Shown one piece after another: positions 1-46,341 of a stretch of DNA of 46,341 nt. Position numbers and translations under genes: made by a program. The DNA is from Deltaproteobacteria bacterium (GTDB lineage Bacteria; Lernaellota; Lernaellaia; JACKCT01). How positions within the stretch are numbered: position 1 is the stretch's first letter; the number at the start of each line of letters is the position of its first letter. The notes beneath the pieces were generated by a model. The model was not told the DNA's origin and ran no database searches. It saw only the letters and a list, made by a program, of their open reading frames with translations. The stretch covers positions 1 through 46,341 of the forward strand of contig JADLEX010000013.1 in assembly GCA_020845895.1 (NCBI GenBank), written 5' to 3'.

Positions 1-34
1 CCGGCAGGCGGCGTTCGCCCACGGGAGGTGTTCT

Positions 35-310
35 TTGCCGAGACCGAGCAAGTTTACCGATGTGCGGAAGTACGAGATCGCGATGGAGCTGATTTCCGGC
101 AAGTCCTCGCCTGGGGGAGGTTTGCCGAAAGTGGGAGATCAGCTCGACTTACGCCTGCACGTTGAAGAACCGGGCGTTGGAGGTGATGCGTCAGGGGATC
201 AGCCGTCCGCCGGGAAAACCGTCTGTCGAACTGGAGTCTTTGCGTAAGCGCGTGGCGGACCTGGAGCAGCTCACCGGGGATCAGGCGCTGGTGATCCGTG
301 CCTTTAAAGA
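35..310 (+). pseudogene. IS3-type transposase OrfA remnant, frameshifted
   Basis: A TTG start with a GGGAGG ribosome site about 7 nt upstream opens a small helix-turn-helix protein (MPRPSKFTDVRKYEIAMELI...). Near position 106-115 the frame breaks. In the next frame the text continues as EVCRKWEISSTYACTLKNRA and then a Leu-rich stretch ending about RAFKE. Removing a single C in that stretch restores one continuous product of roughly 90 residues, the usual length of IS3-group OrfA, with an N-terminal HTH followed by a C-terminal leucine-zipper-like helix. No orfB follows: from about 310 the DNA belongs to a lipoprotein gene on the other strand. Seen: the frameshift and the HTH-like text. Known: OrfA architecture. 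Inferred: a dead, truncated insertion element. The other end lies outside the window or has been lost. Confidence 0.6.
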
Positions 311-484
311 ATCGCCCCCGTCGTCGTCGGTCAGTGTGTCGGATTGGGCGTCGTCATCGGATGCGACCACGTCATCCTCTCCCCCTCCGGAATGGTCGGA
401 GGAGGCCGAGTCGCCGGCGTCGCACCCTCCGGCAAAAAGAGCGCTAACCAGAATTGCGACGATGGCGAACCGAAATGCGGTCAT
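305..484 (-). pseudogene. Truncated acidic-linker lipoprotein (5' end only)
   Basis: The reverse strand encodes MTAFRFAIVAILVSALFAGGC, a typical lipoprotein signal peptide with lipobox FAGGC (Cys21). It is followed by a Ser/Asp-rich linker (SDHSGGGEDDVVASDDD and on to TDDDGGDS). A GTGGAG ribosome site sits about 7 nt before the ATG at 484. After the linker the frame runs into the OrfA remnant (LKARITSA, stop at 281-283), which is not lipoprotein-like. The gene therefore keeps only its signal peptide and linker, and its globular domain is missing. The same signal plus linker design recurs six more times in the window. I infer disruption by the insertion element; the original function cannot be told. 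Confidence 0.6.
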
Positions 485-602
485 GGGTACTCCACGCGGT
501 GAGGAACGAGCGGAAAAATTGTCAGTCTTTCACGACCTGGATGGCAATCGAGGCGCGCCGATCTAAAGTGACAACCGTGATTTTGCCCGGAATGAGACAG
601 GG

Positions 603-1523
603 ATGAAACCCGGACGCGCCAGCCGGACTGCGCAGTTCGCGGCGGGGTTTCGCGCGCTCGAGACCGCGCGACGCCCGGCGCGCGATCGTCTCGTCGAAGA
701 TCCGTTCGCCGTGCACTTTCTGCCCGCGTCGATGCGTGCGCTCGTCCGCGTGTCGGCGTTGCCCGCGCTCGGCGGACTGGTGCGCGCGAACGTCGAGCGC
801 AACTGGCCGGGCGCGATGACCTCGGGTGTCGCACGCACGCGCCTGATCGACGATTGGGTGCGCGACGCGGTACGCGACGGCATCGACCTGATCGTGATTC
901 TGGGCACAGGGTTCGACAGCCGTGCGTACCGATTGCCCGAACTCGCGACCATGCGCGTTGTGGAGATCGACCACCCCGACACGCAGGCACTCAAGCGAGC
1001 GGGCATCGCGCGGCTTGTCGGCACGCCACCGGCAAATGTCGCGTACCTTGCCGCCGACCTGTCGAGCGCCGATCTTCGCGATGTGCTGCGTGCATCGAAT
1101 CTGAATCTGTCGCGCCGGGCCTTCGTGATCTGGGAAGGCGTCACGCACTACCTGCCCGCAATGTCCGTGGAGCGCACGCTGCGCGAGATCGCGACGACCT
1201 GCGCTCCGGGCAGCCGACTCGTCTTCACGTACATTCATCGGGGGCTGATCGACGGGACGATCGCGTTCGATGGCGCGAATCTTTCCCGCGACCGCGTGTC
1301 CGGCGAGGGCGAACCGTGGATCTTCGGCTTCGACCCCGCGTCGCTCGCGACCGACCTCGCCGCGTACGGCCTGACGCTCTGCGAAGACCACGGCGCGGAC
1401 AACTACCGCGCGCGCTATTGGGGCGAGGCGGGTCGGCGGATGAGGGGATTTTCGTTTTACCGCGCGGCGTTGGCGGAGGTGCCGCGCGAACGCCTGACGA
1501 GCCCGCCCGGCAGGCCTGCCTGA
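603..1523 (+). CDS. Class I SAM-dependent methyltransferase, LCMT/TIGR00027 type
   Basis: A 306-residue protein of the leucine carboxyl methyltransferase-like family (PF04072), which transfers a methyl group from S-adenosylmethionine to an unknown acceptor. The N-terminus has the family signature SRTAQFAAGFRALET followed by DPFAVHFLP. The SAM-binding motif is VILGTGFDSRAYRLP (about residues 98-112), followed by the acidic motif VVEIDHPDTQ. A later WEGVTHYLP segment is also typical of the family. Length fits the usual 270-310. The start has only a weak AGGG immediately upstream, so it is the least certain part. The gene stands alone on the plus strand. The true substrate is unknown; many bacteria carry several such genes, often near secondary or cell-wall metabolism. 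Confidence 0.85.
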   Translation: MKPGRASRTAQFAAGFRALETARRPARDRLVEDPFAVHFLPASMRALVRVSALPALGGLVRANVERNWPGAMTSGVARTRLIDDWVRDAVRDGIDLIVILGTGFDSRAYRLPELATMRVVEIDHPDTQALKRAGIARLVGTPPANVAYLAADLSSADLRDVLRASNLNLSRRAFVIWEGVTHYLPAMSVERTLREIATTCAPGSRLVFTYIHRGLIDGTIAFDGANLSRDRVSGEGEPWIFGFDPASLATDLAAYGLTLCEDHGADNYRARYWGEAGRRMRGFSFYRAALAEVPRERLTSPPGRPA

Positions 1524-1565
1524 CTGGACATTTGTGGGGACATTTTCGCGGACACCGATTAATGG

Positions 1566-1594
1566 TATTCGCCTTTAACTAATTGATATATAAG
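1566..1594 (+). promoter_or_regulatory. AT-rich candidate promoter of the Fic gene
   Basis: Between 1556 and 1600 base composition drops sharply against the GC-rich background. The stretch contains TTAACTAATTGATATATAAG, with a -10-like TATAAG at 1589-1594 about 30 nt before the Fic start codon. A convincing -35 box at the right spacing is not evident. I infer a promoter from composition and position only. Confidence 0.3.
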
Positions 1595-1624
1595 AGTTCT
1601 GAGTAGACACTTGAGAGGACTTCG

Positions 1625-2788
1625 ATGCGGGAATACGAACGGACACACCCTTGGCTGAAGTTCGCCGTCTCCCTCGCCGAGGCGCCACCGGCTTTTTGGT
1701 TCGCGCTCGGAGAATGCCAGTCGAAGTGCGAGCACATCGCTGGTGTTCCGCTCCGGCCTGCCACGCGTCGGCGGCTACACCAGATCTATCTTGCCAAAGG
1801 CAGTCTGGCATCCGCGGCCATCGAAGGGAACACGCTCACCGAGGAGGAGGTCCTGGGCAGCCTCGAAGGCCGTTCGCCGCAGAACGTGCCGACCTACATG
1901 GAGCGCGAGGTCCGCAATATCATTGACGCGGCGAACGAGATGATCCGTCGGCTTGAGACGCGCGAGAAACTCGACGTGACGCCGCAACGAATCTGCGAAC
2001 TCAATCGGTTGGTGCTGAGCGAGCTCGACCCGGGCGAAGGGATTCGAGGCGGCGAACTCCGCACGTGGCCGGTTCATATCGGTGGAGTCTATCGGGGCGC
2101 ACCACATGCCGACTGCGAGTTTCTCGTGCGGAGAATGTGCGAGTTTTTGAATGACGAGCGGACCTTCGATCCCACCCCGGGCATGGAGATTGCCTTTGCG
2201 ATCCTCAAGGCCGTCATTTCCCACGTGTACCTGGTTTGGATTCACCCCTTCGGTGACGGAAACGGGCGCACGGCTCGACTGCTGGAACTGCAAATTCTTG
2301 TCGGTTCCGGCGTGCCCGCCCCGGCCGCGCATCTGCTGAGCAATCACTACAACCAGACGCGGCCCGAGTACTACCGCCAACTCGATCGCGCGAGCAAAAA
2401 CGGCGGCGACCTCATGCCCTTCATCGAGTACTCGGTCGAAGGAATGCGTCGCGGGTTGCGCGCGCAGCTCGCCGAAATCCGAGAGCAGCAATGGGATGTC
2501 GCGTGGCGGAGCTTCGTGCACGAGGAGTTTCGTGACAGGAACAGCAAGAGCGACGCTCGCAGACGCCGACTCGTACTTGATCTGTCTGGTCAGGATCGCG
2601 TCGTCCCGACGAGCGAAGTTCCGCTCATTTCCGCCCGAGTTGCGGCGGAGTACGCGAAGACAAGCGGAAAGACACTGTCCCGCGATCTCAACGCGCTGGA
2701 GAAAATGGGATTGATCGAAAAGACGCGTCTGGGCGTGCGCGCGCGTAAGGAAACGATCCTCGCGTTTCTGCCGTTCCGCGCGCCGTAA
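1625..2788 (+). CDS. Fic family protein (AMP-transferase type) with N-terminal inhibitory helix
   Basis: A 387-residue Fic protein. Fic enzymes usually transfer AMP from ATP to a hydroxyl side chain of a target protein. The core motif HPFGDGNGRTAR (residues 207-218) is complete, including the catalytic His207 and the phosphate-binding GNGR. Upstream, SAAIEGN (63-69) matches the inhibitory motif [ST]xxxE[GN], placing it in the self-inhibited class II, where Glu67 would block productive ATP binding. The N-terminal Fic_N-like region precedes this, and the C-terminus (about 305-387) looks like a winged-helix domain ending in a helix near EKMGLIEKTRLG. This is the common solitary Fic/DUF4172-type layout, so no separate antitoxin is expected and none is present. 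A GAGAGGA ribosome site lies 5 nt before the ATG. The AT-rich upstream patch suggests acquisition by transfer. Confidence 0.93.
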   Translation: MREYERTHPWLKFAVSLAEAPPAFWFALGECQSKCEHIAGVPLRPATRRRLHQIYLAKGSLASAAIEGNTLTEEEVLGSLEGRSPQNVPTYMEREVRNIIDAANEMIRRLETREKLDVTPQRICELNRLVLSELDPGEGIRGGELRTWPVHIGGVYRGAPHADCEFLVRRMCEFLNDERTFDPTPGMEIAFAILKAVISHVYLVWIHPFGDGNGRTARLLELQILVGSGVPAPAAHLLSNHYNQTRPEYYRQLDRASKNGGDLMPFIEYSVEGMRRGLRAQLAEIREQQWDVAWRSFVHEEFRDRNSKSDARRRRLVLDLSGQDRVVPTSEVPLISARVAAEYAKTSGKTLSRDLNALEKMGLIEKTRLGVRARKETILAFLPFRAP

Positions 2789-2804
2789 TCGGTCGCGGCG
2801 CGCG

Positions 2805-4481
2805 TTACTCCTCGATCGGCGTCCGGAAACGCACGCGAAACTCGTCGAATGCGCGCCGCTCCAGTTCCTCGCGGAAATCGGGGTGGGCGACGCTGATGAT
2901 CGCGCGGATGAAATCGGCCTGCGACAGCGCGTTGATCCGCACCACGCCCTGCTCGGTGGCGAGGAAGAACCGCGCGCCCTCGCGCGTGCCCATCAGGTCG
3001 GGCCCGGTCAGGCTCACCGGCGTGCCCTCGGGCAGGAACGGAAACACCGACGAATAGCGCTTGCCGTCGAGGCCGGTGTGCGTGGACTTCATGCACAGGT
3101 ACGCGACGCCTCCGCGCCCGAGGCCGCGGTTGATCGCCGCCGCGCCGCCGATGCCCGAGTAGTGGTTATGCCCGCGCCCGCCGCTGTTGACGTGCCCCTG
3201 AAAGTCGATGCCCAGGATATTGTTGATGCCCATGCCGCGATAGAAGCCCTCGGGGATCACCACGCGCGACGCCGGCGCGAGGATGAGGTCGGGGTTCTTG
3301 TGCATCTTTTCGTAAAAATCGGTGCCCGCCTCGCCCAGCGTGAACGTGCAGACGATCTTTCCCGGCAGATCCGTGCGCGTTCCGTTTCGCTCGATGAAGT
3401 GCGAGCCGTCCAGCTTGCCGGCTTCGTAGAGCCGCAGCGTGAAAGGTTCGAGCATTTCGGTGTACACACGCCCACGCCAGCTCGAATCGATGAGCCCTTT
3501 GATTGCCAGCACACCCGTGCCGCCGATGCCGACCTGCAGCGCGCGCCCGGCGGTGAAGTCGAGGTTCGCCTCGATGTGATCGACGACCAGCTTCGCGATG
3601 GCGACTTCGGTCTCGGCCGGGTGATCGAACGCGCCGGCGGGCAGCGCGGGAATCGCGGCCTCGTCCTCGACGACAAAGAGCCGTCCCTGCTTCGCCGCGT
3701 CCTGAAACGCGTCGATCGGCAGCGTGTTCGGCGCGTCGCCGTAGCCGAACGTGAACGGATACCGGTCGTTGACGTAGAGCAGAATCTTCGTCGCCTCGTC
3801 GACGAGGCCCGCCGCGAGCGCGTCCGCCGTCGCGCCGTTCGCCACGCCGTGGCTCATGACGCCGGTCTCGTCGGGCGGCGTCATGACGAGCACGACCAGA
3901 TTCACCTTCATCCGGCCGTCCGGCTCGCGCATCACCGAGTCCACCGCGTCGGGAAAATGCACCGACTGCATGTCCACGATGCCCATGCGCGAGGGATTGC
4001 GTCCCACGAAATCGGGCGCCATCACGTTCGTGATCGCATTCGACGGAATCATCATGTTCGACGCCTGGCCGAGAAACGCCGACACGAAAACGACGCGCCG
4101 CTCGCGCAACTCCTGAAAGTGCTCGATCAGGCGGCTGAGCCCATCCACCTTTTTGGTCGCGGCGTTGGCGAGGCGCGCGAGGTTGCCGAAGATGGACGTC
4201 GACGAAAAGCCATTTTCGACCAGCCCATCGAGCAATCCCTCGGCCTTGAGTGCATCGCCGACACACAGCCGGTGCGCCGCCATGAACAGGCCCTGCCGAA
4301 TCGAAATGTCGGTCAGATCTTCCGCCTGGATGTGGTCCCAAAGGGTGGAATAAAACGTGTGCGGCTCGGACGTGGCGAATCCCGACGCGATGCGCGTGCC
4401 GCTCGTGACGCACGCGTCCAGCGCCTGCTGGTTGGAGACGAGCCGGCGTTCGAACCATTTGGGGTAGTGGGCATGAAGCAT
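2805..4481 (-). CDS. Acetyl-CoA hydrolase/transferase family protein
   Basis: A 558-residue CoA-transferase of the acetyl-CoA hydrolase/4-hydroxybutyrate CoA-transferase group (PF02550 plus PF13336). It is expected to exchange or hydrolyse CoA thioesters such as acetyl-, succinyl- or butyryl-CoA in the cytoplasm. Visible family features are the glycine-rich LQVGIGGTGVLAIKGL segment, the VYTEMLEP motif carrying the Glu that forms the CoA-thioester adduct, and the C-terminal PEGTPVSLTGPDLMG and RGGVAYLCMKSTHT segments. I chose the ATG that begins MLHAHYPKWFERR because homology begins there. An upstream in-frame ATG at 4532 would add 17 basic, low-complexity residues and has no ribosome site. 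Substrate specificity cannot be read from the sequence. The protein is somewhat longer than the usual 430-500 residues. Confidence 0.88.
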   Translation of the reverse strand: MLHAHYPKWFERRLVSNQQALDACVTSGTRIASGFATSEPHTFYSTLWDHIQAEDLTDISIRQGLFMAAHRLCVGDALKAEGLLDGLVENGFSSTSIFGNLARLANAATKKVDGLSRLIEHFQELRERRVVFVSAFLGQASNMMIPSNAITNVMAPDFVGRNPSRMGIVDMQSVHFPDAVDSVMREPDGRMKVNLVVLVMTPPDETGVMSHGVANGATADALAAGLVDEATKILLYVNDRYPFTFGYGDAPNTLPIDAFQDAAKQGRLFVVEDEAAIPALPAGAFDHPAETEVAIAKLVVDHIEANLDFTAGRALQVGIGGTGVLAIKGLIDSSWRGRVYTEMLEPFTLRLYEAGKLDGSHFIERNGTRTDLPGKIVCTFTLGEAGTDFYEKMHKNPDLILAPASRVVIPEGFYRGMGINNILGIDFQGHVNSGGRGHNHYSGIGGAAAINRGLGRGGVAYLCMKSTHTGLDGKRYSSVFPFLPEGTPVSLTGPDLMGTREGARFFLATEQGVVRINALSQADFIRAIISVAHPDFREELERRAFDEFRVRFRTPIEE

Positions 4482-4630
4482 GGGATTTCCCGCGAGGTGA
4501 GGACTTTTCGGGGCGCGTCGCGCCGGGGCCATTCAATCCAAGCCGCGCCGAATGTCAATGCGATGTCGGGAGCGCGTTTGCAGGGTTCCACAGCCGCCGT
4601 AAGGGGTGGCTTCATTCGCCGTTCCGTCGT

Positions 4631-5248
4631 TTACGGCGCGGCCATCTCCAACAGCGCCTGACGTAAGACCTGAAAACTCCGTGACCGATTTCGCTCCGGG
4701 ACCATGTTTTCGGCGATGTCTCTCGCGGCCTCGATCTTTCGTAACCCGCTCTCGTGATATCCCACCTTCTGAAGGACGGACTCGAACGCTTCCCACGTTC
4801 CCCCGGTCACCGCGTCGGGATCGCGGTATTTCGCCGCGGCGGGAATCGACTTCGGGACTCGAGGGAAAGCCGCGCGCACGGCTTCCCAGTCTCCGAAGTA
4901 CCATGCCTCAAGTTCCTCGATCGCCAGCCGATTGACAACGGTGTATCGCCCCTTTCGAGGATTCGATCGCGTCGGGAGCTTCGCGTCCGAAGCCATTTTC
5001 TCCAGTCGCGTCTTCAGGTCGCGGCAGTCACCGCTATCGCGGTCAACGAGCACGACGATGCGCCACGTATTGGGAATCCATTTGGCATAGCCGCGCAGTC
5101 GGTTGGGCAGACGGGCGAGGAGATCCGCCTTGCCCGAGAATGGATGAACATCGAACGACCGGTTGCCGATGACCTTCGGAAGAAGCAGTCGCAGCGCCGC
5201 TTCCATTGACAGTTCCTCGACGAGAAACTCGATGTGTTCAACACTCAT
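4631..5248 (-). CDS. DUF4276 family protein, TOPRIM-like
   Basis: A 205-residue protein recognised as DUF4276 from its beginning ([19 protein letters not shown]) and central hydrophobic strand with [10 protein letters not shown]. The pattern of an early Glu (E11/E12) in a strand-turn-helix followed by a DxD (D69, D71) at the end of a hydrophobic strand is that of TOPRIM folds, which bind metal and cut or join nucleic acid. Its ATG at 5248 overlaps the TGA of the upstream ATPase as ATGA, so the two are translationally coupled. A much longer open frame runs upstream to 5911 but is only the shadow of the ATPase gene. Known: DUF4276 genes are often found beside such ATPases. Inferred: effector nuclease partner of the ATPase. 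Function is unproven. Confidence 0.8.
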
Positions 5249-6498
5249 CTCGCTTTCCGAGATACGGCGGGGGCGCCGGCGCGGACGAGGGGATCGCCTA
5301 CTCCGAATTGCCCTTCCAGCCAGAGCTGCCCCAATGACGCGCCCTCCGAAACGAACTCCGGAACGCCGGGGATATCCGATGCCCGCAATGCCTGCGTGTA
5401 TCCCTTTTCGTCTCGATAAAGGACCCGCACCTCGTTCGGTCGAAGACCGTTCAGAAAAAACGGCGAGTGTGTCGTGGCGAGCAGTTGAGAACCTGCCGAG
5501 GCGGCGCGGCATTCTTCGGCGAGCTCGGGGAGAAGTCGCGGATGCAGAAAGTTTTCGGGCTCCTCGATGCCGATGAATTGCGGCGGATCGGGGTCGTGAA
5601 GAACCGTCAAATAAGCGAGCAGTTTCAGCGTCCCGTCGGACGCGAAACGGGACAGCACCGGCCGCTTGAAGGGCGCGTCCTTGATTTGAAGCAGGAGACG
5701 GCCGTCGGGCATCGACTCTGCCAGCACTTTTTCCAGACGTGGAACACGCCGGCTCAGCGTGGCGAAAATCTCTTTCAGATGCTTCGGGTGTTGCTCCGCG
5801 AGGTACTGGACGACGTTGGCGAGATTGTCTCCCGTCTTGCTGAGTCTCTCCTGCGGACCGGCTTCGGGTTGGCCGCGTGTGTCGTCGATCGACAGATACG
5901 AGACGTACCAATCCGTGATGAACTCACGCAGAGCGGCGACGCGCGGGTGCTCGGCAAGCTGCCCGAGCGTGCTGACGGCGATCATGTCACGAGATCGCAG
6001 CGGAACTTTGATGCGTTGGTCATCTTCGTCCGGCAGCTTTGCGCTGACCACTTCACCGCGACCATCCTTGTAGTCGAGAAAGCGAAAGGGCTTGCCGTAT
6101 TTCCCGCGCTTCCACTGGAGCCACTCTTCGACGACGCGGGGACCCTTCGAATCTTCGTCGATCGCGAGGTGGTACGTGATAATGGGTTGGCCATGGCGCT
6201 CCCGATACTGGAGTTCGATGACCACAGGCCCATTCTGCCCGCGGGTACGAAGCTCCCGGGCCCGCCCGCGACGATCCCACGCGTGCCTGAGGCCGTACTG
6301 GAAGCATTCGGACAGGAAATTGAACACGTCGAAAATCGTCGACTTGCCGCTCCCGTTGGGCCCGAGGAGCACCGTCATCGGCGTGATTTCGCGGAGCTCG
6401 ACACTTCGGAGCGCCCGGTAATTCCTGACGCTGAAGGATTCGATGCGGGCAGGATTCGGCGTTCTGGCCGCGGATTTCGCCTTGGGTTTCCTCTCCAT
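5245..6498 (-). CDS. AAA_21/OLD-like ATPase
   Basis: A 417-residue ATPase of the SMC/RecF/OLD type (AAA_21, PF13304). The Walker A motif GPNGSGKST spans residues 46-54. An ABC-signature-like [11 protein letters not shown] lies at 288-298, Walker B with catalytic acidic residues is [13 protein letters not shown] (308-320), and a switch motif ATTHSP (341-346) carries His344. The N-terminus has the typical [15 protein letters not shown] entry strand. There is no TOPRIM domain in this chain; the partner DUF4276 gene may supply it. An AAGGAG ribosome site lies 7 nt before the ATG. ATPases of this class power OLD, Gabija, PARIS and retron-associated systems as well as uncharacterised pairs. I infer a two-gene nucleic-acid-sensing or defence module. 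Confidence 0.88.
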
Positions 6499-6773
6499 GA
6501 ACTCGCTCCTTCCGATCCGGAATCTCGCGCGCGGGCCCGAGCTTCCTGGATATCGATCGAACTTTGGTCCGGGTTATTGCGCAGCCGGGCCGAGAAACCC
6601 TGACGTATTGTTCACGAGGTTCGAATCGGGAACACGAGAAATCTACGGCGACGGACCACCACGCACAAGCCCCGAACCCAGCCTCGCCGCGATCACGTCG
6701 TCTTTTCGCTGGCCCGCGGGGAGTATTCGCGATATATCGAACCGGTGAGAGGGCACGCAGGGGGAAACGCATC
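6499..6773. other. Divergent intergenic region with weak dyad
   Basis: This 275-nt stretch separates the ATPase gene (leftward) from the DUF2804 gene (rightward) and must hold both promoters. A small dyad, TGTTC (6609-6613) and GAACA (6630-6634), spaced by 16 nt, could be an operator, but five-base arms are weak evidence. I see no convincing gene, RNA or terminator here. Confidence 0.3.
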
Positions 6774-7805
6774 ATGACGCAGCACGAAATCACCGCGCCC
6801 GGCCCGCTGCTGGGTCCGGACGGTCGCCTGCGCGAGGCGGGATACGCGCGGCGGGCACTGCTCGATTACAACCCGGACCATCTGCGCGTGCTGCCGGGCC
6901 GAGCGCTGACGCGGCTGCGTCTGAAGGAGTGGGACTATTACGGCGTCACGACCGACGATTTCTTTTTTTCGGCGGCGGTGTCGCACGCCGGCTACGCGGG
7001 TGTGATCTTCGCGTACCTGATCGACTTTCGCGAGGGTGTGCAATACGAGGACACGCTGGTGACGCCGCTGGGCGCGGGGTGCGCGCTTCCGCGAACGGCG
7101 CGCGCGGGCGATGTGGTGTTTTCGCGCGGCGGCGTGAAGATGGAATTCGCCCGCGAACCGAATCGCCGCACCCTGCGCGTCGGGTGGCCGTCGTTCGCCA
7201 AGGGGCGTGGCCTCGCCGCCGAGTGGTCGATCGATTGCGCCGACGACGACGATTCCATCGTGATGGCGACGCCGATCGCGCCGCGGCACTTCTATTACAA
7301 CGAGAAGATCCCCGCGATGCCAGCGCGCGGTTACGCGGTGCTCGGCGGGCGGCGCTACGCGTCGGACGCCGGCCTCGCCACGCTCGATTGGGGCCGGGGC
7401 GCGTGGCCGTATCGCACCTATTGGAACTGGGCGAGTGCGTCGGGGCGGCTCGGCGACGGACGGCGGTTCGGCCTCAACCTCGGGGAGGGATTCGGCGATC
7501 TCTCGAAGGCGACCGAGAACTGCTTCTTTCTCGACGGGCGCATGACGAAGCTCGCATCCGTGCCCTTCGACTACACATCAGGCGATTTCATGAAGCCGTG
7601 GCGATTTCGCGACGACGCCGGACGGTTCGAACTCACGATGACGCCGATCTTCGACCGCGTGACGATCACGAACCTCGTGATACTCTCCTCCGGCGTGCAT
7701 CAGGTCTTTGGGCGATACGAGGGGTTCGTCGTCACGGACGCCGGCGAGCGCGTCGCGATCCGAGACGTGATCGGCTGGGCCGAGGAGCACCACGCCCGAT
7801 GGTGA
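6774..7805 (+). CDS. DUF2804 domain-containing protein
   Basis: A 343-residue protein matching the DUF2804 family, whose function is unknown. Recognisable text includes the opening GPLLGPDGRLREAGYARRAL, the RLKEWDYYGVTTDDFFFSAAVSH segment, FYYNEKIPAMPARG, LDWGRGAWPYRTYWNWASASG and the Asn-rich GLNLGEGFGD near two thirds of the length. The fold is probably a beta-rich carotenoid-synthase-like lipocalin barrel. The start at 6774 was chosen over longer frames because a GGGGGAAA ribosome site lies 8 nt upstream and family similarity begins right after it. No signal peptide is visible, so it is likely cytoplasmic. It is followed after 33 nt by a membrane-protein gene on the same strand. Known members are full length at 330-360 residues. 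Confidence 0.82.
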   Translation: MTQHEITAPGPLLGPDGRLREAGYARRALLDYNPDHLRVLPGRALTRLRLKEWDYYGVTTDDFFFSAAVSHAGYAGVIFAYLIDFREGVQYEDTLVTPLGAGCALPRTARAGDVVFSRGGVKMEFAREPNRRTLRVGWPSFAKGRGLAAEWSIDCADDDDSIVMATPIAPRHFYYNEKIPAMPARGYAVLGGRRYASDAGLATLDWGRGAWPYRTYWNWASASGRLGDGRRFGLNLGEGFGDLSKATENCFFLDGRMTKLASVPFDYTSGDFMKPWRFRDDAGRFELTMTPIFDRVTITNLVILSSGVHQVFGRYEGFVVTDAGERVAIRDVIGWAEEHHARW

Positions 7806-7838
7806 CCCGATGCGCGATCGTGATGGGCGCGTGAGGGC

Positions 7839-9479
7839 GTGACTCGCCGCGGCGCAACGGACGATTCGCGTCCGAACACCGTCTCGCGCCGTTTTCTCCT
7901 CGCGGCGGCGCTCGCTGTGGTGGTCTTCGCGGCAATCATGCCGAATGCCCTGTACTTCGCGTTCGACGCGCGGGCGCTGACCGGCCACGACGCGTACTAT
8001 CTCCAGGGTTTCACGGCCGTGCGCGACATGCCGTGGACGCAGGCCGTCCCACACCTGCTGCAAAGCGACATCCGGTTTCCGTTTCCCTCGCTTGTCCTCA
8101 AGGTCGTCGCCGCCGTCGTTCCCGTTTCGCCCGGTCTCCTGCACGCGATGTGCGTCGTCTCCATCGCGGTGTTTGCCATTTCCGCGTTTCTCCTGGCGGC
8201 ACGTCTGGGAGGTCCGGTCGCCGCGCTCGCGACGGGTCTCTTCGCCTCCGGCGCGCCCGCCGTCGTCGCGTACGGCCGTCAAGTTTTTCTCCAGTTTCAC
8301 ATGCACGCGTTGGTTCTTCCCGCGTTCGTGCTCGCTCTCGGCGACGGCCCGCGCGAACCCGCACCCTGGCGTCGCACGGTCGCGGGATTGCTGGTCGCGG
8401 CGGCCATCGCGACGCATCCGTTCGCCGTCGCCACCGGATTCCCCTTGCTCGTCCTGCTCGCGCTTCATGCATTTCGATCGAAGGGAATCCCGGGGTCGCG
8501 GCGCTGGGACATTGCCGCCCTCGCGTTCCCGGCGGTCTCCGCCGCGTTCATGGCCGGGACGCTGTCGTCGCGCGGGAGTTCTCCTTTTCCCGCGACACCG
8601 CCGGCCGGGAGTGCCCACCCCGGACTCGCCGTGTCGGTTCTGCTGGACGCCGCCGTCAGCCTTGGTCCGGTCGTCGGCGTCGCCATGGCGGCGGCGGCGC
8701 TCGCATTGGCGATTCACGCGATCGCGCGGCGACGACGATTGTCTCGATTCGCCGCGTTTGCGACGGCGTGGTGGTTCGGCCTGATCGTTTGGACGGTGTC
8801 GAAGGGTCTCGGCGAGCCGACGAATACGCTCGCATATGTCTTGCTCGTGGCCGTCGTTTTCGCGAGCGCGGAGAACAGACTTCGAACGTTTCGCCGACGT
8901 CCGATCGCGTTCGCCGCGGCGGTCGCGTTGGTCGGGATCGTCACAGGCGATGCCGCCGTCCGCGCGCGGACCTTCCTCGAAATTCATCCCGTCGTCGCCG
9001 CGAAGCCGACGGCCGACGGAATCGCGCGCGACCTCATCGTGCCGCACCGGCTGAAGATCCGCGTCGAGCCGGACCTGGAGGAATGGGCCGCGAAGACGCT
9101 GGGGGGCCTCGGAAACGACCTGCGTTTCCGGGTCGCGGGTTTACCAGGCGCGAACTCCGTCCGCGAAGATCGCGACCGCGCGATGCTGAAGATCGCGGAT
9201 TTCGCCGAGCTGTTCATTGGGACTCCGCCACGGGCGGTGAACTCGGGCGAAGCCGCGGACGCGGACGTGATCGTGCACTATTCCAACGCGCCCGGACGCG
9301 GGATCTACATGAAGTCGCTCGGCCGTGAGCTTGCCAAGCTGCGGCGCGACGCAAATACGGCCGACCTGAAGTGGCGCGTGTGCTCGACGCCCTACGAGCC
9401 CGGCGACGTCTTCCTGCCTCTTGCGGACGAACGCGGGTTGTCCGCCGTCATCGTTCGAACACGAAATGATCCAAAGTGA
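7839..9479 (+). CDS. Polytopic membrane protein, GT-C glycosyltransferase-like
   Basis: A 546-residue integral membrane protein with roughly ten hydrophobic segments in the first 400 residues and a soluble C-terminal domain of about 150 residues. After the first membrane helix comes ALTGHDAYYLQGF, an acidic motif in the first outer loop like those binding metal or sugar phosphate in GT-C (PMT/ArnT/PIG-M) enzymes. This suggests, but does not prove, a lipid-linked sugar transferase. It starts with GTG, with only a weak GAGGG just upstream. No named family is recognisable with certainty. It may be co-transcribed with the DUF2804 gene. The gene ends one base before a strong hairpin. Confidence 0.65.
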   Translation: MTRRGATDDSRPNTVSRRFLLAAALAVVVFAAIMPNALYFAFDARALTGHDAYYLQGFTAVRDMPWTQAVPHLLQSDIRFPFPSLVLKVVAAVVPVSPGLLHAMCVVSIAVFAISAFLLAARLGGPVAALATGLFASGAPAVVAYGRQVFLQFHMHALVLPAFVLALGDGPREPAPWRRTVAGLLVAAAIATHPFAVATGFPLLVLLALHAFRSKGIPGSRRWDIAALAFPAVSAAFMAGTLSSRGSSPFPATPPAGSAHPGLAVSVLLDAAVSLGPVVGVAMAAAALALAIHAIARRRRLSRFAAFATAWWFGLIVWTVSKGLGEPTNTLAYVLLVAVVFASAENRLRTFRRRPIAFAAAVALVGIVTGDAAVRARTFLEIHPVVAAKPTADGIARDLIVPHRLKIRVEPDLEEWAAKTLGGLGNDLRFRVAGLPGANSVREDRDRAMLKIADFAELFIGTPPRAVNSGEAADADVIVHYSNAPGRGIYMKSLGRELAKLRRDANTADLKWRVCSTPYEPGDVFLPLADERGLSAVIVRTRNDPK

Positions 9480-9480
9480 A

Positions 9481-9502
9481 CGCCCGCCGTTTCCGGCGGG
9501 CG
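9481..9502. terminator. Hairpin between convergent genes
   Basis: A perfect 8-bp stem CGCCCGCC/GGCGGGCG with a 6-nt loop GTTTCC begins one base after the stop codon at 9479. There is no U-tract on either side. It lies between convergent genes, so it may stop transcription from both directions or act as a Rho-assisted roadblock. Confidence 0.6.
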
Positions 9503-9531
9503 ATCTCGTCGTGAATTCGGGTTAAGGACGA

Positions 9532-10287
9532 TCAGTAGCTGATGAGCAGCGCCTCTTCGTCCACGGCGAGGCCGATGCCGCGCACGTACACCTTTTCGTC
9601 CGCGCCGCAGCCTTCCAGCGGGTTGAAGTCCATCACCGTCATCGTGTCGTCGAAGTCGCCCGCCGGCGTGCTGATCGCCTCGCCGAAGCCGTCGACCGCG
9701 CCCATGTCCTCCGCGGTGCCGAGAGCGTACTCCTGATAGTACGCATCGCCGACCTGCGGGTTCGCGGGCATGATGATCCCCGGCGACGCGCCGTCTTCGC
9801 CCGCGCGCCATTCGTCTTCCGCGGGCTGAGGCTCGCCGTCCTCGTAGTCGGTGACGCTCTCGCCGAAGTAGCACACCGTGCCGTCGGGCGCCTGTGCGAA
9901 AAAGTTCCGCGAGATCTCGACGAGTTCGCCGTCCTCGTACTCCGTTTCGGTCATCACGCGCGTCGTCACGCCCGCGACCTCTTCCGTCTCATCGAGCACA
10001 TCGATCTCGACGCGGATCGCCGTGCCGTCCTCGTCGCCTTCCAAAACGAGCGATGCGCCGACCTCGAGCGGGAACCACTCGTTGTCGATCGTCAGCGAAA
10101 ATGGGCCGGCCCCCGGGTCGCACACGGCGATGTCGACCGTCGGCTCGGGGCACTCACCGTCGTCATCGTCATCGTCATCGTCGTCGTCGTCACCCGCGCT
10201 GTCGTCATCGTCATCGCCACCGCAACCGGACACCATCGCCGCAATCGCGATGGCGACGAGAGCCATCCACATGTGTGAGTGTTCCAT
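9532..10287 (-). CDS. Acidic-linker lipoprotein, unknown function
   Basis: A 251-residue predicted lipoprotein. The signal peptide MEHSHMWMALVAIAIAAMVSGC ends at lipobox Cys22, and the mature chain begins GGDDDDDSAGDDDDD, including an uninterrupted run of eleven Asp encoded by alternating GAC/GAT. The remaining 200 residues contain WFPLEVGASLVLEGDEDG and later a pattern of beta strands with many acidic residues, consistent with a secreted beta-sandwich domain. Cys residues near EGCGADEKVYV and TVCYFGE may pair. An AGGAGGT ribosome site lies about 6 nt before the ATG, which is why the longer frame to 10455 was rejected. I do not recognise a functional family. The Asp run may space the domain from the outer membrane. 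Confidence 0.82.
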   Translation of the reverse strand: MEHSHMWMALVAIAIAAMVSGCGGDDDDDSAGDDDDDDDDDDDGECPEPTVDIAVCDPGAGPFSLTIDNEWFPLEVGASLVLEGDEDGTAIRVEIDVLDETEEVAGVTTRVMTETEYEDGELVEISRNFFAQAPDGTVCYFGESVTDYEDGEPQPAEDEWRAGEDGASPGIIMPANPQVGDAYYQEYALGTAEDMGAVDGFGEAISTPAGDFDDTMTVMDFNPLEGCGADEKVYVRGIGLAVDEEALLISY

Positions 10288-10435
10288 GGCCGCACCTCCT
10301 GTGAGATCTGCCCGCACGTTATGGGAGAGGGTCCATCGTGCGCCTTGTTCGGTCTGAAATCCATGATCGTCCTTACGCCCTTGATTTCGCCGCCGCGCCG
10401 GTGAAAGATCCCGCTTCCAGCCCCTCGGGGAGTTC

Positions 10436-11485
10436 ATGTCGCGCGCGCTCATCACCGGATCGTCGGGCCTGATCGGCTCCGAAGCCGTCTGTTATTTCGA
10501 CGCACTCGGCTGGGAAACCGTCGGCGTCGATAACAACATGCGCATGGACTTTTTCGGCCCCGGCGGAGACACCCGGCCACGGCGCGAAGAACTGGTGCGC
10601 ATCGCGCGCGGCTTCGCCCACCGCGATCTCGACATCCGCGACCGCGACGCCGTGTCACGCCTCATCGCCGACCTGCGTCCCGATCTCATCGTCCACTGCG
10701 CGGCGCAGCCCTCGCACGATCTGGCCAAGAACCGGCCCTTCGACGACTTCGATGTCAACGCCGTCGGCACGCTCAACCTGCTCGAAGCCGCCCGTCGGCA
10801 CGCGCCGGACGCGGTGTTTTGCCACATGAGCACCAACAAGGTGTACGGCGACGCGCCCAACGCGCTTGCTCTCGTCGAACTCGAAACGCGGTTCGATTTT
10901 GCGGACCAGCGCTACCGCGACGGCATCGCCGAAGACTTTTCCATCGACCATTCCACGCACAGCCTTTTCGGCGCGTCCAAAGTTGCGGCCGACGTCATGG
11001 TGCAGGAGTACGGGCGCTATTTCGGCATGAAGACCGCGTGTTTTCGCGGCGGATGTCTGACCGGCCCGGCGCACGCCGGGGTCGAGCTGCACGGCTTTCT
11101 CGCCTATCTCGCCAAGGTCGCCGTCACGGGCGGGACCTACCGGATCTTCGGCTACAAGGGCAAGCAGGTGCGCGACAACATCCACAGCCTCGACGTCTGC
11201 CGCGCGTTCCACTCCTTCTATGAAAACCCGCGCCCGGGCGAGGTCTACAATCTCGGCGGCGGGCGCGAAAACTCGGTTTCGGTGATCGAGGCGATCGCGC
11301 GCTTCGAGGCGCTGACGGGTCGGAAAATCGACACGGTGTACATCGACGAAAACCGCGTCGGCGACCACATCTGCTACATCTCCGACCTCACGCGCCTGCG
11401 CACGCACTTTCCCGGTTGGGACATCACGGTCGGTCTCGACGAAATCTTCCGCCAATTGGTCGAGGGGGCGCGGGCGAAAGCCTGA
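10436..11485 (+). CDS. NAD-dependent epimerase/dehydratase, CDP-paratose/tyvelose 2-epimerase-like
   Basis: A 349-residue extended short-chain dehydrogenase acting on nucleotide sugars. The NAD-binding motif is [10 protein letters not shown] (7-16); the 90s carry HCAAQPSHD and the active-site Ser/Thr is in MSTNKVYGD (131-139). The usual catalytic YxxxK is replaced by FGASK (Phe178, Lys182), a marked deviation from RfbE-type 2-epimerases. C-terminal [19 protein letters not shown] is the standard sugar-binding tail. A GGGGAG ribosome site lies 3-4 nt before the ATG. It sits alone between an acidic lipoprotein and a terminator. Proposed role: making a deoxy-sugar for a surface glycan. Substrate is not predictable, and the Phe substitution could mean altered chemistry or a subfamily in which another residue does the job. 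Confidence 0.83.
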
Positions 11486-11600
11486 AACCGCCGCGCGGCG
11501 CCCGTTACACGACGGGATCGAACGGTCGGGCTCGCCGTTCGTGTTAAAACGACATGGACATGCATTTTTCTGTTGATTTTCGACCCGAAATGGCGCAAGA

Positions 11601-11633
11601 AAAGGCCGTCCGAGCCCGCGCGGGACGGCCTTT
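11601..11633 (+). terminator. Rho-independent terminator after the epimerase gene
   Basis: A perfect 11-bp stem AAAGGCCGTCC/GGACGGCCTTT with an 11-nt loop. It is flanked by an A-run on the left and TTT on the right, so it can work in both directions. It lies 115 nt downstream of the epimerase stop. The rest of the 293-nt gap (11486-11778) shows no gene; the promoter of gdhA should be in its right half. Confidence 0.8.
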
Positions 11634-11778
11634 CGGGGCGGCGCACCGGCGGTTCACGGTCTTTTTCTGGTCTTCGATCCTTCCGATTTTCTTCCGGGGT
11701 TCGTCAGCCATTGCGTCGGTCCGCATTTGGGCAAGACCGGCGTGAAAATCTTCAACCAACGAGTGTGGGGGTGGGCAG

Positions 11779-13122
11779 ATGCCGCAGACGGTCGATACCT
11801 TCATGGAGCAGGTGATCGCCAGGAATCCGGGCGAGAAGGAATTTCATCAAGCCGTGCGGGAGGTGGTCGAGTCGATCTGGCCGGTGATCGAGCGCAATCC
11901 GCGCTACCGGGCCGGCAAGATTCTGGAACGCATCGTCGAGCCGGAGCGCGTCGTCATGTTCCGCGTGCCGTGGATGGACGACCAGGGCGAGATCCGCGTC
12001 AACCGGGGATTCCGCATCGAGATGTCGAGCGCCATCGGCCCGTACAAGGGCGGGCTGCGTTTCCACCCGAGCGTCAACCTCGGCATCCTGAAGTTCCTCG
12101 CCTTCGAGCAGGTCTTTAAGAACAGCTTGACGACGCTGCCGATGGGCGGTGGCAAGGGCGGCTCCGATTTCGATCCCAAGGGCAAGAGCGACAACGAGGT
12201 CATGCGCTTCTGCCAGTCGTTCATGATGGAACTGTTCCGTCATATCGGTCCTGACACCGACGTGCCCGCGGGCGACATCGGCGTGGGCGGTCGCGAAATC
12301 GGCTTCCTCTACGGCATGTACAAAAAGCTGCGCAACGAATTCACCGGCGTGCTCACGGGCAAGGGACGCAACTGGGGCGGCTCGCTGATCCGGCCCGAGG
12401 CGACCGGCTACGGCACGGTGTATTTTGCGCAGGAGATGCTCGCGACGCGCGGCCAGGACTTCAAGGGCAAGCGCGTGCTTGTGTCTGGTTCGGGCAACGT
12501 GGCGCAGTACGCGTGCGAGAAGGTCAACGAGCTGGGCGGCAAAGTGCTCACGCTCTCCGACTCCAACGGTTCGATCGTGGACGAGGACGGAATCGACAAC
12601 GACAAGCTCGCGTTCGTCATGCACCTCAAGAACGATCTGCGCGGGCGCATCAAGGATTACGTGAAGCAGTATCCCAAGGCGAAGTTCCTCGACGGCCAGC
12701 GGCCTTGGGGCGTGCCGTGCGACATCGCGCTACCCTGTGCCACCGAGAACGAAGTGAATGGCGACGAAGCGAAAACGCTGCTCGCCAACGGGTGCGTGTG
12801 CGTGGCCGAGGGCGCGAACATGCCGTCCGATCCCGACGCGATTGAGCATTACCTCGACGCGAAGATCCTGTACGGTCTCGGCAAGGCGGCGAACGCCGGC
12901 GGCGTGGCCGTGTCGGGCCTCGAAATGTCGCAAAACTCCATGCGTTTGGGCTGGGGTCGCGCCGAGGTGGACAGCCGCCTGCACGAGATCATGCGCAACA
13001 TCCACGCGGCGTGCGTGAAGTACGGCAAGGACGACGACGGGTACGTGAACTACGTCAAGGGCGCGAACATCGCCGGCTTCATCAAGGTCGCCGATTCCAT
13101 GCTCGATCAGGGCCTCGTGTAA
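11779..13122 (+). CDS. gdhA: NADP-specific glutamate dehydrogenase
   Basis: A 447-residue glutamate dehydrogenase of the hexameric, about 450-residue type, which interconverts 2-oxoglutarate plus ammonium with glutamate in the cytoplasm. The glutamate site reads GPYKGGLRFHPSVN (88-101), the catalytic lysine is in PMGGGKGGSDFDPKGK (Lys126) and the catalytic Asp is in PAGDIGVGGRE (Asp166). The Rossmann motif is VSGSGNVAQYA, followed by LSDSNGSI. That context after the strand, without an Asp/Glu directly at the end of strand two, fits the NADP-dependent branch. A purine-rich GGGGGTGGGC precedes the ATG. It is likely used for ammonium assimilation; a glutamate-synthase-like small subunit lies nearby on the other strand. 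Its last five codons are nearly duplicated just downstream. Confidence 0.95.
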   Translation: MPQTVDTFMEQVIARNPGEKEFHQAVREVVESIWPVIERNPRYRAGKILERIVEPERVVMFRVPWMDDQGEIRVNRGFRIEMSSAIGPYKGGLRFHPSVNLGILKFLAFEQVFKNSLTTLPMGGGKGGSDFDPKGKSDNEVMRFCQSFMMELFRHIGPDTDVPAGDIGVGGREIGFLYGMYKKLRNEFTGVLTGKGRNWGGSLIRPEATGYGTVYFAQEMLATRGQDFKGKRVLVSGSGNVAQYACEKVNELGGKVLTLSDSNGSIVDEDGIDNDKLAFVMHLKNDLRGRIKDYVKQYPKAKFLDGQRPWGVPCDIALPCATENEVNGDEAKTLLANGCVCVAEGANMPSDPDAIEHYLDAKILYGLGKAANAGGVAVSGLEMSQNSMRLGWGRAEVDSRLHEIMRNIHAACVKYGKDDDGYVNYVKGANIAGFIKVADSMLDQGLV

Positions 13123-13164
13123 TCGTTGAACGATCAGGGTCTCGTCTGATTCCCGAATCCCCGC

Positions 13165-13232
13165 GAAAACACCGAAGGCCGGGCAAACCGCCCGGCCTGA
13201 AAACACCGAAGGCCGGGCAAACCGCCCGGCCT
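13165..13232 (+). terminator. Tandem duplicated terminator after gdhA
   Basis: A 34-bp unit (13165-13198) is repeated exactly at 13199-13232. Each unit starts GAAAACACCG and contains a 9-bp perfect stem AGGCCGGGC/GCCCGGCCT with loop AAACC. The second copy is followed by TTTT, making a full intrinsic terminator. The first copy lacks the U-tract. The stems also serve the convergent TetR gene. Confidence 0.85.
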
Positions 13233-13261
13233 TTTTCGTTTAGTGCGTCGATTCGTTCGCG

Positions 13262-13882
13262 CTACGCGTTGGCTGCCGATCGGTGAACCACCGCGGGCTC
13301 GCCCAGCAGCAGGTTCAGGTAGCGGCGGAAGTGGTCGATGTTGTTCGCGAGGATCATCGGGTCGCCGAACGCCTTGAACTGAATCAACGAGCCCTCGACG
13401 AGGCCGACGAATTCGCGCGCGAGTTCGTCGGCGGGCATCGCCGCGCGCGGCGGGTAGGCATGGGTCACGTCGCGGATCATCGCAGCCACCATGTCGGTCC
13501 AACCGCCGAGCGCGCCGGCGCAGATGTCGCGAAACGGCTTGTGGTGGTACGAGCGCTCCAGCGTGAACATCGCCACGAGGCAGCCCCGGGCGATCTTCGG
13601 GTCCGTCGCCATGCCCTTGGCGTGTTCCAGATAGCCCCAGAGCTTCGCGAGCGGATCGGTCTCGGCCATGAATGGCGCCGCCGCGATGCTCTCGGCGAAT
13701 TCGCGCGCGAAGACATCGAGCGCCGCCACCGCCACCGCTTCCTTGCTCTCGAAATGATGGAAAAAGGCGCCCTTGGTGACCCCGGTCGCCTGACAGATCA
13801 TGTCCACCGATGTCGCCGCGTAGCCGTGCGTCTGCATCAAGCTCGTCGTCGACGCGAGAATCCGTTCGCGTGTCCCGATCAT
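13262..13882 (-). CDS. TetR/AcrR family transcriptional regulator
   Basis: A 206-residue TetR-type repressor. The N-terminal helix-turn-helix reads TRERILASTTSLMQTHGYAA then a recognition region ending GVTKGAFFHHFESKEAV (about 34-50), the classic TetR pattern. The C-terminal ligand domain carries GCLVAMFTLE and resembles the TetR_C group found in AcuR/NemR-like regulators. I start at the ATG of MIGTRERIL because GAGGTGAGGAGA lies directly upstream; an ATG 10 codons earlier (13912) is possible. It probably controls itself or a neighbour. The divergent side faces no gene closely, so the target is unknown. Confidence 0.9.
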   Translation of the reverse strand: MIGTRERILASTTSLMQTHGYAATSVDMICQATGVTKGAFFHHFESKEAVAVAALDVFAREFAESIAAAPFMAETDPLAKLWGYLEHAKGMATDPKIARGCLVAMFTLERSYHHKPFRDICAGALGGWTDMVAAMIRDVTHAYPPRAAMPADELAREFVGLVEGSLIQFKAFGDPMILANNIDHFRRYLNLLLGEPAVVHRSAANA

Positions 13883-14011
13883 TCTCCTCACCTCATCCTT
13901 CCGCTGCCGCAAAACATCCGCAATTCAAGGCGTAAAGGCTAGCACAATCGAATACGTGCGCCAATGCCAATTGTCAGGTCGGGGCAGCGCACTTCAGGTG
14001 AAGCGAGACGC

Positions 14012-15448
14012 TCACGCCGTCGCGGCCGGCTCGTCCTCCACGGGATCGGGGATGCCGCGCAGGTCGCGGTCAATCGCCCGGGCGGCGCTCTTGCCCGCGC
14101 CCATCGCGAGAATCACCGTCGCCGCGCCGAGCACGATGTCGCCGCCCGCGTAGACGCCCTTCTTTGATGTGCGCCCGAACTTGTCCGCGCGGATGGTGCC
14201 GCGTTTCGTGGTCGCGATGTCGGCGGTCGTCTGCGCGATCAGCGGATTTGGGCCGTTACCGATCGCCACGACGATGACATCTGCGGGCAGGAAGAATTCC
14301 GAGCCCTCGATGACGACGGGTCGCCGTCGGCCCGAGTCGTCGGGCTCGCCGAGCTGCATGCGCACACACGTCATGCCGCGCGCCCAGCCGTTTTCATCCG
14401 ACTCGAAGCGCGTCGGTGCGCACAGATACTCGAAACGCACCCCCTCCTGCTCGGCGTGGTGGATCTCCTCGTTGCGCGCGGGCATCTCCTCGCGGGAGCG
14501 GCGATACACCAGACTCACCTCGCGCGACCCGAGGCGCAGCGCGGTGCGCGCCGCGTCCATCGCCACGTTGCCGCCGCCGATGACGGCCACGCGGTCGCCG
14601 CGCAGCACGGGCGTGTCGGCGTTCGGGAAATCGTAGGCGCGCATGAGGTTACTGCGCGTGAGGTATTCATTGGCCGAATAGATGCCGATGGCGTTTTCGC
14701 CGGGCAACCCCATGAAATACGGCAGCCCCGCGCCGGTGCCGACGAAGACCGCCGAGTATCCTTGCTCCAGCAGTTCGTCCACGGTGTCGAGCTTGCCGAT
14801 CACGTGGTTGTAGCGGAACTCCACGCCCATCGACGCGACGTAATCGACCTCGGCCTGTACGATCGACTTGGGCAGGCGGAACTCGGGGATGCCGTAGATG
14901 AGCACGCCGCCCGCCTTGTGGAACGCCTCGAAGATCGTCACGTCGTAGCCCATGCGCGCGAGATCGGCCGCGCACGTCAGCCCCGCCGGACCCGAGCCGA
15001 CGATGGCGATGCGGTGGCCGTTTCGTGCGGCGGGCGCCGATTTCGCGTCGCCGTTCGATCCGTTTTGCCCGCGCTCCCAGTCGGCGAGGAAGCGCTCGAG
15101 GTTGCCGATCGCCACCGGGCGCTTTTTCTTGCCCAGCAGGCACTGCTCCTCGCACTGCGTCTCCTGCGGGCACACGCGTCCGCAGATGGCGGGCAGGCCG
15201 TTGGTGTTCTTGATGATGCCGATCGCGTCCGCGAACTTGCCCGCCTCGACCGCGAGCAGAAACGAGCGGATGTCCACCTCGACGGGGCAGCCGTCCATGC
15301 AGGTCGGCGTCTTGCATTGCAAACAGCGGCTCGCCTCGGCCATCGCCTGCTCGGCGTCATAGCCGAAGGGCACTTCCTGAAAATTTCCGACTCGGACGGC
15401 CGCGTCCTGCTCGGCCATGGAATGTCGATCGATCTTGACGCGCGGCAT
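14012..15448 (-). CDS. NfnL/SudA-like NADPH oxidoreductase, glutamate synthase small-subunit type
   Basis: A 478-residue flavo-iron-sulfur protein. The N-terminus carries two Cys clusters: CLQCKTPTCMDGC (Cys42, 45, 50, 54) and the group Cys89, 93, 99, 103 (CGRVCPQETQCEEQC), the pattern for two [4Fe-4S] clusters of the GltD/NfnL family. FAD binding follows at GSGPAGLTCA (151-160), and NADPH binding at VIGGGNVAMDAART. The gene begins one base after the stop of the partner gene, with GGGGGGA as ribosome site. With that partner it makes a complete NfnSL (NADH-dependent ferredoxin:NADP+ oxidoreductase) or SudAB-like complex, moving electrons between NAD(P)H and ferredoxin or sulfide. No GltB large subunit is present, so a glutamate synthase role is less likely. 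Confidence 0.9.
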   Translation of the reverse strand: MPRVKIDRHSMAEQDAAVRVGNFQEVPFGYDAEQAMAEASRCLQCKTPTCMDGCPVEVDIRSFLLAVEAGKFADAIGIIKNTNGLPAICGRVCPQETQCEEQCLLGKKKRPVAIGNLERFLADWERGQNGSNGDAKSAPAARNGHRIAIVGSGPAGLTCAADLARMGYDVTIFEAFHKAGGVLIYGIPEFRLPKSIVQAEVDYVASMGVEFRYNHVIGKLDTVDELLEQGYSAVFVGTGAGLPYFMGLPGENAIGIYSANEYLTRSNLMRAYDFPNADTPVLRGDRVAVIGGGNVAMDAARTALRLGSREVSLVYRRSREEMPARNEEIHHAEQEGVRFEYLCAPTRFESDENGWARGMTCVRMQLGEPDDSGRRRPVVIEGSEFFLPADVIVVAIGNGPNPLIAQTTADIATTKRGTIRADKFGRTSKKGVYAGGDIVLGAATVILAMGAGKSAARAIDRDLRGIPDPVEDEPAATA

Positions 15449-15449
15449 C

Positions 15450-16349
15450 TCAGCGTCCCCCCAGCCCAATGCGGCAGTCGTGTGCCTCGAGCGCGCGGCG
15501 CTCGTATTCGCGATATGACGCGAGACGCTTTTGCAGCTCGTCGAAATCGACGCCCCAGCCGTCGAACTCCGGGCCGTCCACGCAGCAGAACTTCGTCTCG
15601 GCGTTTACCGTCACGCGGCAACCGCCGCACATGCCCGTGCCGTCCACCATCACCGGGTTCAGACTTACAGTCGCGGCGATGCCGTGCTTTTTCGCCACGG
15701 CCACGGTCGCTTTCATCATCGGCACCGGGCCGATGGCGAAGACGTGTCCGTAGCGCTCGCCCGCCGCGATGCGTTCGTCGAGCAGCCCGCTCACGAATCC
15801 GTGGTAACCGAGGCTTCCGTCGTCGGTGCAAAACAGCACGCGGTCGCTCGCTTGCGCCATTTCGCCGCCGAGGATCAGCAGGTCCTTGGTGCGCGCGCCG
15901 ATGATGGTGTCCACCTCGTTGCCCGCCGCGCGCAGCGCCTGCGCGATCGGATACATCGGCGCGGTGCCGATACCACCGCACACGCACGCCACGCGCCCCC
16001 ACGGCTCGATGTGCGTGGGCAGGCCGAGCGGCCCGGCGACATCGAGCAGCCGGTCGCCCGCGCGAAGCTGCGCGAGCTTCGAGGTGGTCAGACCGACGAC
16101 CTGCCAAACAATCGTCAGCGTGCCCTCGTTCGGGTCGGCGTCGGCGATGGTGAGCGGAATGCGTTCGCCGTCCGCATCGACGCGCAGCAGGATGAACTGC
16201 CCGGCCCGCCGCTTGCGGGCGATGGCCGGCGCGACGAAGCGCATGCGGTGAATCAGGCCGGGGACGAGGGCCTCGGTTTCGATGATCGTGCCGGCGGGGC
16301 CTGGACCGGGGGTTGCGCCGGGAAGATCGGCGCGAGACGCGGTGACCAT
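15450..16349 (-). CDS. NfnS/SudB-like FAD/NAD-binding ferredoxin reductase subunit
   Basis: A 299-residue member of the dihydroorotate dehydrogenase electron-transfer subunit (PyrK) family, as found in NfnS/SudB. The beta-barrel FAD domain includes RIPLTIADAD (63-72). The NAD site is CVCGGIGTAPMYPIAQALR (122-140). The C-terminal [2Fe-2S] motif is MCGGCRVTVN with Cys241 and Cys244, followed by KFCCVDGPEFDG (253-264). Those cysteines and the DGPEF sequence are the family hallmark. The ATG at 16349 is preferred because the barrel begins soon after it; the longer frame to 16613 is antisense to a neighbouring gene and lacks similarity. The ribosome site is weak (GGGATG). It is first in a two-gene operon with the larger subunit. 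Confidence 0.88.
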   Translation of the reverse strand: MVTASRADLPGATPGPGPAGTIIETEALVPGLIHRMRFVAPAIARKRRAGQFILLRVDADGERIPLTIADADPNEGTLTIVWQVVGLTTSKLAQLRAGDRLLDVAGPLGLPTHIEPWGRVACVCGGIGTAPMYPIAQALRAAGNEVDTIIGARTKDLLILGGEMAQASDRVLFCTDDGSLGYHGFVSGLLDERIAAGERYGHVFAIGPVPMMKATVAVAKKHGIAATVSLNPVMVDGTGMCGGCRVTVNAETKFCCVDGPEFDGWGVDFDELQKRLASYREYERRALEAHDCRIGLGGR

Positions 16350-16474
16350 GGAAACATCCCATCGGGGTTCGGCCCAAAACGGCCGAAAAAAGTTGGCGGC
16401 ATTTTGGCCGCGAAGCCCCGAAAGGTCAACGAAAATCGTAATATTTGTAACGGACGAATCGCCGCGAGGCGCGG

Positions 16475-17320
16475 CTACGGCGCGTCGCGCACGGCGGCGA
16501 CGTCGGCGAGGCACGCGTCGTCGAAGCCGACCGGATCGGTGTTGCCGCCCGCGATGCGGTCGGCGAGCAGTTCCACGATCGACGCCCCCTCGTAGGCCCA
16601 ATACATCAGACACTCATCCGAGACGTCGTGGTCGCCGTGCGTCGGGTCCTTGTGATTCGTGACCATCGGCAGGCCGTTGTCGACGAGACCGATCACGTGG
16701 CCCAGTTCGTGGGCGAGCACGTGCTGCTCGGCGAGACGACACAGCGTGCTCTCGAAGGGCAGCGGCGTCGCGCACGAGTCGTCGATGTCGTCGGTGAAAA
16801 TCGCGAGATGACGGTTCCCCCACGCGACACCGAGCACCGTGCCCGGCCCCGCGCCCGCGTCGTACGATCCGTCCACGTAGAGCAGGTGGATCGCAATGGT
16901 GTCTTCGTCCACGTCGAGGTTCGCCGTCGTTTCGGCCAGCGCGTCGAGGTCATCAAACGTCCACACACCGCCCGCGCCGACGCCCTCGATCGTCTCGTCG
17001 GTGATCGCCTCGATGCCGCCGGGCTTGTCGATCACATCCGCGTAAACCTCGATCACGCCCTCCATGGCGTCGTCGCGCGGGCCGTATCCCGCGACCGCGT
17101 CGATCTCGAAGACGAGACGCGAAAACGGCTCGGCGCGCAGGTAGTTCGCGATGCGGTCCTCGCCCGTGCCGCCGCCGTCGTCGTCATCGGCCGCGTCGTC
17201 ATCGCCGCTCCCGCCGCCGTCGGAATCGACCGAACCGGAGTCGTCATCGTCACCGCCGCAGGCGGCAAAGCATGTTGCCGCGAGCGCGAAAACCCACACC
17301 GCGAAAAGCCGTGTCGTCAT
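16475..17320 (-). CDS. Acidic-linker lipoprotein with metzincin-like protease motif
   Basis: A 281-residue predicted lipoprotein protease. The signal peptide MTTRLFAVWVFALAATCFAAC gives lipidated Cys21; the linker is GGDDDDSGS up to DDDAADDDD. The C-terminal half contains HELGHVIGLVDNG (His204, Glu205, His208), an HExxHxxGLxxxG zinc motif. Further His residues follow (His223, 228, 231), and DECLMYW resembles the Met-turn of metzincins (Met239). The third zinc ligand is probably one of the His residues in KDPTHGDHD. Cys pairs 183/194 and 237 may form disulfides. No close ribosome site is visible before the ATG. I infer a cell-surface zinc endopeptidase. Family name is not certain; an inactive homologue is unlikely since the motif is intact. 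Confidence 0.78.
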   Translation of the reverse strand: MTTRLFAVWVFALAATCFAACGGDDDDSGSVDSDGGGSGDDDAADDDDGGGTGEDRIANYLRAEPFSRLVFEIDAVAGYGPRDDAMEGVIEVYADVIDKPGGIEAITDETIEGVGAGGVWTFDDLDALAETTANLDVDEDTIAIHLLYVDGSYDAGAGPGTVLGVAWGNRHLAIFTDDIDDSCATPLPFESTLCRLAEQHVLAHELGHVIGLVDNGLPMVTNHKDPTHGDHDVSDECLMYWAYEGASIVELLADRIAGGNTDPVGFDDACLADVAAVRDAP

Positions 17321-17373
17321 GGGGAAATTGTAAGACGGCGACCCGAGCGCGTCCATGATCCGCGCGATACCGG

Positions 17374-19119
17374 CTAAAACGCCGCCCGCCACTCGGCGCT
17401 GATGGCGTTCCCGCAGCGGTCCTCGGCGCTCGCGCGCACGGCGTGCTCGCCGCCCCCGAAGCCATTCCTCGCCGCGAAAAACGCCTCGCCGGTGCGCTCG
17501 TGCACGTCCATCACCGCGAGCTTGCCGTCCACCTCGACGCGCACCGTCTCCCACTCCACACCGCAGATCGCATCGGAGAAACGCACCCCGGGCGGCGTCG
17601 GCGGGGTCGAACGCCGTTTCCGCTTCACGCCCGCGCGCGCCGCGATGGCCTCGATGCGCGGCGGCGCTTCGTCGCGCAGCAGACAGAACTCGCCGCCCGC
17701 CTCGTCGGTCTCGCCCTCCAGCGTGTCCGCGAATGGGTCGAGCGCGCGACCGAGAAACTTCACGCCGCGACCCGATACGCGTGTGATCGCGAGGCGCTCC
17801 GCTTCCTCGTTTACATCCGCGAGCGACCACACCACGCGCAGCGGGCGACGCAGTTGCACCCCCGGCGCGCGCACGGCCACGCACGCGTCAACCGCCGCGG
17901 CGTGCGCGCGGCCGATGTTTTCGATGGTCACGCGGATCGGCTCGTACAGGCTCTTCGCATCGGCGCGCAGCGTCACACGACCGTCCGGCGTCGCGACCGC
18001 GCCATGTTGATCGAGCACCGCACCGCCCGACCCGCGCGGCCACGGACGGCGCGACGCGTCGGGATTCGCGATCACTTCGACGGGCACGCTCCATGTGTCT
18101 GACTCGCCCACCGCGTCGAAGACCTCGATGCGGATCTCGTGAACACCCGGCGGCAGATCGGCGAGCGTGCCCGCGTCGGGCGCGGAAAAGTGCGGGAGCT
18201 TTGCGGGGTAGGGGTTGTAGACGCGATAAAACCGTGCCTTGCCGACGACGTCGACGTGCGTCTGCTCGACGCTCGGCTCCTCGTACGAAAATCGCTCGAA
18301 GCGCGTCTCGAATCGAACCGCGCCCCCGGCGGACCACGTGAGCCGATACGGCGCGAAGGCGCGTCCGCCACCCGTGTGCCGGTCGCTCGCATCCACGGCT
18401 ACGCCCACGCGCCCGCTCACGCGCACCGGCGCCGCGCCAGGGGCGGCGCGAGAAATCACGACCGGCGCAAGACCCCCGTCCGCGCTCGCCCATTCGTCCG
18501 CGGGCACCAAGGCTATCGAGTCGATGCGCGGCGGTTCGGAGTCGGCCACCGACAGGCCGTTCGTGAGCGGGTTGATGGGGTCGGAATCGTTCGCGCGCAG
18601 TTCGAAATGCAGGTGCGGCGTGCGCGTGCCGGTTTTGCCGCCGTAGGCGATCACCTCACCACGCCGGACGCGCACCTGATTTTCCCAATCCTCGAAGTAA
18701 TAGTCGAGATTCTCCCGCCCGGTCTTGCGGCGAAGCTCGTCCGCCACCGCCTCGATGCGGTCGCTGAACCGGTCGAGATGCGCGTACACCGACACGCGGC
18801 CGTCGTCGTGCATCACGTACAGGCCGAAGCCGTACCCGTATTTCGACACGCGCACGCGGCGCAGCCAGCCGTCGGCGATCGCCACGACGGGAATGGTCCC
18901 GACGCGCCCGAAGAGCGAGATGTCGAGCCCGCCATGCGGGTGACCGTTTCGCTTGTCGAAGATCACCGAGGTCACGACCGGATCGGCCTGCAACGGCCAT
19001 GCGTAGGACGGCGGCGCGACCTGGGCTCGCGCGGGTCTGACGACCGCGAACACGCACACAACAAAAACCGTCGCGAGGACCGCGCGTCGGTTGATTGCCA
19101 CTCGCGATTTTGTCATCAT
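17374..19119 (-). CDS. M23 family metallopeptidase (LytM type), secreted
   Basis: A 581-residue exported protein whose signal peptide ends about residue 32 (AVVRPARAQ). The zinc peptidase domain covers about 38-185. Active-site ligands are visible as HPHGGLD (His62, Asp66) and HLHFELR (His169, His171), with YAHLD (His114) between. Such enzymes cut peptide cross-bridges of peptidoglycan, or activate amidases when degenerate; here all ligands are present. The remaining 400 residues look like beta-sandwich or Ig-like domains (for example GVHEIRIEVFDAVGESDTW). The GGGTG site fits the ATGATG at 19119/19116; a GTG two codons earlier (19125) is also possible. It is divergent from the response-regulator gene with 114 nt between. 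Confidence 0.85.
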   Translation of the reverse strand: MMTKSRVAINRRAVLATVFVVCVFAVVRPARAQVAPPSYAWPLQADPVVTSVIFDKRNGHPHGGLDISLFGRVGTIPVVAIADGWLRRVRVSKYGYGFGLYVMHDDGRVSVYAHLDRFSDRIEAVADELRRKTGRENLDYYFEDWENQVRVRRGEVIAYGGKTGTRTPHLHFELRANDSDPINPLTNGLSVADSEPPRIDSIALVPADEWASADGGLAPVVISRAAPGAAPVRVSGRVGVAVDASDRHTGGGRAFAPYRLTWSAGGAVRFETRFERFSYEEPSVEQTHVDVVGKARFYRVYNPYPAKLPHFSAPDAGTLADLPPGVHEIRIEVFDAVGESDTWSVPVEVIANPDASRRPWPRGSGGAVLDQHGAVATPDGRVTLRADAKSLYEPIRVTIENIGRAHAAAVDACVAVRAPGVQLRRPLRVVWSLADVNEEAERLAITRVSGRGVKFLGRALDPFADTLEGETDEAGGEFCLLRDEAPPRIEAIAARAGVKRKRRSTPPTPPGVRFSDAICGVEWETVRVEVDGKLAVMDVHERTGEAFFAARNGFGGGEHAVRASAEDRCGNAISAEWRAAF

Positions 19120-19233
19120 TTTCACCCGCGTTTCTGCCGATATGTGGGAAGCGGGGATTTCGAACGAACGATGCGATTCGCGCGCACGGCCGCATGGGCC
19201 GATTTATCATGGCGCGACGCGAGGGGTGACGAC

Positions 19234-20127
19234 GTGGGCAACATCGAAAAGGTCCTGGTGGTCGACGACGATCCGATGATCGTACTGATGCTGGAGCACG
19301 CGCTCAAGACCGCGGATTTTCAGGTTCTCAAGGCGAACGACGGCGAGAGCGCGTGGGCGATCTTTCGCGCGGAGCGTCCGTTCCTCGTGCTGACCGACGT
19401 CGAGATGCCCGGCGGCGACGGCGTCTCGCTGCTGCGCCGGGTCAAGGACGAGGACCCGGACACGATTGTCGTGGTCGTCACGGGCAGCGAATCCGAGGAC
19501 TACGTGATCGATACGCTGCGCGCCGGCGGCGACAACTTCCTGAAAAAACCCCTCGACCTGCCCTCGCTGCTGACCATGGTGCGCGAGTACCGCGAGATCG
19601 CCTCGCGCGAGAACTTCCTCAAGAGCGCGCGGCGCAGCCTCGACCGACTCGACCTGTCGCTCACGCTGCCCAGCGACCCTGACCTGCTCGCGTCCGCCGC
19701 GCAGCTGATCGAGCACGAACTCGAACCGTTCCTGAAAAAGGACGACCGCCTCGCGGTGCGTCTCGGCGTGTACGAGATGCTGCAAAACGCGCTCGAGCAC
19801 GGCAACTTCGAGCTGACGAGCGCCGACAAGGCAAACGTGCTGGAAACGGGCGGCATGGCCGAAAAACTGCGCGAACTGCGCGCGCACCCGGTGTTCGGCA
19901 AGCGCATGATCTCCGTGAAGCTGTCCGCGGATGCCGGCCAGTGCCAGATCGCGATCCGCGACGAGGGCAAGGGCTTCGACTGGCGCGCGTGGCTCGAAGG
20001 TTCGGGCGCGGAACGGCTCTTCGACGCGAACGGGCGCGGCCTGCTCATCACGCGCGTGTATTTCGACAAGCTCCACTACAACGAGGCCGGCAACGAAGTC
20101 ACGCTCGTCAAACGGCTCGCTTCGTGA
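19234..20127 (+). CDS. Response regulator fused to GHKL ATPase (RsbW-like) domain
   Basis: A 297-residue two-domain signalling protein. Residues 1-120 are a CheY-like receiver: acidic pair in VLVVDDDP (Asp11-13), phospho-acceptor Asp55 in LTDVEMPG, the switch Thr in VVVTGSE, and Lys in FLKKPLD. Residues about 150-297 are an HATPase_c domain of the anti-sigma-factor type, with an N-box YEMLQNALEHGN, the G1 box IRDEGKGFDW and a glycine-rich NGRGLLITRVYFD lid. No DNA-binding or HisKA segment is present, so output should be protein binding or phosphorylation in partner-switching style. It starts with GTG, preceded by GAGGGG 7 nt upstream; a 662-residue open frame upstream is a shadow. It is followed after one base by the serine-hydrolase gene. 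Confidence 0.88.
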   Translation: MGNIEKVLVVDDDPMIVLMLEHALKTADFQVLKANDGESAWAIFRAERPFLVLTDVEMPGGDGVSLLRRVKDEDPDTIVVVVTGSESEDYVIDTLRAGGDNFLKKPLDLPSLLTMVREYREIASRENFLKSARRSLDRLDLSLTLPSDPDLLASAAQLIEHELEPFLKKDDRLAVRLGVYEMLQNALEHGNFELTSADKANVLETGGMAEKLRELRAHPVFGKRMISVKLSADAGQCQIAIRDEGKGFDWRAWLEGSGAERLFDANGRGLLITRVYFDKLHYNEAGNEVTLVKRLAS

Positions 20128-20128
20128 G

Positions 20129-21289
20129 GTGACCGCACCGGGCCGCCTGTTGGCGCGCATCACCGCGCTGACGGCGCTGGCGTTGTTGGCATCGCTGGCG
20201 TCGTGCACCTTCGGGCGCGTGCTGCGGTATCGCGAATCCGCCGTCGATGACTGGCGAATCTTCGACGCGCGCGCGATGCATCCCTCTCCCATGCCGTTTG
20301 CGTTCGTCGAAGCGCCGGACGCCGCCACGCGGCGCATCAACGTCACGTTCGGCGGACGCACTTTCGACCTCGACGAAGAGATGGCGAAAAACGACACACT
20401 CGCGCTGCTCGTGCTCCATCACGACAAGCTGGTGTACGAGCGCTACTTCAACGGCCATTCACGAAAAGAGCGGTCGATGTCGTTCTCGATGGCCAAGTCG
20501 TTCACGTCGATTCTGCTCGGCCAGGCGATCGCCGACGGCAAAATCGCCCTCGACGAACCCGTCACGGAGCGCGTGCCCGAGCTGGCCGAACGCGGATTCG
20601 ACCGGGTGCGTCTCGCGCATCTGCTGCAGATGACCGGCGGCACGAATTACCGCGAGAACGACTGGCCGACGGGGCGGCATCCACACTTCTACTACACCGA
20701 GCATCTGGCGCCGGCGCTGCTGCGCCTGCGTGTGGTGGATGAGCCGGGCACGGCGTGGCGCTACCGCAGCGGCGAAACGCAATTGCTCGGCCTCGCGCTT
20801 TCGCGCGCGCTCGCACCTGAAACGATCACGTCGTATATGGATCGCCGCCTGTGGATGCCGCTGGGTATGGAGTCGGAAGGGTACTGGTCGCTCGACAGCG
20901 ACGAGGGCGGGCTCGAAAAAGTGTTCTGTTGCCTCGCGGCCCGCGCGCGCGACTTTTTGAAGTTCGGCCGCCTGATGCTGCGGCAGGGCGATTGGCAGGG
21001 CACGCAGCTCGTGCCCCGCGAGTGGGTCGCGGCGTCCACGAGCCTCGACGAAACCGAGGGCAGCCCGTGGGACTATCAATACGCGTGGTGGATCGCCGAC
21101 CCGCGCGACGGCGATTTTTTCGCGGGCGGCCACCTCGGCCAGTACCTCTACGTCAGTCCGAAGCGCGACGCCGTGGTACTGCGCCTCGGCACATCGCGCG
21201 GCAAGTGGTCGCGGGAGGAGTGGCGGAGCCTTCTACCCACGTTGCTCGACGACATCGTGTTGACAGACGTCAGCGCGATAGGCTCTTAA
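20129..21289 (+). CDS. Beta-lactamase-family serine hydrolase, lipoprotein
   Basis: A 386-residue serine hydrolase of the class C beta-lactamase/esterase family (PF00144). The N-terminus is a lipoprotein signal ending LASC (Cys26). The nucleophile motif is SMAK (Ser120, Lys123). The second motif is YRS within WRYRSGETQLLG (a Tyr-x-Ser variant of YxN), and a HLGQYLYV segment takes the place of the KTG box as HxG. This combination resembles NylB (6-aminohexanoate-dimer hydrolase) and EstB-type esterases rather than true beta-lactamases. GTG start, one base after the response-regulator stop, so the genes are coupled and the enzyme may be co-expressed with signalling. Its 3' end overlaps by 20 nt with the convergent esterase gene. 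Substrate unknown. Confidence 0.85.
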   Translation: MTAPGRLLARITALTALALLASLASCTFGRVLRYRESAVDDWRIFDARAMHPSPMPFAFVEAPDAATRRINVTFGGRTFDLDEEMAKNDTLALLVLHHDKLVYERYFNGHSRKERSMSFSMAKSFTSILLGQAIADGKIALDEPVTERVPELAERGFDRVRLAHLLQMTGGTNYRENDWPTGRHPHFYYTEHLAPALLRLRVVDEPGTAWRYRSGETQLLGLALSRALAPETITSYMDRRLWMPLGMESEGYWSLDSDEGGLEKVFCCLAARARDFLKFGRLMLRQGDWQGTQLVPREWVAASTSLDETEGSPWDYQYAWWIADPRDGDFFAGGHLGQYLYVSPKRDAVVLRLGTSRGKWSREEWRSLLPTLLDDIVLTDVSAIGS

Positions 21290-22181
21290 AAAACTCCCAG
21301 ATCGCCGTCGTCGCGCCGAGATCGCGGACGGGCGCGTCACCCAGTGCCCACGTCCTCGGGCCGCCGGGCCACGTGTGGCCGCCGCCGTGGAGGGTGACGA
21401 TCACGACGCGCGTGCCATCGGCGCAGCCGCTGAAGATCTCGGTTTCCACGTTGCCCTTGCGCGTCACCGTGGGCGCGCCCGTGCAGCGGTTTTGCATCGA
21501 CCAATACGTCTTCGCATCGGCGACGGAGCGATCGACGCGCGGGTGCGGGTCGAGCTGCTTCTCCGGCGTGCCGCCCTCGTAACGCACGTTCTTGTCCGCG
21601 GGACCGTGCATGACGAGCAGCGACACGGGCCGCGACGCCGCGCACTCGGCGCCCATCGAGCCCGCGACCGGCGCGATCGCCGCGACGCGGTCGGCGCGCT
21701 CGCACGCGAAGCGATACGCCATCATCGCTCCGTTGGACAGGCCGGTCATGAACACGCGCCGCTCTTCGCAGGGCGTGAGCGTTTTGACGTGATCGAGCAG
21801 CGCCGCGAGAAAACCGACATCGTCGATCTTGCGATCGAGGGCGGGGCCGCAGCAGTTGCCCGAGTTCCACACGGCGAGGCGCTTGATGCGCGCCGAGATG
21901 CCCTCGGGGTAGAGCACCAGAAAATTCTCGCGGTCGGCGAGGTGCGAAAAACCCGTGAGCTTGGCGATCTGCGCCGCGTTGCCGGCGCCGCCGTGCAGCA
22001 CCACCACGAGCGCGCGACCGCCGGGCGGCGGTTCGCCGGGAGGAACGTGCAGGATGAAGACCCGCTCGTCGCCGCCGAAACGCAGCGTGCCCTCGTGATC
22101 GCCGGGCGAAGAAAAATCCGCGGCGAACGCGGGCACGGCGCATAGCAGCGCAATAACGAGAGGGGCAACGAGACGGCGCAT
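21270..22181 (-). CDS. PHB-depolymerase/LpqC-like secreted esterase
   Basis: A 303-residue secreted alpha/beta hydrolase of the polyhydroxybutyrate depolymerase/feruloyl esterase (CE1/LpqC) group. The signal peptide MRRLVAPLVIALLCAVPAFA ends at residue 20. The oxyanion region is VVVLHGGAGNA (59-69) and the nucleophile elbow is GLSNGAMMAYR (Ser149). The catalytic Asp is likely in MHGPADKNVRYEGG, and the His is in LHGGGHTWPGG. Six Cys residues suggest disulfides, as expected outside the cytoplasm. The overlap with the convergent serine hydrolase involves only the last codons. It probably hydrolyses polyester or carbohydrate-linked esters; the exact substrate is not predictable. Confidence 0.85.
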   Translation of the reverse strand: MRRLVAPLVIALLCAVPAFAADFSSPGDHEGTLRFGGDERVFILHVPPGEPPPGGRALVVVLHGGAGNAAQIAKLTGFSHLADRENFLVLYPEGISARIKRLAVWNSGNCCGPALDRKIDDVGFLAALLDHVKTLTPCEERRVFMTGLSNGAMMAYRFACERADRVAAIAPVAGSMGAECAASRPVSLLVMHGPADKNVRYEGGTPEKQLDPHPRVDRSVADAKTYWSMQNRCTGAPTVTRKGNVETEIFSGCADGTRVVIVTLHGGGHTWPGGPRTWALGDAPVRDLGATTAIWEFFKSLSR

Positions 22182-22336
22182 GCGTCAATGCTAACGCCGC
22201 CGGCAGCGGCGAGGCAATGAGGGGTTCGGATCGTGGTTGTTGGTTTTTGGTTGTTGTTTGTCGCGCGGCAGCTGCGCGACGATTGCCAAACACGGCGGGC
22301 GGTCTTAATAATCGTCGGGGTTTTTTGGAGCTTCAC
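22182..22336. other. Divergent intergenic region with hairpin
   Basis: This 155-nt gap lies between divergent genes. It holds a T/G-rich stretch (22231-22260) built from repeated GGTTGTT-like words, then a perfect 7-bp dyad GTCGCGC/GCGCGAC around a 7-nt GGCAGCT (22260-22280). It could be an operator or leader structure. No promoter is clear. Confidence 0.3.
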
Positions 22337-24436
22337 GTGTTGGGGAAATTTCGACCAATCATTTTTGTGCTCCTGGCGGCGGCGCTCGGCGTAATCGGCC
22401 TTGGCTGCGCGGACGATGACGATTCGCCTTCGTCGGACTCCGGCGCAACAGGCGACGATGCCGATGACGACGCGGACGATGACACGGCGGACGACGATTC
22501 GGATGACGACACCGGCGACGACGACACGTGGCCGCCGCTGCCCGACGACGATGCGGATGACGACACCGGCCCCGCCTATCCCGAAAGCTGCCCGGACGGC
22601 CCGATCTTCGACTTTCAGATTCGCCAGGGCCCCTTCACCGTTCCATTCCCGAACAATCTCTACACCACACCCGACGATTCCACCGCGACCGGCATGCGCG
22701 TGTCGATCAACGAAAACGTCACACGGCCCATCGGCATGGTCGCCTCGCTCGGTTGGATCTTCGACGCGGTCAACACGCTCGACGGTTTTTCGACCCTCGG
22801 CAGCATCTACGTGCCCGTTCACGACGAGGTCGATCCCGTCACGTTGCCGGACATCACCGACCCGGGCGCGCTCGACGGCATCTTTCTCATGGTCGCCGAT
22901 CCCGCCAGCCCGCACGACGGCGAGTTCGCGCGCGTCAACGCCGAATGGATCAAACGCAGCGTGCGTCTCACGCCATGGTGGCCGCTGCGCGAACGCACCC
23001 GCTACCTGCTCGTCGCGACGCGTAATCTGACACCCATCGCGGGCGGCTGCTACCGGGCGTCACGGTCGATGCAGGACGTGTATTTCGCGACCGAGGGCGA
23101 GGGCGATCGCGGCATCGCGGCGCGCTACGCGGACGATCTGGCGCGGCTCGCGGACATGGGGGTCGCGCCGGAAAGCGTGCTTTCGATCGCCGACTTCACG
23201 ACGCTCGACGCGACCGGCGGCATGAACGCGGTGCGCAAGAAGCTCGACGAGATGGCCGAGGACGATCCGCCGGAGTTGACGAACTGGGTGATCTCGCCGA
23301 CCGGCGATGCAAATCTCGACGCCTTCGCCACCGCGACACTGTCGGTGCCGATCTTTCAGAACGGCGACGGCGTGTGGGAATTCGACGGCGGCGAGCCGGT
23401 GGTGCAAAGCTATGAGGACATCACCGTGGTGCTGTCGCTGCCGTCGGCGGACGCGCATCCCTCGGGTCAGCCGTGGCCGATCGTGATCTTTGCGCACGGC
23501 GCGATCTCGTCGAAGGGTCACGTCTATTCCGACCACGTCGGGTCGTTCTATGGCGAAAACGGATTCGCGGTGGCGGGCATCGACGCGGTCTGCCACGGCG
23601 AGCGCGCGCCCGAAAGCGATTTCGAGTTCGCGGTGGCGCTGTGCTACTTCGATTTTCTGTCGCCGCTGCGTTGGCGCGACAACATCCGCCAGACGATCTC
23701 CGACCACCTGTGGCTCGCGCACGCCCTGCGCGCCATGGAAGCGCCGGACGCCGTGCCGCTCGGCGACGACCCTTCGGCAGGCTCAGGGCAGGCTGCCGGC
23801 GACGGCACGCCCGACCTGGACGGCCAGGCGCAGTACTACTTCGGCCATTCGCTCGGCACGATTCACGGCGGCATTTTCGCCGCGCTGGCGGACGACATCG
23901 ACGCCTTCGTCATGGGCATGGCGGGCGCGAAATACACGACGATCGGGCTCGAAGGACCGGTGGTCGAACCGTTCCGGGACGTCATCGAGGACCTGGAGGA
24001 GCAGATCCCGAGCCTGCGCTTGGTGGATTCGGTGTATGCGATCGGCGCGCTGCTTCAGAACATTTTGGACGCCGGCGACCCCGCGAACTACCTGAACCAC
24101 GTGAAGGACGACCCGCTCGACGGCATGGAAGGGCATGACCCCGACGTGCTGCATATGGGCGCGTCGGACGACTACACGCTGGGCGGCGCGTCGGGCGGAT
24201 ATTTCGCGCGCGCGGGCGGTTGGCCGCAGCTTGAGCCTTTCGTCTGGGATGCCGATACACCCCGTGCGTCGTGTCCGCACGAGGGGTCGGGCTTCTACCA
24301 GTATGACACCGATGAGCACCAGCTCATGTTCGTCGGCGACGCGATGGGCGATGCCTCGCGCGAGCAGATCGCGCACTTCCTGCGTACGCACCTGGAAAAC
24401 GGCGTTGGGGAAATCATCGATCCGCTGGCCGACTAG
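22337..24436 (+). CDS. Acidic-linker lipoprotein with alpha/beta-hydrolase domain
   Basis: A 699-residue predicted lipoprotein lipase/esterase. GTG start with GGAG 6 nt upstream. The signal peptide ends in lipobox GLGC (Cys24). The linker spans about residues 25-78 (DDDD, GDDADDDADDDTADDDSDDD and so on). An N-terminal domain starts with PFPNNLYTTPDDS, the type seen in surface lipases of the Pla-1/VolA style. The hydrolase core shows IVIFAHGAISSKGHVYSDH and the elbow YYFGHSLGTIHGG (Ser505). C-terminal YDTDEHQLMF may supply the catalytic His. The gene carries a 24-nt repeat inserted in frame at 23771-23794. A convergent paralogue-like gene lies at 25023-27224. I infer a surface-anchored lipase or esterase; substrate unknown. 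Confidence 0.8.
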   Translation: MLGKFRPIIFVLLAAALGVIGLGCADDDDSPSSDSGATGDDADDDADDDTADDDSDDDTGDDDTWPPLPDDDADDDTGPAYPESCPDGPIFDFQIRQGPFTVPFPNNLYTTPDDSTATGMRVSINENVTRPIGMVASLGWIFDAVNTLDGFSTLGSIYVPVHDEVDPVTLPDITDPGALDGIFLMVADPASPHDGEFARVNAEWIKRSVRLTPWWPLRERTRYLLVATRNLTPIAGGCYRASRSMQDVYFATEGEGDRGIAARYADDLARLADMGVAPESVLSIADFTTLDATGGMNAVRKKLDEMAEDDPPELTNWVISPTGDANLDAFATATLSVPIFQNGDGVWEFDGGEPVVQSYEDITVVLSLPSADAHPSGQPWPIVIFAHGAISSKGHVYSDHVGSFYGENGFAVAGIDAVCHGERAPESDFEFAVALCYFDFLSPLRWRDNIRQTISDHLWLAHALRAMEAPDAVPLGDDPSAGSGQAAGDGTPDLDGQAQYYFGHSLGTIHGGIFAALADDIDAFVMGMAGAKYTTIGLEGPVVEPFRDVIEDLEEQIPSLRLVDSVYAIGALLQNILDAGDPANYLNHVKDDPLDGMEGHDPDVLHMGASDDYTLGGASGGYFARAGGWPQLEPFVWDADTPRASCPHEGSGFYQYDTDEHQLMFVGDAMGDASREQIAHFLRTHLENGVGEIIDPLAD
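23771..23794 (+). repeat. 24-nt dispersed-repeat-like insert (LRQAQGRL type)
   Basis: The core word TTCGGCAGGCTCAGGGCAGG lies inside the hydrolase gene and reads PSAGSGQA in its frame, or LRQAQGRL in another. It is a short word I recall as a widely dispersed insert in many unrelated bacterial genomes. It falls in a variable loop before the hydrolase nucleophile and keeps the frame. No other copy was seen in this window. Confidence 0.5.
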
Positions 24437-24475
24437 TTCGACTCGATCCGGGCGGCGCCGCCGCCGGAGGGCTCC

Positions 24476-24943
24476 ATGAAAGCCGAATTCATCAACGCGT
24501 TTCCGGCGGCCTTTCTCGATGTCCTTTCGAAAATGGCAAACACACCGGCCGAGGTCGGCAAGCCGTTTCTGAAACGGGACGATCCCGGTCACGGCGACGT
24601 GAGCGGGTTGATCGGCTTGTCGGGCGCGCGCGTGCGTGGTTCGCTCGCCATCACGTTCCCCAACGAAACCATCATGGCGATCACGTCCCGAATGCTCGGC
24701 GAAACCTTTACCGAGGTGGACGAAACCGTGATCAACATGGCGGGGGAAATCGCCAACATGGTGATGGGCTCGGCCAAGAATTCGCTGGGAGACCTCGGAT
24801 ACAAATTTGAGATGACGATCCCCTCCGTCGTCGTCGGTCCCGCGCACGTCATCGCCCACCAGAACCGGCTGCCCGTCGTCGCCGTGCCCGTCACATGCGA
24901 CGCGGGCTCGATCCATCTGGAACTCGCGTACGAGGAGATGTGA
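24476..24943 (+). CDS. cheX: CheX-like chemotaxis phosphatase
   Basis: A 155-residue CheX-family protein. CheX removes the phosphate from CheY-P and acts in the cytoplasm. The catalytic helix motif ExxN is present as EIANMVMGSAKN (Glu91, Asn94), and the flanking GSLAITFPNETIMAITSRML and final Ser-Ile-His-Leu-Glu-Leu strand match the family fold. The length is typical. A GGAGGG ribosome site lies 4 nt before the ATG. No chemotaxis genes surround it; its nearest signalling neighbour is the response regulator 4 kb away, which is a speculative partner. It may serve a receiver protein other than CheY. Confidence 0.85.
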   Translation: MKAEFINAFPAAFLDVLSKMANTPAEVGKPFLKRDDPGHGDVSGLIGLSGARVRGSLAITFPNETIMAITSRMLGETFTEVDETVINMAGEIANMVMGSAKNSLGDLGYKFEMTIPSVVVGPAHVIAHQNRLPVVAVPVTCDAGSIHLELAYEEM

Positions 24944-24947
24944 GAGG

Positions 24948-25015
24948 CCCTCACCCCGGCCCCTCTCCCGTCATGACGGGAGAGGGGTGGCGAGTAAAGC
25001 GAGACGGGGTGAGGG
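24948..25015. repeat. REP-like nested palindrome between convergent genes
   Basis: The outer arms CCCTCACCCCG (24948-24958) and CGGGGTGAGGG (25005-25015) pair perfectly. Inside, a 28-nt perfect palindrome (24960-24987, arms CCCCTCTCCCGTCA/TGACGGGAGAGGGG) forms a second stem. It starts four bases after the cheX stop and ends seven before the next gene's stop, so it can terminate both. The sequence resembles intergenic palindromic repeats common in GC-rich genomes. Confidence 0.7.
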
Positions 25016-25022
25016 GCGAACC

Positions 25023-27224
25023 TCAGTCCGGATCGCATAGCCCCGAGCAATACTGCTGGATGACGCCCGTATCGAGCAGCGTCGCCGCCTGATCCAGGAC
25101 GTGCGGCAGCAGCACGGCGTCGGAATGCACGCCGTTGTCGCCGCCGGGCGGCACATTTTCATCGGGCGGGAAATTCGCCAGCGCCTGATCCACCAGATAA
25201 ATCTGCGTCATCGTCGGAATCGTCGTCGGAGCGGGAACTCCATCGAGTCCCACGACGTCGTAGATCGCGGGGGACAACAGGTCGGCCCCCATGGCTCGCG
25301 CCAGCACCTCGGTGGACATGTTGGGCACCTGCGAATCGCCGATGGATTCCTGCAGCAGCACCACGCGTTCTTCCGGCGCGTCGGGCAGCGGACGCCGGTA
25401 CATGAGTTGCGAAATGTTCACCGGGTCCGCGTGATCGAACAGCGACTGCATGACCGTGATGCCGATCTGCTGGATCAGCGGGTCGGGATAGAAGACGTCC
25501 ATGAGCGTCTTGACGAGCAGCCAGTTCACCGAGCGCGACAGCAGGTTCGACCACACGGCGCCGGGCACCGCGAGCACGGCCCGCTCGAGACGATGCGAAA
25601 TCGCGACGAACGACGCACCCTGAATGCCGCCGAGGCTGACGCCGTAATAGTAGACGCGCGTGTCGTCGAGCAGCGCGTGATCGCCCACGTCGATCTGATC
25701 GTCGAATTGCAGGTCGGCCAGCGCCATCTCGGTCATCGCGAGGTTGTTGACGAGCGATTGCTGGAGGCGGTCGGTCACGAGGCGGATGCGGTTCAGGTCG
25801 GGCAGCAGTTCCTCGATGATGAGTTCCAGGTCGCCCTCGGACAGGCCGATCCAGTCCGTCGCGATCATCACCACGCCGTGTTCCTGTGCGAGCCCTTGGA
25901 AGATACTCGCACCCCAACCCGCCAGATACGAGCGCCCCGACCCGAACAGGCCGTGGCCGAACACGACCAGCGGCAGCGGCTCGCCGTCGTAGGCTTTTGC
26001 CGGAATAATCATCGTGAACGGGTAGCTGCGCGGCCCCTGCAGGGTCGGATGATGGTCGGCGTCGTAGTTGAACTCGCTGTCATCGTTCAGGTAGTTCGGC
26101 GGGGTGAAATCGCCCTGCACCATGTAGGCCAGATTCGCGTTCGGATCCTTTTGCACGAGCGTCAGGGTGTATGAGAACCCGGTGCTCGCGGCCTGTTCCA
26201 GCGTGGCGTCGCGCATCGAGAGCACGCTGCCCAGAATGTAGTCCTCGCTCGCCACGGTGAAGTCCCAGGCGAGCAGCAGGTCGTCGCGGTCGTAGTCCTT
26301 CGAGTCCAGAAAGTCGAAAATGTCCTCGTAATCGGAACGCACACCCTCGATGATCGGGTTCGTCGTCAGGACATCATCGCGCAGCGCCGCGAAAGCCGGG
26401 GGCGATTCGAAAGGCTCGCCGTCCGCTCCGATGACGTGGTCGGTCAGCACCACGACGTGGCGCGCGCCGTTTTGCATCGGCTCCATCGGGCGGACGATCA
26501 TGGCGTAGCGGCCGTCGTAACCGCTGCGCCGGTTCATATCCATTTCGACCATGCACAGCCCGCGCTCGCCGTTGTCCATGTTGAACAGGGCCACGGGATT
26601 GCCGGGCGTGAGGGATTCTTCCATCTCGTGAATGTTCGTGAGCACGTCGGGATCCACATCGCGGCCGAAGTGCAACAGGATCGGCGACGCGGGGGAGGAG
26701 CCGTCCGCGGTATTGATCATGGTCACGTCGAAAAACTTGCCGGGACGCATTTCCACCGCGTCCTCGGGATAGTTCACGCGCTTGCCGGTCGGCGTCGTGG
26801 GATCGTCGATCTGATAAAACGCACTGGGGTACGGCAGCAGACATTCGTTGCTGGTGGCGAAGGGATTGCACCCCTCGGGGATGTCGATGTCGATGAGATC
26901 GGTGTCGTCATCGGCATCGTCGTCGGAATCGTCATCCGCGTCGTCATCGGAGTCATCATCGGAGTCATCATCGGAATCGTCATCGGAATCGTCATCGGAA
27001 TCGTCATCCGAGTCATCATCGGGAAGGGGCGGAAAGGTGTCGTCGTCGCCGGTCGCGTCGTCGTCATCGGCAACGTCGTCGTCAGTCGCGTCGTCGTCGG
27101 GCAACGACGCGCTCGAGTCGTCGTCAGCCGAATCGTCACCGCCGCCGCAGGCCGCGACCGCGAGCAACATCGCGAGCACCGCGACGCGCATCGTCCCTCG
27201 TCCGATTCTCCGCAGAATTCCCAT
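25023..27224 (-). CDS. Acidic-linker lipoprotein with alpha/beta-hydrolase domain (second)
   Basis: A 733-residue predicted lipoprotein. The signal peptide ends AVAAC (Cys26). The linker (about 27-108) includes ten consecutive DDD(S/A/T) units encoded by a 12-bp tandem repeat at 26901-27020. An N-terminal domain begins with LPYPSAFYQIDDPTTPTGKR, parallel to PFPNNLYTTPDDSTATG in the convergent gene. The hydrolase core shows PLVVFGHGLFGSGRSY and the elbow YYYGVSLGGIQG with the nucleophile Ser. The C-terminal half carries QQYCSGLC. A GAGG ribosome site lies 5 nt before the ATG. It follows the SRPBCC-like gene on the same strand with 45 nt between, suggesting an operon. I infer a surface lipase/esterase; substrate unknown. 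Confidence 0.8.
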   Translation of the reverse strand: MGILRRIGRGTMRVAVLAMLLAVAACGGGDDSADDDSSASLPDDDATDDDVADDDDATGDDDTFPPLPDDDSDDDSDDDSDDDSDDDSDDDSDDDADDDSDDDADDDTDLIDIDIPEGCNPFATSNECLLPYPSAFYQIDDPTTPTGKRVNYPEDAVEMRPGKFFDVTMINTADGSSPASPILLHFGRDVDPDVLTNIHEMEESLTPGNPVALFNMDNGERGLCMVEMDMNRRSGYDGRYAMIVRPMEPMQNGARHVVVLTDHVIGADGEPFESPPAFAALRDDVLTTNPIIEGVRSDYEDIFDFLDSKDYDRDDLLLAWDFTVASEDYILGSVLSMRDATLEQAASTGFSYTLTLVQKDPNANLAYMVQGDFTPPNYLNDDSEFNYDADHHPTLQGPRSYPFTMIIPAKAYDGEPLPLVVFGHGLFGSGRSYLAGWGASIFQGLAQEHGVVMIATDWIGLSEGDLELIIEELLPDLNRIRLVTDRLQQSLVNNLAMTEMALADLQFDDQIDVGDHALLDDTRVYYYGVSLGGIQGASFVAISHRLERAVLAVPGAVWSNLLSRSVNWLLVKTLMDVFYPDPLIQQIGITVMQSLFDHADPVNISQLMYRRPLPDAPEERVVLLQESIGDSQVPNMSTEVLARAMGADLLSPAIYDVVGLDGVPAPTTIPTMTQIYLVDQALANFPPDENVPPGGDNGVHSDAVLLPHVLDQAATLLDTGVIQQYCSGLCDPD
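26901..27020 (-). repeat. 12-bp tandem repeat, ten units, coding DDD(S/A/T)
   Basis: Ten consecutive imperfect 12-bp units (plus-strand form (c/t)(c/g)(g/a)gTCATCATC-like) lie within the lipoprotein linker. Changes keep the frame because the unit is a multiple of three. Copy number is open to slippage without breaking the gene. Confidence 0.85.
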
Positions 27225-27269
27225 GTTCGCCTCGATCCCGGTAGAGTCCGCGCGTCGTCGCCGGCCTCG

Positions 27270-28166
27270 TCACTGCGTGAAGCCGACCGCCTTGCGATAG
27301 TCCGTCAATTCCTGCTTCCACTTCGCCACATCGTCGGGATGATGCTGGGTGGCGAATTTTTCCCAGCGACGGCAGTGGAAGAGAACGTTGTCAGCCAGTG
27401 CCGGCAGCGCCACCTTGGTCGCCTTGTTCACCACGGGCAGAATCGCCGCCAGATTCCCGCCGGGATTCGAATCGACGTAGTAAATCAGGTCGGTTTTGAG
27501 CAGATCTTCGCGCGATTTCACCCATTCCTTGGGCAGCGGAGCCACGTGCCACGTGCCCGTGTTCTTCTCGGTCAGAATCGCGCCCTTGCGAAACTCCTCG
27601 ACGGCCGGGTTCATCTTGTCCTGGCACTTGATGCCGGGGACCTGATTCCAGGTGCTCTCCCACGGAAAGCTCTGGCGGTTGTTGTGACGCTCCAGCGTGA
27701 AATGGCGCGGATCGACGAAGGGCATGACCAGAAGCTGGTACATGTAGAACTTGCCGCCCTCGACGCACGGCGCGCAGTCGAAGGTGTAGGGCATGAATGT
27801 GCGCTTCTTGGTCGTGATCGAGCCGTTGGAGGGAAACTCCTCGGACTCGAGGTCGAATTTTTCGACGTTGGTGATGACGCGCCAGACGGTGGGCGGCTCG
27901 AAGGGCACGACAAGGCGCATCCAGCCCTCTTTCAGACCGCCTTCGCCTTCGAGCAGGCGGGGAATCGGCTTGCCGGCGAGCAGATCCGCGGTTTCGCTTT
28001 CCGAAAGCGCCACCTCCGGAATCTTGAGCTTCATCGACTTGGATGCGTTGGTGTCGAACGACACCGGCTCGGACCACTGCGCCGTCAGCGGCGCGGCCAG
28101 GAGTAACGCGGCAAAAAGAACGACCAACAGCGCCAGCGTGCCCGATCGAACGGATATCGACTGCAT
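27270..28166 (-). CDS. Secreted SRPBCC/START-like protein
   Basis: A 298-residue exported protein. The signal peptide is MQSISVRSGTLALLVVLF, with a cleavage region at LTAQWSEPV (about 30). The middle carries LVVPFEPPTVWRVITNVEKFDL and KTDLIYYVDSNPGG, strand-helix patterns reminiscent of START/Bet v1-like lipid-binding domains, and a final helical region with FHCRRWEKFATQHH. No catalytic motif is visible. A GAGGGGGA ribosome site lies about 8 nt before the ATG, which settles the start over the longer frame. It is transcribed with the downstream hydrolase lipoprotein (45 nt apart), so lipid or hydrophobic-substrate handling would fit both. The family assignment is tentative. Confidence 0.7.
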   Translation of the reverse strand: MQSISVRSGTLALLVVLFAALLLAAPLTAQWSEPVSFDTNASKSMKLKIPEVALSESETADLLAGKPIPRLLEGEGGLKEGWMRLVVPFEPPTVWRVITNVEKFDLESEEFPSNGSITTKKRTFMPYTFDCAPCVEGGKFYMYQLLVMPFVDPRHFTLERHNNRQSFPWESTWNQVPGIKCQDKMNPAVEEFRKGAILTEKNTGTWHVAPLPKEWVKSREDLLKTDLIYYVDSNPGGNLAAILPVVNKATKVALPALADNVLFHCRRWEKFATQHHPDDVAKWKQELTDYRKAVGFTQ

Positions 28167-28340
28167 CGGTGAATCCCCCTCGCCCCGTGAAACGACGATT
28201 CGAACGTGGGGCGCCCCGGGGCGAATGTGTACCATCCGCCTCGCGAAACGGGCAATAGGGGAACCGCCGTGGAGCGTCGGATTCTGGCGGCGGCAGATTC
28301 CGGCTGTGTCAGCCTCGGGCCGCGGCAGATTCCGACCGTG

Positions 28341-28715
28341 TCACGCCGGCAGCATGTAGCCGCCTTCCGGGCCGCGTACGAGCAAACCCTTGCGCACGAG
28401 GCGGCCGAGCGTGGCGTAGACCACCGCCGACGAGCCGAGATACCCGGCGCCGGCGAGCTGCTCGAGAATGAATTTGGGTTCGATGGGCTTTTTCTTGCCC
28501 TTGAGCGCGGCGAAGATCATCGGCGTCACTTTTTGCTTCGTGCGCCGGCGTGGCATGGACGCCTCGAAGACTTTGAGTTTGCCCGCCACCTCTTTCAGGA
28601 GTTCGAGCGCCCGACGTTTCTCGGTGAGTTGGTAGTCGATCGCCTCGATCTCCCGCGACAGGGTTCGGATCTCGTACTGAAGCGTCCGATACAGGTCACC
28701 ACCATTCATATTCAT
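28341..28715 (-). CDS. Small coiled-coil plus winged-helix protein
   Basis: A 124-residue protein. Residues about 10-50 form an amphipathic coiled coil (YEIRTLSREIEAIDYQLTEK). A basic hinge PRRRTKQK follows. Residues about 75-124 look like a winged helix (FILEQLAGAGYLGSSAVVYA, LVRKGLLVRGPEGGYML). Such a layout suggests a DNA-binding dimer, perhaps a small regulator. A GGAGAG ribosome site lies about 5 nt before ATG 28715; the longer frame to 28733 would read through it. The gene stands alone. I do not recognise a named family. The gap to the next gene (28716-28924) holds nothing evident. Confidence 0.65.
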   Translation of the reverse strand: MNMNGGDLYRTLQYEIRTLSREIEAIDYQLTEKRRALELLKEVAGKLKVFEASMPRRRTKQKVTPMIFAALKGKKKPIEPKFILEQLAGAGYLGSSAVVYATLGRLVRKGLLVRGPEGGYMLPA

Positions 28716-28924
28716 GCAAACTCTCCACGTCATGGGCGGGGGTTCCCTGCCCGCGCGACGAATGCCGCACCGATTGCCCCACGCCGGTCACCTTCATGAA
28801 ATTCCGCGCCCGACACCACACGCGCCGGAACGATGTCCACATGCATCAAATCGCTTGTGGCACATCCTGTCAATCGGTCGGTACGGCCCAAACCGGGAGT
28901 CCCGATCCGAGATCCACGGACATT

Positions 28925-29749
28925 TCACTCTCCGGACGTGACCTCGATAATTGCATGGCTCCAGTCCACACCCGCGCTCTGGATGCGCACCTCGCCGTCG
29001 GCGATGATCGAAGGGCTGTTTTCCCTCGCGACGCACCACGCGTGATATCGGCCCGCCTTCTTCGGCAGCCGCCACTCGGTGGCCTTTTCGACCGAAAACT
29101 CCATGCCCTTGGTGGCCGTGTACCAGTGGAAGGTCACGTTGTCTCCGCGCGTCGGGAAATCCACGTCGGCAATCAGCTTGATGGCCCCCTCGTTGCCCAC
29201 GACCGTCACGCCGTCTCCGCCCGGCTCCGTCGGCTTGGCGTCGACGAGCACGTCGATCTTGTTGAACACCGGATTTTCCTTCGCCGGCTCGTCCATGACA
29301 ATGAAGGATTTGAGCGCGAGAAGCGGATTGTCCTCGAGATCGCCGACGGCCATGGCGACGGTGAGCACCGTGCCCTCCGGATCGTAGGGAATGCCGAATT
29401 TCTGTTCGAATTCGTTCGGATTCTCGGGCACGGTGAACGAAAACGGCGGCAGCCCGGGCGCTTCCATGTACAGCTCGCCCGCGGGAATCTCCTCGCCTTG
29501 CTCGCCCGCCGAGAAACTCGCGATTCCGGTGACGATCCACGTCTTGGGTTCCAACAGCGGCTCGCCGTCCATCGTCACGGCGACACCCGTAATGGTGACC
29601 GTGTCGCCGGGCGCGGCCTCTCGCGGCTCGGTCTTGATGGCGATGACGCGATCCTGCGTCAGACGGCTGGGCGGATCGAATTCGGGAACGTCGCACGCGG
29701 CGACCAACATCGCCGTCATGAGACCCAGGATCGGTGCAAATCGTTTCAT
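28925..29749 (-). CDS. Lipoprotein co-transcribed with TonB-dependent receptor
   Basis: A 274-residue lipoprotein with signal peptide MKRFAPILGLMTAMLVAAC (Cys19). The mature part starts DVPEFDPPSRLTQDRVIAIKT and continues with beta-rich segments such as GDTVTITGVAVTMDGEPLLEP and GDNVTFHWYTATKG, consistent with two Ig-like or fibronectin-like domains. There is no acidic linker, unlike the other lipoproteins here. A GGAGGT ribosome site lies 6 nt before the ATG. The gene follows the receptor gene after 11 nt, so it is likely a partner or substrate-binding accessory of that receptor at the outer membrane. No enzyme motif is visible. Confidence 0.8.
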   Translation of the reverse strand: MKRFAPILGLMTAMLVAACDVPEFDPPSRLTQDRVIAIKTEPREAAPGDTVTITGVAVTMDGEPLLEPKTWIVTGIASFSAGEQGEEIPAGELYMEAPGLPPFSFTVPENPNEFEQKFGIPYDPEGTVLTVAMAVGDLEDNPLLALKSFIVMDEPAKENPVFNKIDVLVDAKPTEPGGDGVTVVGNEGAIKLIADVDFPTRGDNVTFHWYTATKGMEFSVEKATEWRLPKKAGRYHAWCVARENSPSIIADGEVRIQSAGVDWSHAIIEVTSGE

Positions 29750-29760
29750 CTCGGACCTCC

Positions 29761-32034
29761 CTACCACCGGGCCGCGACGCCGAGCGTCGGATAGAAGGTC
29801 GGCAGCGACAGCGCCTCGCGCTGCGTGTAGTCGTAGTTGTAGATGTAGCCCACGGGCTGCTTGCGAAAATAGACGTTTTGCAGGTCGAGATAGACCGTGA
29901 GCTGCCAGTTCGTGTACTCCCACGCGCGATCGACACGCACGTCGAGTTGGTGGATGTCGTCGTCGCGCTCTTCGTTGATCTTGTCGCTGTAGAGCGGCAC
30001 GTAGGAATCGGTGTCGGCGTTGTAAAGCGCCGACTCGATCGGCGTGAAAGGCAACCCCGTGGCGTAAGTGAAGCGCCCGCCGACGCGCCAGTGCTCGCCG
30101 AGCCGATAAGACGCCACGACGACCGCGTTGTGCCGCTGGTCCTGATCGAAATACCGCCAGTCGTCGCCGGGCTGATCGCGCCGCTCGCTCACCGTGAACG
30201 TGTACGCCAGCCAGCCGTAGAGCCGGTCGGTCAGTTCCTTGCGCGCGAGCAGTTCCGCGCCGTACACGTGCCCGATACCCTCGTTGTTGTAGGGTTCCGG
30301 GTCGTCGGCATTCGTGCCCGCGACGAGGTTTTCGAGTTGCTTGTAATAGCCCTGCGCGTCGAGCGACCATCCCTCGCCGAAGTCGTACTCCGCCCCGCCG
30401 TTGTAGCTGACCGCATACTCGGGATCGACCTGGTCGGTGCCGAAGGGCGGCAGGAACTCGTCGGGTTGCGGATACTGATGATAAACGCCGACCGCGCCCT
30501 TGAATGTGAGCTTTCTCGTCGCGAACACGCGCGTAAAAAGCCGCGGATCGAACGACGACCGCGTCACCTCGATATCTTCGTTATAGAACGTGCCCGCCGT
30601 CGCCCGGACCCCCGGCGTCAGGATCACCGTGTCGGCGATCTTGACGGAGTCCTCGATGTAGCCTTCGAAGATGCCGAGCGAGAGCGTCTCGTCGTAGCGG
30701 TACGACCGCTCGTTGAACAGGTTGGCGCTCGGGTCGCCTTCCTTGGGCGGGCGAATCACGTCGGCGGTCACATGGAACTCGCCGGCCATGCCCTCGACGC
30801 CGACGGCGAGCGTGCTCCACGGCGCGATCTTCCAAGTCAGGTCGTCGCGCACCACGGGGACCGTGCCCGAGATGTCGAAGGTCGTGTCCTTGAAGACGGC
30901 GATGGACAGATTCTGGATGTTGTACGCGGCGGCGAGCCGGTTGGTGACCGAGGCGTCGGGCGTGAATGTCCACGACAGCGACGGTTGGTGAAACCAGGTT
31001 TCGAATTCGAAGGTCTGATCCGCCGTCGGTTGCTCCTGGTTCGCCTCCTTGTTGACGAGCCCGAACGCGTCGTCGGAGCCGTAGGCGAACAGGCGAATGG
31101 AGTGGCGGGGGTTGGGCCGCCAGGCCGCCTGCGCCTGGTAGTCGTAGAAGCGCGGCACGACCGTGAAGGCGCCCTGATCGTCGGGCATGAGTTCGGGCAG
31201 GATGAAGTCGATGAAGCTGCGCCGTACCGCCGCGCCGCCGCTCCACGCGCCGTCCTTGTCGAACGGGCCTTCGGCGAGCACGAAGCTGGAATAGTTCGTG
31301 ATGTCCGCGACGCCGGAGAATTTTTCGTTGTTCGGCGGCCGCGTGTTGATCTCGACGATGCCGCCCATCGCGTTGCCGTATTTCGTGGAATACCCGCCTG
31401 CGTAATAGTCGAGCGACTCGATCCACTCCGAGTTGATGACGGTCTGCAACCCGCCGAAATGCAACAACTGCGGAATGTCGAACCCGTCCACATAGTAGCG
31501 GCTGTCCTCGGGGCTGGTGCCGCGAATCGCCGGGCCGATCGTGAACGAGCTGACGGGGTTGCGCACCACGCCGGGCATCGACTCCACGACGCGCACCGCG
31601 TCGCCGCCCCCGCCGGGCATGGTCATGATCTCCTCGCGAGACACGCTCTGTTTCGCGACGTCGGCGATCTCCTTGCGCGCGGTGACGGCCACCTCCTGCA
31701 ATGTGAACTCGCCACTCGCCGGTTTCAGATCCACGTTGCGCGTCGCCGTCTTGCCGGACACGGTGACCGATTCCTTCACCGGCTCGTAACCGTTCGACGA
31801 AAACACGAGCACGTATTCGCCGTCGGGCACGTTTTCAAACCGATAAGCACCTTCCTCGTCGGTCAGCGTCGTGCGTTCGGTTCCCTCGATGTCGACCTCG
31901 ACGCCCTGCATCGGCACGAGCGACGACGCATCGGTCACGACGCCCGCGATCCGCCCTTCGGCGGCGGCGGTCGACGCGCCGGGCGCGGCGAGCACAAACG
32001 CGGCGAGCGCGCACGTCAAGATCCATCGCGACAT
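29761..32034 (-). CDS. TonB-dependent outer-membrane receptor with carboxypeptidase-like N-domain
   Basis: A 757-residue outer-membrane receptor. The signal peptide MSRWILTCALAAFVLAAPG ends near AAAEG (about 26). Residues 27-105 form a CarboxypepD_reg-like domain (GRIAGVVTDASSLVPMQGVE, EGAYRFENVPDGEYVLVFSS). The plug covers about 112-235, with VAVTARKEI, MPGVVRNPVSSF, IRGTSPEDSRYYVDGFDIPQ and the GGIVEINTRPP end typical of plugs. The remaining 520 residues show alternating beta strands of the barrel, with TPTLGVAARW-like termination in Trp (GVAARW), a normal barrel end signal. A GAGGAG site precedes ATG 32034; the frame to 32103 is a longer alternative. Such receptors import siderophores, cobamides or glycans; the ligand is unknown, and no TonB or ExbBD lies here. 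Confidence 0.92.
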   Translation of the reverse strand: MSRWILTCALAAFVLAAPGASTAAAEGRIAGVVTDASSLVPMQGVEVDIEGTERTTLTDEEGAYRFENVPDGEYVLVFSSNGYEPVKESVTVSGKTATRNVDLKPASGEFTLQEVAVTARKEIADVAKQSVSREEIMTMPGGGGDAVRVVESMPGVVRNPVSSFTIGPAIRGTSPEDSRYYVDGFDIPQLLHFGGLQTVINSEWIESLDYYAGGYSTKYGNAMGGIVEINTRPPNNEKFSGVADITNYSSFVLAEGPFDKDGAWSGGAAVRRSFIDFILPELMPDDQGAFTVVPRFYDYQAQAAWRPNPRHSIRLFAYGSDDAFGLVNKEANQEQPTADQTFEFETWFHQPSLSWTFTPDASVTNRLAAAYNIQNLSIAVFKDTTFDISGTVPVVRDDLTWKIAPWSTLAVGVEGMAGEFHVTADVIRPPKEGDPSANLFNERSYRYDETLSLGIFEGYIEDSVKIADTVILTPGVRATAGTFYNEDIEVTRSSFDPRLFTRVFATRKLTFKGAVGVYHQYPQPDEFLPPFGTDQVDPEYAVSYNGGAEYDFGEGWSLDAQGYYKQLENLVAGTNADDPEPYNNEGIGHVYGAELLARKELTDRLYGWLAYTFTVSERRDQPGDDWRYFDQDQRHNAVVVASYRLGEHWRVGGRFTYATGLPFTPIESALYNADTDSYVPLYSDKINEERDDDIHQLDVRVDRAWEYTNWQLTVYLDLQNVYFRKQPVGYIYNYDYTQREALSLPTFYPTLGVAARW

Positions 32035-32163
32035 GAATTCGGCTCCTCGTTTGACGTCGGCACGTCCGGACGCGCCCAAAAATACGCAGGAATCGATTAA
32101 CACATCCGACCGAACCTGCCTAGAAATATCCGTGGCGACCCGAAGACCGAATGGAACGGCTCG

Positions 32164-32445
32164 TTACCGGCAGATCTTCTCGATCATCCGCACGAGATTG
32201 TCGATCCGCTCGCGTCCGATCTCGCTCGATCCTTCGACGCGGGCGATTTCGGCCTGCAGGATCTCGCGGATCGATTCGCGGTCCGCGCGCATGCGGGCCA
32301 GCAGACGCACCTCATCCGCGGTGAAGCTCTGGCCGAAGGTGCCGAGCGAGAGCTTGGCGATGAGCACACGCATCCGTGCGAGGTCGCCGGTCGGGTCGGG
32401 TCTGGATTCCGAAACATCGGCGCGGGGTTTTCCGGCTTCGTCCAT
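32164..32445 (-). CDS. Small hypothetical protein, helical
   Basis: A 93-residue protein, mostly helical by composition (TADEVRLLARMRADRESIRE, ILQAEIARVE, RIDNLVRMIEKI). The first 20 residues are polar and low complexity. It lacks a signal peptide and known motifs. It lies 129 nt upstream of the receptor gene on the same strand and may be the first gene of that transcription unit. An AAGG ribosome site lies near the ATG. Function cannot be proposed; a small cytoplasmic regulator is possible. Confidence 0.55.
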   Translation of the reverse strand: MDEAGKPRADVSESRPDPTGDLARMRVLIAKLSLGTFGQSFTADEVRLLARMRADRESIREILQAEIARVEGSSEIGRERIDNLVRMIEKICR

Positions 32446-32730
32446 CGTTCGACCTTATCGTTCTGCCGTAGAGAGGGTCAACGAGGAATTGAGACGCTCG
32501 GGAAACGCGAAACCAAGTCCAGCATGACCGAATCCCCGACCATCATGACATCCGACAGGGATGCTGGGTGACCTTCATTACCGTCCGCGCACTCCTCAAA
32601 ATCTCAATTTGATTCACGACCGGCGTTCATGATAGTTTTTCCGACGAAGAGGGCGAAGACGAAACCCTTCTTGAATGCGCGTCTTGGAAAAATGTGACCG
32701 TCGATCGACGCTTCGCGGGTGGAGTCGGCG
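32446..32730. other. Divergent intergenic region
   Basis: This 285-nt stretch holds promoters for the leftward small gene/receptor and the rightward repeat lipoprotein. A 7-bp inverted repeat, CCAGCAT (32519-32525) and ATGCTGG (32561-32567) around 35 nt, is the only structure noticed. No convincing gene or RNA was seen. Confidence 0.3.
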
Positions 32731-35700
32731 ATGTCTCGAACGGGATTGGTCCGGGCGTACTTGGTCATGGCGATGTTCACGCTGGCCGCGTGTGTGTGCG
32801 GCTGCGGCGGCGGCGAGACGCAGGATTCCGGCCGCGTCGGGGGAGGCGGCGACGACGACGCGGACGAGGACGACGACTACACCGCCCCGCCGGATGACGA
32901 CGTGAACGACGACGATGTCGACGACGACACGCAGGACGACGACACGCAGGACGACGACACGCAGGACGACGACATCGACGACGATACCGGCGATGACGAC
33001 ACCACGGCGACCACCACGACCACGACGATCGTCACCACCACCAGCACCACGACCACCACGAGCCTGCACTTAGAGACGGAACGCGTCGCCGGCGGATCGC
33101 CGGGCAGGGACGGCCTCGACCTCGCGGTCAACTGGGACGGCCTGATTTACGCGGCGGCGATCAAGGGGCGTTCGCTCATCGCGTACAAGTGGGAAGAGGG
33201 ATTCGGGGTGAACGCCGAGGACATCGGCGTGATCGCCGAGGCGCCGTCGATCGTGTCGCTCGGTCTCGGCGGGCAGACCACAATCGTCCACATTGCGTAC
33301 CGCAATCCCGTCGAAAAATCGCTCGACCTCATCCGCGACGTCTGGAGCACGCGCGTGCACGAAACGGTCGACGCGAACGGTGAGATCGGCTCCGACATCG
33401 CGATGGCGGGCGATACGAACGGCGACCTGCACATCGCGTATTACGAAGAACTGAACGGCGACCTGCGCTACGCGACCAACAAGAGCGGCACCTGGTCGAT
33501 CCAGAATGTGCTATCCGAGGGCAACGTCGGCCGCCATGTGGACCTCGCACTCGACTCCGAGGGCTTCGCGCACATCAGTTGCTACGACGCGACGAACGGC
33601 CGGCTGCTGCACCTCAGCAACGAAACCGGCACATGGGCGGCGCAGCAGGCCGACCTGACCACGTGGAACGTCGGATGGGACACATCCATCGCGATCGGAC
33701 GCGACGATGCGGTCTATATCGCGTACTACGATGTCTCGTTCGAGCGGCTCAAACTGACCAAACGGGCGGCGGGCTCTGGCGTTTGGTCGTCGCAGACCGT
33801 CGTGAACGAACCGGCCCGCGATCCGGGCGTGATCGTGGACGGTGACGGGCACGTCCAACTGGGATATCGCACCGAGACGGCTCTGGGATTCGCCACGAAT
33901 CAGAGTGGTTCGTGGGAGTTCGACGACCTCGAAGCGGGGACCTTCGGTCCGCTGGCCGTTGCGCGGGCCCCCGACGCGACGCCGGCGTACCTGTACCACG
34001 ATCAGGCCACGGGCGAACTCAGGGCGGGCGTCTATCGGCGAAAGCTCGTGACCGAAACGGTGGCCGAGGTCGGCACCGTCGCGCGGCCGATGATCACAGA
34101 CCTCGACGACAACGGCATGGCACAGATCGTGTACCTCGACAGCACCGGCCCCGAGGACTTTTTCATCAATTTCGCGCAGCGGGTCGGCGAGGACAGTTGG
34201 GGCGTCGCCACGGTCGTCGACGAGGCGTCGGGGCACGTCTCGCCCGACTGGATTCACAACACGGACGGCCGCCGCCACGTGGTGCTCGGAATGCACGAGC
34301 GGCACACGCTGTCGTGTCTCGGCGATTCGGAGTACGTGGCCGATGTCGCCATCGGTTCGGAAAACGACCCCACATGGGATGTCGAAATCCTTCTGGCCGA
34401 CCACGAGCACTACTTCGAGTCGCGACCCGTCGTGATCGCGAACGGCGACATCTTCCACGTCGCCTACGTCGAATATGACTGCGTGAACAACACGTCGCGG
34501 CTGATGTATCGGCTGCGCGACAACGGCGTGGACACCGACGAGGAGGTCGCCACGCTGGTCGGCCCGATTACGCGCTACGACATGGCGGTCCACAACGGTA
34601 CGCCGATGATCGTGTACGAAGACGACAACAAGCCGCGCTATGCCTACCGCACGGGGATCGGGTGGCTCAAGGCCCTCATGCACGACTACTCCGGCATGTT
34701 CATGGCCGATCGTCCTTCGATCGCCGTCGATTCGGACGGCGCGTTCCACGCGATCTACTACATCTACAGCGACGTGCGTTTCATCCACAGCGTCTACAAC
34801 GAGGACCTCGACGAGTGGCAGCCCGAGGACCCCGATCTGCCTTACGACTCGATCACGAATTCCTACGACCTGTTCTTCGACCGGCACGACCACATGCATG
34901 TCGTGTTCAGCGGACCCACCGAAGCCTTCTACATGACGGACTCCGAAGGTCCGTGGCTCTACCAGAAGGTCGGCGATCAGGGTGGTTTCGGTAATTGGGC
35001 CGACGGCGTTGTGGACGAGGCGGGGCATTTCCACATCGGCTACTACGGAGTCGACGAGGCCAGCTCGCCCAAAATCCTCAGCTACGTGACCGACGCCGGG
35101 CGCGAGTGGACGAGCTGGATCATGGACGACACCGGTTCGACCGTGCGCTGCGCCGATGTCGCATGGGACGACGGCGATGGATCGGCGATTGTTTACGGCG
35201 ACAGCGCCGACGGGGGCGTCACCTACGCGGCCAAACCCGGCGCGGCGTGGCAGTTCGCCCAGGCCGTTTCCGGTTCGGCGGCCGCGTTTTCGGTTGCCCT
35301 CGCGTTCGAGTCCGACGCCACGCCGCACGTCGCATTCGCCGTGGACGGCGATGTCGGCCACGCGACGCGGGACCCCAACTGGAACGATGAGACGATCGCC
35401 TCGCCGGGCGACGTCCCTGTCGCAATCGCGGTGGACGGAAACGATGTGCCGCATGTCGCCTTCGTGGACGGGACCGCGCTCAAACACTGGACACCCGCGG
35501 ATGGTCTGGAGACGATCGCCGGCGTTTCGGCGTTTTCCCCGGTGGCCATCGCCGCACGTGGGACCTCGCTGGTCGGCATCGCCTTCCGCGAGACCGGCAC
35601 CTTCGACGCGAAGATCGCCTGGCTCGTCGGGTCCGACTGGCAGATCGAACCGATCGACACCTCGCCCTCCGACGGCTCGACGATCGACCTGTTCATCGGA

Positions 35701-36057
35701 ACCGACAACATCCCCCGCGCGGCGTACACCGACGCCGACACGGGGCTGATCCGCTACGCGTATAAGGATGGCGCGTCGTGGACGAGCGAGGGCGTGGCGT
35801 CGTTCCTGAGCGAGCCGACGCGCGCGGCCATCGTGTATGCCCCCATCGCCGAACTCGCGCATCTGGCGTTTTACGACGCCGACGATACATCGTTCGGTTA
35901 CGCCATCCGCGCGAACGACACGTGGCAGTCCTATATCGTGGACGACGTCGGCGATGCGGGAGATTCGGTGACGCTCGCCATCGACGACGCGAACGTCATC
36001 CACGCGGCATACCTGGCGGGCGGCGCGGTTTTTTACGGATACCTCTCGCTCGAGTGA
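32731..36057 (+). CDS. Giant acidic- and Thr-linker lipoprotein with beta-propeller-like repeats
   Basis: A 1108-residue predicted lipoprotein. The signal peptide MSRTGLVRAYLVMAMFTLAAC gives Cys21. A linker of about 95 residues follows: acidic (GGDDDADEDDDY, then DDDTQ repeats) and then Thr-rich (TTATTTTTTIVTTTSTTTTT). The rest is built of repeats of about 45 residues with consensus hIAYYD, a variable loop, then LRYATN, GTW and a V strand. Examples are LHIAYYEELNGDLRYATN, AHISCYDATNGRLLHLSN and VYIAYYDVSFERLKL. That pattern fits beta-propeller blades of the sialidase/WD-like secreted type. No catalytic motif is visible. A GGGTGGAG site fits ATG 32731 rather than GTG 32719. I infer a surface-displayed binding or scaffold protein. 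Confidence 0.82.
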   Translation: MSRTGLVRAYLVMAMFTLAACVCGCGGGETQDSGRVGGGGDDDADEDDDYTAPPDDDVNDDDVDDDTQDDDTQDDDTQDDDIDDDTGDDDTTATTTTTTIVTTTSTTTTTSLHLETERVAGGSPGRDGLDLAVNWDGLIYAAAIKGRSLIAYKWEEGFGVNAEDIGVIAEAPSIVSLGLGGQTTIVHIAYRNPVEKSLDLIRDVWSTRVHETVDANGEIGSDIAMAGDTNGDLHIAYYEELNGDLRYATNKSGTWSIQNVLSEGNVGRHVDLALDSEGFAHISCYDATNGRLLHLSNETGTWAAQQADLTTWNVGWDTSIAIGRDDAVYIAYYDVSFERLKLTKRAAGSGVWSSQTVVNEPARDPGVIVDGDGHVQLGYRTETALGFATNQSGSWEFDDLEAGTFGPLAVARAPDATPAYLYHDQATGELRAGVYRRKLVTETVAEVGTVARPMITDLDDNGMAQIVYLDSTGPEDFFINFAQRVGEDSWGVATVVDEASGHVSPDWIHNTDGRRHVVLGMHERHTLSCLGDSEYVADVAIGSENDPTWDVEILLADHEHYFESRPVVIANGDIFHVAYVEYDCVNNTSRLMYRLRDNGVDTDEEVATLVGPITRYDMAVHNGTPMIVYEDDNKPRYAYRTGIGWLKALMHDYSGMFMADRPSIAVDSDGAFHAIYYIYSDVRFIHSVYNEDLDEWQPEDPDLPYDSITNSYDLFFDRHDHMHVVFSGPTEAFYMTDSEGPWLYQKVGDQGGFGNWADGVVDEAGHFHIGYYGVDEASSPKILSYVTDAGREWTSWIMDDTGSTVRCADVAWDDGDGSAIVYGDSADGGVTYAAKPGAAWQFAQAVSGSAAAFSVALAFESDATPHVAFAVDGDVGHATRDPNWNDETIASPGDVPVAIAVDGNDVPHVAFVDGTALKHWTPADGLETIAGVSAFSPVAIAARGTSLVGIAFRETGTFDAKIAWLVGSDWQIEPIDTSPSDGSTIDLFIGTDNIPRAAYTDADTGLIRYAYKDGASWTSEGVASFLSEPTRAAIVYAPIAELAHLAFYDADDTSFGYAIRANDTWQSYIVDDVGDAGDSVTLAIDDANVIHAAYLAGGAVFYGYLSLE
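32920..32964 (+). repeat. 15-bp perfect tandem repeat, three units (DDDTQ)
   Basis: Three exact copies of GACGACGACACGCAG encode DDDTQ in the lipoprotein linker. Identity at the DNA level indicates recent expansion or conversion. The frame is kept for any copy number. Confidence 0.9.
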
Positions 36058-36064
36058 CGCGCCG

Positions 36065-37348
36065 TCACGGCATGCCGTAGAGGTCCTGCCAGCCCATCCG
36101 CGCGATGAGCGCGTCGCGGTCCGGCGCGGCCAGCGGTTCGCCCGGCGCGCCGCGCACCAGACCGGCTTCGAGCGTCGCTCGCAAGACGACCCGCGACATT
36201 TCGTAGTAGCCCTTCCACGTGAGATGGCAGGAATCCTTGAACAGGCTCGGCGGCGTGATGCCGGTCGGCGACATCGCCTCGGCGGCGGTCTCGAGATCGG
36301 CGAGCGGCACGCCGCGCGAGCGCATCGTCTCGCGCACGAATGCGTTGAACGACGGGCGCGTGCGGTTCATCGGAAGGTTTTCGACGTACACGCGGTAGGT
36401 ATCGAGCGCCGCCCCGTATTCGCCCGCCTCCTCCAGGCACTGCCCCGTCAACTTCGCGGCGTAGGCCTGATGGGGGCTGCGCGCATAGGTCCGCGCGGCC
36501 TCGGCGCAGTCGCCACGCGCCGCGGCTTTTGCGCCCTCGGCGAAATACACGTCGTCTTCGGGGAACACGTAGCTGCGATCGCCCTGGCCCGGATCGATGC
36601 CGCGATACTGGTAGTGAATCGGCAGCGTCATCCACACGACCGGAACTCCAGCAGCCTGCGCCGCATCGAGGATCGCGACGACGTTCTCCCGGAATCCTCG
36701 CACCACGGCCTGCGTGTCGGAGTCCTGTGGCGTGAAATACGGCCGTTCCTCGGTGCGCGGCGTCGGGATGAGGCTGCGTTTCATCGCGCGGTACACGACC
36801 CACTCGTGCAGGGCGTCGCTGATCGGGACGCGCGAGACGTACCCCTCGTTGTTGCCCATGCCGATGACGAGCAGGTCGGGTTCGACGACGAGCGCCGCGC
36901 GCACCACCTCGCGCACCACGATCGACATTCCCCCTGCCGCGCCCACGTTGACGAGTTCGAACGTCCGCGACGGGAACCGCGCTTCGAGTTCCGCCCGCAT
37001 CCAGTCGCCGATGCCGCCGTGGCCGGGTGTCTCCTGCAGGTGGTGCACGTACGGTGAACCCTGTGCGAACGACTCCCCCGCGATCATGAGGCGAAACGTG
37101 CCGGGGCGTTTGCGCACGGGCACCGTGCTTTCGACAAGTCCGCCCTGCCTCGAAATCACCCACCGCGCGCCGCGCGTCGTCCATGCCTTCTTCACCACCT
37201 GGACCGGCGCATGCACCAAGGCGTCGTCGAGCCGCTCGGTCGCAATCCGTCCGCTTGATTCCAGCCAGGTCAGAGCGATCGTGACGGCGAGACCGAGCGC
37301 GATCGCGGGGACGGCGGCGAACAGGAAGTGACGAAACGGTCGACGCAT
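36065..37348 (-). CDS. SGNH-type hydrolase with TPR-like insert, membrane anchored
   Basis: A 427-residue protein with an N-terminal membrane anchor (FLFAAVPAIALGLAVTIALTW). The SGNH blocks are MIAGESFAQGSPY (nucleophile Ser in GES), VNVGAAGG, IGMGNNEGYV (Asn of block III) and DSCHLTWKGYYEMS (catalytic Asp and His). Between blocks III and V lies a stretch with TPR character (YFAEGAKAAARGDCAEAART, CLEEAGEYGAALDTYRVYV). Enzymes like this add or remove acetyl groups on carbohydrates. No ribosome site is strong before ATG 37348, and the 815-residue open frame is a shadow of the dacB gene. The gene is convergent with the giant lipoprotein, with seven bases between. Confidence 0.8.
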   Translation of the reverse strand: MRRPFRHFLFAAVPAIALGLAVTIALTWLESSGRIATERLDDALVHAPVQVVKKAWTTRGARWVISRQGGLVESTVPVRKRPGTFRLMIAGESFAQGSPYVHHLQETPGHGGIGDWMRAELEARFPSRTFELVNVGAAGGMSIVVREVVRAALVVEPDLLVIGMGNNEGYVSRVPISDALHEWVVYRAMKRSLIPTPRTEERPYFTPQDSDTQAVVRGFRENVVAILDAAQAAGVPVVWMTLPIHYQYRGIDPGQGDRSYVFPEDDVYFAEGAKAAARGDCAEAARTYARSPHQAYAAKLTGQCLEEAGEYGAALDTYRVYVENLPMNRTRPSFNAFVRETMRSRGVPLADLETAAEAMSPTGITPPSLFKDSCHLTWKGYYEMSRVVLRATLEAGLVRGAPGEPLAAPDRDALIARMGWQDLYGMP

Positions 37349-37480
37349 CGTTTGAGTCTTCGCATGGTGGAGCGCGGCGTCAATCGATTTTCCCGGCTCC
37401 GCCGCGTCGCCCTCTGGCCGACCGCGACGCGCGCGTGTAGGATGCGACCGCGTGTTTTCGCGAAAATTCGGGAGTGCGTG

Positions 37481-38956
37481 ATGAGGAATTTTTCGCCGCG
37501 TCGCTGGTGCGCGGCCGTGATGATCGTGCTCGTGTTCGCGTCGCTCGCGGCGGCGGCCAAGCCCAAGGCCAAGGCCAAGGCCAAGCCTGCGGACAAGGGT
37601 CCCGCGGCGGCGAGCGCCACCACGGTCGAGGGCGTGCTGGGGAGCGCCGAGCTGGCCGGGGCGAAGGTCGGCATTGTCGTGCAGAGCCTGGCCGATGGAC
37701 GCGTGCTGCTCTCGAAAAACCCGGACCAGCCGCTCATCCCCGCGTCCACCAACAAGGTGGTCACGGGAGCCGCGGCGCTCGATGTGCTGGGCCCCAAATA
37801 CCAGTTCAAGACCGAGATCTACATCGACGGCAAGATGTCCGCCGACGGCACGGTGAACGGAAACATCTACGTGAAGGGCACGGGCGATCCCTCGACCACC
37901 ATCGAAGAGACGTGGCTGATCGCGCACCGCGTGTGGGGCCACGGCGTGCGCGCGGTGACCGGCGACGTCATCGCCGACGACTCGCGATTCTCGCCCGAGC
38001 GCTGGTACGGCCGCGACGTGTGGAACTACGCGAGCCCGGCCTCGTACACGCAGCCCATGGGCGCGCTCGCCTTCAACTACAACACCGTGCAGGCGCACGT
38101 GGCCCCCGCGTCGGACGAGGGCGCGAAGGCGCACGTCACGCTGGAGCCCGACAACAGCTACTACCAACTCGACAATCAGGTGACGACCTGCGCCAAGTGC
38201 AAGTCGGTGCTGTCGATGCGCGTCGAGGGGCGCACCGCGACGGTGACCGGCCAGATCGCGGCGGGCGCGGAACCATGGACGACGTTCCAACCGGTCGGCG
38301 AGCCCGCGGAGTTCGCCGCCGCCGCCTTCAAGTCGCTCATCGAAAAAGAAGGCGTGAAGGTGGCGGGCGCGGCGCGGCGCGGCGAGGTCCCCGCCGGGGC
38401 GCGAGTGCTGTTCCGCCACGAGAGCCGCGACCTGTCGCTCATCGTGCGTTACATGATGCGCTGGTCGAACAACTTCGCGGCGGAACAGCTCTTCAAGGCC
38501 GTCGGCGCGCACGCGTCGGGCGCGCAGGGTTCGCGCGAAACGGGCGCGGCGGCGGTCGAGGAATTCATGACGCGTAACGGCCTGTGGCGCGAGGGTGTGG
38601 TGATCGCCGACGGCTCGGGCCTGTCCAAGCTCAATCGTCAGACGCCGTCGTCGCTCGTCGCCATTCTCGCATGGGCGGCGAACCGTCCCGAGGTCTTCCC
38701 CGAACTCGTCGAGTCCATGGCGGTCGCGGGATCCGACGGCACCCTGCGCAAGCGTTTTCGCGGAACGCCGCTCGACGGCCGCGTACGCGCCAAGACCGGC
38801 TACGTCGGCGGCGTCATCTGTCTCGCCGGCTACGCGTGGAGCCCGCGCGGCGAACCCTTCGCCTTCGCGATGATGGTCAACAACCCTGGTCCCGGCTCGT
38901 CGGTCGGCGGCGTGCGCAACGCCATCGACCGCATCCTCGTGCTGCTGCTGTCCTAG
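37481..38956 (+). CDS. dacB: D-alanyl-D-alanine carboxypeptidase/endopeptidase, PBP4 type (S13)
   Basis: A 491-residue periplasmic penicillin-binding protein of peptidase family S13. The signal peptide ends near AAAA (about 26), followed by a KPKAKAKAKP tract. The catalytic SxxK is STNK (Ser89, Lys92), the SxN motif is SNN (329-331) and the third motif is KTG (438-440). The enzyme cleaves terminal D-Ala and mDAP cross-links of peptidoglycan. An insert between motifs carries CAKC (237-240), which may bind metal or form a disulfide. A GGGAG ribosome site lies about 6 nt before ATG 37481. It faces the SGNH gene divergently, 132 nt apart. Length agrees with the family (450-510). Confidence 0.92.
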   Translation: MRNFSPRRWCAAVMIVLVFASLAAAAKPKAKAKAKPADKGPAAASATTVEGVLGSAELAGAKVGIVVQSLADGRVLLSKNPDQPLIPASTNKVVTGAAALDVLGPKYQFKTEIYIDGKMSADGTVNGNIYVKGTGDPSTTIEETWLIAHRVWGHGVRAVTGDVIADDSRFSPERWYGRDVWNYASPASYTQPMGALAFNYNTVQAHVAPASDEGAKAHVTLEPDNSYYQLDNQVTTCAKCKSVLSMRVEGRTATVTGQIAAGAEPWTTFQPVGEPAEFAAAAFKSLIEKEGVKVAGAARRGEVPAGARVLFRHESRDLSLIVRYMMRWSNNFAAEQLFKAVGAHASGAQGSRETGAAAVEEFMTRNGLWREGVVIADGSGLSKLNRQTPSSLVAILAWAANRPEVFPELVESMAVAGSDGTLRKRFRGTPLDGRVRAKTGYVGGVICLAGYAWSPRGEPFAFAMMVNNPGPGSSVGGVRNAIDRILVLLLS

Positions 38957-39004
38957 CGCTGATCCTCGCGGGTCGTGCGGCAGAGCCGCCCTCGGCTGCG
39001 CGGT

Positions 39005-39595
39005 TCAACGCGACCGATCCACACGCAAGTTCGCGTGGACGATCGTTCCAGCTCGCGGAACACCCGTGCCCTCGATCACCCGCGCGACTCCCGCGAACCG
39101 CAACTCCCGGCGCACCTCGTCATCCGCGTTCGCGGGCAAGAGCGCGTCCACCGGACCGCGCGGCCAAAGCCCCGTCAGCAGACGCACGCGGCGCAGCTCG
39201 TCTTCACTCGGCAAAGCCGGGAGCACGAGGCGAATTCGCGTGAAGTGATACGCGATGATCGGCGCGGACTGAGGATTGAAGACGTGCGGCCCCGTCACCA
39301 GCCACACCGCCGCGCCCGCGATGCGAAAGTTCTCGACCACGTCCAGCAGATCGTGCCAGCGCGTGGGGGCATGCCCCGAAAAAACGACGAGACCCGGCTT
39401 CGCCTGCGCGAGATCCTCGGCGAGGTGGATCGCGTGTTCGCGCAAAGGCTCGGCATCAGGGGCGACCTCGCCCCACGGCGTGCCGTCTTCGCCGGGACGC
39501 ACGACGCGCCACTCGATGGTGCGGGCCTCGGCCCCGAGCGCAAGACGCATGCGCGCGCGCACCCGGTGGACCCACGTCGCGGCGGGGACATTCAA
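39005..39595 (-). CDS. Hypothetical protein coupled to PseG-like gene; Cys-less radical-SAM-like
   Basis: A 196-residue protein starting at a TTG whose codon overlaps the TGA of the upstream PseG-like gene (TTGA), indicating translational coupling. Its middle, LVVFSGHAPTRWHDLLDVVE then AAVWLVTGPHVFN and FTRIRLVLPALPSE, has the strand-helix rhythm of radical-SAM barrels after the cluster-binding loop. However, there is not a single Cys, so the [4Fe-4S] site is absent. Alternatively it is an unrelated alpha/beta fold. I cannot name a family. The first ATG inside (MRLALGAEART, 39550) is another possible start. The context is sugar modification. Confidence 0.5.
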   Translation of the reverse strand: MNVPAATWVHRVRARMRLALGAEARTIEWRVVRPGEDGTPWGEVAPDAEPLREHAIHLAEDLAQAKPGLVVFSGHAPTRWHDLLDVVENFRIAGAAVWLVTGPHVFNPQSAPIIAYHFTRIRLVLPALPSEDELRRVRLLTGLWPRGPVDALLPANADDEVRRELRFAGVARVIEGTGVPRAGTIVHANLRVDRSR

Positions 39596-40596
39596 TGGCG
39601 ATCCGGCGGCTTGACCGGCAAGGCGAGGTACTTGGCGAGTTTCTCGAAGAGCCGTTCGGCTCCGGCGCCGTCGATGAACCGCGTCCCGAGCTGCGTCATG
39701 CGGTCGCGGGCGCGCGTGCTCGTCAGCAACAGGTCGAGGCGCGATGCCGTTTCGCCGTCGGGCGAGGCCCAACCGCAGCCCAGCTCGGCCATGGCGCGCA
39801 GGTGGGGATCGTCGCTCGGGTACAGTGCGGGCACGCCTCGGCACGCGAGTTCAAGCGCGGTCCAGCGCGCGGCGCACACGGCGACCTGCGCGCCGGTGAT
39901 CGCGCCGATGACCCCCGCTTCGCCGGTGAGCACCCGCGCGGGACGTCCGGTGCGCGCGAGCGCCTCGGCCACGCCTCGGGCATCGACACCGGGAGCGGCG
40001 ACGGTGTCGATCTCGAAGGCCGATTTCGCGCCCGCCACGAGCGATGCGAGTCGCTCCCACGCGGCAATGTCGGCGTATGCACCGGCGGCGACCAACAGAC
40101 GCGGCGGCGCGCCCTCGGGCGGCGGGTCGGGCGTCATCGCCCGCGCAATGTCGGCGCGGATCGGCGCGAAGCGCGCTCCCAACACCAGCCGCGCCTCGGC
40201 GGTCGCCACCGCCCCGGCGAGCGGCGCGTCAGCGTTGGGATTCACGAACGCGGTGGCGGCGACGTAGGCCGGGTTGCGGTCGGCGATCACCGCGAACGGC
40301 ATGCGATCGAGCACGTGGCGCAGCCGCGCGAAATCGACCGTGCCAAACTCCGCGTCGTCCACGATCACGGCATCCTCGCCGCGCGCGAGAGCCGCGAGTT
40401 CGTCCACCGCCTCGACACCGGTCGCCTCCGAAGCGGACACCGGGAAATCGATGTCCGATGCGCCCTCGGGGAGCGAACCCGCGACGACGAAGCGCGATTC
40501 GACACCCATTGCCCGGGCGGCCTCGGCGAGCGGCACGCTTCGCCACCATCGCCGCAGGCTCGAATTCGGCCCGGCGCTGACACGAAAAATGATCAC
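39592..40596 (-). CDS. PseG/SpsG-like GT-B-fold nucleotide-sugar protein
   Basis: A 334-residue protein whose layout resembles PseG/SpsG, UDP-sugar hydrolases or transferases of surface sugar pathways. The opening VIIFRVSAGPNSSLRRWWRS matches the family entry strand, but the usual GxGHxxR motif is altered to SSLRRWWRS, removing the expected catalytic His. The C-terminal part has AAITGAQ-like text (VIGAITGAQVAVCAARWTAL) followed by ELACRGVPALYPSDD, typical of the C-terminal Rossmann half. The start is a GTG at 40596; no close ribosome site is visible and ATG 40647 is possible. It is divergent from the SpsF-like gene and overlaps the gene downstream. The partnership with SpsF is known in Bacillus; activity here is doubtful. 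Confidence 0.65.
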   Translation of the reverse strand: MIIFRVSAGPNSSLRRWWRSVPLAEAARAMGVESRFVVAGSLPEGASDIDFPVSASEATGVEAVDELAALARGEDAVIVDDAEFGTVDFARLRHVLDRMPFAVIADRNPAYVAATAFVNPNADAPLAGAVATAEARLVLGARFAPIRADIARAMTPDPPPEGAPPRLLVAAGAYADIAAWERLASLVAGAKSAFEIDTVAAPGVDARGVAEALARTGRPARVLTGEAGVIGAITGAQVAVCAARWTALELACRGVPALYPSDDPHLRAMAELGCGWASPDGETASRLDLLLTSTRARDRMTQLGTRFIDGAGAERLFEKLAKYLALPVKPPDRH

Positions 40597-40707
40597 GAGA
40601 AAACTGCCCCTCGGAACGGCGTGAACGCGAGCCTTGACATTAAACATGCACTGAACGACACGAGCAAGGTACGAATCGCCGCGCCGCGCGGGCCCGGCGG
40701 GGGAGAG

Positions 40708-41799
40708 ATGAAAATGCAAAAAGGAATGAAAATCGGCGCCGTCATTCAGGCGCGCGTGGGTTCGTCGCGTTTTCCGCGAAAGGTCTTCGCCGACATTTGC
40801 GGCCGTCCCCTGCTCGGCCACATTCTCGATCGCCTGAAGCGCTGTACGACATTGGACCGCATCGTCATCGCCACATCCACGCAGCCCGGCGACGCCGAGC
40901 TGCTCGATTTCGCCAAAGCCGAGGGCGTGGAGTCCTTCGCGGGCGACGAAAACGACGTGCAGAAGCGCTACATCGACGCTGCCCAGAAGTTCGGCCTCGA
41001 CATCGTCGTGCGCATCTGCGGCGACTCGCCCTTCATCGATCCGAAGATGACCGACCGCCTCGTGACCGAGCTGGTCGCCGCGAACGCGGACTACGCCGAG
41101 CCCGATCCCGAGATCCCCGGTGCGTACGAGGGCGCGGAGGCCGTGACGCTTGCAGCCCTCCTTCGCGCGCGCGAACTCGGCGACAACGGCCCCGACCGCG
41201 AGCACGTGACGTGGTACATCCGGCGGCACGAAGCCGAGTTCAAGGTGATCCACCCCAAACCAGACCCCGCGACGCACGGCAAATGGCGGCTTTCCATCGA
41301 CACCCGCGCCGACCTGGATTTCGTGCGCTCGGTGTTCGGCACGCTCTACAAGCCCGGTGACGTGTTCGACGCCGCCGCGCTCGCCGCGCTTCTGCGCGAG
41401 CAGCCGGTCTTGGCCCTCCTCAATGCGCACGTGCGTCAGAAGCCCGCCGACCTGACCAGCCCGCACGTCGGCCTCTACGTCGAGACCGATCACGACATCT
41501 CGGCGGCGGTGTCGCTCGCACGGCGGCTGAACGAGTGGCACCACTGCGGGGTGCGTTTCCTGGGTCCCTTCGACGAATCGAAGCGCGTCTCGTTCGCGGC
41601 GATGGGCTACGGCGCCCAGCGCCTCGCGTCGCTCGCCGACGAAGCGGCGCTGGCGGGCGCGATCGAGCACGGCCGACTCGCGGCGATCGTCGCCCCGGCC
41701 CGCGTGCTGGAGCGCGCGACGCGCCACGACTGGCCGCTGCCCATGCTCTCCACGCTGGCGACGCCGGAGCAGATCGCCTCGGCGGCGCGCAGCCATTAG
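40708..41799 (+). CDS. SpsF-like cytidylyltransferase with C-terminal extension
   Basis: A 363-residue protein. Residues about 8-245 are a CMP-sugar/SpsF-type cytidylyltransferase: [20 protein letters not shown] (11-30) is the nucleotide-binding signature, and VRICGDSPFIDP (101-112) contains the metal-binding Asp. SIDTRADLDFVR follows as usual. The family normally ends near 245, but here about 115 further residues (LTSPHVGLYVETDHDIS and on) form an additional domain with an alpha/beta rhythm. The GGGGGAG site fits ATG 40708 or 40714. The gene is followed after 4 nt by a membrane glycosyltransferase-like gene. I infer synthesis of an activated surface sugar; the role of the extra domain is unknown. 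Confidence 0.8.
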   Translation: MKMQKGMKIGAVIQARVGSSRFPRKVFADICGRPLLGHILDRLKRCTTLDRIVIATSTQPGDAELLDFAKAEGVESFAGDENDVQKRYIDAAQKFGLDIVVRICGDSPFIDPKMTDRLVTELVAANADYAEPDPEIPGAYEGAEAVTLAALLRARELGDNGPDREHVTWYIRRHEAEFKVIHPKPDPATHGKWRLSIDTRADLDFVRSVFGTLYKPGDVFDAAALAALLREQPVLALLNAHVRQKPADLTSPHVGLYVETDHDISAAVSLARRLNEWHHCGVRFLGPFDESKRVSFAAMGYGAQRLASLADEAALAGAIEHGRLAAIVAPARVLERATRHDWPLPMLSTLATPEQIASAARSH

Positions 41800-41803
41800 C
41801 GCG

Positions 41804-43294
41804 ATGACGGGCGCGGCGCTCCTCGATGCATCGACCGATGACCGGCGCATCGCGCTCGCGGTGTTCGCCACGGCGTGGGTCTCCTACGCCTACTTCCAGC
41901 ACGGCGGCAACTGGGGCGGCAACGCGCTGTGGGACCTCGTGCGCGCCGTGGTCGAACGCGGCACGATCCGCATCGACGACTTCGTCGCCAACACCGGCGA
42001 CTGGTCGAGCTTCGGCGGGCATTTCTACGCCGCCAAGAACCCCGGCGCGGGGCTCATCGCCGTGCCCGTGTACGCGCTCTATCGCCTGATCGTCCCCGGC
42101 GCGTTCGCGACCTTCGCGTCGGGGCTCGCGGCGGTCCATCTCGTCACCGCGTTCTCGTGGTCGCTCGTCTCGGCCATCGCCGCCGCGCTGCTCTATCTTT
42201 GGCTTCGCCGCGCGTTTTCGCCCGGCGCGTCGCTCGCCGCGACGGCTGCTTCGGCGCTCGGCTCGATCCTGTTTCCGTATTCATCCGCCGCGAACGCGCA
42301 GGTGCTCGTGGCCGCGTGTTACGTGATCGCCGCGTACGCCGTCTCGCGTTCGGGCGAGGAACGCGGTGGCGCGTGGTGCGCCCTCGCGGGATGCGCGGTC
42401 GGCTACGCCGAATGCACCGAGCCCATCGCGCTCATCGGCATCGTCGCGATCATGGCGATGATGGCCGTGCGCAGGACGCCCGTGCGGGGATGGATGTGGT
42501 TCTTCGCGGGCGCGGTCCCGACCGCCCTGCTCCTCGGCGCGTACAACCTCGCGGCCTTCGGCTCACCCTTCGTCACGAGCTACGCGTACCAGAACCCGGT
42601 CTTCAACACGCCGGGTGCGGTCATGGGCGTCTTCGTCCCGCCGTCGCTGTCGGTGCTCGCGGCCATCACGGTGCTGCCCGTGCGCGGCCTGCTGTGGATG
42701 AGCCCGGTCTTCGCCATCGCGCCGCTGGGAATCGCGCTGCTCTGGCGAAACCGCGACTGGCGCGACATCGCCCTCGTCATCACCGTGATCGCCCTCGCGA
42801 GCCTGCTGTTCAACATATCCTACGCCACGTGGCACGGCGGATGGTGCGTGGGGCCGCGCCTGCTGATGCCGGCCATGCCGTTTTTCGCGGCGGCGATCGC
42901 GCCCGTGTGGGACCGATTCGCCGCGACGCGCGCGCCCATCGCTTTGCTGGTCCTGATCGGCGTCGCCATCCAACTCATGGTCAGCGCGGTCAACCCGTGG
43001 GCGCCGCAAATGGCCGAGGTCACGAATCCGCTCGCCCAGTACATCTGGACGAATATTTCGGCGGGGCAGACTTCGATCAACAACTATCCGATGTTCGGGG
43101 AAACGCCGTCCCTGTTCGCCGCGCGGGCGTGGTCGCTCGTATCGTTCGAGGAGCGCTTCGCCGCCTACAACCTCGGCGAGTTCGTCGGCCTGCCCGGGCG
43201 CGCGTCGCTGGTGCCGCTGCTCGCCGCGTGGGTCGGGGCGGCGGTCAGGGTCCGAAGTCCGTTGCGGCGGCTTCTTTCGGCTTCGCGCGGCTGA
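41804..43294 (+). CDS. Polytopic membrane protein, GT-C glycosyltransferase-like
   Basis: A 496-residue membrane protein with about eleven hydrophobic segments. The first long outer loop holds GGNWGGNALWDLVRAVVERG followed by a conserved-looking IDDFVANTGDWSSFGGHFYA, acidic and aromatic residues in the position where GT-C enzymes bind their sugar donor. A second loop carries YATWHGGWCVGPRLLMPAMP, which resembles the dolichyl-phosphate-mannose transferase-like (DUF2029/PMT_2) loops with a WHGGW motif. It is coupled to the SpsF-like gene (4 nt). I infer transfer of a sugar in the membrane. Its 3' end overlaps by 50 nt with the convergent EamA gene. The exact family is unsure. Confidence 0.7.
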   Translation: MTGAALLDASTDDRRIALAVFATAWVSYAYFQHGGNWGGNALWDLVRAVVERGTIRIDDFVANTGDWSSFGGHFYAAKNPGAGLIAVPVYALYRLIVPGAFATFASGLAAVHLVTAFSWSLVSAIAAALLYLWLRRAFSPGASLAATAASALGSILFPYSSAANAQVLVAACYVIAAYAVSRSGEERGGAWCALAGCAVGYAECTEPIALIGIVAIMAMMAVRRTPVRGWMWFFAGAVPTALLLGAYNLAAFGSPFVTSYAYQNPVFNTPGAVMGVFVPPSLSVLAAITVLPVRGLLWMSPVFAIAPLGIALLWRNRDWRDIALVITVIALASLLFNISYATWHGGWCVGPRLLMPAMPFFAAAIAPVWDRFAATRAPIALLVLIGVAIQLMVSAVNPWAPQMAEVTNPLAQYIWTNISAGQTSINNYPMFGETPSLFAARAWSLVSFEERFAAYNLGEFVGLPGRASLVPLLAAWVGAAVRVRSPLRRLLSASRG

Positions 43295-44168
43295 CGATCA
43301 TCAGACCCAAAATGATGAGCAGCGACCCCACGCCCTCGCGCCAGTGCGCGCGCTCGCCGAGCCAGATCGCCGCGCCCAGCCCCGTGATGACGGGCTGCAT
43401 GGTGGTGTACGCCGCGACGAGCGACGGAGTGGAGCGGCCCACCGCCCAGATGTTGATGGAGTGGCAGATGATCGTGGGCACCACGACGATGTAGAGCATG
43501 CCGAACGGCACCCAACGCGGCAGTTCCGAGATCGGCAGCCGCGCGAGCTCGCCGCCCGCCACGGCCAGCACCGCCGCGCCGCCGAACACGGTGCTCCACG
43601 CAAAGACCGTCAGCGGCCCGAGGCGTTTGAGAATCGGCCGGTTGAGCACGAGAAAGGTTCCGTACGCCGCGCAGTTGGCCAAGATCAGCAGGTTGCCGAG
43701 GCCGTGGCCGCCGAGCTCGAATCCCGACGGGTCGAGCATGGCGAGCGCGCCCGCGACGGCTAGCGCGATGCCCGCGAAGCGCGTCCACGAGAGCTGCTCG
43801 ATGCCGAACAGGACCGCCGCGCCCGCCGCGAAGACGGGGATCGACGGCGCCATGATGCCCGCGTTGGTCGCGGTCGTGTAACGCAGTCCCACGATGAACA
43901 GGAGCTGGTTGAGAAACACGCCGAGGATGCCGAGCATCACGAGAAAACGCAGGTCGCGGGCGGTGGGACGGACGCGCTCGACCTGCCAGGCGAGCAGCAG
44001 CAGGATCGGCGCGGAGAGCGCGACGCGCGTGGCGGCGAGGGCGAAGGGGTGGACATGCTCCATCACGCCCTTGGCCACCACGGACATGCTCGCGAAGCCG
44101 AACTGCGCGGCGAAGAGCGCGATGTGCACCAGGGGCGCGACGCGTGGGCTGGTCGATGACGTCGTCAC
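43245..44168 (-). CDS. EamA/DMT-family transporter
   Basis: A 307-residue membrane protein with ten hydrophobic helices in two similar halves of EamA type. Half one begins HIALFAAQFGFASMSVVAKG and half two LGNLLILANCAAYGTFLVLNR. Typical family text is TTATNAGIMAPSIPVFAAG and the C-terminal TTMQPVITGLGAAIWLGER (a P-G pair in the penultimate helices). The family exports or imports small metabolites, amino acids or nucleotide sugars; this one could move a sugar nucleotide given its neighbours, but that is speculation. The start is GTG 44168 with no clear ribosome site; longer frames to 44465 are antisense. Length 307 is normal. Confidence 0.88.
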   Translation of the reverse strand: MTTSSTSPRVAPLVHIALFAAQFGFASMSVVAKGVMEHVHPFALAATRVALSAPILLLLAWQVERVRPTARDLRFLVMLGILGVFLNQLLFIVGLRYTTATNAGIMAPSIPVFAAGAAVLFGIEQLSWTRFAGIALAVAGALAMLDPSGFELGGHGLGNLLILANCAAYGTFLVLNRPILKRLGPLTVFAWSTVFGGAAVLAVAGGELARLPISELPRWVPFGMLYIVVVPTIICHSINIWAVGRSTPSLVAAYTTMQPVITGLGAAIWLGERAHWREGVGSLLIILGLMIVSRAKPKEAAATDFGP

Positions 44169-44358
44169 GGCGCGAAGCACTACCCGGTTTCGGCCGCGCG
44201 GGCAATGATCGAAGTTGGAAATCGACGCCGATCTCCCGCTCCGCCTCTGCCCCGCGTCACGTTCCCATTTTTGGGGGCGTGTTGTAAGCTGCGTCCCCGG
44301 TCGAAACACGGCGGATTTTCCGCGCATCGCGGATACGCGGAGCCTTATGAGGAGCGGC

Positions 44359-45534
44359 ATGGCCGATCGCGCGCAGTTGGTGCTGGAGGACGGACGGATT
44401 TTCGCGGGCGAGAGCTTCGGCGCGCGCGTGGAGTCGGTGGGCGAGGTCGTCTTCAACACGGCCATGTCGGGTTATCAGGAGATCCTGACGGACCCGTCGT
44501 ATACCGGCCAGATGGTGTGCATGACGTACCCGCACATCGGCAACACGGGCGTCAACGACGAGGACATCGAGAGCCGCCGCGTGTTCGCAGAGGGGTTCAT
44601 CGTCCGATCGCGCAGCCTCGTCTCGTCGAACTACCGCCGAACGAAGACGCTGGAGGAATACCTAGAAGGCGCGGGCATCGCCGGCATCGCCGAGGTGGAC
44701 ACCCGCGCGCTCACGCGGCACCTGCGCACGCACGGCTCGCGCGTCGGCATCATCGCTCCGGCGGACCGCGACCCGGCGAAGCTGATCGAAAAAATCCGCG
44801 CGAACCCGCCCATCGTCGGGCGCGATCTGGCCGGCGAGGTCACCTGCGACGCCGCGTACCCGTGGACGCAGAGCAGTTGGGATCTCGGCACGGGCTATGG
44901 CGAGAAGCCGCCCGCCGAGGCGAAGTTCAAGGTCGTGGCGATGGATTTCGGCGTGAAGACGAATATCCTGCGTCAGCTGGTCGATCACGGCTGCGCGGTC
45001 ACGGTCGTGCCCGCGACGACGAGCGCCGACACGATCCTCGCGATGGAGCCCGACGGCGTGTTTTTGTCCAACGGACCGGGCGATCCCGAGCCCGTGACCT
45101 ACGCCATCGAGACGATCCGCGCGCTCGTGGGCAAGAAGCCGATCTTCGGCATCTGCCTCGGCCACCAGCTCATCGGCCTCGCGCTCGGCGCGCGCACATA
45201 CAAGTTGAAGTTCGGGCACCACGGCGCGAACCAGCCCGTGAAGGACCACGCCACCGGGCGCGTCGAGATCACGTCGCAAAACCACAACTTCGCGGTCGAT
45301 CTCGACTCCATCGCCGGCGACGTCGTCGCCACGCACGTCAATCTCAACGACGGCACCAACGAGGGCATGGCGCACAGGACGCAGCCGGTGTTCTCGGTGC
45401 AGTATCATCCGGAGGCGTCGCCGGGACCCCACGACGCCTCGTACCTGTTCGATCGGTTCACCACGATGATGCGGACCGGCCGCCCCGTGGCGGACGAGGT
45501 GCGCGCGAGAATTCGGACCTGGGCGTTCGACTGA
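44359..45534 (+). CDS. carA: Carbamoyl-phosphate synthase small subunit
   Basis: A 391-residue glutamine amidotransferase subunit that supplies ammonia from glutamine to CarB for carbamoyl phosphate, feeding pyrimidine and arginine synthesis. The N-terminal domain contains [20 protein letters not shown] and the [12 protein letters not shown] segment. The class I amidotransferase triad is Cys266 (GICLGHQ), His350 and Glu352 ([12 protein letters not shown]). Length is normal (370-390). The ATG at 44359 is preferred because GAGGAG lies 5 nt upstream; ATG 44347 is 4 codons earlier. No carB follows; the next gene is a Dabb protein, so the large subunit must be elsewhere. Confidence 0.95.
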
Positions 45535-45555
45535 CGCGCGGGAAAGGACGACACG

Positions 45556-45846
45556 ATGATCAGACGCGTGGTGCGTCTCAAGCTGAACGAGGGTGTGGGC
45601 GCGGACGAGGTGCTGACGAAGACCTACGACGTGCTGCCCAAGGTGAAGGGCGTGCAGAGCTGCCGCGTGGGCGTGCCCGAGCACGTCGGCGACGAGGGCG
45701 ATTACGACGTGGTGTTTTTCGTCGATTTTCAGCGGATGGAGGACGTGAAGGCGTACGTGGACGACCCGGTTCACCGCGATTACGTCGAGAACTTCCTCAA
45801 CCCGCGCGTGGCGCTCAAGGATGTCGTCAACGTCCGCATCTGGTGA
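45556..45846 (+). CDS. Dabb (stress-responsive A/B barrel) domain protein
   Basis: A 96-residue protein of the Dabb family (PF07876), a dimeric alpha+beta barrel. Typical features are the opening strand IRRVVRLKLNEGVG, GVQSCRVGVPE and the terminal YVDDPVHRDYVENFLNP followed by VVNVRIW. Some relatives act in stress or polyketide cyclisation, but most are uncharacterised. An AAAGGA ribosome site lies about 8 nt before the ATG. It follows carA by 21 nt and probably shares its transcript. Confidence 0.85.
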   Translation: MIRRVVRLKLNEGVGADEVLTKTYDVLPKVKGVQSCRVGVPEHVGDEGDYDVVFFVDFQRMEDVKAYVDDPVHRDYVENFLNPRVALKDVVNVRIW

Positions 45847-46060
45847 CGGCGAGGATCTGAACGAGACCGTCGCAAAGCTCCGGCTTGAGGGTCGCCGGCC
45901 GCCCGACTGGTGTTCGTTCGCCTGCCCGCTGGCCGACACGTCGCGCTCGCAACACGCGGCGTGCATGGCCGTGAACGGGGTCTGGTGCCGTGCCCTCGAA
46001 GCCCCCGTGGACAAGGGCTCGCCCTGTCGGTTTCGCACCCGGTATGACGAAAACCGATAG
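45821..46060 (+). CDS. Small Cys-rich ORF overlapping the Dabb gene
   Basis: A 79-residue reading frame, different from the Dabb frame, starting inside its last codons. Its C-terminal half has five Cys (31, 35, 48, 56, 69) in the pattern C-x3-C-x12-C-x7-C-x12-C, with DWCSFACPLADTSRSQHAAC and GVWCRALEAPVDKGSPCRF. Spaced Cys suggest a zinc or iron-sulfur binding protein. The start lies within the upstream gene and no separate ribosome site is clear, so it could be a shadow. The Cys pattern beyond the overlap makes it worth keeping. Function unknown. Confidence 0.4.
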   Translation: MSSTSASGDGEDLNETVAKLRLEGRRPPDWCSFACPLADTSRSQHAACMAVNGVWCRALEAPVDKGSPCRFRTRYDENR

Positions 46061-46117
46061 ACATTCCCAACGCGTTCTGTTAACGATTTCCGCAACATAC
46101 AACCTGGGGGCAATGCA

Positions 46118-46341
46118 ATGGATGTATTCGCGCTTCATTTTCGTGGATTATTTGCACTCGTCGCGGCGATGGCTCTTTTCGCCGCGGGGTGCGGATGCGG
46201 CGACGACGATGACGACGACGATTCGTCCGCGGACGACGATTCGGACGATGACGTGACCGACGACGACACGGGCGATGACGATGTCGCGGACGACGATACG
46301 TCGGACGACGACACGGGGGATGACGATACCGGTGATGACGA
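46118..46341 (+). CDS. Acidic-linker lipoprotein, 3' truncated by window end
   Basis: The frame at ATG 46118 reads MDVFALHFRGLFALVAAMAL then FAAGC, a lipobox with Cys25, followed by GCGDDDDDDDSSADDDSDDD and further DDDT/DDDV units running to the end of the window. A GGGGG ribosome site lies about 8 nt before the ATG. Only the signal peptide and linker are visible, so the functional domain cannot be read. It is the seventh member of the window's Asp-linker set and the linker has begun to repeat GACGACGAT-like words. Confidence 0.75.
   Translation, partial: MDVFALHFRGLFALVAAMALFAAGCGCGDDDDDDDSSADDDSDDDVTDDDTGDDDVADDDTSDDDTGDDDTGDD

Follow-up and report, generated by a model that had tools for sequence, protein, structure and literature searches.

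A PseG-like protein lacking its loop histidine, an SpsF-like enzyme with an extra domain, and a candidate Nudix-HAD replacement in a probable nonulosonic acid pathway

The window analysed here, a stretch of DNA of 46,341 nucleotides taken as a whole, raises a simple question: if a PseG/SpsG-type protein has lost the His expected of it and still sits beside an SpsF-type enzyme, what pathway do the two genes serve, and where has the missing chemistry gone? The two genes are divergent. The PseG/SpsG orthologue occupies 39592..40596 on the minus strand, starting with a GTG at 40596, and the SpsF-like ORF of 363 aa lies at 40708-41799 on the plus strand; the 111 bp between their starts (40597..40707) are likely, judging from this arrangement, to be a promoter region. 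An orphan ORF without Cys (39005..39595, minus strand) overlaps the PseG-like stop at a TTGA junction, and a gene for a putative GT-C type membrane glycosyltransferase (41804..43294, plus strand) starts 4 bp downstream of the SpsF-like gene. Our comparison set consisted of seven genomes of the class, three of them in the window's family: the window genome itself (G000), G001, in which the PseG N-terminus and SpsF are off the contig, and G002, a draft with apparent frameshifts whose SpsF piece shows 57% identity over residues 19-192.

The core of the SpsF-like protein (residues 1-245; 40708..41442, plus strand) is readily placed: residues 11-204 match Pfam CTP_transf_3 at 95 bits (cut-off 22.6), the model has pLDDT >90 across most of the core, and its best PDB match is a Leptospira enzyme, 6oew (Z 31.0, rmsd 1.7, 233 residues aligned, model residues 6-242). 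The nucleotide-binding motif IQAR..S.R...K is invariant in a 26-row SpsF alignment, as are D106, E165, H166, R194 and D198, and the CTP_transf_3 genes of the window genome are this one and one other, KdsB-like by reading. The protein is probably, to judge from sequence and predicted structure, the CMP-nonulosonate synthetase of the window genome. Beyond the core lies a C-terminal extension of 118 aa (41443..41799, plus strand), in good agreement with the 115 extra residues (we find ~118) reported by a sequence-only reading of this region. That reading had named its absence from orthologues as a refutation; instead, all four relatives from the class that retain the gene carry the extension, which is missing in the 41 other complete SpsF relatives examined. 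Compared by hhalign with 37 PseG rows, the extension aligned to PseG 16-81 with a probability of 31.6, weak in absolute terms though first-ranked, and an E of 5e-4 as a single comparison; 20 column shuffles gave at most 0.65. In a search of 51 profiles the N-terminal half of PseG came first and the runner-up had a probability of 4.85. The fold predicted for the extension is b-a-b-a-b-a-b (pLDDT about 40-75), and PseG is not among the listed structural matches of the SpsF-like model, where core matches fill the list. Taken together, these results point to a weak relationship between the extension and the Rossmann-like N-terminal half of PseG, whose GxGH loop the extension does not have.

The PseG-like protein scores 38.5 bits against TIGR03590, below the equivalog cut-off of 153.55; tree support of 100/100 within its own family and 92/80 beside the PseG of G006 indicates that it is descended from PseG. 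As had been noticed earlier, it lacks the His of the GxGH loop, which we take to be catalytic: the window protein has Arg at this site, and 26/26 other PseG rows with a residue there have His. Arg also occupies the position in the sister-genus orthologue, and in the window protein both glycines of the loop are lost too. The His is gone in 2/2 members of the window's family that show the site and kept in 3/3 of the sister family, f3. Identity between the window genome and G001 is 74% for NeuB and 34% for PseG, and the corresponding values within f3 (G004-G005) are 65% and 53%; by this measure PseG is fast-evolving in the window's family, much faster than NeuB. A loss of UDP-sugar hydrolase activity is probable.

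The setting of these genes elsewhere in the class suggests what they are for. Strong NeuB and Maf-type (MptE-like) transferases co-occur in 6/7 genomes, the Maf-type genes scoring above the PF01973 cut-off in 6/7; G003 lacks both a Maf-type gene and an extended SpsF, and its NeuB-family matches are all weak. In G006, SpsF, PseG, NeuB, a formyltransferase and a Maf-like gene are clustered. A Maf gene adjoins FlaG-FliD in the window genome and FlaG-FliD-FliS in G001, and a PseB-like UDP-GlcNAc 4,6-dehydratase is encoded beside a Maf gene in the window genome. Most likely, then, the SpsF-like and PseG-like genes belong to a nonulosonic-acid pathway feeding Maf-type flagellin glycosylation. Separately, NeuC was considered as the missing hydrolase and rejected: the Epimerase_2 genes of the window genome, G002 and G006 score as WecB, the first two genomes having one such enzyme each, which scores as WecB rather than as hydrolysing NeuC.

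The other two genes at the locus had also been given roles. The small ORF (196 aa) had been likened to a Cys-less radical-SAM half barrel coupled to the PseG-like gene, and both the lack of Cys and the overlap at the PseG stop are as described; with zero Cys, the CX3CX2C motif of radical SAM enzymes is absent. The resemblance itself was not supported: profile, hhalign, HMM and fold searches returned nothing above controls. No family was found in Pfam up to E 10 or in NCBIfam up to E 1, and the best match among PDB sequences, at E 0.018, was an unrelated dioxygenase subunit. The hhalign score against radical-SAM was 17.6, below the 18.25 of the best among 40 shuffles, and a 7-row local radical-SAM HMM gave -1.1 bits; among the 215 shuffles listed (500 made), 14 scored at least as high. 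The single-sequence model is poor (pLDDT 47), with alternating strands and helices and no Foldseek match in the PDB at E<=0.001; weaker fold matches carry no weight for a model of this quality. With no Cys and the profile scores within controls, a radical-SAM identity is unsupported. Relatives were found in none of 40 other genomes, so that in everything searched the protein is confined to its own genome (1/41), an outcome which the sequence-only reading had itself named as telling against its proposal. The ORF might be a frameshift shadow, and the mirror frame on the opposite strand is indeed also open, but its codon-position GC of 0.76/0.51/0.81 is similar to that of coding genes. As for the supposed GT-C-like partner, the 41804-43294 product has a sub-threshold match to PMT_2 (22.8 bits, cut-off 26.1) and scores 32.2 bits against the LA_3751/3752 family (cut-off 200), but such a gene was not found adjoining SpsF in relatives, and in G002 the gene downstream of the PseG/SpsF pair is GT2-like rather than GT-C-like. 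What endures of the proposed SpsFG/Pse variant for surface decoration is the lost His and the NeuB/Maf context; the radical-SAM part and a conserved GT-C do not.

A candidate for the missing step comes from outside the window. In the window genome NeuB is on a different contig from the SpsF-like gene, and in 3/3 genomes of the family one operon encodes a PIG-L protein, a formyltransferase, NeuB, a HAD phosphatase directly after NeuB, and a Nudix-like protein (annotated with Pfam for the window genome and most G001 proteins, the remainder read by eye). The NeuB scores of the family fall below both curated cut-offs and are nearer to NnaB than to PseI. The Nudix-like protein is present in 3/3 genomes of the family and 0/4 of the others in the class, three of which keep an intact PseG. 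It is an atypical member: Pfam NUDIX does not match the individual proteins up to E 0.01 or their alignment up to E 10, but hhalign against 24 Nudix domains gave a probability of 91.8 (10 shuffles, at most 0.92), and all three proteins share E153 and E157 in the Nudix-like helix. A 5-row profile of the protein (C60 in the window genome) matched NUDT22 among PDB sequences at E 1.5e-5, the next match being at 0.21; the NUDT22 match spans the N-terminal region together with the beginning of the Nudix domain. NUDT22 was not found with a single family member or a 2-row profile; the match arises on adding the distant homologues L155 and L156, of which L156 alone reaches NUDT22 at 1.1e-4, and the suggested relationship between the Nudix-like protein and NUDT22 is thus partly transitive. 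Neither L155 nor L156 has NeuB within the 19 kb fetched, and an NUDT22-like protein is absent from all 44 SpsF loci.

From the gene content, the homologies, the loss of the His and the pattern of gene presence and absence across the class, all of them shown, we infer the following steps. The NUDT22-like Nudix protein would cleave a UDP-sugar to sugar-1-phosphate and UMP, and the HAD phosphatase would convert the sugar-1-phosphate to the free sugar for NeuB; NeuB would then form the nine-carbon acid, the SpsF-like protein would activate it with CMP, and Maf glycosyltransferases would transfer the activated acid onto flagellin. The PseG orthologue of the window's family, its His lost, would probably no longer hydrolyse UDP-sugars and may be left as a fast-evolving relic or a new partner, and the SpsF extension would be a copy of the N-terminal PseG fold that is catalytically bare and specific to this lineage, and that perhaps serves in docking or oligomerisation. 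On the central proposal - that the SpsF-like protein is the CMP-nonulosonate synthetase serving Maf and flagellin, and that the His-less PseG has been supplanted by Nudix and HAD - we are evenly divided. Its class-level form, in which the PseG step passed to the NUDT22-like Nudix and HAD proteins and the His-less PseG survives beside an SpsF carrying a PseG-N-like domain, seems to us a little more doubtful than credible. The earlier suggestion that some chemistry was lost and some moved fits these observations in general, the PseG His being the part lost; the destination is probably the separate NeuB operon rather than the small ORF or the extension. The Nudix-HAD pattern is confined to three genomes and the HAD could serve another step, and both points count against this reading.

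Other readings of the same genes are less probable, each for its own reasons. The PseG-like protein could still be a UDP-sugar hydrolase, acting through another residue such as the Arg or on a changed substrate, with Nudix and HAD recycling or clearing by-products or the like. Its gene is kept in 3/3 genomes of the family and paired with SpsF in the window genome and G002, and D77, G137, G166 and E247 (G006 numbering) persist among other conserved PseG residues; yet a His that is present in all 26 relatives and the loss of both loop glycines in the window protein, together with a rate of change much above that of NeuB, make this unlikely. We find it improbable, too, that the pathway proceeds by way of a sugar 6-phosphate, with the HAD as a nonulosonate-9-phosphate phosphatase and the Nudix incidental. 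The place of the HAD gene immediately 3' of NeuB and the NnaB-leaning NeuB scores would suit such a route, which nevertheless leaves the NUDT22-like protein of the same operon unexplained and has to contend with the PseB-like dehydratase gene next to Maf in the same genome. Least credible to us, and very improbable, is that the His-less protein has turned into a glycosyltransferase of the GT-B type or into a partner subunit of the extended SpsF, the pair and the GT-C protein decorating a surface polymer and not flagellin: the G006 PseG does show weak similarity to MurG, and a transferase gene does follow the divergent pair, but that transferase differs between genomes and Maf genes are found in every pathway-bearing genome.

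Should replacement of PseG by Nudix and HAD be correct, it would constitute a second chemical route for freeing the amino sugar for sialic-acid-like acids and suggest what NUDT22-type enzymes may do in bacteria, and the class would offer a natural series of intact and His-less PseG suited to testing the replacement. No paper in a full-text literature search combined 'Nudix' with 'nonulosonic'; among the listed matches with pseudaminic or legionaminic the only 'Nudix' paper was PMC8987622, whose passages seen concern sugar 2,3-dehydratases.

How does this arrangement compare with known systems? Among the closest is the SpsF/SpsG legionaminic acid pathway of Bacillus subtilis, for which UDP-linked precursors are proposed (PMC7439481), and which shares with the window genome a cytidylyltransferase of the SpsF type, a protein of the SpsG/PseG type and a synthase of the NeuB type; the window genome departs from it in the additional domain at the C-terminus of SpsF, in the missing His of the SpsG-like protein, and in the location of NeuB, which is encoded at a separate site alongside Nudix and HAD. 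Attachment of a further domain to an SpsF-like domain has a parallel in a nonulosonate cluster where the partner is an aldo-keto reductase domain (PMC7371886) rather than the PseG-N-like fold suggested here. Human NUDT22 is described as a UDP-glucose pyrophosphatase yielding UMP and sugar-1-phosphate (PMC10101856), whereas the Nudix-like protein is bacterial, encoded after NeuB and HAD, and a candidate for such an activity. With the PseBCHGIF and Maf systems of Campylobacter and Helicobacter (PMC7910423, PMC5109656), the proposed pathway would have in common a UDP-sugar, removal of UDP, condensation by NeuB/PseI, CMP activation and transfer by Maf. It differs from them in the probable replacement of the PseG step, in having additional genes for a formyltransferase and a PIG-L deacetylase, and in a synthetase of the SpsF rather than the PseF type.

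The window is a complete contig (G000:C13, 46,341 bp) from a genome of 4.98 Mb. The SpsF-like and PseG-like genes of its cluster at 39005-43294 belong, as the sequence-only reading suggested, to an SpsFG/Pse-type pathway. The search for relatives sampled six genomes of the class besides the window's own (G000), in families f1 (G000, G001, G002), f2 (G003) and f3 (G004, G005, G006), and full-strength NeuB and Maf-type, MptE-like genes occur together in the same six of the seven. G003 has weak NeuB-family matches only and, in the MptE-like profile search of all seven, no Maf-type match. According to published work nonulosonic acids are moved onto flagellin by Maf enzymes, and one Maf gene adjoins FlaG and FliD in G000 and FlaG, FliD and FliS in G001. 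A second Maf-type gene of G000 lies beside one for a PseB-like UDP-GlcNAc 4,6-dehydratase (L049:8381-12076, contig C117), whose product scores 322 bits against TIGR03589, under the cut-off of 408. Intact PseG adjoins NeuB in all three f3 genomes, with formyltransferases nearby in G005 and G006.

By its sequence, the window's PseG-like protein (39592-40596, reverse strand) is a derivative of PseG. In a tree of 28 rows, built after omitting four that were weak or fragmentary, it groups with its two f1 counterparts (100/100), and this group lies beside the PseG of G006 (92/80). The alignment holds 32 rows from 35 ORFs: two fell below the cut as weak, and a duplicate was dropped (L063, 'Deltaproteobacteria bacterium fen_1099', the same contig as in G006). 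The missing histidine remarked on earlier is real, as G000 and G002 have arginine where all 26 non-f1 rows having a residue in that column keep the GxGH histidine; the G001 GxGH region lies beyond the contig. That histidine is reportedly catalytic in Campylobacter PseG. The Asp of a conserved 'VDS' stretch, two glycines and one Glu are kept. Identity between G000 and G001 is 74% for NeuB and 34% for PseG; between G004 and G005 it is 65% and 53%. No NeuC turned up as an alternative hydrolase: in G000 and G002 the Epimerase_2 genes score as WecB.

The SpsF-like gene (40708-41799, forward strand; 363 aa) has a clear cytidylyltransferase core by Pfam, and its model has its best alignment, over 233 residues (6-242 of the model), with 6oew, a cytidylyltransferase from Leptospira (Z 31.0, rmsd 1.7). 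Among the CTP_transf_3 genes of the seven genomes, one per genome is KdsB-like (a label given by reading, with an additional, partial gene in G006), and the window-type SpsF is found in G000, G002, G004, G005 and G006 and not in G001 or G003; that of G001 may lie outside the assembly, because its PseG gene begins at a contig edge. The G002 gene (L024:9000-10053) is spread over more than one reading frame, a pattern resembling sequencing frameshifts, and was used only in pieces. The extra residues seen at first reading hold up as a C-terminal extension of 118 aa (residues 246-363, coded at 41443-41799), present in all five class genomes having SpsF. Of 44 SpsF relatives fetched from a scan of 84,980 species genomes, 42 end within their contig; from the match start, L063 reaches 347 aa versus 226–287 aa in the other 41, and the extension is therefore specific to the window's class within the relatives examined. 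SpsF of other phyla (L069, L070, L076, L079, L080, L090 and others) carries a different, Lys-, Glu- and Leu-rich tail of ~35 residues.

The extension is likely a PseG-N-like domain. Its five-row profile matches a 37-row PseG profile with probability 31.6 (E 5e-4, a single comparison) from just past the GxGH loop to position 81, whereas 20 column shuffles gave at most 0.65 and 50 other protein profiles at best 4.85; the predicted b-a-b-a-b-a-b elements, of low confidence (pLDDT about 40–75), are compatible with a Rossmann-like half. That it contacts the PseG-like protein, fold to fold, is a guess.

The small Cys-less ORF (39005-39595, reverse strand) had been likened to a radical-SAM protein, a likeness that gained no support: it has no detectable similarity to the radical-SAM genes near SpsF in G004 and G005, and no relative in 40 other genomes. 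RDD-like and pilin-like ORFs (named by reading) occupy the corresponding place after PseG in G001 and G002, and the window's ORF could be either a recently born gene or a spurious ORF. The radical-SAM genes themselves are no more than roughly 4 kb from SpsF; that of G005 (L022:11281-12330) has radical SAM and SPASM domains by Pfam and a CX3CX2C motif, and that of G004 (L023:5139-5969), called without its N-terminus, is similar by reading. The GT-C-like gene (41804-43294, forward strand) starts 4 bp after SpsF in G000; the gene after SpsF in G002 is GT2-like, not GT-C-like. Elsewhere in the window, predicted proteins contain long Asp-rich stretches (DDDD-T-GDDD; 32767-36057 and about 46190-46341), and similar proteins occur in relatives (L025, L053, L054).

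The most useful result is coded outside the window: a Nudix-like protein and a HAD phosphatase that are candidates for a non-orthologous replacement of PseG in f1. Both belong to the NeuB operon (G000 contig C60, L047:7233-11581; L050 in G001; L052 in G002), which runs PIG-L deacetylase, formyltransferase, NeuB segment, HAD phosphatase, Nudix-like protein, with labels from Pfam except for all G002 genes and the G001 PIG-L, which were assigned by reading. The NeuB segment is a GNAT acetyltransferase domain in frame with NeuB in G000 (L047:8534-10180) versus a second formyltransferase-like gene followed by NeuB in G001 and G002, which hints at acetyl and formyl versions of one sugar. The Nudix-like protein is present in all three f1 genomes and in none of the other four of the class; of 386 genomes, nine gave matches at E≤0.01: besides the three of f1, G125 and G364 have distant full-length versions, and the matches in another four are weak and partial. 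Compared with a set of 24 Nudix domains taken from the class's seven genomes, the f1 protein reaches a probability of 91.8 (shuffles at most 0.92), and a profile including the two distant homologues matches human NUDT22 in the PDB (E 1.5e-5), which the profile without them did not find there. The distant bacterial NUDT22-like proteins (L155:9451-10236, L156:9087-9902) sit in unrelated contexts, that of L156 beside a PurN-like gene.

UDP removal by PseG is described as preceding the PseI/NeuB step (PMC7910423, PMC5109656). NUDT22 is described as cleaving UDP-glucose to glucose-1-phosphate and UMP (PMC10101856), from which it would follow that the f1 Nudix-like protein and HAD phosphatase together yield the same free sugar as PseG.
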